Translations under genes and position numbers: made by a program
Shown: positions 1 through 64,000 of the stretch, piece by piece
Layout: every line of letters begins with the position of its first letter
Position numbering within the stretch: position 1 is the first letter of the stretch
Assembly: GCF_031180885.1 (NCBI RefSeq)
Contig: NZ_JAPSLK010000041.1
Span: 1 to 64,000, forward strand
DNA length: 64,000 nt
Source: Saccharothrix sp.
Lineage (GTDB): Bacteria > Actinomycetota > Actinomycetes > Mycobacteriales > Pseudonocardiaceae
Direction: 5' to 3'
Notes under the pieces: model-generated
What the model saw: only the letters and a program-made list of their open reading frames with translations
What the model was told of the DNA's origin: nothing
The model's database searches: none

Positions 1-76
1 GAACCCGGTAGTTAAGCCTTCCAGCGCCGATGGTACTGCACTCGTGAGGGTGTGGGAGAGTAGGACGCCGCCGAAC
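1..76 (+). rRNA. rrf: 5S ribosomal RNA, 3' part
   Basis: The first 76 bases match the 3' two-thirds of a bacterial 5S rRNA: the loop A/B region, then the conserved GTGGGAGAGTAGGACGCCGC stretch just before the 3' end. The 5' part lies outside the window. A strong rho-independent terminator follows within 10 bases, as expected for the last gene of an rRNA operon. The exact 3' end is uncertain by a few bases. Confidence 0.93.
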
Positions 77-83
77 TTTCTTT

Positions 84-128
84 CCCTCAGGGGCACCCGA
101 CTGGTCGGGTGCCCCTGAGGGCTTTTTT
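84..128 (+). terminator. rho-independent terminator of the rRNA operon
   Basis: An 18-bp perfect stem (84-101 with 104-121) closes on a 2-base spacer, so the real loop is slightly larger. It is followed by CTTTTTT. It lies directly after the 5S gene and before the convergent oxidoreductase gene. Confidence 0.95.
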
Positions 129-132
129 GCGT

Positions 133-1065
133 TCAGGACTTGAGGATCGCCTCGGCCAGTGTGGTGCCGGACAGCCAGGCGGTTTCCACTTTCGGGGTGC
201 CCCACGCATCGCCGGCGAGGCCCACGCGTTCCGGACCGAAGTGGAACGGGCGGTCGCCGGGAGTGGCGGGGCGGGCGAAGTCCCAGCGCCAGGCGTCGGA
301 GGACTCAGGTCCCTCGGGCAGGTTGAGCAGCTCGCGTACGGCGGTTTCCAGCTCCCTGCTCGCGGCCACGGCGTTCGTCGTGAACCGGTCGGCTGCCTCC
401 GCGGTGGAGTGGGCGACCAGGACGGGTGCGCCGTCGCCCCGCCGGCTTCCGTCGTCGAACAGGGTCGTCAGCACCGGGTGGTCGTTGACGAAGGCACCGC
501 CCTGGAAGTCCCAGTTCCGCTCGGCGAACTCGTACGTCGCCACGACGGACGGCAGCCACTCCTGGCTCCGTGCCACCGCCAGGGTCTCGACCAGCTTCGG
601 CGAGAGGACTCGCACCGCCTCCGGGCCTGGCATGGCCAGTACGACGGCGTCGGCGGGCTCGCCGTCCACGAGAGGACCTGGTTCGACCCGTGACACCTCG
701 TGCCACGAGAGCACGTCCAGACCGTTCGCCAGGTCCACCACGAGCGAAGTCAGGCCACCCGGAGCGGCCCACCGCATCGGACCCGTGGTCGTGCTCCAGC
801 CCGCGGGGGAGTGGATGGCGAACGTGTCGGTCCACTCCCGGGCCAACCCGGCGGCCCGCCAACGCTCGACCACGGCCGCGAACCGGTCGTCGGAGACGGT
901 GAAGTACCCGGCGCCCATGTCCACCGGTCGCCCGCCGTGCGGTTCAGCCCACATCCGCCCGCCGGGCGTGGCCCGTTCCAGGACACGGACGGTCACACCG
1001 GCTGAGACGAGCGCCCGCGCGCACGCCACCCCGGCGATACCGGCTCCCACCACGGTCACGTTCAC
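133..1065 (-). CDS. FAD/NAD(P)-dependent oxidoreductase, renalase-like
   Basis: The protein has about 310 residues. It opens with a Rossmann dinucleotide-binding motif (VTVVGAGIAGVACARAL) followed by an acidic end of strand beta-2 (VRVLE), then a GGRM motif typical of flavin amine oxidase/renalase-like proteins. The C-terminus carries the second FAD contact (VGLAGDAWG). The family oxidises amines or reduced nicotinamides with FAD; the substrate here is not identifiable. I chose GTG at 1065 because GGGGGAGG lies 8 bases upstream and the protein then begins right at the Rossmann strand; a GTG at 1095 would add ten polar residues. It converges on the rRNA terminator. Confidence 0.85.
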   Translation of the reverse strand: MNVTVVGAGIAGVACARALVSAGVTVRVLERATPGGRMWAEPHGGRPVDMGAGYFTVSDDRFAAVVERWRAAGLAREWTDTFAIHSPAGWSTTTGPMRWAAPGGLTSLVVDLANGLDVLSWHEVSRVEPGPLVDGEPADAVVLAMPGPEAVRVLSPKLVETLAVARSQEWLPSVVATYEFAERNWDFQGGAFVNDHPVLTTLFDDGSRRGDGAPVLVAHSTAEAADRFTTNAVAASRELETAVRELLNLPEGPESSDAWRWDFARPATPGDRPFHFGPERVGLAGDAWGTPKVETAWLSGTTLAEAILKS

Positions 1066-1191
1066 GTCGTCGTCCTCCCCCCTGTGGTCGGTCACGGTGC
1101 CGACCGGCTTGACCGCTGTCCGGGCGATCCCGTCCGCGCGACCGGGTGATGTGAGGTCTGCTCCCCTGTCGCATCCCTACCGTTGTTGCCC

Positions 1192-1377
1192 ATGACCGGC
1201 AAATACGCGATCGGGCAGTGGGCGGGGGAGGCTTCGGTGCCGTGGCGAAGACGCAGGAGACGGGGCAGGCACGCGCGAAAGAGACCTTCGTCGGAGACCT
1301 CGCCCACGTGGGTGTCCGCCGTCCTCGGCGTGATCGTGCTGATCGTCCTGGTGCTCCTGCTGCTCACCTACGTCTAG
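1192..1377 (+). CDS. small membrane-anchored hypothetical protein
   Basis: The 61-residue frame has an Arg-rich middle (WRRRRRRGRHARKR) followed by one strong C-terminal hydrophobic helix (VLGVIVLIVLVLLLLTYV). This looks like a tail-anchored or single-pass small protein with a positive-inside signature. A TTG at 1183 could add three residues. It sits divergently from the oxidoreductase gene. No family is recognised. The coherent membrane helix supports a real gene, but there is no clear ribosome binding site. Confidence 0.45.
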   Translation: MTGKYAIGQWAGEASVPWRRRRRRGRHARKRPSSETSPTWVSAVLGVIVLIVLVLLLLTYV

Positions 1378-1398
1378 CGGGACCGCCGTTCCAGCGGC

Positions 1399-1446
1399 AC
1401 TGCGGTCGAGTGGGACTGCGGTCGAGTGGGACTGCCGGCTAGCGGG
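1399..1446. repeat. 16-bp tandem repeat, two perfect and one diverged copy
   Basis: ACTGCGGTCGAGTGGG is repeated exactly at 1399-1414 and 1415-1430. A diverged third copy at 1431-1446 contains the stop codon of the next minus-strand gene (stop at 1439-1441). The array therefore overlaps that gene's 3' end. Confidence 0.85.
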
Positions 1447-2026
1447 ACTGGAGGGCGTCCAGCGCGATCGCCTGCGCGATCACCAGGCGGCGGTCCACGT
1501 GTGGGTCTGGCACCCGGATCAGGTACTGGTCGCGCAGCCACGTCTTCTTGTCCACGCTGAACACCGGCGGACCGCCCTCGCGGCCGAAGTCGAAGTGGTA
1601 GCGCATCGGGAACGGCAGGTCGCCCACGAACGGCAGGAAGGACCAGATCCGGCGCAGCACGGCGATGCCGTGGTTGCGCTCGCGCCCGGTGGCCACCGGC
1701 GTCCCGGCCTGCTCCAGGTGCCAGGTCGAGTTGAACAACGACTTGCCGAAGTCCTTGCGGAACAGGCCGATCGGCCGGCCGTCGCCGTCGGTGACGTCGT
1801 AGCCGCTGCCGAGGTCGACGACCTTGCGCGCCTTGAACCGGGCCAGCACGTGTTGTTTCGAGGAGTCGGTGTAGACGACGACCTCCTCCTTGAGCTTCAT
1901 CCGCTTCTGTTCGGCGAACGCGACGACCTGGCCGGTGTTGCCGTGGCCGTCGTCGGCGAACGCCTCGTAGCGGTTCACCATCATGGTGATCTTCTGGTGC
2001 AGGTGCAGGGTGTCGATGGACTGCAT
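1439..2026 (-). CDS. LURP-one-related / scramblase-like family protein
   Basis: The 195-residue protein resembles the LURP-one-related (YxjI-type) family, a tubby-like beta-barrel fold. Typical features are the stretch around VVYTDSSKQHVLARFKARKVVDLGSGYDVTD, the GRPIGLFRKDFGKSL segment, and the repeating beta-strand pattern through the FDFGREGGPPVFSVDKK region. No enzymatic residues are known for the family and its bacterial function is unknown. The gene lies 7 bases downstream of the pyrophosphohydrolase gene on the same strand and is probably cotranscribed. Its 3' end falls in a short tandem repeat. Confidence 0.8.
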   Translation of the reverse strand: MQSIDTLHLHQKITMMVNRYEAFADDGHGNTGQVVAFAEQKRMKLKEEVVVYTDSSKQHVLARFKARKVVDLGSGYDVTDGDGRPIGLFRKDFGKSLFNSTWHLEQAGTPVATGRERNHGIAVLRRIWSFLPFVGDLPFPMRYHFDFGREGGPPVFSVDKKTWLRDQYLIRVPDPHVDRRLVIAQAIALDALQSR

Positions 2027-2033
2027 GGCCCCC

Positions 2034-2369
2034 TCATTCGACTGGCCGGAGGTCTCCGGTCGGGAAGCGCCGTTCGTTGCGCTCGATCTTGGCGAAGGCG
2101 GCCTCGACCAGGTCCACGTCGAGCTTGTCCGCCAAGCGCACCAGGTAGTGGACCACGTCGGCCAGCTCGTCGCGGACGTGCCACGCGAGTTCGGGGTCCT
2201 CCATGGCCTTCGCGGCCTCTTCCGGGGTGAGCCACTGGAACAGGTCGGTCAGCTCGCCCACCTCCGCGGACAACGCCATGACGAGGTTCTTGGGCGTGTG
2301 GTAGGTGTCCCAGTCGCGCGCGGCGGCGAAGCGGCGCAGGGCGTCGCGGAGGTCGTCCAGGTTGCTCAT
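2034..2369 (-). CDS. MazG-like nucleotide pyrophosphohydrolase
   Basis: The 111-residue all-alpha protein matches the MazG-like/dCTPase-type NTP pyrophosphohydrolases, which hydrolyse (d)NTPs to monophosphate and PPi and clean the nucleotide pool. The Mg-binding helix pair is visible: SAEVGELTDLFQW (residues about 34-46) and DELADVVHYLVRLADKL (about 70-86), giving the ExxE and ExxD ligands. The ATG overlaps the TGA of the upstream AraC gene as ATGA, which suggests translational coupling. Size and motifs are normal for the family. Confidence 0.88.
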   Translation of the reverse strand: MSNLDDLRDALRRFAAARDWDTYHTPKNLVMALSAEVGELTDLFQWLTPEEAAKAMEDPELAWHVRDELADVVHYLVRLADKLDVDLVEAAFAKIERNERRFPTGDLRPVE

Positions 2370-3277
2370 GCCCGCAGAGCTACCACACGGTGGTCGCTGG
2401 GCCGGACACCGCGTACCCGTTTGAAGGCCGTGCTGAAGGCGAAGCCGTCGGTGTAGCCGACCGCGCGGGCCACCGATCCGACGGTCGCGCCGGGCTCGGC
2501 CAGCAGGTCGGCGGCGACCGCCATGCGCCACTCGGTCAGGTAGGTCAACGGCGGCGCGCCGACCGCCGCGGTGAACCGCCTCGCCAGGGCCGCGCGGGAC
2601 ACGTTCGCCTTGGCGGCCAGCTCGCCGACCGTCCACGCGCGGGCCGGGTCGTCGTGGATCGCCCGGAGCGCCGGCCCGACGACGGGGTCGCCCAGCGCGG
2701 CGTACCAGGCGGGCGGGTTGGCCTCGGGGCGCGCGAACCACTCGCGCAGGGCGGCGACGAGCATGAGGTCGAGGGCCCGGTCGAGGAGGGTGTCCTGGCC
2801 CGGCCGGTCGCGGCCCACCTCGGCCTTGAGCAGGTCCAGCACGGGGCACGGCTCGTCCGGGTTGGGCACCACGAACACCTGCGGCAGCGCGTTGAGCAGG
2901 CGGTCGCAGACGCTGCCGACGACGTCGTAGCGGCCGGTGATCACCACGGATTCGCCGTCGTGCGCCGACCCGTAGGTGCGGGTGCCGAGCCGCCACCGGT
3001 CGCAGTCGGCGTCGGAGGTGTCCACCTGGGGCGGGGTGGCCGGGTCGTCGGCGAGGACGAACGCGTTCGGGCCGCGCACCAGTCCGACGTCGCCCTCGCG
3101 CAGCCACATCGGCTCGTGGCCGTCGACGACCAGCCAGCCGCCGCGGCCGGCGATCATCACCAGGATCAGCGGCGTGTCGCCGGCGTAGCGCTGGCCCCAC
3201 GGCGGGGTCGCGAAGGACCGGCACAGCTGGGCGCCTTGCGCGCGGACCCCGCGGAGGAGGTCGGTGAGAGCGTCCAC
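2366..3277 (-). CDS. AraC-family transcriptional regulator, cupin N-terminus
   Basis: The 303-residue protein has an N-terminal cupin sensor domain (about 1-170) and a C-terminal double helix-turn-helix (about 200-300). Recognisable parts are WTVGELAAKANVSRAALARRF for the first HTH and VGSVARAVGYTDGFAFSTAFKRVRG for the second. This layout is typical of cupin-type AraC regulators that often sit beside an SDR or NmrA-like target. The gene is divergent from the NmrA-like gene, with a 7-bp inverted repeat between them. I chose GTG at 3277 because there is no ATG before the domain in frame; its ribosome binding site is weak, so the message may be leaderless or start slightly elsewhere. Confidence 0.88.
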   Translation of the reverse strand: MDALTDLLRGVRAQGAQLCRSFATPPWGQRYAGDTPLILVMIAGRGGWLVVDGHEPMWLREGDVGLVRGPNAFVLADDPATPPQVDTSDADCDRWRLGTRTYGSAHDGESVVITGRYDVVGSVCDRLLNALPQVFVVPNPDEPCPVLDLLKAEVGRDRPGQDTLLDRALDLMLVAALREWFARPEANPPAWYAALGDPVVGPALRAIHDDPARAWTVGELAAKANVSRAALARRFTAAVGAPPLTYLTEWRMAVAADLLAEPGATVGSVARAVGYTDGFAFSTAFKRVRGVRPSDHRVVALRA

Positions 3278-3287
3278 GTAGACGATT

Positions 3288-3318
3288 GAACATGCGATCG
3301 GGCGTCTCGGCCATGTTC
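3288..3318. promoter_or_regulatory. inverted repeat in the AraC/NmrA-like divergent promoter
   Basis: GAACATG at 3288-3294 is mirrored by CATGTTC at 3312-3318, with a 17-base spacer. It lies in the 72-bp gap between the divergent regulator and reductase genes. It is a good candidate binding site for the AraC protein, although AraC sites are more often direct repeats. Confidence 0.45.
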
Positions 3319-3349
3319 CGTCCAGCACGATCTTGGCAGGCTTGGGGTC

Positions 3350-4147
3350 ATGACAACGACCTTGGTCCTCGGCGCCACCGGCAAGACCGGCCGCCGCGTC
3401 ACCGCCGCTCTTGGCCCCGCCGCCCGCCCCGCGTCCCGCTCGTCCGCGCTGCGGTTCGACTGGTCCGACTCCTCCACGTGGGCCCCGGCCCTGGACGGCG
3501 TGTCGGCGGTCTACCTGGTGCCGCCCGCGAACAACCTGGAGTCCGCGGAGGTCGAGGCCTTCGTGCCCGCCGCCGTCGCGGCCGGTGTCCGCCGGATCGT
3601 GCTGCTGTCGGCGCGCGGCATCGACCCGGCGGACGGCCGCGAGGCCGCCGTCCGGGAGTCCACTGTGGACTGGACGATCCTGCGGCCGACGTGGTTCCAG
3701 CAGAACTTCAGCGAGGACTTCCTGCTCCCGATGGTGCTGGGCGGAGAGGTGGCGCTGCCGATGGGCGCGGGCGGCAACCCGTTCATCGACGCGCAGGACA
3801 TCGCGGACGTCGCCGTGGCCGCCTTGACCTCCGACGCCCACGCCGGCCGCGTGTACGAGCTGTCCGGCCCGGAGGCGATCTCGTTCCCGGACGCGGTGGC
3901 CCTGGTGGCGGAGGTGTCGGGGCGCGAGGTGAAGGCGGTGGACGTGCCGGAGGAGCCGTTCACGGCGGCGTTGGCGGAGGCCGGCTTCTCGCCGGAGTAC
4001 GCGGCCGTCCTGACGGCCTCGCTGGCGGCGATCCGCGACGGCCACGACGCCCACCTGTCGACGGGCGTGCAGGAAGCGCTGGGCCGCGAACCCCGCCGGT
4101 TCGAGGACTACGTCAAGGCCGCGGCCGCGGCGGGTGCCTGGTCGTAG
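3350..4147 (+). CDS. NmrA-like NAD(P)-binding oxidoreductase
   Basis: The 265-residue protein begins with the glycine-rich motif VLGATGKTGRRV of atypical short-chain dehydrogenases/NmrA-like proteins and keeps their layout: NAD(P) fold at about 1-110, then the substrate-side segment with LRPTWFQQNF and a late PFIDAQDIADVAVAAL motif. The active-site YxxxK of classical SDRs is not evident, as is common in NmrA-like members. Relatives act as quinone or NAD(P)H sensors or as reductases. It is divergent from an AraC regulator, which is probably its controller. Confidence 0.85.
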   Translation: MTTTLVLGATGKTGRRVTAALGPAARPASRSSALRFDWSDSSTWAPALDGVSAVYLVPPANNLESAEVEAFVPAAVAAGVRRIVLLSARGIDPADGREAAVRESTVDWTILRPTWFQQNFSEDFLLPMVLGGEVALPMGAGGNPFIDAQDIADVAVAALTSDAHAGRVYELSGPEAISFPDAVALVAEVSGREVKAVDVPEEPFTAALAEAGFSPEYAAVLTASLAAIRDGHDAHLSTGVQEALGREPRRFEDYVKAAAAAGAWS

Positions 4148-4195
4148 GGGTCGGGTGCGGGCCGTGGGGTGCGCACGGCCGCTCGGCACGGAAGC

Positions 4196-4267
4196 TCACC
4201 CCACCGGGACTCGAACCCGGCCCTCCCGAGTAGCAGTCGGGTGTGCAGCCAGTTGCACCTTGGGGAC
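4196..4267 (-). tRNA. tRNA-like sequence, anticodon GCT, mispaired acceptor
   Basis: Read on the minus strand, 72 bases fold as a tRNA: D stem GTGCA/TGCAC, anticodon stem CCCGA/TCGGG with loop CTGCTAC, and T stem CCGGG/CCCGG with loop TTCGAGT. The anticodon would be GCT (Ser, AGY codons), but the variable region is only four bases (AGGG), whereas bacterial tRNA-Ser has a long variable arm. The outer two acceptor pairs are G-G and T-T mismatches. It may be a decayed or atypical tRNA rather than a functional tRNA-Ser. CCA is not encoded. It lies 11 bases from tRNA-Tyr, same strand. Confidence 0.5.
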
Positions 4268-4278
4268 GTGCCGATCGG

Positions 4279-4360
4279 TGGTGGAGGCCGGAGTCGAACC
4301 GGCAATGCCCAGGGGGCGCCCGGTTTACAGCCGGGTCGGGCTCCGCAGCCCGTCTCCACC
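4279..4360 (-). tRNA. tRNA-Tyr (GTA)
   Basis: The minus strand gives a clean cloverleaf: acceptor GGTGGAG/CTCCACC, D stem GGGC/GCCC, anticodon stem CCCGG/CCGGG with loop CTGTAAA (anticodon GTA), a long variable region as expected for a class II bacterial tRNA-Tyr, and T stem GCCGG/CCGGC. The discriminator base is A. CCA is not encoded. Confidence 0.95.
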
Positions 4361-4404
4361 GGAATTGTGGAAATGTGCGGTGACGAATTGACGTGAAATG
4401 CAGA

Positions 4405-4440
4405 GGAGCCGCCCGGATCGGTTTCCCGATGGGCGGCTCC
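4405..4440 (-). terminator. hairpin downstream of the small ORF at 4463-4579
   Basis: GGAGCCGCCC (4405-4414) pairs with GGGCGGCTCC (4431-4440), and ATCGG/CCGAT extends the stem inside a 2-base bulge. On the minus strand it starts 22 bases after the stop codon at 4463. A T-rich tail is only partial, so termination is inferred. Confidence 0.55.
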
Positions 4441-4462
4441 CCGGCGGCGGCGCGCCGCGCGC

Positions 4463-4579
4463 CTACGTCAGGGAAACCGCGCCCACCAGGGCATACGTGG
4501 CCGGGAGACCTCGGTCGGCGGCGCGGACGGCTCCGTGCTGCCAACCGGAGGGGAACTCCGCGTTGCGCTTGTCCGTCAT
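4463..4579 (-). CDS. 38-residue hypothetical peptide
   Basis: ATG at 4579 is preceded by GGGAGCGG about 5 bases upstream. The frame runs for 38 codons (starting MTDKRNAEFPSGWQHGAV, ending LVGAVSLT) and is followed by a stable hairpin. The sequence has a polar N-terminal half and a more hydrophobic C-terminal tail. No family is recognised. It lies upstream of the tRNA-Tyr gene on the same strand. A ribosome-binding site, an isolated frame and a following hairpin favour a real small gene, but coding is unproven. Confidence 0.4.
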   Translation of the reverse strand: MTDKRNAEFPSGWQHGAVRAADRGLPATYALVGAVSLT

Positions 4580-4665
4580 CACATCCGCTCCCGGTCTCGT
4601 CGTTGTGCCTTCGAGTATGCCGGATCTGCTCCGGGGTGCACAATGATTTTCGTTGAATTCGCCGT

Positions 4666-5193
4666 TCACCAGAGGCGTACTGCGGGTCGGAACAACGCTC
4701 TCGCGGTGAAGAATGCGATGCCCGAGAGGACCGCCGGCAGGGCGAGGGCGGCGAGGTACGCCCACGCCCAGCCGGCGAACGCGATGCCCTTGGTCGCGCT
4801 GCGCCCACTGGTCACCAGCAGCACGAACAACAGGCACGTGAACGCCGAGACGACCGTGGTGCACGTCCACACCGCGCCGAGCACGCGCCGCGTGACCCGT
4901 GCCCCGTTCAGGTCCAGGTGGTCGTTGACGACGTAGGGCCGGGCCCCGGCCAGGCCGAGGGTGGCGAGGAAACCGCAGAGCGCGGCAGCGGCGCCGACCG
5001 CCCAGACGAGGGAGTTGAACGGGTCCCGGGCGGTCGGCAGGCGCAGGCCCGCGACGATGATCACGACGACCAGCGCCCCCGCCGCGACCGACAGCGGCAC
5101 GCCGACCGCCGCGCACCGGGAGCGGATGTGCCGGGCGCGGTCCGGGTGCAGGCGCACGTACCGGGGCGGTGGCTGGGTGAGCGGGAAGCTCAT
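4666..5193 (-). CDS. four-helix membrane protein, last gene of the type VII accessory operon
   Basis: The 175-residue protein has four hydrophobic segments, at about residues 30-50 (VPLSVAAGALVVVIIVAGL), 62-80, 105-127 and 135-160. The Pro-rich N-terminus (MSFPLTQPPPRYVRL) faces a basic stretch. No family is recognised. ATG at 5193 overlaps the upstream stop as ATGA, so it is translationally coupled to the coiled-coil protein gene before it and belongs to the same operon. A role in anchoring or in secretion is only a guess from position. Confidence 0.7.
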   Translation of the reverse strand: MSFPLTQPPPRYVRLHPDRARHIRSRCAAVGVPLSVAAGALVVVIIVAGLRLPTARDPFNSLVWAVGAAAALCGFLATLGLAGARPYVVNDHLDLNGARVTRRVLGAVWTCTTVVSAFTCLLFVLLVTSGRSATKGIAFAGWAWAYLAALALPAVLSGIAFFTARALFRPAVRLW

Positions 5194-5954
5194 GACCCGG
5201 GACGCCAATCCGATCCGTCGCCGTCGGTCACGCTCGCGTCGGCCATGTCCGCGGTGTTCGGCGCGGACCACGTCGAGCCGAGGTCGTGGACCTTCTGCCT
5301 GATCGCCGCCTGCTCGGTCTCGATCGTGTTGAAGTGCGACTCCAGCGCGAGGACCGTCGCGCCGACGACCGCCAACGAGGTCGCGACCGCGGTGGCCAGC
5401 GCGGCGATCGCCGCCGGGATGCCCACCACGGTGCAGGCGGCGGCGATGGCGACCACCGCGCCGACGACGAAACCCGCCAGCGCGAAGCTGATCGACAGCC
5501 AGAACACGTCGAGGGAGTTGGCGAGGCTGTTGAGGGACGCGCGGAGCTGGTTCGCGATGTCCTTGACCGCGTTGAGCCCGGCGGCCTGCGGCGGCACGGC
5601 GAGCTGGTAGGCGCGTGCGGCGCGGCCCTCCCACTCGACGGCCGTGCGCAGCTTGTCGGGGGCGATGCCGGCGGCGATGTCCCCCAGCACGTCGCCGACC
5701 TCGGCCACCCACCGCTCGCCGACCTGCCGGAGCCGGTCGGCGTCGCCCCGCTGCTCCCACAGCCCCGCGATGCGCTCCTGGAAGTCGCGGATCTTCTCCT
5801 CCAGCGCCACCAGGCCGAGCCGGATGGCCTCGATCAGGTGGCGCAGCGGCTCCGGCACGAAGCCGAGCACCTGCTCGACCCGCTCGAAGAACTGGTCGAC
5901 CTTGCTGTCGGCGGCACGGGACTCGTCGGCGGCCCGTTGCACGAGGGGGTTCAT
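5190..5954 (-). CDS. WXG100/ESX-associated helical protein with hydrophobic core
   Basis: The 254-residue protein is almost wholly helical. Residues about 20-140 look like a long helical hairpin (KVDQFFERVEQVLGF, WEQRGDADRLRQVGERWVAEVGD, LNAVKDIANQLRASLNSLANSLDVFW), as in WXG100-like effectors. Residues about 155-215 are two hydrophobic helices (ALAGFVVGAVVAIAAACTVV and AAIAALATAVATSLAVVGA). Such a WXG-like domain followed by a hydrophobic hairpin resembles type VII-secreted proteins. It starts 9 bases after the EspC-like gene's stop and overlaps the following membrane gene. Confidence 0.7.
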   Translation of the reverse strand: MNPLVQRAADESRAADSKVDQFFERVEQVLGFVPEPLRHLIEAIRLGLVALEEKIRDFQERIAGLWEQRGDADRLRQVGERWVAEVGDVLGDIAAGIAPDKLRTAVEWEGRAARAYQLAVPPQAAGLNAVKDIANQLRASLNSLANSLDVFWLSISFALAGFVVGAVVAIAAACTVVGIPAAIAALATAVATSLAVVGATVLALESHFNTIETEQAAIRQKVHDLGSTWSAPNTADMADASVTDGDGSDWRPGS

Positions 5955-5962
5955 CGCACGAC

Positions 5963-6274
5963 CTACCGGACGATCTTGTTCAGGGCGTGGAGGTTGGCCT
6001 CTTCCTCGCGCTCGTAGGTGTCCGCGGCGGCGCGGAGGGTGGTGCTCAGGTCGTGGAACGCACGACCGGCCTGCGCGACCACGTCCTCAAGCGCGGTCCG
6101 CGCCTGTTCATAGGTGCGGTCCAACCCGCTGTCGACGGCCCACCGGGACAGGTCGGCGCCGGTGAGCGTGAGGCCGGTGATCGCGGCGGACGGGGCGTCC
6201 AGGCGGTCGGCCGCGGTCGCCCACGTGTTCGCGTCGGACCGCATCGCTTCGAGTGCGACGGAAAGGTCGGTCAT
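5963..6274 (-). CDS. EspC-like / WXG100-type secreted protein
   Basis: The 103-residue protein has the length and helical hairpin of ESX substrates and best resembles the EspC-like family (excreted virulence factor EspC, type VII). Two amphipathic helices are seen, at about 5-28 and 55-98. The C-terminus has the export-signal-like pattern YEREEEAN, matching YxxxD/E. The central W (W45, in LSRWAVD) replaces a canonical WXG. It overlaps the YbaB-like gene (ATGA). It is likely exported with a partner by an ESX system that is not encoded in this window. Confidence 0.75.
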   Translation of the reverse strand: MTDLSVALEAMRSDANTWATAADRLDAPSAAITGLTLTGADLSRWAVDSGLDRTYEQARTALEDVVAQAGRAFHDLSTTLRAAADTYEREEEANLHALNKIVR

Positions 6275-6936
6275 CGGGTGAGCCCCAATCGGCGTAGCAA
6301 GGTCTGCGGATCGCTCAGGAGGGCGGTGAGTTCGCTGATGGCGGCGCTGTGCGGGCCGGACGCCAACTCGCCGGGGGTGCTCCGGGCGTGCAGCGCGGCC
6401 AGGACGTCGAGCAGTTCCGACCCGATCTCGGAGTCCCGGGCCCGGCGCGCCCAGTGCGGGTCGACGGACAGGTCCAGGACTCGGCCCGTTCGCGCGGTCC
6501 CGTGCACGTGTCCGCCTCGGCTCGTCACGGCGACGTCCCGGTCGACGACCCCCGCCAACCGCCGGGTGAACGCGTCGAGGTCGGCGTGGACGGCGTCGAG
6601 CAACTGCTGCGCCGCGGCCGGTGTGATGGGTTCGTCGGTGGGAGGAGTCGGTGGGGTGGTTGTGGTTGGTGGTCGCTCGGCCTGGTTGACCAGCGCTCGG
6701 AGGGTGGCGTCGTTCGCCGCCTCGACCACGGCCGCGCCGAGCCGGCGCGGGTCCAGCGCTTCGCGCCAACCCCGGTCGAGCGTCACCTGCCGCACCCGGG
6801 CCGTCTCGTCGACGGCGACGGTCACGACGCCGGCCGCGTCCCGCCCTACGAAGGTGTCCTCCTTGAGGCTCGGCCGCCGGCGTGGCAGGTCTTCGGGATC
6901 CGCTTCCTCGAACCCGAACTTGAACGTCTCGCTCAT
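6271..6936 (-). CDS. YbaB/EbfC-like protein of a type VII accessory operon
   Basis: The 221-residue protein has, at about 25-90, a strand-strand-helix pattern (VGRDAAGVVTVAVDETARVRQVTLDRGW and PRRLGAAVVEAANDATL) that matches the core of YbaB/EbfC DNA-binding proteins. A second, similar part follows a Thr/Pro linker (PPTTTTPPTPP) at about 130-175. YbaB-like proteins are common in actinobacterial ESX clusters, where their job is unclear. It overlaps EspG-like upstream and EspC-like downstream by 4 bases each. Confidence 0.75.
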   Translation of the reverse strand: MSETFKFGFEEADPEDLPRRRPSLKEDTFVGRDAAGVVTVAVDETARVRQVTLDRGWREALDPRRLGAAVVEAANDATLRALVNQAERPPTTTTPPTPPTDEPITPAAAQQLLDAVHADLDAFTRRLAGVVDRDVAVTSRGGHVHGTARTGRVLDLSVDPHWARRARDSEIGSELLDVLAALHARSTPGELASGPHSAAISELTALLSDPQTLLRRLGLTR

Positions 6937-7724
6937 CGCGCCTCCTGTGCCGACGACAACAACTCCGACACCGCGTGGACCAGTCGTTGGTGGTCGGCCG
7001 GGCTCAACGTCGACCACTCCCGGCCGTCGCCGGACGGGCGGCGCGTGAACTGCCAGCGGCCTTCGGCGGTGTCGTAGAAGGACACGGCGTACGGGCCGCG
7101 CGTCCGGGGTCCGGGCACGCCGTGCCGGACCGGGCGCACGGCCGCGCCGAACTGCCCCATGCGCACGACACCGCCGAGCACCGAGCTGATCTTCTGCGCG
7201 TCCGGACGCGGGATCCCGTTGTCCCGCAAGGCCGCTTCCATCCGGGACGCGGACTCGCCGGCCGTGGCGGCGGCCTTCTCCAGGTCGGCCGCGGGCAGGC
7301 TCACCGACCGCGAGCGGGGCATCGCGTGCGGCGGCAGCAGCCCCACCACCGACGAGGCCAACGCGCTCTCGTCGATCTCCTGGAGGGACAGGGTTTCGGC
7401 CGTCAGCACGGCGAGCACGGCGTGCCCGCGCCGAGCCGCCGCGACGGCGCGGATGCGAGGCCCGTCGTCGAGCCTCAGCCGCGCGTCGACCTCCTGTTCG
7501 GGACGGGCGAGCAGCTCCAGCCACCCCGCCAGGCGCGGGTCCGGGTCACGCCGTGCGGCCAGACCCCGGGTTTCGAGGGAGTCCCAGGCGCCGTCGAACA
7601 ACTTCCGGCGCTCGTCCAGGGTGGCGCCGTGCGCGGGGATCGAGAGGATCGCGGGGTACTCGCCCAGGCGGAGGTGGTCCCAGCACAGGTCGAACTCCAG
7701 CCGGGACAGCGTGAGTCTTCGCAC
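6933..7724 (-). CDS. EspG-like ESX secretion-associated chaperone
   Basis: The 263-residue protein matches the EspG family, cytosolic chaperones that bind PE/PPE-type substrates and deliver them to ESX machines. Family-like features are the opening LSRLEFDLCWDHLRLGEYP, a beta-rich middle (HAVLAVLTAETLSLQEID), and the C-terminal VSFYDTAEGRWQFTRRPSGDGREW segment with helical end. GTG start at 7724 shares one base with the stop of the PPE-like gene, so the presumed substrate and chaperone are coupled. Confidence 0.82.
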   Translation of the reverse strand: MRRLTLSRLEFDLCWDHLRLGEYPAILSIPAHGATLDERRKLFDGAWDSLETRGLAARRDPDPRLAGWLELLARPEQEVDARLRLDDGPRIRAVAAARRGHAVLAVLTAETLSLQEIDESALASSVVGLLPPHAMPRSRSVSLPAADLEKAAATAGESASRMEAALRDNGIPRPDAQKISSVLGGVVRMGQFGAAVRPVRHGVPGPRTRGPYAVSFYDTAEGRWQFTRRPSGDGREWSTLSPADHQRLVHAVSELLSSAQEAR

Positions 7725-9070
7725 TAGTCGTCGTCCCCGATCACCGGCGGCGACACGCGCGGGATGTCGTCCTCACCCCACAGGTCCGCCAACTCCTCCA
7801 GGTAGGGCGCGGACTTGTGCTCCACGTCGTCGTCACCCGGACCTCGCTGCGGTCCGCCGACCACCCCGCCCGGCACCGGTGCGCTCGCCGCGCCCCGCGA
7901 TAACCGGGAGTTGTCGGAACCGGCCGGCGCGGCACCCTGACCGGTGCCGGTGCCAGTGCCGCCGGCACCCGTGGCCGGTTGGCCAGGGCCTAGCGGACCA
8001 GGTGTAAGTGGCCCGGGAGCGATGGGGCCGGGGCGGGGCGAGCCGGTGGACGGGACGCCGCCGAAGCCTTTCCCGGTCCCGGTCCCGGTCCCGGTCCCGG
8101 TCCCGGTCCCGGTCCCGGTCCCGGTCCCGGTCCCGGTCCCGGTCCCGGTCCCGGTCCCGGTCCCGGTCCCGGTCCCGGTGCCGGTGCTGCGACGGGTGGA
8201 TGTGGGAGGCCTCCGGAAGGTCTCGGGAGGCGGGCGGTGGGTCGCCTTCAGCACCGGCGGGAGGATCGTGTTCGGTGGGGGCGGAGTGGGCTGCGGTGTC
8301 GGAACCGGCGGAGGTGCCGGTCTCGGTGTCACGTCGGCGGGTGGCTGTGCGGCGGAGGTGTTCGTGTCGCCGTCCGGCTGCGGCACGGCGGCCGGCGGTG
8401 CGACCACCGAGGGAAGGCTCTGGGCCCGGTCGGCGGTCGTGGTGCTGGTCGAGTCGCTTTCGTACTGCCGCGCGCGGGTCTCCTGCTGCGTGCTCTGGTC
8501 GAACGCGGGCTCGGCGACCTCCGTGACGACCTGCGGTGGCGGGGTGAACGCGCCGAGCAGGTCGACGGCCGCCGCAGCCCCGTCCCGGTAACCCTGCATG
8601 ACCCGGACCGCTTCCTGCTTGGCCTCGAGGGCCGCCCGTTCCTGGACGTCCTGGTCGGTCTGGCCGCCCACCAGGTGCTGGAAGCCCGCCGGGATGCCCC
8701 AGAAGTCGTCGTTGGCCGTCGACGTGACCTCGACCGGCTCGGGCATCCGGTCCTTCGCGCTGCCGTAGAAGGAAGTCTGGGCGGCGAAGGCCTTGTGCGT
8801 CTCGACACCGGCGACACGGGCGTCCTCGGCCCACTGGACCAGCGGCGCGGAACCGGCCGCGAACCGCTCACCGGCCGGGCCGATCCACACGGCCTGCGAG
8901 TCGCGGATGGCCGATTCGAGTTCGCTCCTGGCGTTGCCCATGACCGCGCGGAAGGCGTTCCACGCGTCGTCGACGGCCTGGGCCGCGCGGTGCCCCGGAC
9001 CACCGTGGATGTTGTCGTAGAGCTGGCGGTGTGACTGCGCGTCGAAGTTGTAGTCGCCGATCCCGGTCAT
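7724..9070 (-). CDS. PPE/WXG100-like protein with Thr-Gly repeat region
   Basis: The 448-residue protein begins with a helical PPE-like domain (about 1-175: [61 protein letters not shown]). A Pro/Thr-rich linker (about 200-295) follows, then a Thr-Gly dipeptide run at about 296-334 encoded by a hexanucleotide repeat, a Gly/Pro segment and an acidic C-terminus ([15 protein letters not shown]). It is probably exported and surface-exposed through an ESX system. It lies next to the EspG-like chaperone gene, as expected. The repeat changes length in steps of two residues without frame loss. Confidence 0.8.
8071..8184. repeat. hexanucleotide microsatellite, 18 perfect copies
   Basis: TCCCGG is repeated 18 times without error at 8071-8178. 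A nineteenth, changed unit (TGCCGG) follows at 8179-8184. On the coding strand each unit reads ACC GGG or equivalent and encodes Thr-Gly inside the PPE-like protein. Such runs are slippage-prone, and a 6-bp unit always keeps the frame. Confidence 0.97.
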
Positions 9071-9079
9071 CCCGCCCCC

Positions 9080-9673
9080 TCACTTCAGCAGGTTCTGCAT
9101 GGCCGCTTCCGCCAGTTGCCGTGCCCCGTCACAGGGTTTCGGCACCCGGCTGGGGTCCGGCGCGGTCACGGAGAACCCGGCGGCGAGGTACTGCCCGGCA
9201 CCCGTGTCGACCATGACGTCACAGCGGTGGGCGGTCGACGCAACCGTGACAGTGATCGCCCGGAACCCCGAGATCGGGTCGATCTCCTCGGATTGACCGA
9301 GGCGCTTGCCGTCGGTCCACACCTCGATCCCCTCGGCCGTGACGGGCACGAGGGTCGTCGACGCCCGCGTGGTGATCCAGTGGCAGCCGGTCGACCGCAG
9401 GGCGGTGACCTCCAGCGGCTTGCCCGGCCGATCGATGTCGAGCCGAGTGAGCTGGTCGGCGGTGAGCAGGTCGCAGGGTGCCCGGCCGTCGAGCTTCAGC
9501 TCACGCGGTCGGGAGGACGCGGGCCGGGGGTTGTCCTCGGTGGTGGTCGACGTGGTCGGCGCGGTGGCCGTCGAGCCGGTGGACGACCCGGACCCCGAGG
9601 AGCAGCCCGCAACACCCGCCACGGCCAGGAGTCCGATGACCGCTGCGGTCGAACGTCGTGACATGGTGGTCAC
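9080..9673 (-). CDS. DUF3558-family lipoprotein
   Basis: The 197-residue protein has a lipoprotein signal peptide with lipobox AGVAGC (Cys about residue 24). A Ser/Thr-rich linker follows, then a DUF3558-type domain. The domain's paired Cys pattern is present: PCDLLTADQL, STGCHWITT, AHRCDVMVDTG and PKPCDGARQLA. DUF3558 lipoproteins are common in actinomycetes, and their function is unknown. GTG at 9673 overlaps the previous gene's TGA (GTGA); ATG four codons downstream is an alternative. It belongs to the type VII accessory operon. Confidence 0.85.
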   Translation of the reverse strand: MTTMSRRSTAAVIGLLAVAGVAGCSSGSGSSTGSTATAPTTSTTTEDNPRPASSRPRELKLDGRAPCDLLTADQLTRLDIDRPGKPLEVTALRSTGCHWITTRASTTLVPVTAEGIEVWTDGKRLGQSEEIDPISGFRAITVTVASTAHRCDVMVDTGAGQYLAAGFSVTAPDPSRVPKPCDGARQLAEAAMQNLLK

Positions 9674-10032
9674 TTGCCTCCGTCCACTTGCCCGACCGTG
9701 GCCGTGTTCGCGTCTTCGACCAGGTTGTAGGTCTTGGCGGTGCTTTCGAGTTGTTCGATGTTGCGATTCAGCTCGGCGATGAACGCCAGCGTGACCGTGA
9801 TAGCGGTGCTCGCGTTCTCGCTGAACAAGTTCGCCGCGTCTTTCGATACGTCATCCTGAGCAACCGGGTGCGCCGGGAGGTTGCGTTCCTCTTGCTCCAA
9901 GAATTGCTGGACCATGTCCCGCACGGCCTCGAACTTGGCTTTGAGGGCCAGGATGCGGTCCGGCTCGATCTGCATGGTGACCGGCGCGGTGGCTGGACCA
10001 GCGGTTTCGCCACCGGCTTTCAGGAACGGCAC
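9670..10032 (-). CDS. WXG100-like helical protein, first gene of the type VII accessory operon
   Basis: The 120-residue frame starts at GTG 10032, with GAGGGGG about 6 bases upstream. It contains a long helical hairpin: residues about 25-55 (RILALKAKFEAVRDMVQQFLEQEERN) and about 70-110 (LFSENASTAITVTLAFIAELNRNIEQLES). Length and fold fit small ESX substrates or PE-like partners. A canonical WXG is absent. An internal ATG gives a 101-residue version. It begins the run of genes that ends at 4666. Confidence 0.72.
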   Translation of the reverse strand: MPFLKAGGETAGPATAPVTMQIEPDRILALKAKFEAVRDMVQQFLEQEERNLPAHPVAQDDVSKDAANLFSENASTAITVTLAFIAELNRNIEQLESTAKTYNLVEDANTATVGQVDGGK

Positions 10033-10131
10033 AGTGCCCCCTCGTCGCTGCCCGACTCGCGGCAAGCTTCCCTCCGGGGAAGGAGTATCACGGCCTCGGG
10101 TGGATGTAGGGCGCATTTCGAGGGTTAGGAG

Positions 10132-10165
10132 GGCATTGCCACCCTATTGGGGTACGGGTAATGCC
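10132..10165. other. imperfect hairpin in the gap between I36-like gene and type VII operon
   Basis: GGCATT (10132-10137) pairs with AATGCC (10160-10165), and ACCC pairs with GGGT inside. It lies between two minus-strand genes and could be a weak terminator of the I36-like gene or part of the operon's promoter region. No T-tract is present. Confidence 0.35.
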
Positions 10166-10236
10166 GAGTGGAATCCGGGTTGGTGCCTGAGCCGCGCCGA
10201 ATCCGTGAGGTTCCGTCGCAGGTGGAATACGGCTCG

Positions 10237-10602
10237 TCAAGGGCCCCAGACTTCGATCGCGCGGACCACGAACGGGGCGTCCGGGACGTAGGTGCCCTTG
10301 CCCGGGTAGGTCGTGAACTCGGCTTCCGTCGAGCAGGTCGCACCCTGGAAGACCGTGGTGTCGCGGGTCAGGTTGTTGATGAAGGAGCGGGCGACCAGGC
10401 CGTCCGGCAGGGGGATGCACTCGCCGGGGTTGGCGGTCTCCAGGTCGAGGCGGGCCGGGCGGCCGGTGTAGTTGGTGCCCGGCCAGGCGCAGAACTCGCC
10501 GCGGTCGCAGGTGGATGTCTCCGGTTGCCGCGCCGACGCCGTGCCGCCGGACACCAAGGCGGCGGTGAGCACGAGGGTGGTCAGCAGGCTTCGGGTCGAC
10601 AT
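10237..10602 (-). CDS. secreted peptidase inhibitor I36-like protein
   Basis: The 121-residue protein has a Sec signal peptide (MSTRSLLTTLVLTAALVSGGTASA) and a compact Cys-containing beta domain. The segments CDRGEFCAWPGTNYTG and ARSFINNLTRDTTVFQGATC match the gamma-crystallin-like I36 family of Streptomyces metalloprotease inhibitors (SMI type). Four cysteines can form two disulfides. ATG at 10602 was chosen because GGAGGTG lies 6 bases upstream; an in-frame GTG farther upstream lacks this. Secretion is well supported. Inhibitor activity is inferred from family. Confidence 0.85.
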   Translation of the reverse strand: MSTRSLLTTLVLTAALVSGGTASARQPETSTCDRGEFCAWPGTNYTGRPARLDLETANPGECIPLPDGLVARSFINNLTRDTTVFQGATCSTEAEFTTYPGKGTYVPDAPFVVRAIEVWGP

Positions 10603-10669
10603 CGCGGGCACCTCCACCGGTTCAGCGTCCGGGGTCCGGGTGGGTCGTGCGGTGTCGGGGACGCTGGGT

Positions 10670-11449
10670 TCACTCGATTGTGTGGGCGTGTCCCGGGGGT
10701 GGCCAGTCGAGGTCGAGGCGCTCGGCGAGGGCGATCGCGTCGCGCGGGGCCATCACCTTGGCGTCGTTGTCGAAGTACACGTAAACGTCGCGGGTGGTCG
10801 CCCAGGCGCGGATCTTCGCCGCCCAGCGGTCCAGCGACTCGTCGGTGTAGCCGCTGACGTACAGCTCCTCCTCGCCGTGCAGGCGGATGTAGACGAAGTC
10901 CGCGGTCACGTCCTCCAGGTACGGGAACTTGTTGGCGGTGTCGGCGATGACGAGCGCGATGTCGTGCTCCCGCAGCAGATCCGGGAAGGCGTCGGTGCGG
11001 AAGGACTCGTGCCGGGCCTCCAGGGCGTGCCGCAGCGGGCGGCCGTCGTGGCTGCGGGGGAGGTGGGCGAAGAAGTCGGCCAGCAGCGGCGGGTCGAAGC
11101 GCAGGGTCGGAGGGAGTTGCCAGAGGAACGGGCCGAGCTTGTCGCCGAGGAGGAAGACACCGGACTGGAAGAACTTGGCGAGGGCCTGGTCCGGGTCGCG
11201 CAGCCGCTTCATGTGCGTGATGAACCGGCCGCCCTTGACCGCGAACAGGAAGTCGTCGGGGGTCTGCGCGTGCCAGGCGCGGAAGCTGGACTCGCGTTGC
11301 AGCGAGTAGAAGGTCCCGTTCAGCTCGACCGAGTTCACCCGGTGCGACAGGTGCTCCAGCTCGCGGCGGTGCGGCAGGCCCTTGGGGTAGAACACGCCCC
11401 GCCACGGCGGGTACAGCCAGCCCGACGTGCCGACGCGGATCACGCTCAT
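10670..11449 (-). CDS. DUF72-family protein (paralogue 1)
   Basis: The 259-residue TIM-barrel-like DUF72 protein shows the family's opening IRVGTSGWLYPPWRGVFYP, then NSVELNGTFYSL, FLFAVKGGRFITHMKRL, LGPFLWQLPPTLRF, HALEARHESF, and the closing DFVYIRLHGEEELYVSGYTDESLDRWA and VYVYFDNDAKVMAP. The biochemical role of DUF72 is unknown. A second, clearly related copy lies at 12220-12948, with the arylamine N-acetyltransferase gene between them. The ATG is divergent from that gene with a 39-bp gap. Confidence 0.9.
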   Translation of the reverse strand: MSVIRVGTSGWLYPPWRGVFYPKGLPHRRELEHLSHRVNSVELNGTFYSLQRESSFRAWHAQTPDDFLFAVKGGRFITHMKRLRDPDQALAKFFQSGVFLLGDKLGPFLWQLPPTLRFDPPLLADFFAHLPRSHDGRPLRHALEARHESFRTDAFPDLLREHDIALVIADTANKFPYLEDVTADFVYIRLHGEEELYVSGYTDESLDRWAAKIRAWATTRDVYVYFDNDAKVMAPRDAIALAERLDLDWPPPGHAHTIE

Positions 11450-11488
11450 ATTGACCTCCACCGAGGTCGAGGGTGCAAGTTGTGCCTC

Positions 11489-12223
11489 ATGGACGACCAG
11501 ACGCTCGACGCCTACCTCGACCGGATCGGCGCCACCCGCACGAGCACCCTCGCCGAGCTGCACGAACTGCACTACCGCGCGGTGCCTTTCGAGAACCTGA
11601 GCATCCACCTCGGCGAGCCGATCGAGCTGACTGAGGACCGGCTGGTGGACAAGGTCGTGCGCCGCCGGCGGGGCGGGTTCTGCTACGAGTTGAACGGTGC
11701 GTTCGCGGCCCTGCTGACCGCGCTCGGGTACGAGGTGGAGATGTTGTCCGCCAAGGTGTTCAACGACGGCGTGTTCGGTCCGCCGTTCGACCACATGGCG
11801 TTGCGGGTCGGCGATCTGCTGGTGGACGTGGGTTTCGGCCGGTTCACGTTGCGGCCGCTGGACCTGACGAGCCGGGACGACCAGCACGACCCGATGGGTG
11901 TGTTCCGGCTGGTGGACGCGCCGCAGGGCGATGTGGACGTGTTGTTCGACGGGGTGGTGCAGTACCGGCTGGAGCTGCGGGCGCGCGGGCTGGAGGAGTT
12001 CCGGGCCACGTGCTGGTACCAGGAGACGTGGCCGGGGTCGCCGTTCCGGCGCGGGGCGACGTGCTCACTGCCCACCGACGACGGGCGGGTGACGGTGGCG
12101 GGGGACAAGCTGATCATCACCTCGGGCGGGGAAAGGCGGGAGGAGGTGCTGGACGACGCCGGGATCATCGAGGCGCACCGGAAGTACTTCGGCATCGAGC
12201 TGGACCGGGTGCCGCGGCTCTAG
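11489..12223 (+). CDS. nat: arylamine N-acetyltransferase
   Basis: The 244-residue protein transfers acetyl or other acyl groups from CoA to arylamines or hydrazines. The catalytic triad is visible: Cys in RRGGFCYELNG (about residue 69), His in FDHMAL (about 108), and Asp in LVDVGFG (about 123). The N-terminal YLDRIG and FENLSIHLGE motifs are also canonical. Length is a little short of typical (about 270), mainly in the C-terminal domain. The stop codon overlaps that of the convergent DUF72 gene in CTAG. Actinomycetes use relatives in xenobiotic metabolism, sterol catabolism or amide synthesis; the context gives no substrate. Confidence 0.93.
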   Translation: MDDQTLDAYLDRIGATRTSTLAELHELHYRAVPFENLSIHLGEPIELTEDRLVDKVVRRRRGGFCYELNGAFAALLTALGYEVEMLSAKVFNDGVFGPPFDHMALRVGDLLVDVGFGRFTLRPLDLTSRDDQHDPMGVFRLVDAPQGDVDVLFDGVVQYRLELRARGLEEFRATCWYQETWPGSPFRRGATCSLPTDDGRVTVAGDKLIITSGGERREEVLDDAGIIEAHRKYFGIELDRVPRL

Positions 12224-12948
12224 GTCGACAGGCGGGCGGCCAGGGCGCGGGCGTCGTGCGGGGCGGCGCCCTTCATGGTGTTGTCGAAGTAGACGTAGAC
12301 GTCTTTCTTCCTCGCCCACCAACGGATCTTGGTCGCCCACCGGTCCAGGGCCTCGTCGGAGTACTGGCTCACGTACAGCTCCTTGTCGCCGTGCAGGCGG
12401 ACGTAGACGAAGTCGGCGGTGATCTCCTCCGGTTCCGGGAAGCGGCCCGCCGACTCGGCGACGACGAGGGCGATCCCCTTGTCCCGCAACAGGTTCGTCA
12501 CCTCGGGGGTGAGGTAGCTGCGGTGGCGGATCTCCAGTGCGTGCCTGGTGTCGGTGGGGAGGAGGTCGAGGAAGGTCTTGAGGCGGTCGGGTTTGCAGGG
12601 CAGCGTCGGGGGGAGTTGCCAGAGGATCGGGCCGAGCTTGTGCCCCAGGTCCCGCACGCCCGAGTCGAAGAACTCGGCGACCGCCTCGTCGACCTCGCGT
12701 AATCGGCGGTGATGGGTGATCTCGCGGTGGGCTTTGACGGCGAAGAGGAAGTCCTCCGGGGTGCGGGTGCGCCAGGAGGCGTAGTCGTTGGGGGTGCGCA
12801 GGCCGTAGAACGGGCCGTTGAGTTCGACCGTGTCGAGGATGCGGGACAGGAAGTCCAGCTCCAGGCGCTGCTGGAGGCCGCGTGGGTAGAAGTCGCCGCG
12901 CCACTGCGGGTAGCGCCAGCCGGACGTCCCGACTCGTATGTCACCCAT
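12220..12948 (-). CDS. DUF72-family protein (paralogue 2)
   Basis: The 242-residue DUF72 protein keeps the family's landmarks: IRVGTSGWRYPQWRGDFYP, DTVELNGPFYGL, FLFAVKAHREITHHRRL, LGPILWQLPPTLPC, and DFVYVRLHGDKELYVSQYSDEALDRWATKI. It shares the same layout as the copy at 10670-11449 and is probably a tandem-duplication paralogue that has diverged. Its stop overlaps the N-acetyltransferase stop. It is divergent from the toxin-antitoxin pair. Confidence 0.9.
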   Translation of the reverse strand: MGDIRVGTSGWRYPQWRGDFYPRGLQQRLELDFLSRILDTVELNGPFYGLRTPNDYASWRTRTPEDFLFAVKAHREITHHRRLREVDEAVAEFFDSGVRDLGHKLGPILWQLPPTLPCKPDRLKTFLDLLPTDTRHALEIRHRSYLTPEVTNLLRDKGIALVVAESAGRFPEPEEITADFVYVRLHGDKELYVSQYSDEALDRWATKIRWWARKKDVYVYFDNTMKGAAPHDARALAARLST

Positions 12949-12986
12949 GGTAATCGGTTGTGCCCGGAGCGCTGGCGATCGAAACG

Positions 12987-13023
12987 TGTAGCACGGCTGT
13001 AGCACTTTCACTATGATTGTGGC
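12987..13023 (+). promoter_or_regulatory. candidate promoter/operator of the toxin-antitoxin operon
   Basis: TGTAGCAC occurs twice as a direct repeat (12987-12994 and 12998-13005), with an 11-bp period, one helix turn. A good -10 hexamer TATGAT is at 13012-13017, and the antitoxin ATG begins 7 bases later, so the predicted transcript starts at or next to the ATG (leaderless). The repeat covers the -35 region, the place expected for antitoxin autorepression. Confidence 0.55.
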
Positions 13024-13311
13024 ATGAGTGTCGCAACGATCGGGCAGCGCGAACTCCGCAACGACAACGCCGAGATCATGCGGCGGGTCGAGGCGGGGGA
13101 GAGCTTCGTGGTGACCCGCAACGGGCGTCCGGTGGCGGACCTGGTTCCGCACGTCGCGGAGGGTGTTCGGCCGCGCCGGACGCTGGCGGAGGCGCAGGCG
13201 GAGTTCCGCGGGCTGCCGCCGGTGGACCTGGACCGGTGGAACGCCGACCGCCGGGCCGACGACGAGGTGTTCGGCGCGGACGACCCGCTGGAAGACCCGT
13301 GGCGGCGGTGA
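13024..13311 (+). CDS. Phd/YefM-type antitoxin
   Basis: The 95-residue protein opens with the Phd/YefM DNA-binding fold: ATIGQRELRNDNAEIMRRVEAGESFVVTRNGRPVADLVP, where the G-x-P-V-A-x-L-x-P motif is diagnostic. The acidic C-terminus (RRADDEVFGADDPLEDPW) is the toxin-neutralising tail. Its TGA overlaps the toxin's GTG (GTGA), so the two are translationally coupled. It should repress its own operon together with the toxin. Confidence 0.93.
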   Translation: MSVATIGQRELRNDNAEIMRRVEAGESFVVTRNGRPVADLVPHVAEGVRPRRTLAEAQAEFRGLPPVDLDRWNADRRADDEVFGADDPLEDPWRR

Positions 13312-13709
13312 GCCGCGTCCTGCTGGACACCTGCGTGGTGATCCGGTTGGAGGACATCGACTTCGGGGAGTTGGCGCGGGCGGAACCGGTGATCAGCGCG
13401 GTGACGGCGGCGGAGTTGGCATACGGCCTGGACGTGGACGACCCGGTCGAGCGCTTCGCCCGCACGGAGCGGTACTACGCGGCGCTGGACCAGTTCGAGG
13501 TGCTGCCATTCGACTTGGCCGCGGCGAAGGTCTACGGCACCCTGGCCGCCCTGGTCCGCCGCTCCGGCCGCCGCCCCCGGCCGCGCCGGATGGACCTCCA
13601 GATCGCCGCGACCGCGGCCGTGCACGGGATGCCGGTGCTGACCAGCAACGTCAAGGACTTCACCGGCCTGGACCGGGTCGTCGAGGTGATCGCCGTCCAC
13701 CCGGCCTAG
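13308..13709 (+). CDS. vapC: VapC-type PIN-domain toxin ribonuclease
   Basis: The 133-residue PIN protein has the acidic metal-binding residues in place: LLDTCVVIRLE (first Asp, about residue 6), SAVTAAELAYGLD (Glu about 39), DLQIAATAAVHG (Asp about 95) and SNVKDFTGL (Asp about 115). PIN toxins cleave tRNA or rRNA when freed from the antitoxin. The GTG start overlaps the antitoxin stop. Its stop overlaps that of the convergent hypothetical gene in CTAG. Confidence 0.92.
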   Translation: MSRVLLDTCVVIRLEDIDFGELARAEPVISAVTAAELAYGLDVDDPVERFARTERYYAALDQFEVLPFDLAAAKVYGTLAALVRRSGRRPRPRRMDLQIAATAAVHGMPVLTSNVKDFTGLDRVVEVIAVHPA

Positions 13710-14158
13710 AACCCCGCCCCGTCGAGGGCGCCGGTGACCACGCGGTCGACCTGGTCCTGCTGGGGGTCGCGGGCGAGGGCGACCGTGCAGGGGCACTGGG
13801 ACAGGTCGTTGCCGCACAGGTAGACGCCCAGGACGCGGAGGCTGCGCGCGGTCTGGCGCAGTCGGGCCGCGCCGCGGAGGCGGACCTGGCCGTAGACGGC
13901 TTTGGCGAGTTGGTACGGCGCGCTCGGTCCGAGGTCCACGCAGGCCTGGCTGTCCAGTTCCTCGGCCACGTGCGCGATGGGGCGGCACCCGAAGGCGCGG
14001 GCGGAGCGGAGGAGGCGCTGGTCGAGGCGCGAGACCAGGCGGCGGGCCACCTCGTCGCGCCAACGGCGGTCGCTGCGCAGAAATGCCACCAGCTCCTCGA
14101 CGCGCAGGGGATCGGGTCGGGGGCGGCGGGCTCGGGTTCTTCGTCGGTGCGGAGTCAT
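13706..14158 (-). CDS. hypothetical protein, 150 residues
   Basis: No family is recognised. The protein starts with an Arg-rich segment (MTPHRRRTRARRPRPD) and continues as mixed helix (VEELVAFLRSDRRWRDEVARRLVSRLDQRLLRSAR). It ends with a Cys-containing stretch (YLCGNDLSQCPC). ATG at 14158 was chosen; longer in-frame starts exist. It converges on the toxin gene with overlapping stops. Codon choice fits the genome, which supports coding. Confidence 0.6.
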   Translation of the reverse strand: MTPHRRRTRARRPRPDPLRVEELVAFLRSDRRWRDEVARRLVSRLDQRLLRSARAFGCRPIAHVAEELDSQACVDLGPSAPYQLAKAVYGQVRLRGAARLRQTARSLRVLGVYLCGNDLSQCPCTVALARDPQQDQVDRVVTGALDGAGF

Positions 14159-14250
14159 GCCCACCAAGATCGGCCAACCGAAACGTCTGTGAGCGATCCT
14201 CACCCGGCTGCGCGGCCCCAAGCACTCGCAAGAGGGAACTGCTCATAACG

Positions 14251-14295
14251 CACCGCGCCCGGCCGTCCCACGATGGGGGACGACCGGGCGCGGTG
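14251..14295 (-). terminator. long hairpin downstream of the fad operon
   Basis: CACCGCGCCCGG (14251-14262) pairs with CCGGGCGCGGTG (14284-14295), and CGTCCC/GGGACG continues the stem inside. It lies 12 bases beyond the fadB stop on the minus strand. No U-tract follows, as is common for actinobacterial terminators. Confidence 0.7.
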
Positions 14296-14306
14296 GGTGA
14301 AGCTGG

Positions 14307-16418
14307 TCAGGCCGGAACCGAAGCCACGCCGGGGGCGAGGAAGCGCTTGCCGGTGACCTTCTCCGAGATGCCGGAGCGGTCCAGGTACGGGGTGATGCCG
14401 CCCAGCCAGAACGGCCAGCCCGCGCCCAGGATCATGCACAGGTCGATGTCCTGCGCCTCGGCGACCACGCCCTCGTCCAGCATCAGGCGGATCTCCTCGG
14501 CCAGGGCCTCCAGCGCGCGCGCCTTGACCTCTTCGCCGGTCAGCGGCTTGTCGCCGAACCGCCACAGCGCCTGCACCTCGGGGTCGACGGTCTGCTTGCC
14601 CGTCGCGTCCCACTGCCACACCGCGTTCTTGCCAGCCGCCACGAACGCCTTCATGTTCTCCGACACGCCGAAGCGGTCCGGGAACGCCCGGTTCATGGTC
14701 TCGGCCACGTGCAGCGCCACCGGGGCGCCGACGAGCTGGAGCAGGATCAGCGGGGACATCGGCAGGCCCAGCGACTCGGTCGCCTTGTCCGCCACCTCGA
14801 ACGGCGTGCCCTCGTCGATGGACTTCACGACCTCGCCCATGAACCGGGTGAGCAGCCGGTTCACCACGAACGCGGGCGCGTCCTTGACCAGCACGGACGA
14901 CTTCTTCAGCTGCTTGCCCACGGCGAACGCGGTGGCCAGCGTCGCGTCGTCGGTCTGCGCCGCGCGCACGATCTCCAGCAGCGGCATGACCGCGACCGGG
15001 TTGAAGAAGTGGAAGCCCACGACCCGCTCGGGGTGCTTGAGGCCCGCCGCCATGTCCGTGATGGACAGCGACGACGTGTTGGTGGCCAGCACCGCCTCCG
15101 CCGACACGTGCTCCTCGACCTCGGCGAACACCTTCTGCTTGACGCCCAGGTCCTCGAACACGGCCTCGATCACGAAGTCCGCGTCGGCGAACGCGGCCTT
15201 GTCCAGCGAACCGGACACCAGCGCCTTGAGGCGGTTGGCCTTGTCCTGCGACACGCGGCCCTTGCCGAGCAGCTTGTCGATCTCGCCGTGGACGTAGCCG
15301 ACGCCCTTGTCCACGCGCGCCTGGTCGATGTCGGTCAGCACGACCGGCACCTCCAGCCGCCGCGCGAACAGCAGCGCCATCTGCGAGGCCATCAGGCCCG
15401 CGCCCACGATGCCGACCTTGGTGACCTTGCGGGCCAGCGACTTGTCCGGCGCGCCGGCCGGCTTCTTGGCCCGCTTCTGCACCAGGTTGAACGAGTACAG
15501 GCCCGCGCGCAGCTCGTCGCTCATCACGACGTCGGCCAGCGCCTCGGTCTCGGCCGCGTAGCCGCGGTCAAGGTCGTTCTCCCGCGCCAGCTCCAGCAGC
15601 TCCAGGGCCTTCAGGGCACCGGGGGCGGCGCCCTTGGTCTTGCCCTCGACGATCGCGCGGGCGCGGGCCACGGCCGCGTCCCACGCCTCGCCGCGGTCGA
15701 TCTCGCGGCGCGCGGGCACGATCTCCCCGCGCACGACCTGAGCCAGCCACAGCAGCGACTGCTCGATGTAGTCGGCCGACTCGAACAGCACGTCCGCGAT
15801 GCCCAGGTCCAGCGCCTGCTTGGGGTTGAGCATCTTGTTCTGGTTCAGCGCGTTCTCGAAGATCACGGTGACCGCGTCGTTCGCGCCGATCAGGTTGGGC
15901 AGCAGTTGCGTGCCGCCCCAGCCCGGGAACAGGCCGAGGAACACCTCGGGCAGCGCGATGGCCGCCGCGTTGGCCGCCAGCGTCCGGTAGTGGCACGACA
16001 GGGCCAGTTCCAGGCCGCCGCCCATGACCGCGCCGTTGACGAAGGCGAAGGTCGGGACGGTCGACTCGGTGAACTTGCGGAACACGTCGTGGCCGAGCTT
16101 GCCGATGGTCAGCGCCTGCTCGCGGGCCGACGCGCCCTCGACGGCGGTCAGGTCCGCGCCCACGGCGAAGATGAACGGCTTGCCGGTCACCGCGATGGCC
16201 ACCGGCGACGCGGCCACGGCCTCGTCGAACGCCGCGTTCAGGCTCACCAGCGACTGCGGGCCGAACGTGGACGGCCGGGTGTGGTCGTGGCCGTTGTCCA
16301 GCGTGATCAGCGCGACCGGGCCGGCCAGGCCGGGCACGGACACGAGCCGGGTCTTGGCGTGGGTGACGACCTCGTCGGGGAAGAGGGCCTTGGCCTCGTC
16401 AGCGGTCAACGTGGTCAC
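14307..16418 (-). CDS. fadB: fatty-acid oxidation multifunctional protein (enoyl-CoA hydratase / 3-hydroxyacyl-CoA dehydrogenase)
   Basis: The 703-residue fusion carries out two beta-oxidation steps. The N-terminal crotonase domain (about 15-270) shows the oxyanion segment FIFAVGADLTAV and the catalytic NGAVMGGGLELALSC and PEVFLGLFPGWGGTQ. The NAD-binding 3-hydroxyacyl-CoA dehydrogenase domain (about 330-510) begins VTKVGIVGAGLMASQMA and has FVIEAVFEDLGVKQKVF and ATNTSSLSI. The catalytic His lies in VVGFHFFNPV. The C-terminal HCDH domains (about 515-690) contain DAPAFVVNRLL. GTG at 16418 overlaps the thiolase TGA, giving a coupled fadA-fadB operon. Confidence 0.95.
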   Translation of the reverse strand: MTTLTADEAKALFPDEVVTHAKTRLVSVPGLAGPVALITLDNGHDHTRPSTFGPQSLVSLNAAFDEAVAASPVAIAVTGKPFIFAVGADLTAVEGASAREQALTIGKLGHDVFRKFTESTVPTFAFVNGAVMGGGLELALSCHYRTLAANAAAIALPEVFLGLFPGWGGTQLLPNLIGANDAVTVIFENALNQNKMLNPKQALDLGIADVLFESADYIEQSLLWLAQVVRGEIVPARREIDRGEAWDAAVARARAIVEGKTKGAAPGALKALELLELARENDLDRGYAAETEALADVVMSDELRAGLYSFNLVQKRAKKPAGAPDKSLARKVTKVGIVGAGLMASQMALLFARRLEVPVVLTDIDQARVDKGVGYVHGEIDKLLGKGRVSQDKANRLKALVSGSLDKAAFADADFVIEAVFEDLGVKQKVFAEVEEHVSAEAVLATNTSSLSITDMAAGLKHPERVVGFHFFNPVAVMPLLEIVRAAQTDDATLATAFAVGKQLKKSSVLVKDAPAFVVNRLLTRFMGEVVKSIDEGTPFEVADKATESLGLPMSPLILLQLVGAPVALHVAETMNRAFPDRFGVSENMKAFVAAGKNAVWQWDATGKQTVDPEVQALWRFGDKPLTGEEVKARALEALAEEIRLMLDEGVVAEAQDIDLCMILGAGWPFWLGGITPYLDRSGISEKVTGKRFLAPGVASVPA

Positions 16419-17635
16419 TTGGCTGCTCCGTTCCAGTGCGGGTTCTCCCAGATCACGGTCCCGCCCATGCCGATGCCGATGCACATGGTGGTGATGCCGT
16501 AGCGCACGTCCGGCCGCTCCGCGAACTGCCGGGACAGCTGGGTCATCAGGCGCACGCCCGAGGACGCCAGCGGGTGGCCGGTGGCGATCGCGCCGCCCCA
16601 CGGGTTGACCCGCGGGTCGTCGTCGGCGATGCCGAAGTGGTCGAGGAAGGCGAGCACCTGCACGGCGAACGCCTCGTTGATCTCGAACAGGCCGATGTCG
16701 TCGATGGTCAGGCCGGCGCGCTTGAGGGCCTTCTCCGTCGCGGGCACCGGGCCGACGCCCATGACCTCGGGCTCGACGCCCATGAACGAGTAGCCGACCA
16801 GGCGCATGCCGATCGGCAGGCCCAGTTCCTGCGCGGTCTCCTCGTCGGCCAGGATGCAGCCGGTCGCGCCGTCGTTTAGACCGGCCGCGTTGCCCGCGGT
16901 GACCCGGCCGTGCGGGCGGAACGGCGTCTTGAGCTTCGCCAGGTCCTCGACCGTGGTGCCCGGGCGCGGCGGCTCGTCGGCGGTGGCCAGGCCCCAGCCG
17001 TGCTCGGCGGAGCGCGTGGCGACCGGCACCAGCTCGGGGCCGATCTTGCCGTTCTTCAGCGCGTCGGCGTACTTGGCCTGGGAGGCCGCGGCGTACGCGT
17101 CGGTGCGCTCCTTGGTGATCGCCGGGAACCGGTCGTGCAGGTTCTCCGCCGTGTTGCCCATGACCAGCGCGGACGGGTCGACCAGCTTGTCGGCCAGGAA
17201 CCGCGGGTTGGGGTCGACGCCCTCGCCCATCGGGTGCCTGCCCATGTGCTCGACACCGCCCGCGATCACCACGTCGTACGCGCCGAACGCGATGCCGCTC
17301 GCGGCGGTCGTCACGGCCGTCATCGCGCCCGCGCACATGCGGTCGATGGCGTAGCCGGGCACCGACTTGGGCAGGCCCGCGAGCAGCGCCGCGGTCCGGC
17401 CGATGGTCAGGCCCTGGTCGCCGATCTGGGTCGTGGCCGCGATGGCGACCTCGTCCACCCGCTCCGGCGGCAGCTCGGGGTGGCGGCGCAGCAGCTCGCG
17501 GATCACCTTGACCACCAGGTCGTCGGCACGGGTCTCCGCGAAGATTCCCTTGGGGCCGGCCTTGCCGAACGGCGTCCGCACGCCGTCCACGAAGACCACG
17601 TTTCGAACGCGTGCCGGCGCTACTGGTGCGGCCAC
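16415..17635 (-). CDS. fadA: acetyl-CoA C-acyltransferase (thiolase)
   Basis: The 406-residue thiolase performs the last step of beta-oxidation, cleaving 3-ketoacyl-CoA with CoA. The nucleophile Cys is in YAIDRMCAGAMTAV (about residue 98). The catalytic His is in NPWGGAIATGHPLASSG, and the second Cys is in ITTMCIGIGMGG. The N-terminal VFVDGVRTPFGKAG is typical. It is the first gene of the fadA-fadB operon. A perfect 12-bp palindrome lies 59 bp upstream of its start and probably binds a fatty-acid-responsive repressor. Confidence 0.95.
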   Translation of the reverse strand: MAAPVAPARVRNVVFVDGVRTPFGKAGPKGIFAETRADDLVVKVIRELLRRHPELPPERVDEVAIAATTQIGDQGLTIGRTAALLAGLPKSVPGYAIDRMCAGAMTAVTTAASGIAFGAYDVVIAGGVEHMGRHPMGEGVDPNPRFLADKLVDPSALVMGNTAENLHDRFPAITKERTDAYAAASQAKYADALKNGKIGPELVPVATRSAEHGWGLATADEPPRPGTTVEDLAKLKTPFRPHGRVTAGNAAGLNDGATGCILADEETAQELGLPIGMRLVGYSFMGVEPEVMGVGPVPATEKALKRAGLTIDDIGLFEINEAFAVQVLAFLDHFGIADDDPRVNPWGGAIATGHPLASSGVRLMTQLSRQFAERPDVRYGITTMCIGIGMGGTVIWENPHWNGAAK

Positions 17636-17693
17636 GGCGTCTCCTCCACTTGTGGTGACGTTTCTTCCCGCCGATCGGGCGGGGCGCGACTCC

Positions 17694-17705
17694 TACCGAT
17701 CGGTA
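17694..17705. promoter_or_regulatory. palindromic operator candidate upstream of fadA
   Basis: TACCGATCGGTA is a perfect 12-bp palindrome in the gap between the ABA4-like gene's stop and the fadA start. TetR-type regulators of fatty-acid genes use sites of this kind. No regulator gene is adjacent, so the binder is unknown. Confidence 0.45.
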
Positions 17706-17724
17706 ACCCCAACTCTAGACCCTG

Positions 17725-18174
17725 TTACTCGCCGGTAACCACAGTGGTCGCCCTGTCGGGTGTGTCACAGAACGCCCGGATGATCAGGAAGAGGGCGAAC
17801 CCGAACGGCGACAGGATGATCGTGAACACCAGCAGGGGCCCCATGAGCAGCGGGTGCACGTCCAGCCGGCGGCCCTCCCGGTACATCCACGCGCCGATCA
17901 GCAGGTCCCAGGCGAGCACCTGGGCCCACACCGCGGACGTGCCCCAGTCGGTGCTCAGGAACGCTTTGAGGCCCTCCAGGCTCGGGCTGCTCATCGTCGT
18001 CCACAGCTCGGGCAGGTGCCCGGCGACCAGGACCGTGTAGACGACCAGGAGCGGTAAGGCGATCAACGGCGAGGAGGCGATCCGGTGCGTCCACCGCCAC
18101 TTGGGGACGAAGACCATCAGCGCCCAGAACGGGACGGTGAGCGGGAAGGCGACGTCGAACAGGAACTGGCTCAT
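17725..18174 (-). CDS. ABA4-like (DUF4281) membrane protein
   Basis: The 149-residue protein has four hydrophobic helices and matches the ABA4-like family. Recognisable parts are FDVAFPLTVPFWALMVFVPKW, SPLIALPLLVVYTVLVAG, VWAQVLAWDLLIGAWMYREG, and LLMGPLLVFTIILSPFGFALFLIIR. The plant namesake acts in neoxanthin synthesis; the bacterial function is unknown. It overlaps the upstream seven-helix-type membrane gene (ATGA), and both are divergent from a MerR regulator. Confidence 0.82.
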   Translation of the reverse strand: MSQFLFDVAFPLTVPFWALMVFVPKWRWTHRIASSPLIALPLLVVYTVLVAGHLPELWTTMSSPSLEGLKAFLSTDWGTSAVWAQVLAWDLLIGAWMYREGRRLDVHPLLMGPLLVFTIILSPFGFALFLIIRAFCDTPDRATTVVTGE

Positions 18175-19070
18175 GCGGCCACGGGCTCCTTGGGCTCGGC
18201 GGGCGTGGTGTCCTTGGTGCGCAGTGCCCAGGCTCCCGCCAGGACCGTGGCGGTGACCAGGAGCAGGAATGCGGTCCACGTGGTGCTGTCCGGCTGGAAC
18301 AGCGGCTGGCCGCGCAGCGCCTGCCAGGTCGTCAGGGCGGTCAGCCCGAGGTAGCTCGCGCCGGCCACCCAGACGACGCGCGTGTTGGCGCGGCGGCCGA
18401 GCAGGACCACCAGCAGCGGCAGCACCTGGAGGGCGTGGATGCCGACGAAGTGGGGGACGCGCAGGTCCCCGCCCGCTGTGCTCCACCCGGTCGCCGGCAT
18501 GTGGGGGCCGCCGTCGGGCGCGCCCACGGTGTGCGCGCCGGCGACGCCCGCGATGCCGGACTCCTGCCGGGCCATCAACTGGCCCAGGGCCAGGCCGATG
18601 AGCGAGATGCCCAGGCCGAGCCGGACCGCCAGACCCGCCGCGCGGTCGCGGAAGCGCGAGAACGTGAGGACGAGGGCGATGATCGCGTGCATCACCCAGA
18701 CGACGAGGATGGTGCCCGCCATGGTCAGCCAGAGAGCGGCGTCGAAGTCGGTGGCGACGTTGAAGTGGCTGCGCCGGCCGCGCAGGACCTGCCCGACGAT
18801 GATGACCATCTCGAGCGTCCCGCCGACGGCCACCGCGGTGCCCGCCCACCACCCGAGCTTCTTCAGGCGGGTGGCGAGGGTGAGCATCCAGGCCAGCGCG
18901 ACCCCGTACATGCCCAGGGAGATCCCGAACTTGAACGGCTTGAACCAGATCGGGGAACCTGCCAGGACCCGGTCGTCCACGACCAGACCGATCGCGCTCA
19001 CCACCGCCAGGGCGGCCATGAGCAGGGAGAACAGCATCAGCGGCGGGTGCCACCGGAGGAAGCGGGTCAT
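18171..19070 (-). CDS. polytopic membrane protein, MerR-linked
   Basis: The 299-residue protein has about seven to eight transmembrane helices (MLFSLLMAALAVVSAIGLVV, WFKPFKFGISLGMYGVALAWML, TMAGTILVVWVMHAIIALVL, VLPLLVVLLGRR, TAFLLLVTATVLAGAWAL). The motif PIWFKPFKFGISLG and the late VPHFVGIHALQVLP are seen in a family of uncharacterised actinobacterial membrane proteins. It probably forms a unit with the ABA4-like protein. The gene starts 98 bp from the divergent MerR gene, the likely controller. Confidence 0.75.
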   Translation of the reverse strand: MTRFLRWHPPLMLFSLLMAALAVVSAIGLVVDDRVLAGSPIWFKPFKFGISLGMYGVALAWMLTLATRLKKLGWWAGTAVAVGGTLEMVIIVGQVLRGRRSHFNVATDFDAALWLTMAGTILVVWVMHAIIALVLTFSRFRDRAAGLAVRLGLGISLIGLALGQLMARQESGIAGVAGAHTVGAPDGGPHMPATGWSTAGGDLRVPHFVGIHALQVLPLLVVLLGRRANTRVVWVAGASYLGLTALTTWQALRGQPLFQPDSTTWTAFLLLVTATVLAGAWALRTKDTTPAEPKEPVAA

Positions 19071-19104
19071 GACGGGCTCCTGAGAACGGATAGCAGTGCT
19101 TTCT

Positions 19105-19146
19105 ACTATCGGATAGTTACACTGTCCATTCTGAGAGTCGTCTCAG
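19105..19146. promoter_or_regulatory. two dyads in the MerR divergent promoter
   Basis: ACTAT-CGG-ATAGT (19105-19117) and CTGAGA-GTCG-TCTCAG (19131-19146) are perfect dyads in the 98-bp gap between the membrane operon and the MerR gene. Either may be the MerR binding site. The second lies close to the MerR start codon, a suitable place for autoregulation. Confidence 0.5.
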
Positions 19147-19168
19147 CTTCGACCGGATTCGAGGACGC

Positions 19169-19849
19169 ATGCGCATCGCCGAACTGAGCCGCCGGACCGG
19201 CGTGCCCGTGCCGACGATCAAGTACTACCTGCGGGAGGGCCTGCTCCCGGCGGGCGAGCTGACCAGCCCCAACCAGGCCCGCTACGGCGAGGTCCACCTG
19301 CACCGGCTGCGGCTGGTGCGGGCCCTGGTGGAGGTGGGCGGGCTGTCGATCGCGGCCGTGCGGGACGTCCTGGGCGCGCTGGACGACCCGGAGAAGTCCC
19401 TGCACAAGGCGATGGGGACGGTCGAACGGGCCGTGGTCGGCACCGGCGAGTCGCCGACGGACGAGGTGGCGCACGCGGAGGCGCGGGCGTTCGTCGAGCG
19501 GCAGGGCTGGACCTACCGCCCGCACTCCGACGCGTTCCAGTCCCTGGTGAACGTGATCGTGACGGCCCGGGAGCTGGGGCACGAGTCGTTCATCGCCCAG
19601 CTGGACGGCTACGCCAGGGCCGCTCGACCACTGGCCGAGCAGGACCTGGACTACGCGTTGAGCGCGCCGACGAAGGACGCCGCCATGGAGATCGTCGTCC
19701 TGGGCACGGTGCTCGGCGACGCCGCTTTCGCGGTGGTCCGCCGCCTCGCCCGCCGCGAAGCCTCAGGCCTCCGCCAGGACCGCGCCCAGGCCGAACAGGA
19801 CTGTGACCAGGCCGAACAGGACTGCGACCGGGACGAACAGGACCGCTGA
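19169..19849 (+). CDS. MerR-family transcriptional regulator with repeat-extended C-terminus
   Basis: The 226-residue protein has a canonical MerR N-terminus (MRIAELSRRTGVPVPTIKYYLREGLLPAG), with wing and first helix (YGEVHLHRLRLVRALVEVGGLSIAAVRDVL). The effector-binding part (about 75-195) is helical and of the kind seen in MerR regulators without cysteine metal sites. The last 20 residues are repeats of QAEQDCD, from a 21-bp tandem repeat, and look like a recent extension. It is divergent from the two-gene membrane operon. Confidence 0.9.
   Translation: MRIAELSRRTGVPVPTIKYYLREGLLPAGELTSPNQARYGEVHLHRLRLVRALVEVGGLSIAAVRDVLGALDDPEKSLHKAMGTVERAVVGTGESPTDEVAHAEARAFVERQGWTYRPHSDAFQSLVNVIVTARELGHESFIAQLDGYARAARPLAEQDLDYALSAPTKDAAMEIVVLGTVLGDAAFAVVRRLARREASGLRQDRAQAEQDCDQAEQDCDRDEQDR
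19787..19846 (+). repeat. 21-bp tandem repeat at the MerR 3' end
   Basis: Two near-identical 21-bp units (19787-19807, 19808-19828; one base differs, T/C) and a third diverged partial unit (19829-19846) encode QAEQDCD-type repeats at the C-terminus. The repeat ends at the stop codon. Confidence 0.9.
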
Positions 19850-19915
19850 CCATGCCCTCGTTACCGGTGGAACCGGCTCCGGTCGATCGCCGACCAGGTC
19901 ACCGCGGCCGGGCGG

Positions 19916-20362
19916 GTGGACGTGGCGGAGCTGAAGGCCTCGCTCGATCCCGACTCGGCGCCGTGGGCGGTCTGGCGGTTCTTCGACGGGTTGTCGGACG
20001 AGGAGCAGCGCCTGCGATGGGACCGGTTGGTCGCATTCCACCTGGTGGTGATGCTCTTCCTGAGGGCGTACGGCTACCCGATGCAGCGGCCGTCGCCGAA
20101 GCAGGTCCGCGCGGTGGTGCGGGAGGTGCGCAACCCCGAGGTCGTGGCCAACCTGCGCACCTGGCTCCGACGACACGGCGTCCGCCGCTCCGCCACCCGG
20201 CTCCTGCGCCGCCCCGCGCGCCTGACCGAACGTGGCCGACTCGCGAACCGGGCTTACCCGGGGCCGGGTTCGGCCGACTCGCGAACCGGGCCGACCCGCC
20301 GGCCGGGCTCGGCGGGTCGAGATTCACATCCCATCACTGAAATATTTAGTCCACTGAACTAA
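19916..20362 (+). CDS. hypothetical helical protein, possibly frameshifted near its start
   Basis: From GTG 19916 the frame encodes about 148 residues. Residues 1-90 look like a real protein (ELKASLDPDSAPWAVWRFF, WDRLVAFHLVVMLFLRAYG, PSPKQVRAVVREVRNPEVV); the end, from about 105, is repeat-derived (PGPGSADSRTGPTRR). Protein-like sequence in the same frame extends upstream of the GTG (YRWNRLRSIADQVTAAGRV), but no start codon lies there. An ATG at 19852 would join it if one T at 19861-19862 were absent. So the gene may carry a one-base frameshift or use the GTG. No family is recognised. Confidence 0.5.
   Translation: MDVAELKASLDPDSAPWAVWRFFDGLSDEEQRLRWDRLVAFHLVVMLFLRAYGYPMQRPSPKQVRAVVREVRNPEVVANLRTWLRRHGVRRSATRLLRRPARLTERGRLANRAYPGPGSADSRTGPTRRPGSAGRDSHPITEIFSPLN
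20234..20309 (+). repeat. 38-bp imperfect direct duplication
   Basis: Two consecutive 38-bp units (20234-20271 and 20272-20309) both begin GGCCGACTCGCGAACCGGGC and differ in the middle. They encode the low-complexity tail of the preceding gene. Confidence 0.8.
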
Positions 20363-20363
20363 A
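20345..20363. other. AT-rich hairpin at the end of the hypothetical gene
   Basis: TTTAGT (20345-20350) pairs with ACTAAA (20358-20363) around a 7-base loop, inside a stretch that is strikingly AT-rich (about 20338-20372) for this genome. The hypothetical gene's stop codon falls within the right arm. It may be a terminator or an operator. Confidence 0.5.
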
Positions 20364-20424
20364 AATTTCTGCCGTTTGGAACAACTGCTCGGAACCACCG
20401 TCCGGACCGACGACCGACCGGCCC

Positions 20425-20475
20425 GACTCGGGAACGGGGCCGACTCGGGAACGGGGCCGACTCGGGAACCGGGCC
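20425..20475. repeat. 17-bp tandem repeat, three copies
   Basis: GACTCGGGAACGGGGCC is present at 20425-20441 and 20442-20458, with one substitution in the third copy at 20459-20475. A truncated fourth copy follows. It is non-coding, between the AT-rich hairpin and the RNase D gene. Confidence 0.9.
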
Positions 20476-20500
20476 GACCCGGGCCGGCTCGGCGGACTCG

Positions 20501-20548
20501 CGGAATTGTCGGTGGGGCGTGGGATGATCGACTCGGGGGCCGGAGGCC
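20501..20548 (-). repeat. 48-bp dispersed element, copy A
   Basis: On the minus strand this 48-bp stretch begins GGCCTCCGGCCCCCG, has TCCCACG in the middle, and ends ACCGACAATTCCG. The same length and pattern occur at 38180-38227 and 54039-54086 on the plus strand. All three lie between genes. Confidence 0.85.
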
Positions 20549-20593
20549 ACCGCCAGCGAGCCCCACGTCCGGGGGGCTCGCGAGCCGCACGGC

Positions 20594-21838
20594 TCAGGCG
20601 GGCTTGGCGTTGAGCGCCCTCGACAAGGCCTCCGCCGTCAGCTCGATCTGCCAGCGACGCGCTCCGCCTTCCCGCAACACCGCCGCCACGCCCTCCACCG
20701 AGGTGTCCGCCGGGGGCTGCCAGCAGGTCCGCCGCACCAGGTCCGGCAGCAGCAGGTTCTCCACCGGCAGCGTGTTGGCGTCCGCCACGGCCGTCAGCGC
20801 CACCCGGGCCGCCGCCAGCCGAGCCGCCGCGGCCGGGTCCTTGTCCGCCCACCGGTTCGCCGGCGGCGGGCCGTCGTTCTGCTGGGCGGGGTCGGGGAGC
20901 TCCGCGCGGGGAAGGGCGGCGGCGCGTTGGAGGGCGCCCAGCCAGACCGCGACCATGCGGCGTTGCGCGCGCCCGCGGAAGACCGGCAGAGCCAGCAGCG
21001 CGGCCTCGTCGGCGGGGTTGCGGACGGCGGCTTCGATCAGGGCGCTGTCGGGGAGGACTCGGCCCGGGGCGATGTCGCGTTCACGGGCCAGCGAGTCGCG
21101 TGTCTCCCACAGCGACCGCACGGCGGCCAGCTGGCGGGGACTGCGCACCCGGTGGATGCCCGACGTCCGGCGCCACGGCTCGGACCTCGGCAAGGGCCGC
21201 GGAGCGGTGCGGGCGGCTTCGAACTCCTCCAGCGCCCACTCCAGCTTGCCCTGGCGCTTCAGCTCCTGTTCGAGCACGTCGCGCAGCTCCACGAGCAGCT
21301 CGACGTCCAGCGCCGCGTAGTTCAACCAGTCGGCCGGCAGGGGACGGCGCGACCAGTCGGCCGCGCCGTGCCCCTTTTCCAGCCTGTAGCCGAGCAGTCG
21401 CTCGACGAGCGTGCCCAACGCCACCCGTTCGAAACCGGCCAGCCTGCCCGCCAGCTCGGTGTCGAACAGCGCGCTCGGACGCAGGCCGAGTTCGGCGAGG
21501 CACGGCAGGTCTTGCGACGCCGCGTGCAACACCCACTCGGTCCCGTCCAGCACCTCGACCAGCGGATCGAGCCGACCGCCCAGGGCGATCGGGTCGACCA
21601 GCACGGTCCCGGCGCCCTCCCGGCGCAGTTGCACCAGGTAGGCACGTTGCGAGTAGCGGTAGCCCGAGGCTCGCTCGGTGTCCACAGCGACCGGACCCGA
21701 TGCTCCGGCGAGCGCGTCAGCGGCACGCCGGAGCGCCTGGGCGTCGGCCACCACCGGCGGAACCCCATCAGCGGGTTCCGTCAGCGGGACCGGCTCAGCC
21801 CCGGTTGGGTCGGTCGGCTCGTCGGAGGGTACGTCCAC
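20594..21838 (-). CDS. rnd: ribonuclease D
   Basis: The 414-residue protein has a DEDDy 3'-5' exoribonuclease domain (about 30-200) and a C-terminal HRDC part (about 215-295). The acidic residues are present: VAVDTERASGYRY (Asp, Glu), LHAASQDLPCL (Asp) and NYAALDVELLVELRD (Tyr, Asp), the DEDDy signature. Residues 1-25 are acidic and Pro-rich. RNase D matures tRNA 3' ends. Its length is normal for actinobacterial members. It is probably a stand-alone gene, as no same-strand neighbour is close downstream. Confidence 0.93.
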   Translation of the reverse strand: MDVPSDEPTDPTGAEPVPLTEPADGVPPVVADAQALRRAADALAGASGPVAVDTERASGYRYSQRAYLVQLRREGAGTVLVDPIALGGRLDPLVEVLDGTEWVLHAASQDLPCLAELGLRPSALFDTELAGRLAGFERVALGTLVERLLGYRLEKGHGAADWSRRPLPADWLNYAALDVELLVELRDVLEQELKRQGKLEWALEEFEAARTAPRPLPRSEPWRRTSGIHRVRSPRQLAAVRSLWETRDSLARERDIAPGRVLPDSALIEAAVRNPADEAALLALPVFRGRAQRRMVAVWLGALQRAAALPRAELPDPAQQNDGPPPANRWADKDPAAAARLAAARVALTAVADANTLPVENLLLPDLVRRTCWQPPADTSVEGVAAVLREGGARRWQIELTAEALSRALNAKPA

Positions 21839-21905
21839 GGCGGAAGACCCTACGACGAACGCACCACTCGCGGGTGTGTTCGGCCCGTTCAGCGTGGCGA
21901 CCCGG

Positions 21906-22622
21906 TCAGCGGATCACGCCGGCACGCATGGCCAGCGCGACCATCTGTGCCCGGTCCCCGGTGCCCAGCTTGCGCCCGATCCGCGACAGGTGGCTCTTCA
22001 CCGTCAGCGCGGAAAGGCTGAGCGCTTCGCCGATCTCCTTGTTGCTCTGGCCATCGGCGACCAGCTGGAGGACCTCGACCTCACGCGCGGACAGCTCCCG
22101 CGGCGTGTTGTCGGTGCCCGGCACCCGGGTGCCCGCCGCGAGGACGGGCGCGACGCTCGGATCCGCGTAGACGCCGCCGTCGAGGACCCTGCGCACCCCG
22201 TCGGTGACCACCATCGGCGAGGCGGACTTCAGGAGGTACGCCTGGGCGCCCGCCTGGAAGGCCGACCTGACCGCGTAGGGGTCGTCGGAGGACGCGAGGA
22301 CCACGATGCGGGGCCAGCCCTGGGCACGGAGTTCCGTGACCAGGTCGATGCCGGTGCCATCCGGCAGACCCAGATCGAGGATCGCGAGGTCGCACGGTCC
22401 GGTGGCGAGAGCCCGCGCCCGAGCTTCCGCGACCGAAGCCGCCTCATGCACTGTCCCGGCTCCCATCTGGGTGAGCCGAGCCGTTATCGCCTCCCTCAGC
22501 AGCGGGTGGTCGTCGACCACCAACACCGAAAAAAGCTCCTCCCGCGGGTGCGGGACCATGTTCGCCGGCAACGAGCCGGCTGGCGTGGTACGAACGGCCT
22601 GACCTAAGCCGACGGCAGCCAC
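21906..22622 (-). CDS. NarL/LuxR-type response regulator
   Basis: The 238-residue protein has a receiver domain (about 28-145) with the acidic pocket VLVVDDHPLLRE, the phosphoacceptor Asp in CDLAILDLGLPDGTG (about residue 79), and the Lys in AYLLKSASP. A LuxR-type helix-turn-helix follows (about 175-235: LSAREVEVLQLVADGQSNKEIGEALSLSALTVKSHLSRIGRKL). GTG at 22622 has GGGAGG 6-8 bases upstream. No histidine kinase gene is nearby, so the partner is elsewhere (orphan regulator). Confidence 0.92.
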   Translation of the reverse strand: MAAVGLGQAVRTTPAGSLPANMVPHPREELFSVLVVDDHPLLREAITARLTQMGAGTVHEAASVAEARARALATGPCDLAILDLGLPDGTGIDLVTELRAQGWPRIVVLASSDDPYAVRSAFQAGAQAYLLKSASPMVVTDGVRRVLDGGVYADPSVAPVLAAGTRVPGTDNTPRELSAREVEVLQLVADGQSNKEIGEALSLSALTVKSHLSRIGRKLGTGDRAQMVALAMRAGVIR

Positions 22623-22876
22623 GTCACTACCTCCCTGGAGTCGGTCGTGCCCCCCGACCGGCACCGGGACTTTCGTCCAATCAGCCGCGCCACTGATCGA
22701 CCGAAAGTGGTGTCGTCTGGGGCAGCGTAGCCGCCCAAGCGGGTCTACGGGACGATCAATCGGGTATCTATCCCGAACGAGTTGTCACTGATGGCCCCTG
22801 TTGTCACACGATCGGCTGACATCTGGATAGGGCGTGTAACGCGAGTCCGTCTCACGACGACAGACAGGAGTTGCCG

Positions 22877-24040
22877 GTGTCGAGCACCACAGGTCGAGGC
22901 CGAGCCGAGGAACTGCTGGCCCGGGTGCCGCTGGTGGACGGGCACAACGACCTGCCGTGGGCGCTGCGCGAGGTGTACGCCGGGGGGCAATTCGGTGAAA
23001 AGTCAACGCCGCCGAACGTGCGCGACTGGGCCTCCGCCACCGACCTCCGACTGCTCCAACCAGCACTCCAGACCGACTTTTTGCGGACTCGGCGGGGCCG
23101 GCTGGGTGTCCAGTTCTGGTCCGTGTGGGTCCCGTGCCGCCTCGCGGGCGACGCAGCCGTGACCGCCGTCCTGGAGCAGGTGGAGTTGGTCCACGAGCTG
23201 TGCGACCGCTACCCGGACCTCCTCGGGCTCGCCACGACCGCCGACGAGGCCGAGGCCGTGTTCGCCTCCGGCCGGCTGGCGTCCCTGATCGGGGCCGAGG
23301 GCGGGCACAGCATCAACTCGTCACTGGGCGTGCTGAGGGCACTGCGCCGGCTGGGCGTCCGGTACATGACCCTCACGCACAACGAGAACACCCCGTGGGC
23401 GGATGCGGCCACCGACGAACCCGCGCACGGCGGGCTGACCGAGTTCGGTGTCGAAGTCGTGCGCGAGATGAACCGCATCGGGATGATCGTGGACCTGTCG
23501 CACGTGGCCCCGTCGACCATGAAGGCGGCACTGGACGCCTCCAGCAGGCCGGTCCTGTTCACCCACTCCTCCTGCCGCGCGGTCGCCGACCACCCCCGCA
23601 ACGTGCCCGATGACGTGCTCGAACGCCTCAGGGACAACGGCGGCGTGTGCATGGTGACCTTCGTGCCGCACTTCGTGTCCCAGCGCTTCGCCGAGTGGGA
23701 CGCGCGCCTGAAGGAAGCGATGACCGAGGCCGGCGAGAACCACAACGACCTCGACACCCGCCACCGCTTCGCGGCCACCTGGACCGAGGGCGGCCCAACC
23801 CCGCACGTGACCATCGACGACGTCGTGGCGCACGTGGAGCACGCGCGCGAGGTCGCCGGCATCGACCACATCGGCCTCGGCGGCGACTACGACGGTGTGA
23901 AGCTGCTGCCGGAGGGCCTGGAGGACGTCTCCACCTACCCGGACCTGATCGGCGCCCTGCTGGACCGGGGCTGGAGCGAGGACGACTGCACCAAGCTGGC
24001 CGGCGCCAACGCGCTGCGCGTGCTCAGGGACAACGACTAG
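22877..24040 (+). CDS. membrane dipeptidase-like (M19) metallopeptidase
   Basis: The 387-residue protein belongs to the M19 renal-dipeptidase family, which hydrolyses dipeptides with a binuclear zinc centre in a TIM barrel. Metal ligands are visible: LVDGHNDLPWAL (His, Asp), IGAEGGHSI (Glu), MIVDLSHVAPST and PVLFTHSSCRAVADHPRN (His residues), and GLGGDYDGV (Asp). There is no signal peptide, so it is probably cytoplasmic. GTG at 22877 follows AGGAG by 6 bases; a TTG two codons upstream is too close to that site. Confidence 0.93.
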   Translation: MSSTTGRGRAEELLARVPLVDGHNDLPWALREVYAGGQFGEKSTPPNVRDWASATDLRLLQPALQTDFLRTRRGRLGVQFWSVWVPCRLAGDAAVTAVLEQVELVHELCDRYPDLLGLATTADEAEAVFASGRLASLIGAEGGHSINSSLGVLRALRRLGVRYMTLTHNENTPWADAATDEPAHGGLTEFGVEVVREMNRIGMIVDLSHVAPSTMKAALDASSRPVLFTHSSCRAVADHPRNVPDDVLERLRDNGGVCMVTFVPHFVSQRFAEWDARLKEAMTEAGENHNDLDTRHRFAATWTEGGPTPHVTIDDVVAHVEHAREVAGIDHIGLGGDYDGVKLLPEGLEDVSTYPDLIGALLDRGWSEDDCTKLAGANALRVLRDND

Positions 24041-24077
24041 CGCGCCCGCCGCGACGACGAGGTCGCAGGCGGGCGCG
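24041..24077. terminator. bidirectional hairpin between dipeptidase and YCII-like genes
   Basis: CGCGCCCGCC (24041-24050) pairs with GGCGGGCGCG (24068-24077), and GCGAC/GTCGC continues inside. It starts directly after the dipeptidase stop and lies just before the convergent gene's stop. Confidence 0.75.
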
Positions 24078-24083
24078 AAGCCG

Positions 24084-24368
24084 TCACAGCAGGAAGCTCA
24101 GCCGCTCGTCCGCCATGCCCGGCGCGATCTCGAGGACCTCCGCGCTGACCACGTTCTCCGCCACGAACGGGTCCGCGGCCACGCGCTCGTCCAATTCCGC
24201 GCGCGTCACGCCGTGCGCCAGGATCGCACCGCCGAGGCCCGGCTGGATGCTGCCGGCCAGCAGGAAGACCCCGTCCTCCCGACCGCGTCGGAGCCACTCC
24301 GCGTGGCCGTCCATGTGCCGGCCCGCGGCGTCCTTGTTGTCGGAGAAGCGGAGGAGGACGACGAACAT
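24084..24368 (-). CDS. YCII-related protein
   Basis: The 94-residue protein matches the YciI-like alpha-beta ferredoxin-type fold: MFVVLLRFSDNKDAAGRHMDGHAEWLRRGREDGVFLLAGSIQ, with the His/Asp pair (HMDGH), then GGAILAHGVTRAELDERVAADPFV. The function is unknown; some family members are dehalogenase-like. ATG 24368 (GAGAGAACCG before it) was preferred over one four codons upstream. It lies just downstream of the TetR gene (26 bp) on the same strand, likely an operon and target of that regulator. Confidence 0.83.
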   Translation of the reverse strand: MFVVLLRFSDNKDAAGRHMDGHAEWLRRGREDGVFLLAGSIQPGLGGAILAHGVTRAELDERVAADPFVAENVVSAEVLEIAPGMADERLSFLL

Positions 24369-24393
24369 CGGTTCTCTCATCTCTTGTAGGTGC

Positions 24394-24960
24394 TCATCTC
24401 GAGTAGGTGCTCAGCCAGTCGCGCATGCGGTCGACTTCCCGCCGGACGAACTCCTCGTCGCGGTAGGCGTTGGACAGCACCGCGACGCCCTGGCTGAAGG
24501 TGAGCACGTGCATCGCCAGGTCATCGGCCTGGTCGGCGTGGCCCAGCAGCGCGAACTGGTCGCGCAACCAGGTGCGGAACACGGTGAACAGCTCGCGGGC
24601 CCGGCCGCGCAGGGCGTGGTCGAGCTTGGCCAGTTCGGTGTTCAGGGTGCCCACCGGGCAGCCGTGCGCCCGGATGTCCGGGCCGTTGGTCACGACGATC
24701 TCGACGAACCGCATGATGCGGTCGGCCGGGTCGTCGTGCTCGGTTTCCCACTCCGCCAGCATCCGGCGGGTCGAGGCCACCCTGGACTCGATCACCGCGT
24801 CGAGGATCGAGTCCTTGGACTTGAAGTGGTAGTAGAAGTTGCCGCGCGACAGGCCGACGGCCGCGCCGATGTCCGCGAACGACGTGTGCTGGTAGCCGCG
24901 CTCGTAGAACAGCCGGTCCGCGATCTCGACGATCCGGGCCCGGGTGACTGCCGAACTCAC
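24394..24960 (-). CDS. TetR-family transcriptional regulator
   Basis: The 188-residue protein has a TetR HTH at the N-terminus (ARIVEIADRLFYERGYQHTSFADIGAAVGLSRGNFYYHFKSKDSILDAVI) followed by an all-helical ligand domain. A Cys (HGCPVGTL) sits in the ligand part. GTG 24960 was chosen because GAAGGGG lies about 6 bases upstream; an upstream in-frame ATG would start within the operator region. The paired operators directly upstream imply autoregulation. It probably also controls the YCII-like gene downstream. Confidence 0.92.
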   Translation of the reverse strand: MSSAVTRARIVEIADRLFYERGYQHTSFADIGAAVGLSRGNFYYHFKSKDSILDAVIESRVASTRRMLAEWETEHDDPADRIMRFVEIVVTNGPDIRAHGCPVGTLNTELAKLDHALRGRARELFTVFRTWLRDQFALLGHADQADDLAMHVLTFSQGVAVLSNAYRDEEFVRREVDRMRDWLSTYSR

Positions 24961-24987
24961 CGCATCCCCTTCCGGTCGACCCGTCTC

Positions 24988-25028
24988 TAGGACGCTTGTC
25001 CTAGGCAGACCGTAGGACAAGCGTCCTA
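24988..25028. promoter_or_regulatory. paired TetR operators (16-bp palindromes)
   Basis: TAGGACGCTTGTCCTA (24988-25003) is an inverted repeat (TAGGAC/GTCCTA). TAGGACAAGCGTCCTA (25013-25028) is its exact reverse complement. The two centres are 25 bp apart. The pair lies 27 bp upstream of the TetR start, so two repressor dimers should bind across the promoter. Confidence 0.85.
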
Positions 25029-25096
25029 GAAGATCAAGCGAGTTGGTCCCGGCGAAGACGGCCGGCTAGCGCGGGGTGGGTACTAACCGGGGTGCG

Positions 25097-25645
25097 TCAG
25101 CGGATCGTGGTCACGCCGACCGGAGGGAGGCCGACCGCAGTCGCCATCACGTCGTAGAAAGCGCTGCCGTGGGCAGCCAACTCGGCGTCACGGGCCGTCC
25201 AAGACGCCCGCAGTTCCAGGTCGTCGGTGCGCGCCGGCCCGGCGATGTCCCCGAAGCGCGCCGAAGAGGTCTGGGTCACCGTGCCGCCCAGCGCCAAAAA
25301 GTGCGCACCGGCCGTTTCCAGCGCCTCCACCAGCCACGACCACCCCACCTCGGGCAGCAACGGGTCGGTGGCCAGCTCCGGGTCCAGCTCCACCCGCACG
25401 TACGCGACGAGCCGGAACACCCCCGACCACGCCTCCACGCCGTCCGGGTCGTGCAGCAGCACCAACCGGCCGGTGGACAGCTCGTCCGCAGGACCGGTCG
25501 CCTCCGCGGTCAACGCGAACGCCCAGGGTGCGAGGCGCTGCGGCGGGCGCACCTCGGTCAGCTCCAGCTCGGGTCGGGTTCGCACCGACTTGAGCGTCGC
25601 CACCGCCCGCCGGAACAGTTCGGGCTCCGCCGCCAGTCCGGTCAC
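25097..25645 (-). CDS. DUF3000-family protein
   Basis: The 182-residue protein matches DUF3000, an actinobacterial family of unknown function. Characteristic parts are [70 protein letters not shown], and [16 protein letters not shown]. Start is GTG at 25645. It is divergent from hemE, as commonly seen in related genomes (general knowledge, not checked here). Confidence 0.88.
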
Positions 25646-25681
25646 ATCTGGGGACTGTATGCCTCCGCGGGGCCGCACGGG

Positions 25682-25736
25682 AGCGCGGCACGCCGGGACC
25701 GGACGGCCTCGCGGCAGCGCGGCACGCCGGGACCGG
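25682..25736 (+). repeat. 21-bp direct repeat upstream of hemE
   Basis: AGCGCGGCACGCCGGGACCGG occurs at 25682-25702 and, identically, at 25716-25736 (34-bp spacing). It lies in the hemE/DUF3000 divergent gap and may affect the hemE promoter. Confidence 0.8.
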
Positions 25737-25777
25737 GCAGCGTCCGGCGAGCCGCCCGTGGGAGCATGGGGATCGAG

Positions 25778-26818
25778 ATGAGTGACAACACCACCGCACC
25801 GCTGCTCGTCGCCGCCCGCGGCGGCACACCGTCGCGGACCCCGGTCTGGTTCATGCGCCAAGCGGGGCGCTCGCTGCCCGAGTACCGCGAGGTGCGCGCC
25901 GGCACGGCGATGCTCGACGCGTGCATGGACCCCGAGCTGGTCTGCGAGATCACCCTCCAGCCGGTCCGCCGGCACGACGTGGACGGCGCGATCCTGTTCT
26001 CCGACATCGTGGTGCCGCTCAAGGCCGCCGGTGTCGACCTGGACATCGTGCCCGGCACCGGTCCGGTGGTCGCCAAGCCCGTCCGCACCCGCGACGACGT
26101 CGACCGCATCCCGGTGCTGGAAGCCCACCAGGTGCAGCCGGTCGCGGACGCGGTCGAGCTGCTCAACGCCAAACTCGGCGACGTGCCGCTGATCGGGTTC
26201 GCGGGCGCGCCCTTCACGCTCGCCTCCTACCTGGTCGAGGGCGGGCCGTCCAGGCACCACGAGCGCACCAAGGCGCTCATGCACGCCGACCCGGAGCTGT
26301 GGCACGCGCTGCTGGCCCGGATCGCCGACATCACCGCCGAGTTCCTGCGCGTGCAGGTCGAGGCGGGCGTCAAGGCCGTGCAGCTGTTCGACTCGTGGGC
26401 GGGCGCGCTGTCCGAGCGGGACTACCGGGCGTTCGTGCTGCCGCACTCCAAGCGGGTGCTGGAGAGCGTGACGACCGTGCCGCGCATCCACTTCGGCGTC
26501 GGGACGTCCGAACTGCTGCCCGCCATGCGCGAGGCCGGCGCGGACGTCGTCGGCGTCGACTGGCGCACCCCGCTGGACGTGGCCGTGCGCCGCCTCCAGG
26601 AGGCCGCGCCGCACCTGCCCAAGCCCGTCGTGCAGGGCAACCTCGACCCGGCGGTGCTGTTCGCCGGCGAGGACGTCGTGCGCCGCGAGGTCGACCGGAT
26701 CGTCGAGGAGGGGCGCGCCGCGGCCGGCCACATCTTCAACCTCGGTCACGGCGTGCTGCCCGACACCGACCCGGACGCGATCACCAAGGCCGTCGAGTGG
26801 GTGCACCGGGCGAGATGA
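25778..26818 (+). CDS. hemE: uroporphyrinogen decarboxylase
   Basis: The 346-residue enzyme decarboxylates four acetates of uroporphyrinogen III to coproporphyrinogen III in haem synthesis. Signatures are present: [16 protein letters not shown] (substrate-binding Arg), [14 protein letters not shown] (catalytic Asp region), [13 protein letters not shown], and the VGVDWRTPL and [10 protein letters not shown] blocks. ATG 25778 follows GGGGATCGAG; ATG 25766 would be an alternative four codons earlier. It is the first gene of hemE-hemY-hemQ; its TGA overlaps the next ATG. Confidence 0.97.
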
Positions 26819-28233
26819 GAACGCTCCACGTGGCGGTGGTCGGGGGCGGGATCTCCGGCCTGGCCGCCGCGCACCGGCTGCGCTGCCTGCTCGGACCGCA
26901 GGCCCGCGTCACGGTGCTGGAGCAGGCCGACCGGCTGGGCGGGAAGCTGCGCACCGCCGAGGTGGGCGGCCGGCTCTTCGACGTGGGCGCGGAGGCGTTC
27001 CTGCACCGCCGGCCCGAGGCGCGCGAACTCGTCGCCGAGCTGGGCCTGGGTGAGCAGGTCGTGCACCCGACGCGGTCGCCGTCCGCGATCCGGGCGGCGG
27101 GGGAGCTGCGGTCGATCCCGGCGCACACGCTGATGGGCGTGCCGGCGTCGGTCGAGGCGGTGCGGCAGGTGCTCAGCCCGGCCGGGCTGCGGCGGGTCGA
27201 GGCCGAGCCGGCGCTGCCGCCGATCCGGTTGGACGGCGCGGACGTGTCCGTGGGGGCGCTGCTGCGCGCCCGGTTCGGTCCCGAGGTGCCGGACCGGCTC
27301 GTCGGTCCGCTGCTGGGCGGGGTCTACGCCGGGCGGGCGGACGGCCTGGGCCTGCGGGCCACGATGCCGCAGCTGGCCACCGCGCTGGACTCCGGAGTCG
27401 GCTCGCTGCTGGCCGCCGCCGCGACGACGATGCCCGCTCCGCCGCAGCCGCACGGCAAGAGCACGCCCGTGTTCGGCACCCTGGTCGGCGGGCTGTCCAC
27501 TGTGGTCGAACGGCTCGTGGCGCGGGCGGCGGCCGAGGTCCGGTTGGGACTGCCGGTGCGCGCGCTGGTCCGGCGCGAGCACGACTGGCGTTTGGAGATC
27601 GGAGCCCCGACCGCACCCGACGTGCTGGACGTGGACGGCGTGGTGCTGGCCGTGCCCGCGCCCGCGGCCCGCAAGCTGCTGGCCGACGTCGTCCCGGCCG
27701 CGTCGAAGGAGTACGCGAAGGTCGAGCTGGCGTCCATGGCCGTGGTCGCCCTGGCGCTGCCGCCGGGCACCGAGCTGCCCGACCGGTCCGGCACGCTGCT
27801 GGCCGAGGGGGAGCGGCGCGCCGACGGGACGCCGTTCAGCGCCAAGGCGTTCACCTACTCCAGTCGCAAGTGGGCGCACCTGGCCGGCGAGCCGGTGCTG
27901 GTGCGCGGCAGCGTGGGGCGGCACGGTGACGTGGGCGTGTTGCAGCGCGACGACGAGGACCTGGTCGCGGCCGTGCGCGACGACCTCCGCGAGCTGACCG
28001 GGATCACGGCCGCCCCGATCGACACCCTGGTCACCCGGTGGGGCGGCGGTCTGCCCCAGTACGGCGTCGGGCACCTGGACGTGGTGCGCGGCATCGAGGA
28101 CGCCGTCGCCGAGGTGCCCGGACTCGCCGTGGCCGGCGCCACGCTGCACGGTGTGGGCATCCCCGCGTGCATCGCCACCGGCGACGCGGCGGCGGCACGT
28201 GTCGCGGCGCACGTCCTCGGCCGCGTCCGCTGA
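26815..28233 (+). CDS. hemY: protoporphyrinogen/coproporphyrinogen oxidase (HemY/CgoX)
   Basis: The 472-residue FAD enzyme oxidises coproporphyrinogen III (in the coproporphyrin-dependent pathway of Gram-positives) or protoporphyrinogen IX. It begins with the Rossmann motif [18 protein letters not shown] and [16 protein letters not shown]. The C-terminal FAD segment is [27 protein letters not shown]. An oxidase-specific [14 protein letters not shown] lies midway. It overlaps hemE (ATGA). The presence of hemQ in the same operon indicates the coproporphyrin branch. Confidence 0.94.
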
Positions 28234-28250
28234 GTGAGAGGATTGGGGAC

Positions 28251-28943
28251 ATGGCCCGCCTGAACTACAACGAGCTGAACGACACCATCCGCTACACCAT
28301 GTGGTCGGTCTTCCGCGTCGAGCCCGGCCGCCTCCCCGAGGACCGCGGCCCGGCCGCGACCGAGGCGCAGGACTACCTCGACGGCCTGGAGTCCAAGGGC
28401 GTGGTGGTGCGCGGGGTGTACGACGTGGCGGGTCTGCGCGCCGACGCCGACTTCATGATCTGGTGGCACGCCGAGGAGATCGAACAGGTCCAGGCCGCGT
28501 ACACCGGCTTCCGCCGCACCGCGCTGGGCCGCGCGTCCACGCCGGTCTGGAGCCAGGTCGCGCTGCACCGGCCGGCGGAGTTCAACCGGAGCCACATCCC
28601 GGCGTTCCTGGCCGGCGAGGACCCGCGCAAGTACGTGTGCGTGTACCCGTTCGTGCGGTCCTACGAGTGGTACCTGCTGCCGGACGAGGACCGGCGGCGC
28701 ATGTTGGCCGACCACGGCAAGGAAGCCCGGGACTACCCGGACGTGCGGGCGAACACCGTGGCGTCGTTCGCTCTCGGGGACTACGAGTGGATCCTGGCCT
28801 TCGAGGCGGACGAGCTGCACCGGATCGTGGACCTGATGCGGCACCTGCGGGGGACCGAGGCGCGGCGGCACGTGCGGGAGGAGATCCCGTTCTACACGGG
28901 CACGCGCATTCCTGCCGCCGAGCTGGTCACCAACCTGCCCTGA
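28251..28943 (+). CDS. hemQ: coproheme decarboxylase (HemQ, chlorite dismutase-like)
   Basis: The 230-residue protein belongs to the HemQ/ChdC group, which converts coproheme to haem b by two oxidative decarboxylations. Landmarks are [51 protein letters not shown] (the Tyr that carries the radical is in this block), [12 protein letters not shown] (proximal His region) and [24 protein letters not shown]. It starts 17 bp after hemY and ends at a strong bidirectional terminator. Confidence 0.95.
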
Positions 28944-28953
28944 CATTGTGCGA

Positions 28954-28984
28954 AAGGGGCGCTCCCGTCGTGGGAGCGCCCCTT
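28954..28984. terminator. bidirectional terminator after hemQ
   Basis: AAGGGGCGCTCCC (28954-28966) pairs perfectly with GGGAGCGCCCCTT (28972-28984) around a 5-base loop. It separates hemQ from the convergent subtilase gene. Confidence 0.92.
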
Positions 28985-29000
28985 CCTCCATGTCAGGCCG

Positions 29001-32000
29001 TTACTTCTTGATCTTGTAGGCCCGGATCAGCGTGTGCTCGAACGTGTTGCCCTTGCTGTCCGCGCCCTTCACGCGCAGCGAGGCGAACCCTTCGGCGTCC
29101 CCGTTCTTCACGAGTGCCGACCGGCCGACGACCGGGGCCTTCGACCACGTCTTCCCGTCGTCGAACGAGACCTCGACCTCCAGCCGCGTCACGCGGCCGT
29201 TGTCCGCCCCGCCCTGCTGCTGGACCACCAGCGGCACGCGCAGGACGCGACCCGCCGGAGCCGAGCCCGACGCGTCCAGCTTCGGGGTGAAGCGGACCAC
29301 GGTCAGCGGCAGGGGCTTGAAGTCCTCGCCGGCCACCGTGTCGGACTTGAAGGTCCAGGCGCCGCTCACCGCCGTGCTGAACTCCGAGATGCCCGGGGCC
29401 CGTTCGGCTTCCGTCTCCACCTTGTACGTGGCCTTGCCCGCCGGCAGGCCCTCGAACAAGCCGTTGGCCGGGTACTCCGTCTCGCCGACCTTCACGCCCT
29501 CCCGGTAGAGGGTGGTGCGGGCCTTGGCGATGTCGGAGTCGCCGGTGTTGCCGTGGCCGTCGCCCCAGAACGGCAGGCCGAAGCCGAGGTCGTTGCCCTT
29601 GCGGGCCAGGTGCAGGGCGTCCGGGGCGACGATCGAAGGGCCGTAGACCGGGGCCAGGAAGTGCTGGTCGTACTCCTTGCCCTGCCGGTAGTCCCGGGCC
29701 TGGGTGCTCAGGATGGCCTCGAAGCGGTTGTCCGGGCTGAACTGGACGAACGCCCAGCTCCAGCCGACGCCCTCGGTGCTGACGTAGTCGACCGCCTCGC
29801 CCGGCGCGGTCACGTCGGACAGGACCGCCCAGCCGCCGCCACCGCCGGGGACGACGGCGTTGCCCGCGTAGCCGAACGTCCGGTCGGCGGGGCCGGCGCC
29901 GAAGTGGCCCTTGACCTTGGCCAGCTCCTTCAGCTGCGGCGCGCGGACGAAGCCGGTCGGGACCTTGCCCGCCTCCGCCCACGCGAGGCGGTAGGTGACG
30001 GCCGCCTTGTCCTGCGGGGCGCCCTTGGCCTGGCTGCCGATGGACACGCTCAGCTCATCGGCGGGGAGTTCCGGGCCGAGGTGGGCCACCGACACCGTGT
30101 CGCCGAATCCGCCGAGGAACACGAAGCCGAAGCCCATCCGGCGCCCGTCGAAGGTCCGGGTGATGCCGATGTCGCCGATCAGCTCCTCGGCCGCCGGGTC
30201 CGGCACGGTGATCTTCACCGGCTTGGTGGTGCGGGCGTCCACGACGATCTCGCCCGGGCCGGAGACGGTGAGCTTGGACTGCGGCAGGAGCGCGGTCTTC
30301 TCCTTGTCCGTCAGCACGTCGTTGAACGCGAAGTACTCGCCCTTGGGCAGCCGCACCTTCGCCACGCCGTCCACGACCCGGGGGATCGCGAACGCGTTGT
30401 TGCTCAGGCCCACCATCAGCGAGCCGGCGTCGACGGCGGGCTTGCCGTTGGCGTCGGTGTACTTGACCGCCAGGTCGTAGCTCTCGACCTCGCGGTTCAC
30501 GCCCAGCGGGGTGCGCTGGCCGTTGGAGGCCACGACCGCGCCGGAGTACGAGCCGTCGACGGTGCCGATGCGCGTGTCGGAGGTGACCGACACGGTGGCG
30601 GTGCCGCCGCCCGGGACGGTGACCTTGTTGGCGCTCAACGTGAACAGGCCGGCGGGCGCGGGCTTGCCGTCCGGACCCCTGGCGTCGAGCGTGAGGTCGA
30701 GGGTGACCGGCTGGGTGCCGGCGTTGCGGTAGGTCAGCTCCTTGGTGACCGGCTTGTCGTCGTCGTGCGGCCACTGCTGGAGGCCGAAGCCCAGGCTCAC
30801 CGGGTCCGTGGTCACGGTGTTGGTGATCGCCTTGGCCAGGTCCACCCGGCCCGAGCCCTGGTCGAACGCGGTCAGGTCCGGGTTGTGCTTGGCCGACGCG
30901 GTGAGCGCCGCCTTGAGCTGCGCACCGGTCCAGTCCGGGTGCTGCTGGGCGAGCAGCGCCGCCGCGCCCGCGACGTGCGGGGTGGCCATGGACGTGCCGG
31001 ACAGGGCCACGTGCGTCGGGTCGACCGGGGTGCCGATCTGGCCCGCCGACGACTTGGCGGCCACGATGTCCACGCCCGGCGCGGTGATGTCGGGCTTGAC
31101 CGCGCCGTCGCCGACGCGGGGGCCGCGGCTGGAGAACGGGGCGATCTTGTCGTCGCGGTCGACCGCGCCGACGGTGAGGGCGGCGTCCGCGCTGCCCGGC
31201 GAGCCGACGGTCTCGGGACCGCCGGAGTTGCCCGCGGCGATCACGAACAGGGTGCCCTTCTCGGCGGACAGCCGGTTGACGGCCTCCTCCAGCGGGTCGA
31301 TCTCGGGCGTGTCACCGCCGCCCAGGCTCAGGTTGACCACGTCCGCGCCCTGGTCGGCGGCCCACTGCATGCCGTCGAGGATCCAGGACTCGGCGCAGCC
31401 GTTCATCACGCACACCTTGCCGTCGAGCAGTTGCGCGTCCGGCGCGACGCCGCGGTACTTGGCGTCCTTGCTCGCGATGGTGGCGGCGACGTGCGTGCCG
31501 TGGCCGACGGTGTCGGTGGCGTCGGGGTCCTCGGTGAAGTTGCGCTCGGCGACCTCCTGGCCGGCGAGGTCGGCGTGCTTCTCGTCCACGCCGGTGTCCA
31601 GCACGGCGACCTTGACGCCCTTGCCGGTGAACCCGGCCTGCCACGCGGCGGGCGCGCCGATCTGGGCGGTGCTGCGGTCCAGCACCGGCTGGCGCAGGCC
31701 GTCGAGCCAGACCTTGCCGACGTTCGGGTCGTCGACCAGCGCCCGGTACGCGGTCGTGGCCTCGGCCTTGGCGGCCCGTGCGGCGACCGCGCCCACGGCC
31801 GGCAGGTCACGGGTCACCCGCACGCCCGAGGCGGCGCGCACGGTGCCCGGGTTGCCGGTGACGATCAGCGGGACGTGGTCGCGGTTCGCGTCGTCGTAGC
31901 CGGCCTCGACCAGGCCGGTGACGTCGAACAGCCGCAGGTCGAGCTTGCCCTCGGCGATCGGGCGCAGCGCGTCGCGCGGCACGACGTGCAGCCGGCCGTC

Positions 32001-32243
32001 CTTCTCGAACGTCTGGAACGCGATGTTCTCCCGGCCCGGCCCCTTCGCCAGCGCGCCGACGCGGTCGCCGTTGAGCACGACGCGGTCGCCGGTGACGAGG
32101 GTGACGGACTTGGGCTCCCCGTGAACGGTGTCGCGGCCCGCCGGGGCGGGTGCGGCGCTCGCCACTCCCGTGCCCCCGGCCATGAGGCCGATCGACAGCG
32201 CGGCGGCTCCCCACGAAACGCCACGCTTTCCGGATCTCAACAC
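29001..32243 (-). CDS. secreted S8 family serine peptidase (subtilase)
   Basis: The 1,080-residue protein has a signal peptide (SWGAAALSIGLMAGGTGVASA) and a propeptide (about 35-190). The catalytic domain runs at about 195-475: Asp216 in AVLDTGVDEKHADL, His248 in VGHGTHVAATI, oxyanion Asn339 in AAGNSGG and Ser418 in SGTSMATPH. The long C-terminal part (about 480-1080) consists of beta-rich, PPC/Ig-like modules, with no membrane anchor. GTG at 32243 has GGGAGG about 7 bases upstream. It is likely an extracellular degradative protease. Ends at the bidirectional terminator shared with hemQ. Confidence 0.94.
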   Translation of the reverse strand: MLRSGKRGVSWGAAALSIGLMAGGTGVASAAPAPAGRDTVHGEPKSVTLVTGDRVVLNGDRVGALAKGPGRENIAFQTFEKDGRLHVVPRDALRPIAEGKLDLRLFDVTGLVEAGYDDANRDHVPLIVTGNPGTVRAASGVRVTRDLPAVGAVAARAAKAEATTAYRALVDDPNVGKVWLDGLRQPVLDRSTAQIGAPAAWQAGFTGKGVKVAVLDTGVDEKHADLAGQEVAERNFTEDPDATDTVGHGTHVAATIASKDAKYRGVAPDAQLLDGKVCVMNGCAESWILDGMQWAADQGADVVNLSLGGGDTPEIDPLEEAVNRLSAEKGTLFVIAAGNSGGPETVGSPGSADAALTVGAVDRDDKIAPFSSRGPRVGDGAVKPDITAPGVDIVAAKSSAGQIGTPVDPTHVALSGTSMATPHVAGAAALLAQQHPDWTGAQLKAALTASAKHNPDLTAFDQGSGRVDLAKAITNTVTTDPVSLGFGLQQWPHDDDKPVTKELTYRNAGTQPVTLDLTLDARGPDGKPAPAGLFTLSANKVTVPGGGTATVSVTSDTRIGTVDGSYSGAVVASNGQRTPLGVNREVESYDLAVKYTDANGKPAVDAGSLMVGLSNNAFAIPRVVDGVAKVRLPKGEYFAFNDVLTDKEKTALLPQSKLTVSGPGEIVVDARTTKPVKITVPDPAAEELIGDIGITRTFDGRRMGFGFVFLGGFGDTVSVAHLGPELPADELSVSIGSQAKGAPQDKAAVTYRLAWAEAGKVPTGFVRAPQLKELAKVKGHFGAGPADRTFGYAGNAVVPGGGGGWAVLSDVTAPGEAVDYVSTEGVGWSWAFVQFSPDNRFEAILSTQARDYRQGKEYDQHFLAPVYGPSIVAPDALHLARKGNDLGFGLPFWGDGHGNTGDSDIAKARTTLYREGVKVGETEYPANGLFEGLPAGKATYKVETEAERAPGISEFSTAVSGAWTFKSDTVAGEDFKPLPLTVVRFTPKLDASGSAPAGRVLRVPLVVQQQGGADNGRVTRLEVEVSFDDGKTWSKAPVVGRSALVKNGDAEGFASLRVKGADSKGNTFEHTLIRAYKIKK

Positions 32244-32444
32244 AGATACCTCCCGAATCTGGTTGCGGCGCGCCTGTGGACGCGCGTCGGGAGGCACACC
32301 TGACCAGCGGTGGCGGCGGTGACCGAATGGTGATGAGACCCCCCAACGTCATCGACGCTATCCACCCTTGCGGGTGAGATCAGCGTCTCATTGAGCGACA
32401 TGCCGTCACTCGATCGGACCACTAGTCGATCACGAACTGTGGCG

Positions 32445-32927
32445 TTATTCCTCGCGCACCGAACCGTCGGGCGCGACCACGACACCCGCCTGGGGGCCGC
32501 CCGTTCCGCAGCCCGGACCGTTGGGCTCGACCATCTTCGGCGTGACGGTGATCTGCTGGTCAACCACCGTCTTGCCCGCCTTGTCGGCCAGCTTGAGGGT
32601 GACCGTGACGGGCTTGGCGGGCAGGTCGGGCACCGGCACGTAGGCGTGCTTGCCACCAGTTGGGACGGCGCTCGCGCCGCACACGCTGTCCGGCGAGTCG
32701 CCCGTGCAGGTCTCGCCGACGGTCTTGGACGACGGCGACAGGTGCAGTTCGGGCGTGACGCACTTGCCGTCCCAGCACACCTCGATGGCGCCGGTCTCCA
32801 CCGTGGTCAGCTCGACGTCCACGCCGAGTCCCACGAGCGCGCCGATCGCGGTGCACGGGCGGCCCGCGCCGACGTCCCCGCAGGCGGCGGTGAGCAACAG
32901 GGCGCCGAGCACGACGAGTTTCCGCAT
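32445..32927 (-). CDS. small secreted lipoprotein, hypothetical
   Basis: The 160-residue protein has a lipoprotein signal (MRKLVVLGALLLTAACGD; lipobox TAAC). The mature part is a beta-rich domain with six further cysteines (PCTAIG, EVCWDGKCVTPEL, ETCTGDSPDSVCG, GPGCGTGG). No family is recognised. It lies 26 bp downstream of the DUF692 partner gene on the same strand, so it may be the last gene of the MNIO block, although it could also be transcribed alone. Confidence 0.75.
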   Translation of the reverse strand: MRKLVVLGALLLTAACGDVGAGRPCTAIGALVGLGVDVELTTVETGAIEVCWDGKCVTPELHLSPSSKTVGETCTGDSPDSVCGASAVPTGGKHAYVPVPDLPAKPVTVTLKLADKAGKTVVDQQITVTPKMVEPNGPGCGTGGPQAGVVVAPDGSVREE

Positions 32928-32953
32928 GGTCCCGGGACGGAACGAGACCGTGA

Positions 32954-33298
32954 TCAGGTTGCCCGCCGCCACCAACGCCTTTTCCGCGGCGGGGCCAGTT
33001 CCCCTTGTGCCACCGCCCATTCGGCGAACGCGGCGGCGTCCTCGCGGTACCGGCTGCCGGCCTGGCGTGGGTGGGCGCGGGCGTAGGTGTCGAACAGCGG
33101 CCGGAACTTCTCGCCCAGCGCGTCGGCCACGTCGGGGCGCAGCATCGCCACGATCCCGCGCCGCTTGTTCAGCAGCACCCGTGCCTCGACGCGCAGCCGT
33201 TCCGGGTCGAACCCGGGTGGCGGCGCGCCGTCGCCCAGCAGCGCCCGCAACAGCTCGGCTTGTCGCGCCGCAAGCCTTTCGCGCTGCGGCCGGGTCAC
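32954..33298 (-). CDS. small MNIO partner-like protein (SCO6045-like C-terminal domain type)
   Basis: The 114-residue protein is helical and basic. It contains [53 protein letters not shown], a pattern resembling the partner domains (DUF2063-like or SCO6045-like C-terminus) that accompany DUF692 enzymes and present their peptide substrate. GTG 33298 overlaps the DUF692 stop (GTGA), so enzyme and partner are coupled and likely act as a complex. Cys is absent. Assignment rests on the resemblance and on position. Confidence 0.65.
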
Positions 33299-34188
33299 GC
33301 CAGCACCGCCCGGATCGCGGCCAGCTCACCCGCCAGCTCGGCGTCCGACGGGTAGTCGTCGTCGCGCTCCAGCAGCACACCCGGTGGGTCGACCCGTTCT
33401 TTGAGCTGCCGCAGCACGTCCAGCACCTCCGGGAGCACGGCGTGGGCGTGCGTGTCGTGGTAGACGCCTTGGTGTTCCCGGCCGCCCGCCACGTGCACGT
33501 ATGCCAAGCGCTCCAAGGGGATCTCGTCGAGGAAGCGGCCGACGTCGGTGCCCAGGTTGCGGGCGTTGGCGTAGAGGTTGGCCACGTCGACCAGCAGCAG
33601 GCAGTCCGTGCGCTCGACGAGTTCGGCCAGGAACCGGCCCTCGGACAACTCGGCGTCGGGCCACTCCAGCAGGGCGGCCACGTTCTCCAGCGCCAGCGGC
33701 ACCGGCAGGTCGGCTCGCGCGGCCTTCACGTTGGCCACCAACACGTCCAGCGCCTCACGTGTGCGCGGCACCGGCATGAGGTGCCCGGAGTCCAACCCGC
33801 CCGCGCGCACGAAGCACACGTGGTCGCTGACGAACGGGGCGTCCAGCGCCTCTGCCAGCGCGCCCAGGTGCGCCACGCGGTGCGCGTCCACGGGGTCCGC
33901 GCCGCCCAGGCTCAGCGAGACGGCGTGCGGCAGCACCGGCACGCCGCGCCCGCGCAGCACCCGCACCGACTCGGGCAGCCGGTCCGCGTGCAGGTTCTCC
34001 GCTACCACCTCGACGAAGTCGACGTCGAGCCGTTCGACGGTCAGGTCGATCTCGGGTCGCCACCCGATGCCGACACCCAGCCCTTCCACCACCCACCCAC
34101 TCTCCCCCGCGGCGGCGGGGCCAGCGAGGCGAGGGCGGCCTCCGGCACGCCCACCGCCGTTCCGAACCGGCTTGCGGTCCTCCGTCAC
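33295..34188 (-). CDS. DUF692 family (MNIO-type) iron-dependent oxidative enzyme
   Basis: The roughly 297-residue TIM-barrel protein carries the DUF692/MNIO metal-site landmarks: [35 protein letters not shown] (His), FVSDHVCF (Asp, His), [12 protein letters not shown] (Glu, Asn), [15 protein letters not shown] (Asp, Asn), AYVHVAGG (His), YHDTHAHAV (Asp, His) and LLERDDDYP (Glu, Asp). MbnB, TglH and relatives bind two or three irons and convert peptide Cys to heterocycles or excise its beta-carbon. The start is uncertain: GTG 34188 or an internal GTG at 34092 with GGGGGAGAG before it. It lies downstream of three TIGR04222-type genes. Confidence 0.85.
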
Positions 34189-34261
34189 CGCCGCACCGCC
34201 CCGGAGACCGCCCCGGCCACTGCGATGCCGCGTCCTCCGGCGTCAACACGCGTCCCCCCGA

Positions 34262-35074
34262 TCAGTCCCCACCCCCACCGCCGCAACCCCCGCCACCGCA
34301 CGACGAACCGCTGTCGGAGGACGACGACGACCCGCTGTCCGAAGAAGAACCGCCGCAGCTGCTGCTCGAACAGCTCCCGCACCCACTGCCGCACGAAGCG
34401 CTGCCGCTGGACCCGTCACCCTTGCGCCGCCGCCGCAGCCCGGCCGCCGCGACCGGGTCGATGCCCAGGACCTGCCACACGAACTGCTTGCCCACCTTGC
34501 CCAGCAGCCCGTAGTACGCCACCAGCGGCACCGGCTGCGAGGTCACCACCCCGGCCCCCAGCCGCCGCACCGTCGACCGCCCGGCCCGGGTCAGCGGGCG
34601 CACGTACGGCGAAGTCACCCCCGTGGCCACCATCAGGCCGACGAACGCCGAGAGCACCGTCCCGAACGTCAGGTCGCCGAAGAGCGACCACAGCACCAGG
34701 CCGATCCAGCTCAGGAAGAACACCCGGCGCACCCACCGCACCGCGCGCACCGACCCGGCCGAGCGCACGTACCCGCTCTCGACCAGGTTCTGCCGCAACG
34801 ACTGCGCCTCGACGCTGCGCGCCCCGGCCACGACCAGGTCGCCCAGCGGGCGCGGCACGGACCGCAGCACGAAGGTCTGCAGCGGCGTCCACGACCGCGG
34901 CAGCCCCTGGACGGCGCTCACCAGGCCGTTGCGGGCGATGCGCAGGGCGCCGGCCTCCACCAGGGACACCACGGCCACCTCGGTGGCGCGCCCCGGCCCA
35001 CCGGCCAGGAAACCCTGCTGCTCGGGCCACAGCTCAGCCGAAACTCCCGAAGTCGACGTCCACGAAGTCGCCAC
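34262..35074 (-). CDS. TIGR04222-type membrane protein with long Ser/Gly/Cys tail
   Basis: The 270-residue protein has the family core (LWPEQQGFLAGGPGRATEVAVVSLVEAGALRI), two hydrophobic helices at about 120-165 (FFLSWIGLVLWSLFGDL, TVLSAFVGLMVATGV), and a low-complexity tail (about 225-270) with seven cysteines in CGSGCGSC, SSCGG and CGGGGCGGGGG contexts. GTG 35074 was chosen because GGAGG lies 6 bases upstream; it overlaps the upstream gene by 41 bp. The tail is a plausible target for the DUF692 enzyme encoded 73 bp downstream. Confidence 0.72.
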   Translation of the reverse strand: MATSWTSTSGVSAELWPEQQGFLAGGPGRATEVAVVSLVEAGALRIARNGLVSAVQGLPRSWTPLQTFVLRSVPRPLGDLVVAGARSVEAQSLRQNLVESGYVRSAGSVRAVRWVRRVFFLSWIGLVLWSLFGDLTFGTVLSAFVGLMVATGVTSPYVRPLTRAGRSTVRRLGAGVVTSQPVPLVAYYGLLGKVGKQFVWQVLGIDPVAAAGLRRRRKGDGSSGSASCGSGCGSCSSSSCGGSSSDSGSSSSSDSGSSCGGGGCGGGGGD

Positions 35075-35939
35075 CGTCATCCTCCAACCACTGCGAGGCC
35101 AACCAGCCACCCGCCAGCCAGCCGCCCGCGACCAGCCAGCCGTTGCGCTGACGCCAGCGCCTCGGCTCGACGACCACGACCCGCTGCCCCCGTCGGGGGA
35201 TCGGTGCATCCGACGTCTCGGCGGACCTGATCGGTTCCGCCTGCTCGCCGTCGAAAACCGCTGTTTGCGCCCGTGCCGACCCCTTGGGCGGCACGGGCAC
35301 AACAGCTGTGCGGACCAGGCCGTAGCGGGCGGTCACCTCGGCCGGGTCGACCGGCGCGAGACCCGCGGTGGCCTCCTCGAACGCCCGCGCGCCCGACCTG
35401 GTCAGGACGGGCGGCGGACCCAGCGACAACACCACGGCGGCCAACGCGGTGACCGACAGCGCGGTCGCGGTCACCCAGCCGCCCGGCGTCGTCAAGGCGC
35501 CGACGACACCCAGCACCACCAGTGGCAGCACCGCGAGCACGGCCCGCCACAGCCGCCGTCGCGGCGCCACCAGCAGTCCGGCCGCGACCAGGCCGTGGCC
35601 CAGCTTGCGCGCCGGTCCGCTGGTGGCCGCGGCGACGACCAGTTCGTCCAGGTCCCGCGGCTCGTCCAACCGGGCCAGCAGAACCGCTTGCAACTCCGAG
35701 ACCGGGCCGGGTTCCTGTCCCGGCACGGCGGTGACGGCGTACCCGGCGGCCTTCGCCCGGTTGTCCGCCACCAGCCCGGCCACCGCCACCTCGACCGCCC
35801 GCACCGGGCCGCCGCCGAGGTAGCCGATCTCCTCGAAGGTCAGCGGCCGGGTCGGCGGCGACCCGGTGACCCGCTTGAGCAGGAGGCCGAACAGGAACGC
35901 CGCCACGAGCGCCGGGCCGTACCACCACAGGAACCCCAT
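35034..35939 (-). CDS. TIGR04222-type membrane protein without Cys tail
   Basis: The 301-residue protein has an N-terminal helix (WWYGPALVAAFLFGLLL), the family core (TFEEIGYLGGGPVRAVEVAVAGLVADNRAK), then two hydrophobic helices (VLAVLPLVVLGVVGALTT and TALSVTALAAVVLSL). The C-terminus is Trp/Gly-rich (LVAGGWLAGGWLASQWLEDDGGDFVDVDF), without cysteine. It is the middle one of three paralogues. Ten bases separate it from the one upstream; the next gene's start lies inside its 3' end. Confidence 0.75.
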   Translation of the reverse strand: MGFLWWYGPALVAAFLFGLLLKRVTGSPPTRPLTFEEIGYLGGGPVRAVEVAVAGLVADNRAKAAGYAVTAVPGQEPGPVSELQAVLLARLDEPRDLDELVVAAATSGPARKLGHGLVAAGLLVAPRRRLWRAVLAVLPLVVLGVVGALTTPGGWVTATALSVTALAAVVLSLGPPPVLTRSGARAFEEATAGLAPVDPAEVTARYGLVRTAVVPVPPKGSARAQTAVFDGEQAEPIRSAETSDAPIPRRGQRVVVVEPRRWRQRNGWLVAGGWLAGGWLASQWLEDDGGDFVDVDFGSFG

Positions 35940-35949
35940 GCCGCCCAGC

Positions 35950-36912
35950 CTAGGAGCCGCCACCGCCACCGCCGCAGCCGCCGCCTCCGCCGCAACTGCT
36001 CCCGCCGCCGTCGTAGCCCCCTGACCCTCCGTCGTGGACGCCCGCCGCGCCGGTCTGGAAGCTCGCGGCCCGGCCCACGCCGAACAGCGCGCCACCGCGC
36101 GTGCCGTGCAGCCAGCGGCTGGACTGGCGCTTGGGCTTGCCCGTGGTCAGCGCGGCGTAGCGCTGACCGGCGGCGGCGAGCGGCGAGTCCGGGTGGTGGG
36201 CGAACCCGTCGAGGGCGACCAGCCCGGCGGCGCCCGCCGAGCTGATCACCCCCGAACCCCCGGTGCCCTCGCCTGCGCGAGCCCTGGCCACCGCGCGGGA
36301 ACCCCGGGCGGTGCGCTTGAAGCCGTCGACCCGCAGCAGCAGGCCGACGAGGATGCCGCTGAGCACGAGCTGGAGCGTCAGCCAGCCCACCGGCGCGCCG
36401 ATCAGCAGCCCGTTCGCCCACCGCACCGCGCCCACGGCCATGAGCAGCAGCAACGGGACCACGCCGATGCGGTAGTGGCGCTTGAGCACTTCCGGCGCGA
36501 GCAGGTAACCCTGGGCGGCGAGCGCGCGCCCGAACCCCCTCGGCGCGTCCTGCTCGGACACGGCCGTGAACAGCAGTGACAACGTCCGGTGCCGGTAGCG
36601 CGCGGCGTCGGTGAGCACCGCCTGGTCAACGGTGTCGTCCGCGACCGGGTCGCCCACGACCCGCACCGCGCCGTCCCGCGCCGGGCGCAGCTTGCCGGAC
36701 TCGATCAACGCGGCGACCGACGTCTCGACCACGCGCCGCGGTCCGCCGGTCAGGTAGGCGATGTCGTAGAGGCCGAGCGAACCTGCGGGGGCGCTGTGGC
36801 GCTTCCCCCGCAGGCGCACTCGGACGACGATCGCGAAGGCCAGCGACGCGGCCAACGCGATCCAGTACAACTCAAGGAATTCCGGGCCTGACAGTCCCCA
36901 CGGTCGCGCCAC
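35950..36912 (-). CDS. TIGR04222-type membrane protein with Gly/Cys tail
   Basis: The 320-residue protein starts with GPEFLELYWIALAASLAFAIVVRVRLRG (membrane helix), then LGLYDIAYLTGGPRRVVETSVAALIESGKLRP (family core). Two helices follow in the middle (VVPLLLLMAVGAVRWANGLLIG and LTLQLVLSGILVGLLLRV). A Gly-rich tail ends the protein with SSCGGGGGCGGGGGG. GTG 36912 has AGGGGG 6 bases upstream. It is the first of the three paralogues, and probably heads the operon that ends with the DUF692 enzyme and its partner. Confidence 0.78.
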   Translation of the reverse strand: MARPWGLSGPEFLELYWIALAASLAFAIVVRVRLRGKRHSAPAGSLGLYDIAYLTGGPRRVVETSVAALIESGKLRPARDGAVRVVGDPVADDTVDQAVLTDAARYRHRTLSLLFTAVSEQDAPRGFGRALAAQGYLLAPEVLKRHYRIGVVPLLLLMAVGAVRWANGLLIGAPVGWLTLQLVLSGILVGLLLRVDGFKRTARGSRAVARARAGEGTGGSGVISSAGAAGLVALDGFAHHPDSPLAAAGQRYAALTTGKPKRQSSRWLHGTRGGALFGVGRAASFQTGAAGVHDGGSGGYDGGGSSCGGGGGCGGGGGGS

Positions 36913-37004
36913 GGTCCACCCCCTGTGGGCCTCGGCGGACTTGTGGTCCGCCGACACTGGAGACGCAATCGTGTGCTTCAGGCCACACCCCGGCAAGGGT
37001 GCTT

Positions 37005-37025
37005 GAGCAAGCCTTAGGGTTGCTC
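37005..37025 (-). terminator. hairpin after the 21-residue ORF
   Basis: GAGCAA (37005-37010) pairs with TTGCTC (37020-37025) around a 9-base loop, 10 bases downstream of the small gene's stop on the minus strand. No T-tract; it may be a weak terminator or attenuator between the peptide and the membrane-protein operon. Confidence 0.4.
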
Positions 37026-37035
37026 TTCTCGCACG

Positions 37036-37101
37036 TCAGGACGAGGAAGCGCCGTCCACGCCGCCCGAGCCCTCACCGTCGGTGCCCTTGAGAACGCGCA
37101 T
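37036..37101 (-). CDS. 21-residue putative peptide upstream of the TIGR04222/MNIO block
   Basis: ATG 37101 is preceded by GGGAGG 4-5 bases upstream, one of the strongest ribosome binding sites in the window. The frame encodes 21 residues, MRVLKGTDGEGSGG followed by VDGASSS. It resembles short leader or precursor peptides in being Gly/Ser-rich and acidic after a basic start, but it has no Cys. It lies between msrB and the first TIGR04222-type gene, on the same strand. No family is recognised. Translation is inferred. Confidence 0.45.
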   Translation of the reverse strand: MRVLKGTDGEGSGGVDGASSS

Positions 37102-37145
37102 GTTTCCTCCCAGGTTGGAAATCGACATCTTTCGGAGCAACGCCA

Positions 37146-37583
37146 TCAGTCTGCTCGACCGCCGGGCGCTTCGACCAGACGCAAGCTGATCGAGTTGATG
37201 CAGTAGCGCTGGTCGGTCGGGGTCGGATAGCCCTCACCCTCGAAAACGTGCCCGAGGTGGCTGTGGCATGTGGCGCAGAGCACTTCCGTGCGGACCATCC
37301 CGTACGCCCGGTCCTCGCGCAGGATCACCGAGTCCGCCGCGAGCGGCGAGAAGAACGAGGGCCAGCCGCAGTGCGAGTCGAACTTCGTGTCGCTGCGGAA
37401 CAACTCGGCGCCGCACGCGCGGCAGGAGTAGACGCCCTCGGTCTTGGTGTCGGTGTACTCCCCGGTCCAGGCGGGCTCGGTCCCCGCCTCGCGCAGCACC
37501 GCGTACTCCTTGGGGGTCAGGATCTCCCGCCACTCCAGTTCGGAGTGGACCACCTTCGGGGTGGCGCCGACGACAGGTTCCAT
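37146..37583 (-). CDS. msrB: peptide-methionine (R)-S-oxide reductase
   Basis: The 145-residue MsrB reduces methionine-R-sulfoxide in proteins, using thioredoxin. The zinc site is present (YSCRACGAELF and LCATCHSHLGHVF). CGWPSFFSPL and the catalytic Cys in RYCINSISL are canonical. ATG 37583 gives a normal length. It follows a small membrane gene (9 bp after its stop). Confidence 0.96.
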   Translation of the reverse strand: MEPVVGATPKVVHSELEWREILTPKEYAVLREAGTEPAWTGEYTDTKTEGVYSCRACGAELFRSDTKFDSHCGWPSFFSPLAADSVILREDRAYGMVRTEVLCATCHSHLGHVFEGEGYPTPTDQRYCINSISLRLVEAPGGRAD

Positions 37584-37592
37584 ACCTCCACG

Positions 37593-37925
37593 TTAATCGA
37601 AGAACGTGGACACGATCTCGCCCAAGCCGAACCACACGCTGACCGCCACGCCGAGCAGGATCAGCAGGACCACGACCACCGCCGACAACCTGCGCAAACC
37701 CCCGGCCCGGTTGGCCGAGTCGGCGAAGTTCTCCACGCCCGCGAGGTACCCCTCGACGGTGAAGGCGGGCTGCTCGCGGCGCATGTTCTTCAGGTGCTCG
37801 GCGAACGCCTTGGTCTCGGGGTCGTCGGGGTCGAGGCCGATCAGCTCGTCGTCGAGGGGACGTAGCCCGTCATCGAGCCCGTTCGGCCGTTCGTCCGGGA
37901 AGTCGGCGGCGCGGGAACTGCCCAT
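37593..37925 (-). CDS. hypothetical single-pass membrane protein
   Basis: The 110-residue protein is acidic at the N-terminus (DFPDERPNGLDDGLRPLDDELIGLDPDDPETKAFAEHL) and has one C-terminal transmembrane helix (LSAVVVVLLILLGVAVSVWFGL). It is probably tail-anchored with a cytoplasmic domain. No family is recognised. It is the first gene of the msrB pair. Confidence 0.72.
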   Translation of the reverse strand: MGSSRAADFPDERPNGLDDGLRPLDDELIGLDPDDPETKAFAEHLKNMRREQPAFTVEGYLAGVENFADSANRAGGLRRLSAVVVVLLILLGVAVSVWFGLGEIVSTFFD

Positions 37926-38240
37926 GGCCCCAGCGTAATCGCCCCTTCAACCACACCCCACCCCACAAACCCGCACCTCCTCCGACGCCCGGCCACACGC
38001 CACCACCCACGCCCGCCTGCCGCTGCGCCCGCCCGCCTGCCGCTGCGCCCGCCTGCGCCCACGCCCGCCTGCCGCTGCGCCCGCCAGCGCCCGCTTGCCT
38101 GGCTGCCTGCGCCTACTTGCCCGCGTCTGGCTGGCTGCCCGCGCCGGGTGGGCTGTGCGGGGCTGGCTGTGCGGGGCGTGGCCTCCGGCCCCCGGTTCCA
38201 TTGTCCCACGGGGTACCGACAAAACCGCTGGTCGCGGTGG
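37926..38240. other. non-coding gap with C-rich low-complexity repeats
   Basis: The 315-bp gap holds degenerate, imperfect repeats of GCCCGCCTGCCGCT type at about 37985-38160, then the dispersed 48-bp element (38180-38227). No frame with protein-like composition was seen on either strand. The asparaginase gene ends at its right edge. Confidence 0.7.
38180..38227 (+). repeat. 48-bp dispersed element, copy B
   Basis: It begins GGCCTCCGGCCCCCG, has TTGTCCCACG in the middle, and ends ACCGACAAAACCG. Its length equals copies A (20501-20548) and C (54039-54086). It lies just past the 3' end of the asparaginase gene. Confidence 0.85.
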
Positions 38241-39182
38241 TCAGACCAGGGCGGGGGAGGGGCGGACCGCGCCCACCGTGCGGCCGTGGCCGAGGACCGG
38301 GACCGTGGCCAGGTCGTCGGGGGCCTCGACGCCGAGCTTCCGCAACGCCGCGACCATGACCACCGCCCGCGCCCGGCTCGACCCGTCGGCGATCTTGCAC
38401 GCCACCGCCTCACCCGTCGGCAGCGCGATCGCGTACACCCCCTCCGCCCCGTCCTTCGCCACCGCACCCGGCAGGGCCCGCATCAGCCGAGTCACGTCCC
38501 GGTCCGTCCCGCCGACCCACTCCGGGTGCCCGCTCATGGCCGCGGCGATCCGGCGTTCCAGCGGGTCCGTCGACGTCGTGATGCGGGCAAAAGCCCTGGC
38601 CAGACCGGTCAGGCTGATGCCGAACAGGGGCGCACCGCAGCCGTCGACGCCCTCCGCCCCGATCCGCTCGCCGGCCAACTCCTCCAACGTCTCCCGGATG
38701 GCCACCTGCAACGGGTGCCCGAAATCGAGGTAGGTCTGCGTCGGCCAGTCGTTGTGCACGCAGGTGGCGAGCATGGCGGCGTGCTTGCCCGAGCAGTTCA
38801 TGTACTTCGGCTCCTTGCCGCGCCCGGCCCGCAGGTGGGCGCGCAGCGCGGCCTCGCCGATGGGCAGGTCGGGGGTGCACTGGAGGTCCGCCTCGGTCAG
38901 ACCGGCGCCCGCCAGGATCCGGTGCACGCCCTCGACGTGGAAGTCCTCGCCGGAGTGGCTCGCGCACGCCAGGGCGAGCAGCTCACCGTCCAGGTCCAGC
39001 CCCTGCCGCAGCATCGCCAGCGCCTGGATCGGCTTGTTCGACGACCGCGGGTAGGTGACGTCGTCCGGCCGCCCGACCCGCAGGGCCGCGTCCCCCGAAC
39101 GGTCCAACGCGACGACCGAGCCGTGGTGCACGGACTCCACGAAGTCGCCCCGCCACACCTCGGCCACCAACTCGTGCGCCAT
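38241..39182 (-). CDS. L-asparaginase II-like protein
   Basis: The 313-residue protein belongs to the asparaginase II family (Rhizobium etli-like, distinct from the AnsA/B type). It shows VWRGDFVESVHHGSVVALD, RSSNKPIQALAML, LALACASHSGEDFHVEGV, KYMNCSGKHAAMLATCVHN (the conserved CSGKH block) and GVDGCGAPLFGISLTGLA. It hydrolyses asparagine to aspartate and ammonia. It is divergent from a GntR regulator, with a perfect 14-bp palindrome between them, and is probably repressed by that protein. Confidence 0.9.
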   Translation of the reverse strand: MAHELVAEVWRGDFVESVHHGSVVALDRSGDAALRVGRPDDVTYPRSSNKPIQALAMLRQGLDLDGELLALACASHSGEDFHVEGVHRILAGAGLTEADLQCTPDLPIGEAALRAHLRAGRGKEPKYMNCSGKHAAMLATCVHNDWPTQTYLDFGHPLQVAIRETLEELAGERIGAEGVDGCGAPLFGISLTGLARAFARITTSTDPLERRIAAAMSGHPEWVGGTDRDVTRLMRALPGAVAKDGAEGVYAIALPTGEAVACKIADGSSRARAVVMVAALRKLGVEAPDDLATVPVLGHGRTVGAVRPSPALV

Positions 39183-39208
39183 CAACGCCGCCTCCCAGAC
39201 CAACTGCC

Positions 39209-39222
39209 AACTGTCGACAGTT
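39209..39222. promoter_or_regulatory. perfect palindromic operator between asparaginase and GntR genes
   Basis: AACTGTCGACAGTT is a 14-bp perfect palindrome in the 76-bp divergent gap. FadR-type GntR regulators bind sites of this form, so it probably serves both promoters. Confidence 0.7.
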
Positions 39223-39258
39223 AACACCTTCGGCCCGATCTGTGCTAGGGAGACGTTC

Positions 39259-39900
39259 GTGACACTTCCCGTGCACCACAGCCTCGCCGGACAGGCCGTG
39301 GACGCGCTGCGCGAACTGGTGCTGACCGGCGAGATCCCGCCCGGCGCCCGGGTCAACGAAGTGGAGATCGCCGCCCGCCTGGGCATCAGCCGCGGCCCGC
39401 TGCGCGAGGCGATCCGCCAACTGGCCTCGGAGAACCTGCTGGTCCTGGTCGCCCACCGGGGCGCGCACGTCCCGACCGCGACCCGCGAGGACGTCCGAGC
39501 CCTGTTCGAACTGCGCACGGCCCTCGAATGCGCCGCCGCCGAACTGGCCGCGTCCCGCCGCACCGACGCCGACGTCACCCGCCTGCGCGAGGTCTGCGCC
39601 GAGTCCCGCCGCACGTACCAGGCCGGTGAACGCTTCCCCTACCGCCTGGACCTGGCCTTCCACCAGGCCCTCCTGGGCGCCGCCCGCTCACCGCACATCG
39701 CCGAGCAGGTCAGGCTGGTCCAGCAACGGGTCGTCCTGCTCCGCAGCGGCCTCAAGGACGACCCGCCCCACCAGCACGCCTCCCTGGACGACCACGACGC
39801 CCTGGTCGACGCCGTGGCCGCCGGCGACCCGTACCGGGCGAGCCTCACCATGCGCAAGCACCTCGCCCGCGTCTGCGCGCAAATGCTCGCCGAGAACTGA
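39259..39900 (+). CDS. GntR-family regulator (FadR/FCD type)
   Basis: The 213-residue protein has a winged HTH (about 5-70: AGQAVDALRELVLTGEIPPGARVNEVEIAARLGISRGPLREAIRQL) and a C-terminal FCD domain (about 80-210), in which LFELRTALECAAAELAA, FHQALLGAARS (metal-binding His) and DDHDALVDAVAAGD are typical. GTG 39259 follows GGGAG by about 8 bases. It faces the asparaginase gene and probably regulates it. Confidence 0.92.
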   Translation: MTLPVHHSLAGQAVDALRELVLTGEIPPGARVNEVEIAARLGISRGPLREAIRQLASENLLVLVAHRGAHVPTATREDVRALFELRTALECAAAELAASRRTDADVTRLREVCAESRRTYQAGERFPYRLDLAFHQALLGAARSPHIAEQVRLVQQRVVLLRSGLKDDPPHQHASLDDHDALVDAVAAGDPYRASLTMRKHLARVCAQMLAEN

Positions 39901-40057
39901 TCACCCTGACCGCCCATTTGCGGTTTACCGGACGTATGCCGTTCTTTCGGTGGGTGACAATAAATCGGGTGAATTCCCGGCACGTGCCTTTCGCGCCGCC
40001 GCCCGGACGACTCCACTGGTCGACGCAGAACCCCGCTCGACCCCGAGAGGACCCGAC

Positions 40058-40468
40058 ATGCGCATCTTCCGCAAGATCGTCACCGGCACGGCGACCGTCG
40101 CCGCCGCGCTGCTCGCACTGGCCGGCACCAGCGCCGCGACACCCGCCCCGAGCGACGACCGGGCCGTCAAGTGCGAGGCCACCAACCACCCGGCGAAACG
40201 CATCGACAAGAACGTCTGGAAACCCGACGCGCCGACGAAACGCCTCCCCGCGGGCACCAAGGCCGGAAAGATGAACGCGGGGAAGAACTATTTCTACTGT
40301 CAGCGCGACTGGGGTGAGAAGCACCGGGTGACCGTGGGCGGGTGGACCAACACCTGGTGGGCGCTCACCGACGACGACAGCGGGTTCAAGAACGTGTGGC
40401 TCAACGTCGTCTACATATCCGGCGGCAACAACAACAAGCCGGTGCCCGGTCTGCCGCAGCACGGGTGA
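40058..40468 (+). CDS. small secreted protein, hypothetical
   Basis: The 136-residue protein has a signal peptide (MRIFRKIVTGTATVAAALLALAGTSAAT). The mature part of about 105 residues has two cysteines (VKCEATNHP and YFYCQRDWG) and a Trp-rich end (VGGWTNTWWALTDDDSGFKNVWL). It looks like an SH3-like or SH3b-type secreted domain seen in actinomycete proteins. No precise family is recognised. ATG 40058 has GAGAGG upstream. It ends at a strong convergent terminator. Confidence 0.8.
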   Translation: MRIFRKIVTGTATVAAALLALAGTSAATPAPSDDRAVKCEATNHPAKRIDKNVWKPDAPTKRLPAGTKAGKMNAGKNYFYCQRDWGEKHRVTVGGWTNTWWALTDDDSGFKNVWLNVVYISGGNNNKPVPGLPQHG

Positions 40469-40477
40469 CCCGGCGAT

Positions 40478-40510
40478 CCGGGCGGGTCTTCCGCGCGAAG
40501 ACCCGTCCGG
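40478..40510. terminator. convergent terminator
   Basis: CCGGGCGGGTCTTC (40478-40491) pairs with GAAGACCCGTCCGG (40497-40510), with one G-T wobble and a 5-base loop. It lies between the secreted protein and the convergent acyl-CoA dehydrogenase. Confidence 0.85.
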
Positions 40511-40518
40511 CGCGGCGA

Positions 40519-41688
40519 CTAGCCCAACGTCCCGGTGACCTTCGCGTGCCCCTTCAACAGGTTGCGGGCGATGGTCCGGCGCTGGATCTCGTCCGTGCCC
40601 TCGTAGATGCGCAGCAGCCGCAGCTCCCGGTACCACCGCTCGATCGGCAGCTCCCGCGTGTAGCCCATGCCGCCGTGGATCTGGAGCACCCGGTCCACGA
40701 TCTCGTTCGCCTTGATCCCGCCGTACAGCTTCGCGATCGACTGTGCCTGCCGCGAGTCCGCGCCCTGGTCCACCAGCCAGGCCGCGTGCAGCACCAGCCA
40801 GCGCAGCGCCTCGATCTCCACCGCCGAGTCGGCGAGCATCCACTGGATCGCCTGGTACTCCGCGATCGGCTGCCCGAACGTCACCCGGTTCTTGGCCTGC
40901 TCGACCGCCATCTCCACCAGCCGCTCGCACGACCCCAGCGCCCGCGCCGGCAGCAGGTACCGGCCCTGGCCGATCCACTGCATCGCCAGCCGGAAGCCGC
41001 CGCCGACCTCACCGAGCACGTTCTCCTCGGGCACCCGGACGTCGTCGAACACCAGCGCCGCCGGACCCCACTGGCCCATGGTCGGGATGGGCTCGGACTT
41101 CCACCCCATGTCCCGGTCCACCAGGAAGCACGTGACGCCGCCGTCCGCGCCCTTGTCCTTGTCCGTCACCGCGAACACCATCACGAAGTCGGCTTCGTTG
41201 CCCTGCGTGATGAACGTCTTCTCGCCGTTGATCACCCACTCCGACCCCTCCTTGCGGGCCGAGGTGCGGATGGCCTTCGCGTCCGAGCCCGCGCCCGGCT
41301 CGGTGATCGCGAAGCACGAGATGCGCTCGCCGGAGATGGTCGGCAGCAGGTAGCGCTGCTTCTGCTCGTCGTTGCCGTGGAACAGGATGTTGTCCGCGTA
41401 CCCGCCGAACCGGAACGGCACGAAGCTGCGCCCCAGCTCCTGCTCGACCAGCGCGGTCATCAGCGCGCCCAGGCCCATGCCGCCGTACTCCTGCGGCGTG
41501 AGGACGCCGAAGAACCCGGCCGCCTTCGCCTTGTCCTGCAACTCCTTCAGCTCGTCGCGGCGCAGACCCGGCTCACCCGCCCGCTCCCGTCGCAGCACCT
41601 CCGGTTCGAGGGGCACGACCTCCTTGCGCACGAAGGTCCGGACCCAGTCCCGGATCTCCTTCTGCTCGTCGCTGAGCGTGAAGTCCAT
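40519..41688 (-). CDS. acyl-CoA dehydrogenase (second of pair)
   Basis: The 389-residue flavoenzyme oxidises acyl-CoA at the alpha-beta position. The FAD/substrate loops ISCFAITEPGAGSDAKAI and WVINGEKTFITQGNEADF are canonical. The C-terminal IHGGMGYTRELPIERWYRELRLLRIYEGTDEIQRRTIARNLL is typical; the Glu of YEGT is the usual catalytic base. It lies 18 bp downstream of a second acyl-CoA dehydrogenase, probably one operon. Confidence 0.95.
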   Translation of the reverse strand: MDFTLSDEQKEIRDWVRTFVRKEVVPLEPEVLRRERAGEPGLRRDELKELQDKAKAAGFFGVLTPQEYGGMGLGALMTALVEQELGRSFVPFRFGGYADNILFHGNDEQKQRYLLPTISGERISCFAITEPGAGSDAKAIRTSARKEGSEWVINGEKTFITQGNEADFVMVFAVTDKDKGADGGVTCFLVDRDMGWKSEPIPTMGQWGPAALVFDDVRVPEENVLGEVGGGFRLAMQWIGQGRYLLPARALGSCERLVEMAVEQAKNRVTFGQPIAEYQAIQWMLADSAVEIEALRWLVLHAAWLVDQGADSRQAQSIAKLYGGIKANEIVDRVLQIHGGMGYTRELPIERWYRELRLLRIYEGTDEIQRRTIARNLLKGHAKVTGTLG

Positions 41689-41706
41689 GCCCTGCCCCTC
41701 TCGAAG

Positions 41707-42861
41707 TCAGACGAACGCGTTGATGCCGGTCAGCGCCCGGCCGATGAGCAACTTCTGGATCTGGGTGGTGCCCTCGTAGAGGGTGGTGACCCGGGTGTCG
41801 CGCAGGTACTTGCCGACCGGGTACTCGTCGACGTAGCCGTACCCGCCGAAGACCTGGATGGCGTTGTCGGCCACCCGCACGGCCGCCTCGCTGGCGTACA
41901 GCTTCGCCATCGACGCCTCCGTGGAGAACGGTTCGCCCCGGTCGGCGAGGTCCGCGCAGCGCCACGTGAGCAGCCGCGCCGCGTCGGTCTCCACCGCCAT
42001 GTCCGCGAGCAGTTCCTGCACGAGCTGGAACCCGGCGATGGGCTTGCCGAACTGCTGCTCGCGCTCCTTGGCGTACTTCAGCGCCGCCTCCAACGCGCCC
42101 CGCGCCGCGCCGACGCACCCCGCCGCGACCGACATCCGGCCCCGGTCGAGCGTCGACATCGCGATGCGGAACCCGGTGCCCTCCTCGCCGAGGCGGTGCT
42201 CGTCCGGGACGCGGACGCCGTCCAGGGTCAGCTCGGCGGTGGCCTGGCCGCGCATCCCGAGCTTGCCCTTGATCTCGCGGGCGGTGAAGCCGGGGGAGTC
42301 GGTGGGCACGAGGAACGCGGTGATGCCCTTCGGACCGGGTCCGCCGGTGCGGGCGAACACCAGGGCGACGTCCGCCCACGTCCCGTTGGTGATGAAGACC
42401 TTCGTGCCGGTGATGACCCAGTCGTCGCCGTCGCGGACCGCTTTCGTCGCCAGCGAGGCGGCGTCGGAACCGGTTCCGGGCTCGGTGAGGCCGAAGCAGC
42501 CGACCAGTTCTCCCGCGCACAGGCCGGGCAACCAACGGCGCTTCTGCTTTTCCGTGCCGTGCTTGAAGATGGTTTTCCCGACCAGGCCGAGGGAGACCGA
42601 GACGATGCCGCGCACCGCCGAGTCGCCGCGCGCGACCTCCTCCAGGACCAGGCAGTACGCGAGGTGGTCGCCGCCGGAGCCGCCGTACTCCTCGTCGATC
42701 CCCAGGCCCAGGAAGCCGACCTCGCCCAGCGCGGGGACCAGGTCGCGGTCGATCGCCTCGTCCCGGTCCCAGCGCGCGGCGTGCGGGACGATGCGCTCCT
42801 CGGTGAACCGGTGGGCCAGCTCGCGCAGCTGCCGGTGCTCGTCGGAAATGGCCAAGTCCAC
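41707..42861 (-). CDS. acyl-CoA dehydrogenase (first of pair)
   Basis: The 384-residue enzyme has LVGCFGLTEPGTGSDAASLATKAVRDGDDWVITGTKVFITNG in the central domain. The end has QVFGGYGYVDEYPVGKYLRDTRVTTLYEGTTQIQKLLIGRAL, with YEGT supplying the catalytic Glu. Start is GTG at 42861. It is divergent from a TetR gene, with a dyad operator between them, and leads the two-gene dehydrogenase operon. Confidence 0.95.
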   Translation of the reverse strand: MDLAISDEHRQLRELAHRFTEERIVPHAARWDRDEAIDRDLVPALGEVGFLGLGIDEEYGGSGGDHLAYCLVLEEVARGDSAVRGIVSVSLGLVGKTIFKHGTEKQKRRWLPGLCAGELVGCFGLTEPGTGSDAASLATKAVRDGDDWVITGTKVFITNGTWADVALVFARTGGPGPKGITAFLVPTDSPGFTAREIKGKLGMRGQATAELTLDGVRVPDEHRLGEEGTGFRIAMSTLDRGRMSVAAGCVGAARGALEAALKYAKEREQQFGKPIAGFQLVQELLADMAVETDAARLLTWRCADLADRGEPFSTEASMAKLYASEAAVRVADNAIQVFGGYGYVDEYPVGKYLRDTRVTTLYEGTTQIQKLLIGRALTGINAFV

Positions 42862-42886
42862 CCCGGTGACCTCCTGACCGAACAGT

Positions 42887-42901
42887 GTTAGGTTATCTAA
42901 C
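42887..42901. promoter_or_regulatory. TetR operator candidate (acyl-CoA dehydrogenase/TetR)
   Basis: GTTAG-GTTAT-CTAAC is a 15-bp dyad in the 77-bp gap between the dehydrogenase operon and the divergent TetR gene. TetR proteins controlling fatty-acid genes often bind such sites, so both directions could be repressed. Confidence 0.65.
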
Positions 42902-42938
42902 GTAGGGGCGGACCCGAACCGAAGGCAAGAGGAGAACG

Positions 42939-43562
42939 ATGCCGAGGAACCCGATCCTGAGTGCCTCGCGCATCCGGGCCGCCGCTCTCCACATCATCGA
43001 CCGGGACGGGCTGGACGGCCTGTCGATGCGCAAGCTGGCCGCCGAGCTGGGCGTGCAGGCGGCGTCGCTGTACGGGCACGTGAGCACCAAGGACGACCTG
43101 CTGCACGAGGTGGCCAGCGAGATCCTGGAGAAGGTCGACGTCTCGGGCTTCTCCGGCGGCGACTGGCAGCACGGCCTCACCATGTGCGCCCGTTCCTACC
43201 GCGAGGCGCTGGCCCGGCACCCCAACATCGTCCCGTTCCTCGCCTACGGGCCCGCGCACCGCGAGGCGTCCCTGCGGCGCTTGGACGTCGTGCACGGCGC
43301 TCTGGTCGCGGCCGGGTGGACGCGGCGGGAGGCGACCATGATCGCGGCGTCGCTGATGTACCTGGTGTTCGGCGCGGCCCTCAGCTCGTTCTCCAGCGGT
43401 TTCTCCGAGGACCAGACCCTCTACCAGGACCGCTACCCGAACCTCGACAAGGCCCACCTGCTGCCCGCCGTCGCCGCCGAACTGGACCGGGACAGCTTCG
43501 AGTTGGCCCTGAGCGCTTTCGTCACCGGCCTCGCGGCGCAACGAGTGGCCGCGTCCGACTGA
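42939..43562 (+). CDS. TetR-family regulator (TetR_C type)
   Basis: The 207-residue protein has an N-terminal HTH (ASRIRAAALHIIDRDGLDGLSMRKLAAELGVQAASLYGHVSTKDDLLHEV) and a tetracyclin-repressor-like helical C-terminal domain (about 75-200). AGGAGAACG precedes ATG 42939. It is divergent from the acyl-CoA dehydrogenase pair and is probably its repressor. Confidence 0.92.
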   Translation: MPRNPILSASRIRAAALHIIDRDGLDGLSMRKLAAELGVQAASLYGHVSTKDDLLHEVASEILEKVDVSGFSGGDWQHGLTMCARSYREALARHPNIVPFLAYGPAHREASLRRLDVVHGALVAAGWTRREATMIAASLMYLVFGAALSSFSSGFSEDQTLYQDRYPNLDKAHLLPAVAAELDRDSFELALSAFVTGLAAQRVAASD

Positions 43563-43581
43563 GACCGCTTAGGGTCGGGGC

Positions 43582-44583
43582 GTGGCCAAGTCCAAGCCCC
43601 TCGAACTGACCGTCGGCGAGCGCGTGGTGCGGGTGTCGAACCCGGACAAGGTGTACTTCCCGGCGCGGGGGGTCACCAAGCGGCAGGTCGTGGAGTACTA
43701 CCTGGCCGTCGCCGAGCCGCTGTTGCGCGTGCTGCGCGACCGGCCCACGACGTTGAAGCGGTACGTCGACGGGGTCGAGGGGGAGGCGTTCTACCAGAAG
43801 CGGCTGCCCAAGGGCGCTCCCGAGTGGGTGGAGACGGCGCGGATCAAGTTCCCCTCCGGGCGGCCGGCGGACGAGGTCTGTCCCACCGAGCCCGCGGTGC
43901 TGGCGTGGGCGGCGAACCTGGGGACCTTCGACTTCCACCCGTGGCCCGTCCGCCGCACCGACACCGACCACCCCGACGAGCTGCGCGTCGACCTCGACCC
44001 GCAGCCCGGCACCGACTTCGCCGACGCGGTCCGGGTCGCGGGCGTGCTGCGCGAGGTCCTGGACGAGCTGGGGATGACCGGCTACCCCAAAACCTCCGGC
44101 GGCCGCGGCATCCACGTCGCAGTCCGCATCCGGCCCGAGTGGGACTTCGTGGACGTCCGGCACGCCGTGATCGCCCTGGCCCGTGAGGTGGAGCGGCGGG
44201 CGCCGGACCTGGCGACCACGTCGTGGTGGAAGGAGGAACGCGGCGAACGAGTCTTCCTCGACTTCAACCAGGCCGCCCGCGACCGCACCATCGCGTCCGC
44301 GTGGTCGGTCCGGGGTACGCCGCGCGCGACCGTCTCGACCCCGGTGACGTGGGCCGATCTGTCCACTGTGGACCCGGACGACTTCGACGTCTTCACCGTG
44401 CCGAAGTACTTGGCGGACAAGGGCGATCCCCACGCCGGCCTGGACGACGAGGCGTTCGGCCTGGAAACCCTGCTGGAGTGGTACGCCGCCGACCCGCGCG
44501 AACTCCCCTACCCGCCGGACTACCCGAAGATGCCCGGCGAACCACCCCGCGTGCAGCCGTCCAAGGCGCGCAAGAACGATTAG
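43582..44583 (+). CDS. LigD-type primase-polymerase domain protein
   Basis: The 333-residue protein matches the polymerase (PolDom) module of LigD, an archaeo-eukaryotic primase-type enzyme. It fills gaps and adds nucleotides during non-homologous end joining. Markers are VGERVVRVSNPDKVYFPARGVTKRQVVEYYL, GVEGEAFYQKRLPKGAPEWV, LRVDLDPQPGTDFADAV (catalytic Asp pair), SGGRGIHVAVRI, and FLDFNQAARDRTIASAWSVRGTPRATVSTPV. A stand-alone PolDom is common in actinobacteria. No Ku gene is in the window; a LigC-type ligase lies at 54649-55731. Confidence 0.92.
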   Translation: MAKSKPLELTVGERVVRVSNPDKVYFPARGVTKRQVVEYYLAVAEPLLRVLRDRPTTLKRYVDGVEGEAFYQKRLPKGAPEWVETARIKFPSGRPADEVCPTEPAVLAWAANLGTFDFHPWPVRRTDTDHPDELRVDLDPQPGTDFADAVRVAGVLREVLDELGMTGYPKTSGGRGIHVAVRIRPEWDFVDVRHAVIALAREVERRAPDLATTSWWKEERGERVFLDFNQAARDRTIASAWSVRGTPRATVSTPVTWADLSTVDPDDFDVFTVPKYLADKGDPHAGLDDEAFGLETLLEWYAADPRELPYPPDYPKMPGEPPRVQPSKARKND

Positions 44584-45183
44584 GCGCGGCTCGTGGAACG
44601 GTTGCAGGGTGAGGTCGTCAAGGACGTGTGGCCGGGGCTGGATCAAGCCCAACGGAAAAGCCTCGCCCGGCAGGTCGGGGAAGCGCGCTTTCCGCGCGGC
44701 ACGAGATTGAACCGCCGGTAACCGAACCGGCCGACTGGGACGCCTTCGCCCGGGACCAGACCAAGGGCTGCGTGGACCGCCAGGTCGGCCGCAAGCTGGA
44801 CCCCGCCTGGCTGGAGCAAGTCCCCGACTTCCTGGACAGCGTCGACCTGCAGGACGCCGAACCTGTCCTCGCCCACACCGAGGTCATGAGCGCCCACCTG
44901 CTCACCGAGAACGGCCGGATCACCGGCCTGTTCGACCTCGAACGGCCATGCGCGCCGCCCGCGAGTACGAGTTCGTCGCCACCGGCGTCTTCCCGACCCG
45001 GGGCGAGACCGGTCCCAAGCGCGCCCTCCTCGACGGCTACGGAGACGAGTCGACCCCCGGAAGGTCATGGCCTGCACGCTCATGCACGTCTACTCGAACC
45101 TCGCCTGGTACCTCCGCGAGGTGCCCACCCGGGCGACCGCGTTCGACGGCCTCGTGGAGCACTGGTTTGCTCCGACCGGCTAA
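44584..45183 (+). pseudogene. decayed aminoglycoside-phosphotransferase-like gene
   Basis: Consecutive protein-like blocks lie in three frames, 1-0-2-1 by start coordinate modulo 3: LVERLQGEVVKDVWPGLDQA (from 44590), TEPADWDAFARDQTKGCVDRQVG and PVLAHTEVMSAHLLTENGRITGLFDLE (about 44710-44940), REYEFVATGVFPTRGE (about 44955), then TLMHVYSNLAWYLREVPTRATAFDGLVEHWF to the stop at 45181-45183. The LLTENGRITGLFDLE block resembles the Asp-containing motif of the APH/fructosamine-kinase fold. The N-terminal part and catalytic HxD-like residues are altered, so it is a degraded copy with at least three frameshifts. Confidence 0.7.
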
Positions 45184-45261
45184 TTGTCGCCGCAGTTCAG
45201 CCGTGCCGGCACTGCACCTCTCGTACGATGGGCGAGGACGCCGAAGAGAGGGAGGCCGGGC

Positions 45262-45462
45262 ATGGCGAACACGTACGTGGTGCGGTTCGTGGGCGGCCCC
45301 CTCGACGGGCGCGTCGACTCGGTGAGCATGCCCGCGGACGCGCCCAAGCCGACCGTCACCCACGTCCACCTGCACAGCGGGCCCAAGATCGTCCACCACT
45401 ACGACCTGCGGTACGCGGTCGAGTACGGCTGCGAGTACCACCTCCGGGTGGAAGAGGCGTAA
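45262..45462 (+). CDS. hypothetical 66-residue protein
   Basis: The 66-residue beta-rich protein (MANTYVVRFVGGPLDGRV, VTHVHLHSGPKIVHHYDLRYAV) is His-rich in the middle. ATG 45262 follows GAGGGAGG by about 6 bases, a strong ribosome binding site. No family is recognised. It lies after the phosphotransferase pseudogene. Confidence 0.75.
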   Translation: MANTYVVRFVGGPLDGRVDSVSMPADAPKPTVTHVHLHSGPKIVHHYDLRYAVEYGCEYHLRVEEA

Positions 45463-45515
45463 ACAGAACTCCACCGTAGACAGCCGGCAACACGGGGTTT
45501 ACCGTACGCAACAGC

Positions 45516-45531
45516 GTGAGAGCGCTCTCAC
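45516..45531. promoter_or_regulatory. LacI-type operator upstream of the GH81 gene
   Basis: GTGAGAGCGCTCTCAC is a perfect 16-bp palindrome centred on CpG, 20 bp before the GH81 start. It fits LacI-family operators (CebR-type sites have the AGCGCT core). Repression by a glucan-oligosaccharide-responsive LacI regulator is likely; the regulator gene is not in the window. Confidence 0.8.
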
Positions 45532-45551
45532 CGCTGCCCGGGAGGTTCCCT

Positions 45552-48287
45552 GTGCGTACCCTTCGCCTCGCCGTGCCCGCTCTGCTCGTCGCAACCCTGG
45601 TCCCGTTCGCCCTGTCCGGACCGGCCGACGCCGTACCCGTGGGCGCGGGCAGTTACGCCGCGTCCAGGCCGGCCGGCGCCCAAGGCCCCGTCGACTCGTC
45701 CGGCCAGGCGGTGACCCCGAAGGTCACCGCGCGGATGGCCGGGAAACCGGTGCCCACCAACGACTGGTGGTCCTCACTGGTCTTCCGCCGCTACCCGGGC
45801 AACCCGTACTCCGAGAACATGTACGCCCACCCGCTGACCTTCCACGCGGCGGCCCAGGGCCTCGGCGTCGGCTACCCGACGAGCCCGAACATCACCCCGG
45901 ACGGCCGGTTCTACGAGTTCATGCACCGCGACGACCTGTTCGTCGGCGTCGCCGGCCTCAACGCGCCGCGCACCCAGGTCGACGGCTGGTCCGACTGGAC
46001 GGTAAGTCCACTGTGGACGGACGGGACCCGGGCCCTGCGCACCACCATCGGCCACGGTTCCCCGTACGTCTACGCCGAAGCCACCGGCGGCCTCGCGCGC
46101 GTCGGCTTCAACGGCGCGACAACGGTCTGGAGCAACACCGGCACCACCCTCGGCGTCACGGTCAACGGCCACGACTACGCCCTGTTCGCCCCCAGCGCCT
46201 GGACCCTCACCGGCACCGCCGAGGCCACCGCGAGCGCCGCGTTCTTCTCCGTCGCCGTCCTGCCCTCCCGCGACGCCCTGCCCCTGTTCCAGCGCTACGC
46301 CTTCTCCTTCGTCACCGACACCAAGGTCTCCTGGACCTACGACACCGCGTCCGCCCAGCTCACCGCCACCTACACGGCGACGACCACGGCCCGCCAGGGC
46401 ACCCAGACCGGCACCCTGCAAGCGCTCTACCGGCACCAGTGGCTCAACTCCACCGACGCCGTCACCCCGCACCGCTACACGTCCCCGCGCGGCGAGATGC
46501 GCCTGCGCGAAGGCGCGTCCTTCACCACCCGCACCGCGTTCAACGGCGTCCTGCCGGCCCTGCCGCTGTCCGCGCAGGCCGACCAGAACCGGTTGCGCGC
46601 CGAGATCGACCAGGAGTTGAACGCCGCCGACCCGTGGAAGGGCGCCGTCGACACGTACTGGACCGGCAAGGCGCTGTGGCGGCTGGCCGCACTGGCCCGC
46701 GTGGCCAACCAGATCGGTTACACCACCGGCCGCGACCGCCTGCTGACCCTCGTCCGCGACCGCCTCACCGACTGGCTCACCGCCGGCTCCGGCGAGACCG
46801 AGCGCCACTTCGCCTACGACGCCACGTGGGGCACCCTCATCGGCTACCGCGCGTCCTACGGCTCCGACCAGGAACTCAACGACCACCACTTCCACTACGG
46901 CTACTACGTCCTGGCCGCCGCCGTCGTCGCGCAGCACGACCCGGCGTGGGCGTCGGACTCCCGCTACGGCGGGATGGTCAAGCTGCTGGTCAAGGACGCC
47001 AACAACTACGACCGGGCCGAGACCAGGTTCCCGTTCCTGCGCCACTTCGACGCCTACGCGGGTCACGGCTGGGCGTCCGGGCACGCGGGTTTCGCCCACG
47101 GCAACAACGAGGAGTCGTCGTCCGAGGCGATGATGTTCGCCACCGCCGCCGTGCTGTTCGGCCAGGCCACCGGCGACACCGCGCTGCGCGACGCGGGCAT
47201 CTACCTGCACACCACGCAGGAGGCCGCGATCGGGCAGTACTGGTTCGACAAGGACAACGCCGTCTTCCCGGCGTCCTACGGCCACGACACGCTCGGCATC
47301 GTGTGGGGCGCGGGCGGCACCTACGGCACGTGGTGGACCGCGAACCCCGAGGAGATCCACGGCATCAACATGCTGCCGATCACCGGCGGGTCGCTCTACC
47401 ACGCGGCGTGGAAGGCGGACATCAGCCAGAACATCGCCGAGCTGCGCGCCAACAACGGCGGCCCGGAGGTGGAGTGGAAGGACGTCATCCTCCAGTTCTG
47501 GGCGCTGGCCGAGCCGGCGCAAGCGCTTTCCGCCTACGGCTCCGGCCTGGACCCCGAACCCGGCGACTCCCGCGCCCACGCCCACCACTGGCTGACGTCG
47601 TTGAACACCTATGGCACCCCCGACACGACCGTCACCGCCAACACCCCCACCCACGCGGTCCTGTCGAAGAACGGCGCCCGAACCTACGTCGCCTACAACC
47701 CCACGGCGTCTCCCGTCACCGTGACCTTCTCCGACGGCCAAACGCTTTCCGTGCCCGCGGGCGCAACAGCCTGGCGCGGCCCATCAGGCCCCGGCACCGA
47801 CCCCGGCTCCGGCACCACCCCCACCACCACGACAACCACCACGACCACGACGACCACCACCGCCCCACCCGCTTCCCGGGACGCGTTCTCGACCATCGAG
47901 GCCGAGTCCCACGACCAGCACAACGGCCTGGCCTCCGAGACCACCTCCGACACCGGCGGCGGCTCCAACATCAGCCACATCGCCAACGGCGACTGGGCCC
48001 TGTACCGGGGCGTGGACTTCGGCACCCGCACCGCGCGCCAGTTCTCCGCCCGGGTCGCCAGCGGGGCGGCCGGCGGCGTCAGCGGCCTGGTGGAGGTCCG
48101 CCTGGGCAGTCCCACGGGCACCGTGCTGGGCAGCTTCGCCATCGCCAACACCGGCGGGTGGCAGAGCTGGCGGACGGTCCCGGCGAACATCACCGGCGTC
48201 ACCGGCCGCCACGACGTGTACCTCACGTTCACCAGCGGCCAGCCCGCCGACTTCGTGAACGTCAACTGGCTGGTCTTCGGCCAGTAG
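45552..48287 (+). CDS. secreted GH81 endo-beta-1,3-glucanase with C-terminal CBM
   Basis: The 911-residue protein has a signal peptide (about 1-30), a GH81 catalytic region (about 60-690), a short Thr-rich linker (about 755-772) and a CBM6-like domain (about 775-911, FSTIEAESHDQHNG to VNVNWLVFGQ). GH81 landmarks are VPTNDWWSSLVFRRYPGNPYSENMYAHP, DHHFHYGYYVLAAAVVA (catalytic Asp context) and FAHGNNEESSSEAMM (catalytic Glu pair). It should cleave beta-1,3-glucans such as fungal walls. GTG 45552 with GGGAGG upstream was chosen. A perfect LacI-type operator precedes it. Confidence 0.93.
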   Translation: MRTLRLAVPALLVATLVPFALSGPADAVPVGAGSYAASRPAGAQGPVDSSGQAVTPKVTARMAGKPVPTNDWWSSLVFRRYPGNPYSENMYAHPLTFHAAAQGLGVGYPTSPNITPDGRFYEFMHRDDLFVGVAGLNAPRTQVDGWSDWTVSPLWTDGTRALRTTIGHGSPYVYAEATGGLARVGFNGATTVWSNTGTTLGVTVNGHDYALFAPSAWTLTGTAEATASAAFFSVAVLPSRDALPLFQRYAFSFVTDTKVSWTYDTASAQLTATYTATTTARQGTQTGTLQALYRHQWLNSTDAVTPHRYTSPRGEMRLREGASFTTRTAFNGVLPALPLSAQADQNRLRAEIDQELNAADPWKGAVDTYWTGKALWRLAALARVANQIGYTTGRDRLLTLVRDRLTDWLTAGSGETERHFAYDATWGTLIGYRASYGSDQELNDHHFHYGYYVLAAAVVAQHDPAWASDSRYGGMVKLLVKDANNYDRAETRFPFLRHFDAYAGHGWASGHAGFAHGNNEESSSEAMMFATAAVLFGQATGDTALRDAGIYLHTTQEAAIGQYWFDKDNAVFPASYGHDTLGIVWGAGGTYGTWWTANPEEIHGINMLPITGGSLYHAAWKADISQNIAELRANNGGPEVEWKDVILQFWALAEPAQALSAYGSGLDPEPGDSRAHAHHWLTSLNTYGTPDTTVTANTPTHAVLSKNGARTYVAYNPTASPVTVTFSDGQTLSVPAGATAWRGPSGPGTDPGSGTTPTTTTTTTTTTTTTAPPASRDAFSTIEAESHDQHNGLASETTSDTGGGSNISHIANGDWALYRGVDFGTRTARQFSARVASGAAGGVSGLVEVRLGSPTGTVLGSFAIANTGGWQSWRTVPANITGVTGRHDVYLTFTSGQPADFVNVNWLVFGQ

Positions 48288-48332
48288 CGACTCCGCCGCC
48301 GCATCCCGCTGTTGTCCGGAAGGGAGAGGCAC

Positions 48333-49265
48333 ATGCACGTCCGAACACGCGGCTCGATCGGGGCGGCGGCGGTCGCCGTCGCGGTCGTCCTGATCGGGGC
48401 CGTGGCCGGTCTCCAGCCGGCCGGCGCGAACCACGTCGACCACAACGGCCACCCCGGTGCGCCCGACGCGGCCCAGTCCGCGGCGATCCAGGCGCAACCG
48501 GGGGCGTTGGCGGCCTCGGAGTTCCGCGCCAACTGCCGCGCGAGCCACCGGGCCGGGCACGACCCGATCATCTACCCCGGCCGGCCCGGGGTGTCGCACG
48601 TCCACGAGTTCTTCGGCAACCGGTCGACGAACGCGAGTTCCACCTACACCTCGCTGCGCGCGGCGGGCACCACGTGCGACCCGGTGGTGGACCTGTCGGC
48701 GTACTGGGTGCCGACGCTGTACAAGAACGGGGTGCCGGTCGCGCCGGAGAGCGTGACGGTGTACTACCAGGGCATCCACGACATGCAGCGGGCGGTCACA
48801 CCCCCGGCGAACCTCCGGTACGTCGTGGGCAACGCGCGGGCGACCAGTCCCGACCAGAACCCGTCGGCGCGCTGGTCGTGCACCACCCAGTCGCCGTCCA
48901 GCCGGGACTTCATGAACTGCCCGGCGGGCACGAAGCTGGAGACGTACCTGGACTTCCCGACCTGCTGGAACGGCCGGGACCTGGACAGCGCGAACCACAA
49001 GGACCACATCGTGTTCTGGAACGGGTCCTGCCCGGCCACGCACAACGTGGTCCTGCCGAGGTTGGAGTTCCTGATCACGTACCCGGTCAACGGCGGCGGG
49101 TTGTCGCTGGGCGGGACGGTGAACGGCGTGAACGTCACAACGGCGCCGGGCTACACGTTCCACGGGGACTTCATCAACGCGTGGGACCAGGGGGAGCTGG
49201 AGCGGCGGGTGCGCAACTGCGTCAACGCGGGCCGCGTCTGCGGCACGAACGGCACCCCGATCTGA
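48333..49265 (+). CDS. secreted DUF1996-family protein
   Basis: The 310-residue protein has a signal peptide (GSIGAAAVAVAVVLIGAVAGLQPAGA). The DUF1996 domain shows EFRANCRASHRAGHDPIIYPGRPGVSHVHEFFGN, the H-rich core, then TCDPVVDLSAYWVPTLYKNG, WSCTTQSPSSRDFMNCPAGTKLETYLDFPTCWNGRDLD and the HKDHIVFW segment. DUF1996 is shared with fungal secreted proteins; its function is unknown. AGGGAGAG precedes ATG 48333. It lies 45 bp downstream of the GH81 gene on the same strand and is probably coregulated with it in polysaccharide breakdown. Confidence 0.9.
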   Translation: MHVRTRGSIGAAAVAVAVVLIGAVAGLQPAGANHVDHNGHPGAPDAAQSAAIQAQPGALAASEFRANCRASHRAGHDPIIYPGRPGVSHVHEFFGNRSTNASSTYTSLRAAGTTCDPVVDLSAYWVPTLYKNGVPVAPESVTVYYQGIHDMQRAVTPPANLRYVVGNARATSPDQNPSARWSCTTQSPSSRDFMNCPAGTKLETYLDFPTCWNGRDLDSANHKDHIVFWNGSCPATHNVVLPRLEFLITYPVNGGGLSLGGTVNGVNVTTAPGYTFHGDFINAWDQGELERRVRNCVNAGRVCGTNGTPI

Positions 49266-49272
49266 CCCACCC

Positions 49273-49309
49273 ACCGCACGGCCCGGGCGCACACCCCGGG
49301 CCGTGCGGT
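49273..49309 (+). terminator. hairpin after the DUF1996 gene
   Basis: ACCGCACGGCCCGGG (49273-49287) pairs with CCCGGGCCGTGCGGT (49295-49309) around a 7-base loop, 8 bases past the stop codon. No U-tract follows. Confidence 0.8.
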
Positions 49310-49847
49310 CCAGGCCGCACTTTCCGCCGAGGCTGGGCCGGGACCTTTCGCCGCAGGCGGGCTCGGCTTTCCGCCGGAGGGGTCCGCCGCAGGCGGGGGC
49401 ATTTGGGGCTTGTGCGAGGTGGCCTGGGTGGGGGTGGGCGGGCGGAACGCCCGAAGCGACACAGCCCACCCACCTGCCAACCACCCCCCAACCTCCCCGA
49501 ACCACCCAACCCACCCCCACCCCACCGCGCCACCGATCCCGTCGCCGCTTCTCGCTCCACCGCCCGAAGCACTCCACCGCCGCTGCTGCACCGCCGCTGC
49601 TGCACCGCCGCTGCTGCACCGCCGCTGCTGCACCGCTGCCGCTGCACCGCTGCCGCCGCGCCGCCGCCGTTGCCCGCCGCGCCACCGACCCCACACCGCG
49701 CCCACCTCCAGTCCACTGTGGACCGAAGTCGTCCCCTTGCGCTCGTCATCGCGACGGTCGCACAGTTAAGGGCACGAGCCCGCGGAATTGTCGGTGCCGT
49801 AGGGCAAGCTGCACGCTGACCGATCTTGCCCGCAGCGGAGGTGCCCC
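49310..49847. other. non-coding gap with tandem repeats
   Basis: This 538-bp gap has GC-rich CCGC/AGGCGGG clusters (about 49350-49400), a Pro/His/Thr-coding-like C-rich stretch (about 49440-49560), a 14-bp tandem repeat at 49576-49631, and a partial copy of the dispersed element's ACCGACAATTCCG end (minus strand, about 49783-49808). The last 40 bases are the promoter/leader of the following gene. Frames across it are unlike protein and the 14-bp repeat breaks any frame. Confidence 0.7.
49576..49631. repeat. 14-bp tandem repeat, four perfect copies
   Basis: ACCGCCGCTGCTGC occurs at 49576-49589, 49590-49603, 49604-49617 and 49618-49631, with diverged copies following to about 49659. The 14-bp unit shifts frame, so it argues against coding. 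Confidence 0.92.
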
Positions 49848-50579
49848 ATGGTGAAGGCGAAGCAGAAGTCACTCTCCCCGGAGGACCTCGACCACCTGCG
49901 CGCGGAACTCGCCGAGGGACGTCCCCCGATGGTCTGGTTCACCGCCGCCGCCGTCGGGGTGGAGGCCGGGCGGTCGGCGAAGGTGCTGGCGTTCACCGAG
50001 CCCGAGGAAGGCGACTTCATCCAGGTGCGGCCCACCGGGGCCAAGGACGAGTTGTCGTTCTCGCCCGGAGAGCTGACCCTGGAGAAGCCCGCCCCGCGCA
50101 AGAAGGCCCCCGCCAAACCCGCGGCCACCCCCACGACCGAGCCCACCCCGACACCCGAGCCCGCCCCGATCGAGTACCCCTACGAACCGGAGCCGAGAAC
50201 CGTGCCCGCCAGGACCACGCCCAAACCCACCACAGAGGCCAAACCGGAGGCCAAGCCGGCCGCCAAGCCCACCGCCGAAGCCAAGCCCCGGCCGGCCGCG
50301 CGCAAGCAGGCCAAGCCGGCCGAGGTGACCGTCACCCTCACCTCCACCGCCGAAGGGGAGTGGACGGTCGACGTCCAAACCGGCACCAAACGGGTCCTCA
50401 AGGGCGCACCGGTCGCCGCCTCCGCCGTGGCGCAGGCCGCGAAGCTCCTCCCGCCCGAGGTGGACGAAGCGGTCGAAGGGGTTTTGAGCGCTGCTCGGGA
50501 ACGGCACGCCGCCCGCGTGGAACAACTCCGCGCGGAGTTGGAAGCCGCCCAACGGGCATTGGACGAGCTGTCCGGCTGA
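49848..50579 (+). CDS. DUF6319-like protein with Ala/Lys/Pro-rich linker
   Basis: The 243-residue protein has an N-terminal compact domain (about 1-80, SPEDLDHLRAELAEGRPPMVWFTAAAVGVEAGRSAKVLAF, EGDFIQVRPTGAKDELSF). A long Pro/Ala/Lys linker (about 80-155, PTTEPTPTPEPAP, KPAAKPTAEAKPRPAARK) follows. The C-terminus has VTVTLTSTAEGEWTVDVQTG and then a coiled coil (about 205-243, EQLRAELEAAQRALDEL). It fits DUF6319-type actinobacterial proteins. Function is unknown; the linker is compatible with nucleoid or envelope proteins. Confidence 0.8.
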   Translation: MVKAKQKSLSPEDLDHLRAELAEGRPPMVWFTAAAVGVEAGRSAKVLAFTEPEEGDFIQVRPTGAKDELSFSPGELTLEKPAPRKKAPAKPAATPTTEPTPTPEPAPIEYPYEPEPRTVPARTTPKPTTEAKPEAKPAAKPTAEAKPRPAARKQAKPAEVTVTLTSTAEGEWTVDVQTGTKRVLKGAPVAASAVAQAAKLLPPEVDEAVEGVLSAARERHAARVEQLRAELEAAQRALDELSG

Positions 50580-50724
50580 ATATGCCGACACGCAGTGCGA
50601 CATTCTGATGATAAATGCCGAGCGATCGGGTGACGGTACTTCCCCTGCCCGGCGGTAGGGCGCACCGTGGGGGCCGTCATACCTTGCCAGTGCTGGATGT
50701 CCGCGCGATCACGGGGAGGCCATG

Positions 50725-50826
50725 ATGGCGGTAGAGATCACGACGGCGGAGCAGGCCCAGATGAGCGGTTGCGGCTGCTGCGGCGGCTGCACCGGGCCCG
50801 GCTGCGGGTGCTGCTCCAGCTGTTGA
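50725..50826 (+). CDS. 33-residue cysteine-rich peptide
   Basis: ATG 50725 follows GGGGAGG by 5 bases (an ATG at 50722 also lies in frame). The frame encodes 33 residues: an acidic-polar leader MAVEITTAEQAQMSG, then a core with nine cysteines in the last 18 residues (CGCC, GGC, GCGCC, SSC spacing). A perfect rho-independent terminator begins 14 bases after the stop, so this is a single small gene. A leader/Cys-core form suggests a RiPP precursor (for example for a DUF692-type enzyme) or a metallothionein-like metal binder. No maturase is adjacent. Confidence 0.8.
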   Translation: MAVEITTAEQAQMSGCGCCGGCTGPGCGCCSSC

Positions 50827-50840
50827 CCCCGACCAGGCGA

Positions 50841-50872
50841 AAGGGCCCCGCACCGACGAGTGCGGGGCCCTT
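50841..50872 (+). terminator. rho-independent terminator of the Cys-rich peptide gene
   Basis: AAGGGCCCCGCAC (50841-50853) pairs with GTGCGGGGCCCTT (50860-50872) around a 6-base loop, followed by a T-run of four. It begins 14 bases after the peptide's stop and also lies before the convergent hydrolase gene. Confidence 0.92.
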
Positions 50873-50907
50873 TTCACGTGAATTCGCATTGATACCCGAA
50901 AAATGGA

Positions 50908-52446
50908 TCAGGGCGGGCACACCGTGCCACCGGACGGCACCTTCGCATTCGCCAGGAAATCGTGCGCCACGGTCGTCGCGCAGGCCGACTGCCCGAGCGC
51001 CCCGTGCCCGCTGCCCTGCCAGCCCACCAGCACCCCGGCGGGCAGCGCCTGCGCCGCCCGTTCGGTGCCACCCTGCGGAGTGACGGGGTCGTTGGCCGTG
51101 CTGATCACCAGGATCGGCGGCGCACTGCTCAGCTTCGGCACCTTCACCGCCTGCGGCACCGGGAACGGCCCGCACTGCAGCATCCGGCGGGCGAACCACG
51201 ACCCGAACAGCGGGTGCTTGGACCGCCAGTCCTCGGTCATCACCTTCACCCGTTCCGGCGGGATGCGGGTGGTCGTGTCGTTGCAAGCGGTCACCATGGC
51301 CGCGTCCAGCAGCGGCGGGTTGTCGTCCCGGTCCACCACGTGCCGCCGAACGAAGTCCGTCAACGGCGCGGCGTTGCCGCCCTCGGCCGCCACGATCGCG
51401 TCCGCCAGCGCGGGCCAGCGCGGCCGGTCGGCCAGGCCCGCGAGGACCGCCGACACCGCCGTGCCCGCCGTCAGGTCCAGGTCGTTGCCGCGCACCGGCT
51501 TGTCCCGCAGCTTGCCCACCAGCGCGGTGAACCGCTTGGTGGCGTCCGCCCCCAACGGGCACCCGCGCGCCACGCAGTCCTTCTCGAACGCGCTGAACGC
51601 CGCCTCCGCCGCGACCGCCCGCGCCTCGGCCACGCCCGGCACGTCCAGCGTCGGGTCCGGCGCCCCGTCGAGCACGATCCGCCCGATCCGGTCCGGGTAG
51701 CGGCTCGCGTACATCGTCAGCACCCGCGACCCGTCGCCCACGCCGATCGCGTTGAGCAGCCCCACACCCAGCGCCTCGCGCAGCTGCTCCAGGTCCGCCG
51801 ACGTCCGCCACGAGTCCACGGCGGTCAGCTTGTTCTCCAGGTCCAGCACGCACTCGTGGCTGGCCCGGCCGACCCACTCCAGCATGTCGTCCTGGTCGGC
51901 GGAGTCCGGATCGGACTCGACGATCCCCACCCGCGCCACCTCGGGCACGCACTGCACCGGGTCGGACTTACCGGTGCCCCGCCGGTCCACCCCGATCAGG
52001 GTGAACGTGCTCAGCAGCTGCGGCGGCAGCGACGCGGCCAGCCGCGCGGCCTTCAACGTGCCCGGCTCGCCGTCCGCGTCACCGACGACGACCAGCGGGC
52101 TGCCGCCGGTGCCGACCCGCAGCAGCGCCATGCCCAGGCTGCCCCGGCCGGGCCGCCCGGTGGCGTCCAGCTTCACGGTCAGCCGCGCGCACTCGTAGTT
52201 CTGGTCGCCCGCCGGCGCCGTGCCGCCCATCCGCAGCTTGGTGGACTCGGTGCACTGCGACCAGGACAGCTGGGAGCCGTAGTTCTCCAGCGGCGGGACG
52301 TCGCGCGGTCCGCTCGGTTGAGAGGTCTCGGTGGCCTCGGTGTCCCCGCGCACGGCGATGACCGGGCGCGTCGAGGGCCCCGCGCTGCACGCGGTCAGCG
52401 CGCTCAGGGCCACCAGCAACATGGCGGCGTGACGCCGACGCGGCAC
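50908..52446 (-). CDS. secreted alpha/beta-hydrolase homologue (tripeptidyl aminopeptidase-type), nucleophile lost
   Basis: The 512-residue protein has a lipoprotein signal (LLVALSALTACSAG), then a large alpha/beta-hydrolase of the Streptomyces SlpD/tripeptidyl aminopeptidase type: LIGVDRRGTGKSDPVQC (oxyanion), CVLDLENKLTAVDSWRTSADLEQLREALGV, and the late acid/base parts ISTANDPVTPQGG (Asp) and GWQGSGHGALGQSACA (His), with conserved cysteines. At the nucleophile elbow the family's G-x-S-x-G is replaced by G-V-G-D-G (NAIGVGDGSRVL), so the catalytic Ser is absent. It is probably inactive or repurposed. Start GTG/ATG near 52446. Confidence 0.85.
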   Translation of the reverse strand: MPRRRHAAMLLVALSALTACSAGPSTRPVIAVRGDTEATETSQPSGPRDVPPLENYGSQLSWSQCTESTKLRMGGTAPAGDQNYECARLTVKLDATGRPGRGSLGMALLRVGTGGSPLVVVGDADGEPGTLKAARLAASLPPQLLSTFTLIGVDRRGTGKSDPVQCVPEVARVGIVESDPDSADQDDMLEWVGRASHECVLDLENKLTAVDSWRTSADLEQLREALGVGLLNAIGVGDGSRVLTMYASRYPDRIGRIVLDGAPDPTLDVPGVAEARAVAAEAAFSAFEKDCVARGCPLGADATKRFTALVGKLRDKPVRGNDLDLTAGTAVSAVLAGLADRPRWPALADAIVAAEGGNAAPLTDFVRRHVVDRDDNPPLLDAAMVTACNDTTTRIPPERVKVMTEDWRSKHPLFGSWFARRMLQCGPFPVPQAVKVPKLSSAPPILVISTANDPVTPQGGTERAAQALPAGVLVGWQGSGHGALGQSACATTVAHDFLANAKVPSGGTVCPP

Positions 52447-52549
52447 TTGTCGTCCCTGCCTCTCTCCCGGTCCCGGTGCGGATCTCCCGGTCTCCGGTGC
52501 AGAGCCTCACACAAAACCCGTGAGACTTCGGTGAGCGGGCCGGGTGAGA

Positions 52550-53470
52550 ATGGCCGACGTGGTCATGGCGCACATCGAAGGCATGCCCGAGCGGCGGCTC
52601 CCCTCCACCGGCCCGTTCACGGCGGTGGCCCGGGCGTACGGGGCGATCCCGCCGCCCGCGCTGGTCCTGCTGGGCGTGATCAGCGTCCAGGTGGGCGCGG
52701 CGGTGGCCAAGCAGCTGTTCACGATGGCCGGCGCGGCGGGCACGGTGACGCTGCGGCTCGCGCTCGCGGCGGTGATCCTGCTGCTGGTGTGGCGGCCGTC
52801 GCTGCGGCTGGACCGGCACACGCTGCTGGTCGTCGCGGGCCTGGGCTCGGTGCTCGGCGTGATGAACCTGACCTTCTACCAGGCCATCGAACGCATCCCG
52901 CTGGGCGCAGCGGTGACCATCGAGTTCCTCGGGCCGCTCGCGGTGGCCGTGATCGGGTCCCGCCGGTGGGTGGACGGGCTGTGGGCGCTGCTCGCCGCGG
53001 TCGGTGTCGTGCTCCTGACCAGGGCGGACGGTGGCCTGGAGCTGGTGGGCGTGCTGTTCGCGCTGGCCGCGGGCGCGTGCTGGGCGGCCTACATCCTGCT
53101 CACCGCCGCGCTGGGCAGCCGCACGTCCGACGGCAAGGGCCTGGCGCTGGCGATGGTGTTCGGCGCGCTGGTCGCGCTGCCGTTCGGCGTGGCCGAGGCG
53201 GGCGCCATGCTGCTGGACCCGGTCGTGCTGATCGCGGGCACGGCGGTGGCGCTGATGTCGTCGGTCGTGCCGTACTCGCTGGAACTGGAGGCGCTGCGGC
53301 GCATCCCGCCGCGGGTGTTCGGCATCCTGATGAGCCTGGAGCCCGCGGTGGCGGCGGTCGCCGGGTTGATCCTGCTGCACGAGGCGCTGCGGCCTGCACA
53401 ATGGGTCGCGGTGTGCTGCGTGGTGCTCGCGTCGGTGGGCGCGACGCGGAGTGCGCGGCCGGAGGCTTAG
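52550..53470 (+). CDS. EamA/DMT-family transporter (RhtA-like)
   Basis: The 306-residue protein has ten predicted transmembrane helices and two EamA repeats (about 30-155 and 165-300). Landmarks are GAAGTVTLRLALAAVILLLVWRP, MNLTFYQAIERIPLGAAVTIEFLGPLAVAV, and LLTAALGSRTSDGKGLALAMV, EALRRIPPRVFGILMSLEPAVAAVAGLILLHE. Relatives (RhtA, YdcZ) export amino acids or metabolites; the substrate is unknown. ATG 52550 was chosen; GTG 52544 is possible. Confidence 0.9.
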   Translation: MADVVMAHIEGMPERRLPSTGPFTAVARAYGAIPPPALVLLGVISVQVGAAVAKQLFTMAGAAGTVTLRLALAAVILLLVWRPSLRLDRHTLLVVAGLGSVLGVMNLTFYQAIERIPLGAAVTIEFLGPLAVAVIGSRRWVDGLWALLAAVGVVLLTRADGGLELVGVLFALAAGACWAAYILLTAALGSRTSDGKGLALAMVFGALVALPFGVAEAGAMLLDPVVLIAGTAVALMSSVVPYSLELEALRRIPPRVFGILMSLEPAVAAVAGLILLHEALRPAQWVAVCCVVLASVGATRSARPEA

Positions 53471-53482
53471 CGGAGGTCAGCG

Positions 53483-53923
53483 GTGGTGCGCAGCGAGGCG
53501 TCGACGGTCGAGGACTACCTGGACGAGCTGCCCGCCGACCGCCGGGAGGCGCTGGCCGCGGTGCGGGCGGTGATCCTGGCGAACCTGCCCGAGGGCTACG
53601 ACGAGGGCATGGCGTGGGGCATGATCACCTACTCCGTGCCGCTGAGCCGCTCCGGCAAGACCTACAACGGCCGCCCGCTGGGGTACGTGGCCCTCGCCGC
53701 GCAGAAGAACCACCTCTCGCTGTACCTGATGGGCGTGTACGGCGAGCGCGAGCAGGAGTTCCGCGAGGCGTTCGAGGCGACCGGGCGGAAGCTGGACATG
53801 GGCCGCAGCTGCGTGCGCTTCCGGACCGCGGACGACCTGCCGCTGGACCTGATCGGGCGCGAGGTCGCGAGCCAGTCGGTGGACGACTTCCTGGCGAAGG
53901 TGCGGGCCGCGCGCGGCGAGTGA
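53483..53923 (+). CDS. DUF1801-family protein
   Basis: The 146-residue protein matches the DUF1801/YdhG-like family, here in the longer form: TVEDYLDELPADRREALAAVRAVILANLPEGYDEGMAWGMITYSVPL, GYVALAAQKNHLSLYLMG and FRTADDLPLDLIGREVASQSVDDFL. Family members resemble bacterial Fe-chaperone-like proteins; function unknown. GTG 53483 has GGAGG 6 bases upstream. It follows the transporter by 12 bp. Its 3' end falls in a 16-bp tandem repeat. Confidence 0.88.
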   Translation: MVRSEASTVEDYLDELPADRREALAAVRAVILANLPEGYDEGMAWGMITYSVPLSRSGKTYNGRPLGYVALAAQKNHLSLYLMGVYGEREQEFREAFEATGRKLDMGRSCVRFRTADDLPLDLIGREVASQSVDDFLAKVRAARGE

Positions 53924-53958
53924 GTCGTGCGGCGAGTGGGTCGTGCGGCGAGTGGGTC
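53911..53958 (+). repeat. 16-bp tandem repeat at the DUF1801 gene end
   Basis: Three units of GTGCGGCGAGTGGGTC (first one, 53911-53926, is GCGCGGCGAGTGAGTC) run in series at 53911-53958. The first contains the DUF1801 stop codon, so the array looks like duplication of the gene's 3' end. Confidence 0.88.
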
Positions 53959-53967
53959 GCACTGGGC

Positions 53968-54036
53968 GCGGCCTCCGGCCCCCAAGACCCGCGGCCTCCG
54001 GCCCCCAAGACCCGCGGCCTCCGGCCCCCAAGACCC
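53968..54036 (+). repeat. 23-bp tandem repeat, three copies
   Basis: GCGGCCTCCGGCCCCCAAGAC plus CC (23 bp) occurs at 53968-53990, 53991-54013 and 54014-54036. Its first 16 bases equal the start of the dispersed 48-bp element that follows directly. Confidence 0.92.
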
Positions 54037-54038
54037 GC

Positions 54039-54086
54039 GGCCTCCGGCCCCCGGAACCATTGTCCCACGCACCACCGACAATTCCG
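54039..54086 (+). repeat. 48-bp dispersed element, copy C
   Basis: It begins GGCCTCCGGCCCCCG, has CCATTGTCCCACG in the middle, and ends ACCGACAATTCCG. Copies A and B are at 20501-20548 and 38180-38227. Upstream (23-bp) and downstream (16-bp) tandem repeats flank it. Confidence 0.87.
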
Positions 54087-54133
54087 GACCACCGACGTCC
54101 CGGACCACCGACGTCCCGGACCACCGACGTCCC
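54086..54133 (+). repeat. 16-bp tandem repeat after copy C
   Basis: GGACCACCGACGTCCC is repeated three times at 54086-54101, 54102-54117 and 54118-54133. The ACCACCGAC segment resembles the element's own ACCACCGACAA end, so it may have grown from it. Confidence 0.9.
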
Positions 54134-54152
54134 AGACCATCGGCCACTGCGG

Positions 54153-54614
54153 TCACTGGCGGCCGGTCTCCTCCTTGGTGATCTCCTCCTTGCCGAGGTG
54201 GCCGTCCACCAGTTCGCGGCCCCGGGCCTCGAACATCTCCGCGTACAGGGCCGAGTACTTCTCGTAGGTCGCCACCGGGTCCTGGCTGCGGGCGGCTTCG
54301 GCGCGGAACTGGTCGCGCAGGCGGCGCATGTTGTTGACGTCCGCCCGGCGCTTCTGGCTGTGCAGGTAGGGCTTGAAGGTCACGTTGAGACCGCCCACCA
54401 CGGCCGCGATGAGCAGCAGGGTCTTGCCCACGACGGTTTCCGAGGACGTGAAGCCCACCGCCAGCACGGCCGGCACGAGCACGAGGATGATCGTGTAGAC
54501 CACGCCCACCGTCCGGTGCACCAGCCGCCACCTGGTCAGGGTGCGGCAGTCCTTGGCCATCCGGTCGTCGAGTTCCTGGATCAGCGCATCGACTGTGGTC
54601 GCCACGGCGGACAA
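54153..54614 (-). CDS. two-helix membrane protein, SLATT-like
   Basis: The 153-residue protein has an N-terminal helix (ATTVDALIQELDDRMAKDCRTLTRWRLVHR), two closely spaced transmembrane helices (about 35-55 VVYTIILVLVPAVLAVGF and about 65-80 TLLLIAAVVGGLNVTF) and a charged helical C-terminus (KRRADVNNMRRLRDQFRAEAARSQDP, YSALYAEMFEARGRELVDG). This arrangement resembles SLATT (2-TM) effector proteins of nucleotide-signalling defence systems, but no sensor partner is nearby. Assignment is tentative. Confidence 0.6.
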   Translation of the reverse strand: MSAVATTVDALIQELDDRMAKDCRTLTRWRLVHRTVGVVYTIILVLVPAVLAVGFTSSETVVGKTLLLIAAVVGGLNVTFKPYLHSQKRRADVNNMRRLRDQFRAEAARSQDPVATYEKYSALYAEMFEARGRELVDGHLGKEEITKEETGRQ

Positions 54615-54648
54615 CGGTAGCGGTGCGGCGTCGGCGCCGGAGGGGTTT

Positions 54649-55731
54649 TCAGGCCGGCTTCACCTCGCCGCGCAGCACGGACTCCACGTCGTACCGGGCG
54701 GGCTGGTCCAGTTGGTCGTAGCGGCACGACTCCGGGGTGCGGTCCGGTCGCCAGCGGCGGAACTGGCCGTTGTGGCGCAGGCGGACCGGTTCGGCGCCCT
54801 CGGTCTGGGAGTAGGCGATCTCCAGCACGCGCTCGGGGCGCAGCGGGACCCAGTCTGCTTGCTTGCTGCGCCAGCGGTTGATCTCACCGGGCAGCCGCCG
54901 GCCGTCCGGGTCGACCAGCCACGGGTGGTCCTCGGTGGTGATCAACGGCGAGAGTTCTTGCGCCAACGCCCGGCGCTCGGCGGCCTTGAACGAACCGACC
55001 ACGCCGACGTGGTTGAGGACGCCGTCGTCGTCGTGCAGGCCCAGCAGGAGCGAGCCGACGGCCGTGCCGGGCTCGGTGTCCTTGTGCCAGCGCAGCCCGG
55101 CGACCACGCACTCGGCGGTGCGGGCGTGCTTGACCTTCACCAGGGTGCGCTTGCCCGGCGTGTACGGGCTGCCGGCCGGCTTGCCGATGACCCCGTCCAG
55201 GCCCGCGCCCTCGAACAGCTCGAACCACTGCCGGGCCAGGTCCGCGTCACCGGTGGCCGGCGTGAGGTAGAGGGAGTCGCCCGGGGTGACCAGCTCTTCC
55301 AGGCGCGCGCGGCGCTTGCTGGTGGGCTGGTCGAGCAGGAGGTCGTCGCCGACCGCGAGCAGGTCGAACGCCACGAAGACGGCCGGGGTCTGGGCGGAGA
55401 GCAGCTTGATGCGGCTCTCGGCCGGGTGGATGCGCTCGGACAGGGCGTCGAAGTCGAGCTTGTCGTCCTTGGCGACGACCAGTTCGCCGTCCACCACGAC
55501 CCGTTCGGGCAGGGTGCGCAGCAGTGCGGCCACCACCTCGGGGAAGTAGCGGTTGAGCGGTTTGCCGCTGCGCGACTGGAGGACGACCTCGTCGCCGTCG
55601 CGGAACACCAGGCAGCGGTAACCGTCCCACTTGGGCTCGAACACCCAGCCGTCGCCGGTCGGGATCTCGTCCACCGCGTTGGCCAGCATGGGCTGCACGG
55701 GCGGGTTCAGCGGAAGCACCACGCGCGCCAT
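54649..55731 (-). CDS. ligC: ATP-dependent DNA ligase, LigC type
   Basis: The 360-residue enzyme has the nucleotidyltransferase core: motif I WVFEPKWDGYRCLVFRDG (the adenylated Lys), then VVDGELVV, FVAFDLLAVG, LDGVIGKPAGSPYTPGKRTLVKVKHARTAECVVAG (motifs IV-V). The OB-fold part runs at about 225-360. No extra BRCT or polymerase domain is fused, as in mycobacterial LigC. LigC proteins act in repair and backup end joining. The LigD-type polymerase gene lies 10 kb to the left. Confidence 0.93.
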   Translation of the reverse strand: MARVVLPLNPPVQPMLANAVDEIPTGDGWVFEPKWDGYRCLVFRDGDEVVLQSRSGKPLNRYFPEVVAALLRTLPERVVVDGELVVAKDDKLDFDALSERIHPAESRIKLLSAQTPAVFVAFDLLAVGDDLLLDQPTSKRRARLEELVTPGDSLYLTPATGDADLARQWFELFEGAGLDGVIGKPAGSPYTPGKRTLVKVKHARTAECVVAGLRWHKDTEPGTAVGSLLLGLHDDDGVLNHVGVVGSFKAAERRALAQELSPLITTEDHPWLVDPDGRRLPGEINRWRSKQADWVPLRPERVLEIAYSQTEGAEPVRLRHNGQFRRWRPDRTPESCRYDQLDQPARYDVESVLRGEVKPA

Positions 55732-55763
55732 CCTGCCTGGTGGAGCCGGTCGGCGCACCCGGT

Positions 55764-55910
55764 CTCAGCGGACCCGCCGGTGGGCGCGCGCGGTTCCGCG
55801 GACCCGCCGGTGGGGCGCACCGGGCCTCAGCGGACCCGCCGGTGGGCCGCGCGGGGTTTCAGCGGACGCGCCGGTGGGCGCGGTCTCAGCGGACCCGCCG
55901 CTTGGTGCGC
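55764..55910. repeat. about 21-36-bp repeats at the AmaP-like gene end
   Basis: The core CAGCGGACCCGCCGGTGGG, with variable spacers, occurs five times between 55764 and 55910 (spacing about 27-36 bp). The last copy contains the stop codon and last codons (KRRVR) of the AmaP-like gene at 55886. The others lie in the gap, so they appear to be duplicated 3' ends. Confidence 0.85.
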
Positions 55911-56413
55911 GCGGCCAGGTCCAGGCGGACGGCGGCGGGCAGGGTGGGCACGTCCAGCGCGTCGCGGGCCCGGGTGAGCACGCCTTCGAGGTCCTGCCAC
56001 ACGCGGCGGACGTCCGCGCCCTGGCGAAGCGTCAGGGTCACCCGCAGCGCGGGCGCGCCGACCACCTTGACCCGCGCGGCGGCCACCCCGGCGACCCGCG
56101 CGGCGTCGGTCTGGACGGCCTGGGCCAGGGCGTCGGACGTGACGGTCAGGCCGTCCTCCAGTCGCAGGTCGGGGTGGCTCTCCGGCGTCACCGCCCGCCA
56201 CGCCCAGCGCAACCCGACCACGACGGCCCCGACCCCGACGACCAGCGCGCCGATCCGCACCCACAGCAGGTGCGGGCCCAGCGGGTCGAGGTCCAGGACC
56301 GGCTGGTCGACCCGGAGCAGGTTCAGGGTGAGCGCGCCCGCGCCGGCCAGCAGGGCGAGCGTGCCCAGGAGGGCCGCGCAGAGGCGTTCGGTGCGGTAGG
56401 AGCGGGCGATCAC
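55886..56413 (-). CDS. AmaP-like alkaline-shock membrane anchor protein
   Basis: The 175-residue protein has two transmembrane helices (LCAALLGTLALLAGAGALTLNLL and LLWVRIGALVVGVGAVVVGL) and a C-terminal Asp23-like alpha/beta segment (DGLTVTSDALAQAVQTDAARVAGVAAARVKVVG, LRVTLTLRQGADV). This matches the AmaP layout that anchors Asp23 at the membrane in firmicutes. GTG 56413 overlaps the DUF6286 gene's TGA. It is the last gene of the envelope-stress cluster. Confidence 0.82.
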   Translation of the reverse strand: MIARSYRTERLCAALLGTLALLAGAGALTLNLLRVDQPVLDLDPLGPHLLWVRIGALVVGVGAVVVGLRWAWRAVTPESHPDLRLEDGLTVTSDALAQAVQTDAARVAGVAAARVKVVGAPALRVTLTLRQGADVRRVWQDLEGVLTRARDALDVPTLPAAVRLDLAARTKRRVR

Positions 56414-56970
56414 GGCTGGTCCTCCGCGGCGCGTTCCTTGAGGGGGCGGTCCTGGAAGGGGCGGTCCTTGGGGGAGTGCACGACGACCGTCACCCTCGGG
56501 TGGCGGGGCATGGGCAGGTTCGCCACGGCCTCCCGCGCGACCTCCAGCAGCCGGGGCCGCAGCGTGGCCTCGTCGTGCAGACCGCTGGTGGCGCGGACGT
56601 GCACGCGGCGCTTGGACGCGGTCACCGTCGCGCCGGTCACGCCGTCCTCCTCACGCACCCGGTTGCCGACGACCCGCGCCAGCGCGGTGGGCGTGGTGGC
56701 GACGACGATGCCCTCGGCGGGGGAGTGCAGGCGCAGGAACGTCCTCCGCGACAACGCCGCCAGCACCAGCAGCACCAGGCCCGCCGCGATGGTGAGCAGC
56801 GCGACCGCCCGGACCAGGTCGTCGGTCCACCGCAGCCCGGCCAACCGCGACCACGGCACCAGGTGACCGCGCCCGGACCAGTGCCAGGCGACCTCCGCGA
56901 CCAGCACCAGCCCGGCGGCGGCCACCGCCAGGCCCAGGAACGGGGACAGCACCCGCAGCAGCACGCGCAC
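56410..56970 (-). CDS. DUF6286-type membrane protein
   Basis: The 186-residue protein has two helices (LSPFLGLAVAAAGLVLVAEVAWHW and VALLTIAAGLVLLVLAALS) and a soluble alpha-beta segment (TPTALARVVGNRVREEDGVTGATVTASKRRVHVRA). The C-terminus is charged (VHSPKDRPFQDRPLKERAAEDQP). It fits DUF6286, which travels with Asp23/Gls24 genes in actinobacteria. GTG 56970 lies 3 bp from the previous stop. Function unknown. Confidence 0.8.
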   Translation of the reverse strand: MRVLLRVLSPFLGLAVAAAGLVLVAEVAWHWSGRGHLVPWSRLAGLRWTDDLVRAVALLTIAAGLVLLVLAALSRRTFLRLHSPAEGIVVATTPTALARVVGNRVREEDGVTGATVTASKRRVHVRATSGLHDEATLRPRLLEVAREAVANLPMPRHPRVTVVVHSPKDRPFQDRPLKERAAEDQP

Positions 56971-56973
56971 GGC

Positions 56974-57255
56974 TCACTCCACTCGCGATCGGGACTCGGA
57001 CACCAGCGCGGTCACCGTGACGTCGACCCAGCGCACCCGGTAGCCGGTGATCCGCTGGACCTCCGCGGTCACCGCCCGCCGCACCTCGGCCGCCGCCGCC
57101 CGCACCCGCACCGGGTAGGGCAGGGTGACCCGCACGGCCACGTCGACGTGGTTGCCCTCCCCGCTCACCTTCACCACCGCGCCGCGCCCGGCCGCCCGCG
57201 CCGCCACCTTGCGCACCACGGACGGGTGAACTTCGAGGGTGCCGCGGTCGTTCAC
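56974..57255 (-). CDS. Asp23/Gls24-family protein (paralogue 3)
   Basis: The 93-residue protein starts GTLEVHPSVVRKVAARAAGR and has the family's repeating strand pattern (VVKVSGEGNHVDVAVRVTLPYPVRVRAAAAEVRRAVTAEVQRITGYRVRWVDVTVTAL). It is smaller than Asp23 proper. GTG 57255 overlaps the next-upstream TGA. It is one of three Asp23/Gls24 copies in this cluster. Confidence 0.88.
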   Translation of the reverse strand: MNDRGTLEVHPSVVRKVAARAAGRGAVVKVSGEGNHVDVAVRVTLPYPVRVRAAAAEVRRAVTAEVQRITGYRVRWVDVTVTALVSESRSRVE

Positions 57256-57434
57256 CGGTCGCGGCCCCGGCCCCGGCCGAAGAGGTCGCTGAGGTCGAGT
57301 TGCCCGTCCAGCACGCGGCCGGCGACCAGCCCGATCACGCCCACCGCGAGCGTCACCAGGAACGCGGTGAAGCCGGTCGTGGCGGCGAGACCGAGGACCA
57401 GGCCCGCGAGCAGTCCGGTCTGGGTTGCGTTCAT
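57252..57434 (-). CDS. small membrane protein (DUF2273-like)
   Basis: The 60-residue protein has two hydrophobic helices separated by a short turn (TGLLAGLVLGLAATTGFTAFLVTLAVGVIGLVAG), then a basic end (LFGRGRGRDR). This is the size and layout of DUF2273-type partners of Asp23. ATG 57434 overlaps the preceding TGA (ATGA). Confidence 0.8.
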   Translation of the reverse strand: MNATQTGLLAGLVLGLAATTGFTAFLVTLAVGVIGLVAGRVLDGQLDLSDLFGRGRGRDR

Positions 57435-57664
57435 GCCAGTGCTCCCTGCTTGTGCTGGTTCAGGACGCGCCGGGGCCGGCGCGTGAACAGCCGGTGCCAC
57501 CACGCCCGCCGCACCACCACGACCGGCGCGTCGAACCGGCTGCCGGTGCCGTCCCGGCGCGCGGCACGCAGCTCGGCGAGCCCGCGGGCGAAGAACTCGG
57601 GGTCCCCGCCGACGTCGGGGTGGTGCTGCCGGATGAAGGCGCGGATGTCCGCCCGGGTCGTCAC
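57431..57664 (-). CDS. small J-domain-like protein
   Basis: The 77-residue protein begins MTTRADIRAFIRQHHPDVGGDPEFFARGLAELRAA, in which HPD sits between two helices as in J-domains. The remaining segment is basic, with WW. A complete J-domain has about 70 residues, so this is a reduced version. GTG 57664 overlaps the upstream stop. If active, it could stimulate DnaK near the membrane; that is inference from the motif. Confidence 0.65.
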   Translation of the reverse strand: MTTRADIRAFIRQHHPDVGGDPEFFARGLAELRAARRDGTGSRFDAPVVVVRRAWWHRLFTRRPRRVLNQHKQGALA

Positions 57665-57957
57665 AGGACCTCCAGGTCAGCCACGGTGACGTCCACTGGC
57701 GCAGGCCCCGTGACCGCCCTGACCGCCGCGCGCAACTCGGCGACCACCTCCGGTATCGGCCGCGCGGACTTCAAGACCCCGAACTTCAGCACCACGGACA
57801 CGGACGTCCGCTCGGCCAGGCGCACCCCGTCCACCCGGCGACCGGGCAGGTAGGAGGCGAACCCGCCGTCCAGCCGCGCGACGGCCGGGTGGGCGAGCAC
57901 CGCGGCCTCGACGCGTTCAGCCGGGTCCACCGGGCGAGCCGGTTCGGCGGCGCCCAT
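57661..57957 (-). CDS. Asp23/Gls24-family protein (paralogue 2)
   Basis: The roughly 98-residue protein has the family pattern: ERVEAAVLAHPAVARLDGGFASYLPGRRVDGVRLAERTSVSVVLKFGV, then PIPEVVAELRAAVRAVTGPAPVDVTVADLEVL. The start is ATG 57957, giving TGATG with the previous gene; GTG 57960 is one codon earlier. It is translationally coupled on both sides. Confidence 0.85.
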   Translation of the reverse strand: MGAAEPARPVDPAERVEAAVLAHPAVARLDGGFASYLPGRRVDGVRLAERTSVSVVLKFGVLKSARPIPEVVAELRAAVRAVTGPAPVDVTVADLEVL

Positions 57958-58409
57958 CACTCGACCCGCGACTGCGCCTGGTCGCCGTCACCGTTCTCCT
58001 CGGGCAGGTGGATGTCGTTGACCGCGATGTTGACCTCGATGACCTCCAACCCGGTGATCCGCTCGACGTTGGTGATCACGTTGCGCCGCACCGCCCGCGC
58101 CAGGTCGACGATCCCCGCGCCGTACTCGACCACGATGTCCAGGTCGATCGCGGCCTGCTTCTCCCCGACCTCCACGGTGACCCCGGCCGTGGTGGACGTC
58201 CCCGCACCCGGGATGCGCTCGATCAGCGCCCCGAACGCCCGCTGCACCCCGCCGCCCAGCGCGTACACGCCCGCGATCTCACGCGCGGCGAGACCCGCCA
58301 CCTTCTGCACCACCGTGGAGGCGATGGTGGTCCTGCCCTGCGCCGTGTCGTCGGCGAGGCGGGCGGGCGGGCCGCCCTCCGGTTGCGCGGCCGTGTTGTG
58401 GGCTGCCAT
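57957..58409 (-). CDS. Asp23/Gls24-family envelope stress protein (paralogue 1)
   Basis: The 150-residue protein is the full-length member: about 25 polar residues (AAHNTAAQPEGGPPARLADD), then RTTIASTVVQKVAGLAAREIAGVYALGGGVQRAFGALIERIPG, GVTVEVGEKQAAIDLDIVVEYGAGIVDLARAVRRNVITNVERITGLEVIEVNIAVNDIHLP. ATG 58409 has AAAGGA 8 bases upstream. It heads the cluster: three Asp23/Gls24, J-like, DUF2273-like, DUF6286 and AmaP-like genes. Confidence 0.92.
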   Translation of the reverse strand: MAAHNTAAQPEGGPPARLADDTAQGRTTIASTVVQKVAGLAAREIAGVYALGGGVQRAFGALIERIPGAGTSTTAGVTVEVGEKQAAIDLDIVVEYGAGIVDLARAVRRNVITNVERITGLEVIEVNIAVNDIHLPEENGDGDQAQSRVE

Positions 58410-58488
58410 GGGTGGGTCCTTTCCGAAGCCGATGTGCTCAGGTTCGGATGCGGACCGCGGCCAAGTCCTCACGGCGATGTGACGCGCG

Positions 58489-59235
58489 TCACTCCGTTCG
58501 GGTGCGTCGGTAGCGCACGAGCAGGGCGCTCTCGTAGCGCAGGATCGACGCCAGCTCCACGTCGCGCGGCGCGTCGAGCAGGGGACCGGTCGCGATGCGG
58601 CCCGAGTCGCCGGCGGCGAGCAGCGGCGCGTACGTGATGCACAGCGTGTCCACCAGGTCCGCCGCGATCAGCGCGCCGAACAGCGTCGGCCCGCCCTCGC
58701 AGTCCACCCGCCGCAGCCCGCGGTCGTCCAACGCCTTGAGCGCTCGCGTCATATCCACCGCGTCCTCGCCCGCGACCACGACGTCCGCGCCCGCCTCGGC
58801 CAGCGCCCGACGCCGCTCGACCGGAGCCGCCGACGTGGTGATCACGATCGGCGGCACCGAGGTGTTCACCACCAGCGGCGACGTCGGCTCGATCGAGCAG
58901 TTCGCGGTCACCACCGCGATCGGCGGCAGCTCGGCCAGCCCCAGCCGCGCGCGGCGCTCCCGGCGCACCTCGCCCGCCTTGATCCCCTGGTAGCCCTCGA
59001 CCAGGGCGGTGCCCGCGCCCACCAAGACGACGTCGGCCAGGTCGCGGCCCAGGGCGAAGACCTTCTTGTCCCCCGGGTTGCCCAGGCCCCCGGACCTGCC
59101 CGACACCGACACCGCCCCGTCGAGGCTGGCCACGAAGTTCACCTGCACCCACGGCCGGTCCAGGTCGGGCGGGTAGTCGTACAACCGTTCCAGCTCCGTG
59201 TCGGTGATCTCAGCGACGGGTGGCGGCCACAACAT
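58489..59235 (-). CDS. RibD C-terminal-like pyrimidine/dihydrofolate reductase
   Basis: The 248-residue protein matches the RibD_C reductase family, relatives of riboflavin pyrimidine reductase. Landmarks are VQVNFVASLDGAVSVSGRSGGLGNPGDKKVFALGRDLADVVLVGAGTAL (NADPH-binding), RVDCEGGPTLFGALIAADLVDTLCITYAPLL and GDSGRIATG. As a stand-alone gene without the deaminase half, it may reduce 5-amino-6-ribosylaminouracil-type or pterin substrates. ATG 59235 was chosen. It is divergent from zapE. Confidence 0.9.
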   Translation of the reverse strand: MLWPPPVAEITDTELERLYDYPPDLDRPWVQVNFVASLDGAVSVSGRSGGLGNPGDKKVFALGRDLADVVLVGAGTALVEGYQGIKAGEVRRERRARLGLAELPPIAVVTANCSIEPTSPLVVNTSVPPIVITTSAAPVERRRALAEAGADVVVAGEDAVDMTRALKALDDRGLRRVDCEGGPTLFGALIAADLVDTLCITYAPLLAAGDSGRIATGPLLDAPRDVELASILRYESALLVRYRRTRTE

Positions 59236-59274
59236 CTGCACGACCCCATCCCAGCACGCCGTTACGCTGCGGGC

Positions 59275-60282
59275 ATGTCTGCCCCGCGCCTGTCCGACCG
59301 CGATCCCCACGTCGACGCGGGCGAACTGGTCGGCGCGATGGTCCCGCCACCGCGCTTCGACGGGGTCCGCTTCGCCACCTACCTGCCCAACCCGGACGAG
59401 CTCAGCCAGGCCGCCGCGGTCGAGGCGTGCCGCGCGTTCGCCGAACGGGTCTCCGCGGCCGGCGCCGGCAAGGGCTTCTTCGGCTCGCTGTTCCGCCGCT
59501 CCGCCGAGGAGGGCAAGCCCGGCCTGTACCTCGACGGCGGGTTCGGCGTCGGCAAGACCCACCTGCTGGCTTCGCTGTGGCACGCCGTGCCCGGCCCGAA
59601 GGCCTACGGGACGTTCGTCGAGGTGACCAACCTGGTCGGCGCACTCGGTTTCACCGAGACCGTGGCGCGCCTGTCCGGCCACAAACTCCTCGCCATCGAC
59701 GAGTTCGAGCTGGACGACCCGGGCGACACCATGCTGGTCACCCGCCTGATCAAGGAGCTGACGGCGGCCGGCGTCGCGGTCGCGGCGACCTCCAACACGC
59801 TGCCGGACAAGCTGGGCGAGGGCCGGTTCGCCGCCGCGGACTTCCTGCGCGAGATCCAGTCCATGTCCGCCAAGTTCACCGTCGTGCGCGTGGACGGCCC
59901 CGACTACCGCCACCGCGGCCTGCCCGACGCGCCCGACCCGATGTCCGACCAGGAGCTGCTGGCCAAGGCCGAGAGCACTCCCGGCGCCACCCTCGACGAC
60001 TTCGGCGCGCTGTGCGCCCGGCTCGCCCAGATCCACCCCTCCCGCTACGGCCGGCTGCTCGACGGCGTGTCCGCGGTGTTCCTGCGCGGCGTGACGCCCG
60101 CGCCGGACCAGGCCGTGGCGCTGCGCCTGGTCGCCTTCGGGGACCGGCTCTACGACCGGGACATCCCCGTGGCGGTGTCCGGCGAGGCGCTGTCCGAGCT
60201 GTTCACCGCGGAGATGCTGCGCGGCGGGTACCGCAAGAAGTACCTCCGCGCGGTGTCCCGGCTGGTAGCCCTTTCGCGCTAG
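59275..60282 (+). CDS. zapE: cell division protein ZapE (AFG1-like ATPase)
   Basis: The 335-residue ATPase shows PPPRFDGVRFATYLPNPDELSQAAAVEACRAFAERV, Walker A in LYLDGGFGVGKTHLLASLWHA, and Walker B in HKLLAIDEFELDDPGDTML. Sensor-like parts follow (AVAATSNTLPDKLGEGRF, FLREIQSMSAKFTVVRVDGPDYRHR). ZapE acts on the FtsZ ring in E. coli and has AFG1-like roles in protein quality elsewhere. Length and motifs are normal. Confidence 0.94.
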   Translation: MSAPRLSDRDPHVDAGELVGAMVPPPRFDGVRFATYLPNPDELSQAAAVEACRAFAERVSAAGAGKGFFGSLFRRSAEEGKPGLYLDGGFGVGKTHLLASLWHAVPGPKAYGTFVEVTNLVGALGFTETVARLSGHKLLAIDEFELDDPGDTMLVTRLIKELTAAGVAVAATSNTLPDKLGEGRFAAADFLREIQSMSAKFTVVRVDGPDYRHRGLPDAPDPMSDQELLAKAESTPGATLDDFGALCARLAQIHPSRYGRLLDGVSAVFLRGVTPAPDQAVALRLVAFGDRLYDRDIPVAVSGEALSELFTAEMLRGGYRKKYLRAVSRLVALSR

Positions 60283-60318
60283 TTTTGCCCGGTAGGCGCC
60301 GGGTATCCCACGGCCGTG

Positions 60319-60561
60319 ATGAGCGATGCGGAACGCCGGACTCTGCGCGAGATAGAGCACAGGCTGTCCGCGGACGCCCCCGACCTGGCCGGCGTGCTGG
60401 CGTCGGGTCGCCCGCGACGTGTGACCTGTGCGCACGTGCTGGCCGCGGTCTTCGCGGCCCTGGGTGTGTTGCTGATGGTGCTGTCGGCGCTGGGCCCCGC
60501 GCTCGCGTCGTTCGGCTGCGCGTCACTGGCCTTGCTGATGCGCGGCTACAGCTGGCGGTAG
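60319..60561 (+). CDS. DUF3040-family membrane protein
   Basis: The 80-residue protein has the DUF3040 opening MSDAERRTLREIEHRLSADAPDLAGVL, then two helices (VLAAVFAALGVLLMVLSALGPALASFGCASLALLMRG). DUF3040 is an actinobacterial membrane family of unknown function. ATG 60319 was preferred to GTG 60316. It lies 36 bp from zapE on the same strand. Confidence 0.9.
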   Translation: MSDAERRTLREIEHRLSADAPDLAGVLASGRPRRVTCAHVLAAVFAALGVLLMVLSALGPALASFGCASLALLMRGYSWR

Positions 60562-60598
60562 AAAACCCGTTCGCCTCGGGGCGGGGTTCCGGGCGACC

Positions 60599-62230
60599 AT
60601 GCCCGGCGTGGGATTCCTCGACGCGAACGGGCTCGCCTACCGACTGCCGGACGGCCGCGAGCTGTTCCGCGACGTGTCGTTCAAGGTCGGCGCGAACGCG
60701 GTGGTGGCGCTGGTCGGCGCCAACGGCGTGGGCAAGACGACCCTGCTCCGCATCCTCTCCGGCGAACTGGCCCCTGCCGAGGGTTCCGTCCGCGTGCAGG
60801 GCGGCTTGGGCGTGATGCCCCAGTTCGTGGGCTCCGTCCGCGACGCCTCGACAGTCCGGGACCTGCTGCTGGCCGCCTCGCCGGTGGCTGTGCGGGACGC
60901 GGCCCTGGAACTGGACGCCGTCGAACTCGCCCTGATGGAGACCGACGACGAACCCACCCAACTCCGCTACGCGGCGGCTCTGGCCAACTGGGGCGAGGCC
61001 GGCGGCTACGACGCCGAGGTCCTGTGGGACACCGTCACCGTCGCCGCCCTCGGTGTCCCCTTCGAGCGCGCCCGCTTCCGCGAGGTCCGCACCCTGTCCG
61101 GCGGCGAGCAGAAACGCCTGGTGCTGGAGGCTCTGCTGAGGGGCCCCGAACAGGTGCTTTTGCTGGACGAGCCGGACAACTACCTCGACGTCCCCGGCAA
61201 GCGCTGGCTGGAACAGCAACTGGTGGACACCCCCAAGGCCGTCCTCCTGGTCAGCCACGACCGCGAACTCCTCAACGTCGCCGCCACCCACGTGGTGACC
61301 GTCGAAGCCCACTCGGCTTGGACCCACGTCGGCTCGTTCGGCACCTGGCACGAGGCTCGCGCCGCCCGAATCGACCGCCTGCGAGAACTCCACCGCCGCT
61401 GGGACGAGGAACACGCCCGCCTCAAGGAGCTGGTGCGGACCCTCCAGATCCAGGCCAAGATCAGCGAAGCCATGGCCGCGAAGTACCGCGCCATGAAGAC
61501 GAGGCTCGCGAAGTTCGAGGAAGCCGGCCCGCCGCCGGAGCTGCCGTCGAGCGAGAAGGTCGCGCCCAGGCTGCGCGGTGGTAGGACCGGGGTGCGGGCC
61601 ATCACGTGCACGGGCTTGGAGCTGTCGGGGTTGATGAAGCCGTTCGACACCGAGGTGTTCTTCGGCGACCGGGTGGCGGTGCTGGGGTCGAACGGTTCGG
61701 GCAAGAGCCACTTCCTGCGTTTGCTGGGCGGTTCGTCGGACGTGGCCTTCAGCGGTGCGTGGAAGTTGGGTGCCCGGGTGGTGCCCGGCTTGTTCGCCCA
61801 GACCCACCAGCACCCCGAGTGGCTCGGCCGGACTTTGGTCGACATCCTCTGGCACGGCTCAGAGGGCCGGCCGGGTCGGGACCGTGGTGCCGCGATGGCG
61901 GTTTTGGACCGTTACGGCCTGGCGCGGTGCGGGGACCAGCGGTTCGAGACGTTGTCCGGTGGGCAGCAGGCGCGGTTCCAGGTGTTGTTGTTGGAGCTGT
62001 CGGGGGCGACTTTGCTGCTGCTGGACGAGCCGACGGACAACCTGGACCTGAACTCGGCGGAGGCGTTGCAGTCGGCGTTGGCGGAGTTCACCGGCACCGT
62101 GGTGGCTGTCACCCACGACCGCTGGTTCGCCCGCTCGTTCGACCGGTTCTTGCTGTTCCGCTCGGACGGCGAGGTCGTGGAGGTCCCCGAACCGGTGTGG
62201 GACGAGGAACGCGTCCGCCGCGCCCGGTAG
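60599..62230 (+). CDS. ABC-F family ATP-binding protein
   Basis: The 543-residue protein has two ABC domains and no membrane region. First: Walker A VGANGVGKTTLLRIL (about residues 38-52), signature LSGGEQKRLVLEALL, Walker B QVLLLDEPDNYLD. Second: Walker A LGSNGSGKSHFLRLL, signature LSGGQQARFQVLLLEL, Walker B LLLLDEPTDNLD. The linker between them (about 245-330) is short. ABC-F proteins act on ribosomes, some as antibiotic resistance (target protection) factors. Nothing in context identifies a drug. ATG 60599 was chosen. Confidence 0.93.
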   Translation: MPGVGFLDANGLAYRLPDGRELFRDVSFKVGANAVVALVGANGVGKTTLLRILSGELAPAEGSVRVQGGLGVMPQFVGSVRDASTVRDLLLAASPVAVRDAALELDAVELALMETDDEPTQLRYAAALANWGEAGGYDAEVLWDTVTVAALGVPFERARFREVRTLSGGEQKRLVLEALLRGPEQVLLLDEPDNYLDVPGKRWLEQQLVDTPKAVLLVSHDRELLNVAATHVVTVEAHSAWTHVGSFGTWHEARAARIDRLRELHRRWDEEHARLKELVRTLQIQAKISEAMAAKYRAMKTRLAKFEEAGPPPELPSSEKVAPRLRGGRTGVRAITCTGLELSGLMKPFDTEVFFGDRVAVLGSNGSGKSHFLRLLGGSSDVAFSGAWKLGARVVPGLFAQTHQHPEWLGRTLVDILWHGSEGRPGRDRGAAMAVLDRYGLARCGDQRFETLSGGQQARFQVLLLELSGATLLLLDEPTDNLDLNSAEALQSALAEFTGTVVAVTHDRWFARSFDRFLLFRSDGEVVEVPEPVWDEERVRRAR

Positions 62231-62794
62231 GGCTCTTTCCCCAGGGACGTATCTGTTGTGCTGGACGCTCGCGCTGTTTTCCGGGTGGGAACGACGCGAG
62301 CGTCCAACTTCGCGGGCCTGTACCCCCTGAGCCCTCCTCGTGCCCCCTCCGCCTTGCCCCGTGCTTCCGCCGGCCTTGGGGAACTTTCCCTCGATCGAGT
62401 GACATGCAGGATCGGGAACCAAACGCCACTTCCCGCGTCCCGTGATTGAGGGAGGTCGCGGGCCACGGGCGATCCGTTGGGTCGGGCAGGCCGGTCGGCT
62501 GGAGCGTGGCCGGGGCGGCCGGCTGGGTCGGGTCGGGCGGGCCTGCTGGAGCCGGGTGGGGCGGCTGGGGCGGGCCGGTTGCGGGTCGGCTTGACGAGCC
62601 GCTGTGCGGGGTTTGGCCCAGCGGTACCACTACGGGTGGCTCGTGTTGAACGCGGTCGTGCTCTACCTCGTTGCGGTGGGTGCAATCCGGCAGGTGGCCC
62701 GGGTGCCGGAGGGGCGGTGGTCCGGCGGGAGGGTGTGGCCAGGTAACGGGTGGTCCGTGCGCCCGGTCGTACTCGACCAGCCGTGCGCCTGGTC
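62231..62794. other. non-coding gap with a long inverted repeat
   Basis: This 564-bp gap contains a perfect 11-bp inverted repeat (62263-62305), a C/G-rich low-complexity stretch (about 62450-62610), and a short hydrophobic frame at about 62604-62690 (HYGWLVLNAVVLYLVAVGAI) that could be a remnant of a membrane protein. I saw no convincing gene. Confidence 0.6.
62263..62305. other. 11-bp perfect inverted repeat after the ABC-F gene
   Basis: GGACGCTCGCG (62263-62273) and CGCGAGCGTCC (62295-62305) form a perfect stem with a 21-base loop. It begins 32 bases after the ABC-F stop, so it may terminate that gene; the long loop is unusual for a terminator. Confidence 0.6.
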
Positions 62795-64000
62795 CTACTC
62801 GACCAGCGCGGGCAGGCGGCCGGACTTCACCGCCTTCGCCAGGTCCTCGTGGTCGGCGGTGGTCTGGTCGGCGTAGTCGAAGGCGTAGCGGGCGAACGCG
62901 TCGTCGAGCGCATCGCCGTTCGTGCAGTAGCCGGCCAGCAGGCGCGGGTCCACCGAGCGGGAGTGGGCGCGGGCGAGCAACGCCCCGGCGAAGCGGCCGT
63001 AGTCGTCCAGGTCGTCGCGCTTCAACGTGGTCGCGTCGATCTCGCCCTTGCGGTTGCGGAACTGGCGGACGATGAACGGGCGGCCGTCGATGGTGGTCCA
63101 GCCGAGCAGGATGTCGGTCTCCGCCTGCACCAACCGCGCCCCGTGCACGATCCGCTTGCCCTCGTGCTTGGCCTCGGGCACGGCCAGGAACGGCGCCAAC
63201 GCGGACCGCCGGGCCTCCTTCGCCTGCAACACCAGGGCCTCGTTCCCGTTGCCGTGCAACAGGATCAGGTAGTTCCGCAAGCCGGCGCTACCGGTGCCGA
63301 CCACGCGGAACGCCACGTCCGACACGCCGTAGCGCATGATCAGGTTGTACCGGGACTCACGCAAAGTGTCCACATAGGACGGCAGGGCGGAGACCACGGA
63401 CGCCGCCTCGGCATCGGGAATCCGGCTCAGCACGGGCGGGTCCGCGATGAACCGCCAGTGCTCACCCTCCCGCCGGGTCCACTTGGCGGCGACCTTCGCA
63501 CTCGTGTTCTTGCGCGCCTTGGACGCGGCCTTGGTGAACTCGTCCAGCAGGTCGTCCGCCTTCGTCTTGGACAGCACCGACTCGTCACCCAGCGCCGACC
63601 ACGACTCCAGGAACGGCATCTCCGCCAAGTGCCGCACCGCGCCCCGGTACGCGCGCACGGCGTCCGTGGCGGCGTCCAGGCACCCCTTCTCCGACACCCC
63701 GCCCTCACGGCCGGCCAGCACCAGCGACGTCACCAACCGCTTGAGGTCCCACTCCCACGGACCGGGCAGGGTCTCGTCGAAGTCGTTGATGTCCATGACG
63801 ATCCGCCCCTCGGGCGTCCCGTACAGGCCGAAGTTGGCGGCGTGCGCGTCCCCGCACAACTGGGCGTCCAGCCCGCTGCGCGCACAGGCGGCGAGGTCCC
63901 CGGCCATCAGGCCCGCGCTGCCCCGGAAGAACGCGAACGGCGACGCCAGCATCCGCCCGACGCGCAACGGCACCAGACCGGGCAGTCGCCCCTCGTTGGA
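62795..64000 (-). CDS. DUF2252-family protein, truncated at window edge
   Basis: The visible part is about 400 residues; the N-terminus continues beyond the window (upstream frame reads SNEGRLPGLVPLRVGRML). It matches DUF2252, a kinase-like fold family. Landmarks are FAFFRGSAGLMAGDLA, AQLCGDAHAANFGLYGTPEGRIVMDINDFDETLPGPWEWDLKRLVTSL (His/Asp/Asn catalytic-like cluster), RNYLILLHGNGNEALVLQAKEARRSAL, QRIVHGARLVQAETDILLGWT and the late GDALDDAFARYAFDYADQTTADHEDL. Function unknown. Confidence 0.9.
   Translation of the reverse strand, partial: SNEGRLPGLVPLRVGRMLASPFAFFRGSAGLMAGDLAACARSGLDAQLCGDAHAANFGLYGTPEGRIVMDINDFDETLPGPWEWDLKRLVTSLVLAGREGGVSEKGCLDAATDAVRAYRGAVRHLAEMPFLESWSALGDESVLSKTKADDLLDEFTKAASKARKNTSAKVAAKWTRREGEHWRFIADPPVLSRIPDAEAASVVSALPSYVDTLRESRYNLIMRYGVSDVAFRVVGTGSAGLRNYLILLHGNGNEALVLQAKEARRSALAPFLAVPEAKHEGKRIVHGARLVQAETDILLGWTTIDGRPFIVRQFRNRKGEIDATTLKRDDLDDYGRFAGALLARAHSRSVDPRLLAGYCTNGDALDDAFARYAFDYADQTTADHEDLAKAVKSGRLPALVE

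What the first reader, a model, noticed from the sequence alone, without database searches (positions are those of the whole stretch)
50713..50872. Free-standing 33-residue peptide gene with nine cysteines, own ribosome-binding site and terminator
The sequence directly shows GGGGAGG, ATG, 33 codons with nine Cys in the last 18 residues, and a 13-bp-stem terminator with T-tail 14 bases after the stop. The leader-like acidic N-terminus and Cys-core layout suggest either a post-translationally modified peptide or a small metal-binding protein. It is too short for usual gene calling. A DUF692-type enzyme that could modify it is encoded 16 kb away.
Basis: partly seen in the sequence, partly recalled or inferred. 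Interest (0 to 1): 0.78.

Follow-up and report, generated by a model that had tools for sequence, protein, structure and literature searches.

The report
Tiny eight-cysteine peptide, likely metal-binding

Summary
The gene is real. Window 50725-50826 encodes MAVEITTAEQAQMSGCGCCGGCTGPGCGCCSSC: 33 residues with EIGHT cysteines, not nine. Relatives occur in 25 of 25 genomes of the genus, in 150 of 249 sampled genomes of the family (39 of 46 genera) and in none of 295 others sampled from the class. The eight-Cys core is in 61 of 61 loci examined and strongly conserved (pN/pS about 0.07); the N-terminus varies. A promoter-like module accompanies the gene through different neighbourhoods. DUF692 is unlikely to be its partner: 27 of 56 peptide-bearing genomes lack it, and the window's DUF692 gene adjoins three TIGR04222 genes, a known association. 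Best reading: a miniature, unmodified, metallothionein-like thiolate peptide. Zinc is favoured only because the extra copy in two congeners sits inside a Zur-type zinc gene cluster; copper or redox roles are not excluded. One archaeal peroxiredoxin carries the same eight-cysteine pattern. No Pfam or NCBIfam model, solved structure or paper found in my searches matched. Translation, metal binding and function are untested.

The parts
50641..50658 (+). Window instance of the conserved upstream element (family form TC[AG]CTC-N4-[AG]GCGGT[AG]TC)
   Evidence: EM motif and leave-one-out PWM: score 11.5 at -84, above all 36 control windows for this locus; 34 of 48 loci beat all their controls
50680..50685 (+). 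TACCTT, proposed -10 box, 20 nt after GGTAGG (50654-50659)
   Evidence: GGTNNN-N19/20-TA[ACG][CGT][GT]T upstream of 30 of 61 loci against 7 of 2898 control windows (pattern chosen after reading the loci); promoter role inferred
50713..50719 (+). ribosome-binding site GGGGAGG
   Evidence: GGAGG present in 25 of 26 main-locus copies aligned (not L011)
50725..50826 (+). 33-codon gene for the Cys8 peptide, stop included (alternative in-frame ATG at 50722)
50770..50823 (+). Cys core CGCCGGC-TGPG-CGCCSSC: two CxCCxxC modules joined by TGPG
   Evidence: eight Cys and G28 invariant; pattern in 61 of 61 loci
50839..50874 (+). terminator-like hairpin, possibly shared with the convergent gene
   Evidence: stronger than all 10 controls in 26 of 30 loci, window included
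50908..52446 (-). convergent TAP-like alpha/beta hydrolase; marker of the commonest locus, no functional link shown
   Evidence: PF08386 E 1.9e-20; in 34 of 61 loci (window counted), always downstream and convergent
49848..50579 (+). upstream DUF6319 gene; marker of the locus
   Evidence: PF19844 E 2e-18; 14 of 61 loci (window counted)
33295..34188 (-).

Best explanation
The gene encodes an unmodified cytosolic miniature metallothionein-like peptide. Two CxCCxxC modules joined by a short Thr/Ser-Gly-Pro turn present eight thiolates that wrap one small metal-thiolate cluster or two Cys4 sites. The peptide would buffer, store or hand over a soft metal, most likely zinc, with copper(I) as the alternative. 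It is transcribed alone from its own conserved promoter and ends at its own hairpin. Shown by computation: a gene conserved across a family, core under strong purifying selection, variable N-terminus, a conserved upstream module, duplication together with upstream sequence, and placement of two duplicates inside a zinc gene cluster. Inferred: translation, promoter function, metal binding, identity of the metal, cluster type, physiological role.
For: Found in 25 of 25 genus genomes and 150 of 249 family genomes, 39 of 46 genera. Core pS 0.50 against pN 0.036; all eight Cys codons encode Cys in 26 of 26 sequences, six of the eight with both TGC and TGT in use. Eight-Cys pattern in 61 of 61 loci. 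The window peptide has no aromatic residue or His and 8 Cys in 33. No conserved leader. In two congeners the second copy lies in a zinc cluster: L056 has a heavy-metal (Cd-family) P-type ATPase, a Fur-family regulator whose weak best match is Zur, ending 25 bp before the peptide, then L32, L31, an MRF GTPase, L28, L33, S14, S18 and a CobW/ZigA-like GTPase; L055 has MRF, L33, S14, S18, CobW/ZigA-like, another Fur-family regulator and anchored-repeat ABC transporter genes (L28, L31, L32, L33 by eye). The Streptomyces coelicolor Zur regulon lists the same kinds of gene (PMC6103462, passages). A Fur/Zur-box-like site lies before the presumed operon that holds the L056 copy (1 match, 0.03 expected, 4 of 200 shuffles). 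CxCC binds a tetranuclear Cu cluster in CopG (PMC7558416, passages).
Against: No binding, expression or phenotype data. A panel of 12 zinc-cluster proteins hit only 2 of 61 loci (other metal transporters would escape it), and these two may descend from one duplication; those copies carry upstream sequence like the main copy's, so Zur control is not implied. No Zur-box match in the window. No hit to any Pfam family at E 10 for 23 members, to NCBIfam at E 1 for the window peptide or to solved structures at E 10. The upstream element is not one I recognise as a metal-regulator box, and a pattern search of 8 genomes shows no clear regulon. Recurrent neighbours in some genera include a SelR/MsrB-type gene and heme-synthesis-type genes, which would fit a redox role as well.
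Confidence: 0.57

Rival explanations
1. Thiol-redox peptide: the CxCCxxC modules cycle between thiol and disulfide, acting as a reductant reservoir or sensor, with or without metal.
For: One archaeal peroxiredoxin (L052, PF00578 E 9e-34, NF009668 E 1.1e-93) has the same eight-Cys pattern at its N-terminus. A gene cluster whose tested member is SelR/MsrB-like occurs within 6 kb in 15 of 61 loci.
Against: The fusion was seen in 1 of 102 genomes of that archaeal family. It scores 25.4 bits with a model that lacks it (best of 5000 composition shuffles 16.9), E 6e-4 for a million sequences with a large composition bias, which is not significant against a whole database, so convergence is possible. 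msrB proximity may be mere gene order.
Confidence: 0.17
2. The metal is copper(I) rather than zinc, in a role comparable to MymT (a variant within the best explanation, so its odds overlap with it).
For: CxCC occurs in CopG's Cu cluster; MymT, a 4.9-kDa Cys-rich protein from a non-annotated frame, serves copper resistance (PMC7558416 passages). Very short Cys-rich copper thioneins are known in fungi (recalled, no call).
Against: I recognised no copper gene beside the loci that I annotated (only part of all neighbours); the only metal context found is zinc.
Confidence: 0.25
3. Precursor of a post-translationally modified peptide (DUF692/MNIO, radical SAM or YcaO product).
For: Cys-rich C-terminal core. 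In 18 of the 29 peptide genomes that have DUF692 it lies on the same contig 5.7-67 kb away and always on the peptide's upstream side (coordinates, distances worked out by hand).
Against: 27 of 56 peptide genomes lack DUF692, and 9 of 14 genomes without a detected peptide have it. It is never closer than 5.7 kb in those 18, the distance varies, and the window's copy has its own adjacent TIGR04222 genes. No conserved leader.
Confidence: 0.07
4. Cysteine-rich leader peptide that senses Cys-tRNA and attenuates a downstream gene.
For: Short Cys-rich reading frame followed by a hairpin.
Against: The TAP gene downstream is convergent in all 34 of 61 loci that have it, so it cannot be attenuated; the whole core, not just Cys codons, is conserved.
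Confidence: 0.03

Closest known systems
Bacterial metallothioneins (SmtA, MymT, Pseudomonas MTs; passages)
   Same: Small, Cys-rich, own gene; presumed cytosolic
   Different: Shorter; double CxCCxxC layout; no aromatic residue or His in the window peptide; no Pfam match; binding unproven
Fungal short copper thioneins (recalled)
   Same: About 25 residues, Cys with Gly/Ser spacers
   Different: Different Cys spacing as I recall it; no homology tested
Bufferins and other MNIO-modified peptides (PMC12452194, passages)
   Same: Cys-containing motifs; metal-related role
   Different: Those have linked MNIO genes and mostly Sec signal peptides; here DUF692 is absent from 27 of 56 genomes
Archaeal peroxiredoxin in SUTA01000013.1 (L052)
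   Same: CNCCDECTGPGCGCCEDC: all eight Cys and TGPGCGCC in register
   Different: N-terminal segment of a 283-residue enzyme, single genome found

Membership tests
Metallothionein | small, Cys about 20-30%, few or no aromatic residues (criterion recalled) | tested here: met
   8 Cys in 33 residues, none of F, W, Y or H in the window peptide; some relatives have a His, Phe or Tyr in the N-terminus
Metallothionein | CxC, CC or CxxC motifs | tested here: met
   two CxCCxxC modules, in 61 of 61 loci
Metallothionein | binds several d10 metal ions in thiolate clusters | not testable with these tools
   needs protein chemistry
Metallothionein | sequence match to a curated metallothionein model | tested here: not met
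   0 of 23 members match any Pfam family at E 10; window peptide, 0 NCBIfam families at E 1
Metallothionein | metal-responsive expression | tested here: inconclusive
   no Zur box in the window; conserved upstream element of unknown regulator; zinc cluster for extra copies only
MNIO/DUF692-dependent modified peptide | closely linked DUF692 gene | tested here: not met
   27 of 56 peptide genomes lack DUF692; nearest case 5.7 kb away
MNIO/DUF692-dependent modified peptide | conserved leader or Sec signal peptide | tested here: not met
   by inspection and pN/pS; no signal-peptide program was run
Radical SAM or YcaO modified peptide | linked maturase | not tested
   the neighbours annotated include none, but most neighbours were not scanned
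Zur-regulated gene | Zur box in the promoter | tested here: not met
   for the window; a box-like site exists upstream of the presumed operon holding the L056 copy

The most novel reading that the evidence does not exclude
This is a previously undescribed family of minimal metallothioneins (functional core about 20 residues, Cys8), widespread in one actinobacterial family yet missed by annotation because many members are near or under the usual 30-codon cut-off (cut-off recalled). It runs on a dedicated promoter, has been recruited into a Zur zinc cluster in two species, and the same module was joined to a peroxiredoxin in an archaeon, making it a portable metal-redox module.
Probability: 0.3. 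Interest if true: 0.75.

Novelty: new variant of a known kind. Interest (0 to 1): 0.53.

Why it matters
If the peptide binds metal, a conserved metal-buffering protein has been overlooked across a whole family of actinobacteria because it is so short. It would give a minimal, chemically synthesizable eight-thiolate module for testing how bacteria store and move zinc or copper, and the conserved upstream element would lead to an unknown regulator.

Tried and rejected
Rfam search of 50560-50900: nothing near a gathering score. AlphaFold on the single window peptide: mean pLDDT 56.7, pTM 0.15, uninformative. PDB profile search: 0 hits at E 10. Plasmid tblastn: no match for either query. Named-genome scan: 195 stretches matched the pattern, only 2 passed tblastn. 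The archaeal class and family were sampled for further fusions: one genome only; none of the four weaker hits carries the double pattern. Pattern search for a regulon in 8 genomes: in 7 of 8 fewer sites than the reversed-pattern control, but in G038 10 against 4, not followed up. Paper searches showed no description of this peptide; the library holds open-licence papers only. Cys attenuation leader: rejected by gene order. DUF692 link: rejected as above. Thirteen near-duplicate loci of 61 were dropped before the motif count of 48. In one search two intended positive controls (L056, L092) were cut at wrong positions and gave no score; L055 gave 45.7 bits.

Full report
What is there. The stretch reads GGGGAGG-ccatg-ATG and encodes MAVEITTAEQAQMSGCGCCGGCTGPGCGCCSSC, then TGA, then a strong hairpin. 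The cysteines number eight, not nine. The downstream ATG at 50725 is the likelier start: it has the better spacing and is the one kept in relatives, several of which have Ile in place of the first Met.

It is a gene. A protein search of 99 relatives found matches in 43: 25 of 25 of the genus, 18 of 34 from other genera of the family, 0 of 40 from other families of the order. The genus search again gave 25 of 25. With a 14-row profile, 150 of 249 genomes drawn from the family matched, 39 of 46 genera. In 296 genomes drawn from the class only the window's own genome matched. The window's own genus was not named by any search.

Selection. Over 26 main-locus copies (one from each of 25 genomes of the genus, plus G045 of a neighbouring genus) the 18-codon core has 23 distinct DNA sequences but 6 distinct peptides, mean pS 0.50 and pN 0.036. 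The N-terminal 15 codons (22 of the 26, those of equal length) have pS 0.44 and pN 0.21. The double pattern CxCCxxC-x4-CxCCxxC is present in 61 of 61 loci; the residues after the fourth Cys are TGP in 32, SGP in 22, and TAP, TGS, TGR, TGK or TGH in the other 7. Eight Cys and one Gly are invariant in 23 aligned rows. The stretch before the core is variable; in L081, L084 and L099 the only start codon within 20 residues lies 3 residues before the first Cys, which would make peptides of about 21-23 residues. Starts are not verified.

Locus. The window's convergent TAP-like hydrolase is found in 34 of 61 (window counted), always downstream on the opposite strand; DUF6319 in 14 and the EamA transporter in 24. 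Other loci have different neighbours, among them GroEL/GroES-like genes (by eye), an FMN reductase and a thioesterase. Clusters whose tested member matches SelR (MsrB), URO-D, amine oxidoreductase or chlorite dismutase families recur in 15, 9, 7 and 7 loci. The gene thus appears to be transcribed alone and has changed neighbours. Downstream hairpins are stronger than all 10 controls in 26 of 30 loci.

Own promoter-like module. Upstream sequence is conserved in the genus. An EM search over 48 loci (61 less 13 near-duplicates) found TC[AG]CTC-N4-[AG]GCGGT[AG]TC near -84. With a locus left out of its own matrix, its upstream region beats every control window (33-40 per locus) in 34 of 48 loci, spread over most of the neighbourhood types; related genera remain in the matrix, so the test is not fully independent. 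The 14 that fail include the three second copies L054, L055, L056. A box GGTNNN-N19/20-TA[ACG][CGT][GT]T lies upstream in 30 of 61 loci against 7 of 2898 control windows, with a pattern chosen after reading the loci. In 8 genomes picked for strong sites and searched with TCRCTCNNGTAGYGGTGTC, up to 2 mismatches, the peptide's own site was a zero- or one-mismatch hit in six; single one-mismatch sites occur elsewhere in two; all sites together were fewer than the reversed-pattern control in seven genomes but 10 against 4 in G038. I see a dedicated element and no clear regulon.

Metal context. Three of 25 genus genomes have a second copy at another locus (G008, G019, G021); G012 also has two hits, on two contigs, which may be an assembly duplicate and was not checked. 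In two of the three it lies in a zinc cluster. In L056 the order is heavy-metal (Cd-family) P-type ATPase, methyltransferase, Fur-family regulator (weak best match Zur), peptide 25 bp on, L32, L31, MRF GTPase, L28, L33, S14, S18, CobW/ZigA-like GTPase. L055 holds MRF, L33, S14, S18, CobW/ZigA-like, a different Fur-family regulator, a methyltransferase, a His-rich protein, the peptide and anchored-repeat ABC transporter genes (L28, L31, L32 and L33 recognised by eye). The S. coelicolor Zur regulon lists the same kinds of gene (PMC6103462, passages read). A Zur-box-like site TGACAATCATTTCCA (1 mismatch; 0.03 expected, 4 of 200 shuffles) precedes the methyltransferase-fur-peptide run; L055 has a two-mismatch site 45 nt upstream of its fur gene (3 sites with up to 3 mismatches, 0.30 expected). 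Against over-reading: the panel of 12 cluster proteins hit only these 2 of 61 loci; the two may descend from one duplication; the third second copy, L054, lies beside ABC transporter genes with no zinc gene seen; and each of the three has upstream sequence resembling the main copy's above all of about 280 controls for 2 to 4 of five reference loci, and not for the others, so they seem to have brought their own promoter. The window has no Zur-box match.

A fusion elsewhere. The named-genome scan, run with a profile that held only actinobacterial rows, returned one archaeal contig (SUTA01000013.1) in which CNCCDECTGPGCGCCEDC begins a 283-residue peroxiredoxin. That model gives it 25.4 bits with a bias term of 18.5; the best of 5000 composition-preserving shuffles gives 16.9. 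At database scale this is suggestive, not proof of homology. It was the only clear case in 102 genomes of its family and 200 of its class.

The DUF692 idea. The window's DUF692 gene (33295-34188) passes PF05114, matches MNIO maturase models below their cut-offs, and adjoins three TIGR04222 membrane proteins, one with a Cys/Ser/Gly-rich C-terminus, one with a Gly-rich one holding two Cys. The association is described for actinobacteria (PMC12452194, passages read). Of 56 peptide-bearing genomes 29 have a DUF692 gene and 27 do not; of 14 genomes without a detected peptide 9 have one. In 18 of the 29 it lies 5.7-67 kb away, always on the peptide's upstream side; TIGR04222-like matches also lie 4-6 kb upstream in L059, L071 and L100. 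I read this as regional gene order, since the distance varies and half the genomes lack the enzyme.

Verdict. The most economical function is a metallothionein-like thiolate peptide; zinc is favoured on thin evidence, copper or redox use remain open. Membership of the metallothionein class cannot be claimed, since binding is untested and no curated model matches. Novelty: a new family of a known functional kind, if the inference is right.

Noticed in passing
window 33295-36996 (-): DUF692/MNIO gene beside three TIGR04222 membrane protein genes; one C-terminus is rich in Cys, Ser and Gly, another is Gly-rich with two Cys: possible MNIO substrates.
   Followed up: partly
L052:5986-6837: Archaeal peroxiredoxin with an N-terminal eight-Cys segment matching the peptide core.
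   Followed up: partly
L120, L121, L122, L123, L124, L125: Phage proteins with a Cys-rich insert of different spacing after an acidic stretch.
   Followed up: no
L055:6415-6711: 98-residue His-rich protein beside the zinc-cluster copy of the peptide, no NCBIfam match.
   Followed up: no
window about 49540-49700: Repetitive GC-rich stretch that gives Ala/Pro/His/Cys repeats in several frames, just upstream of DUF6319 (seen in the translations).
   Followed up: no
L056:5433-5975: Fur-family regulator whose C-terminal coding end overlaps the upstream region that resembles the main copy's module.
   Followed up: partly
G038 genome: Ten sites for the upstream-element pattern against four for the control, unlike the other seven genomes: a possible small regulon.
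   Followed up: no
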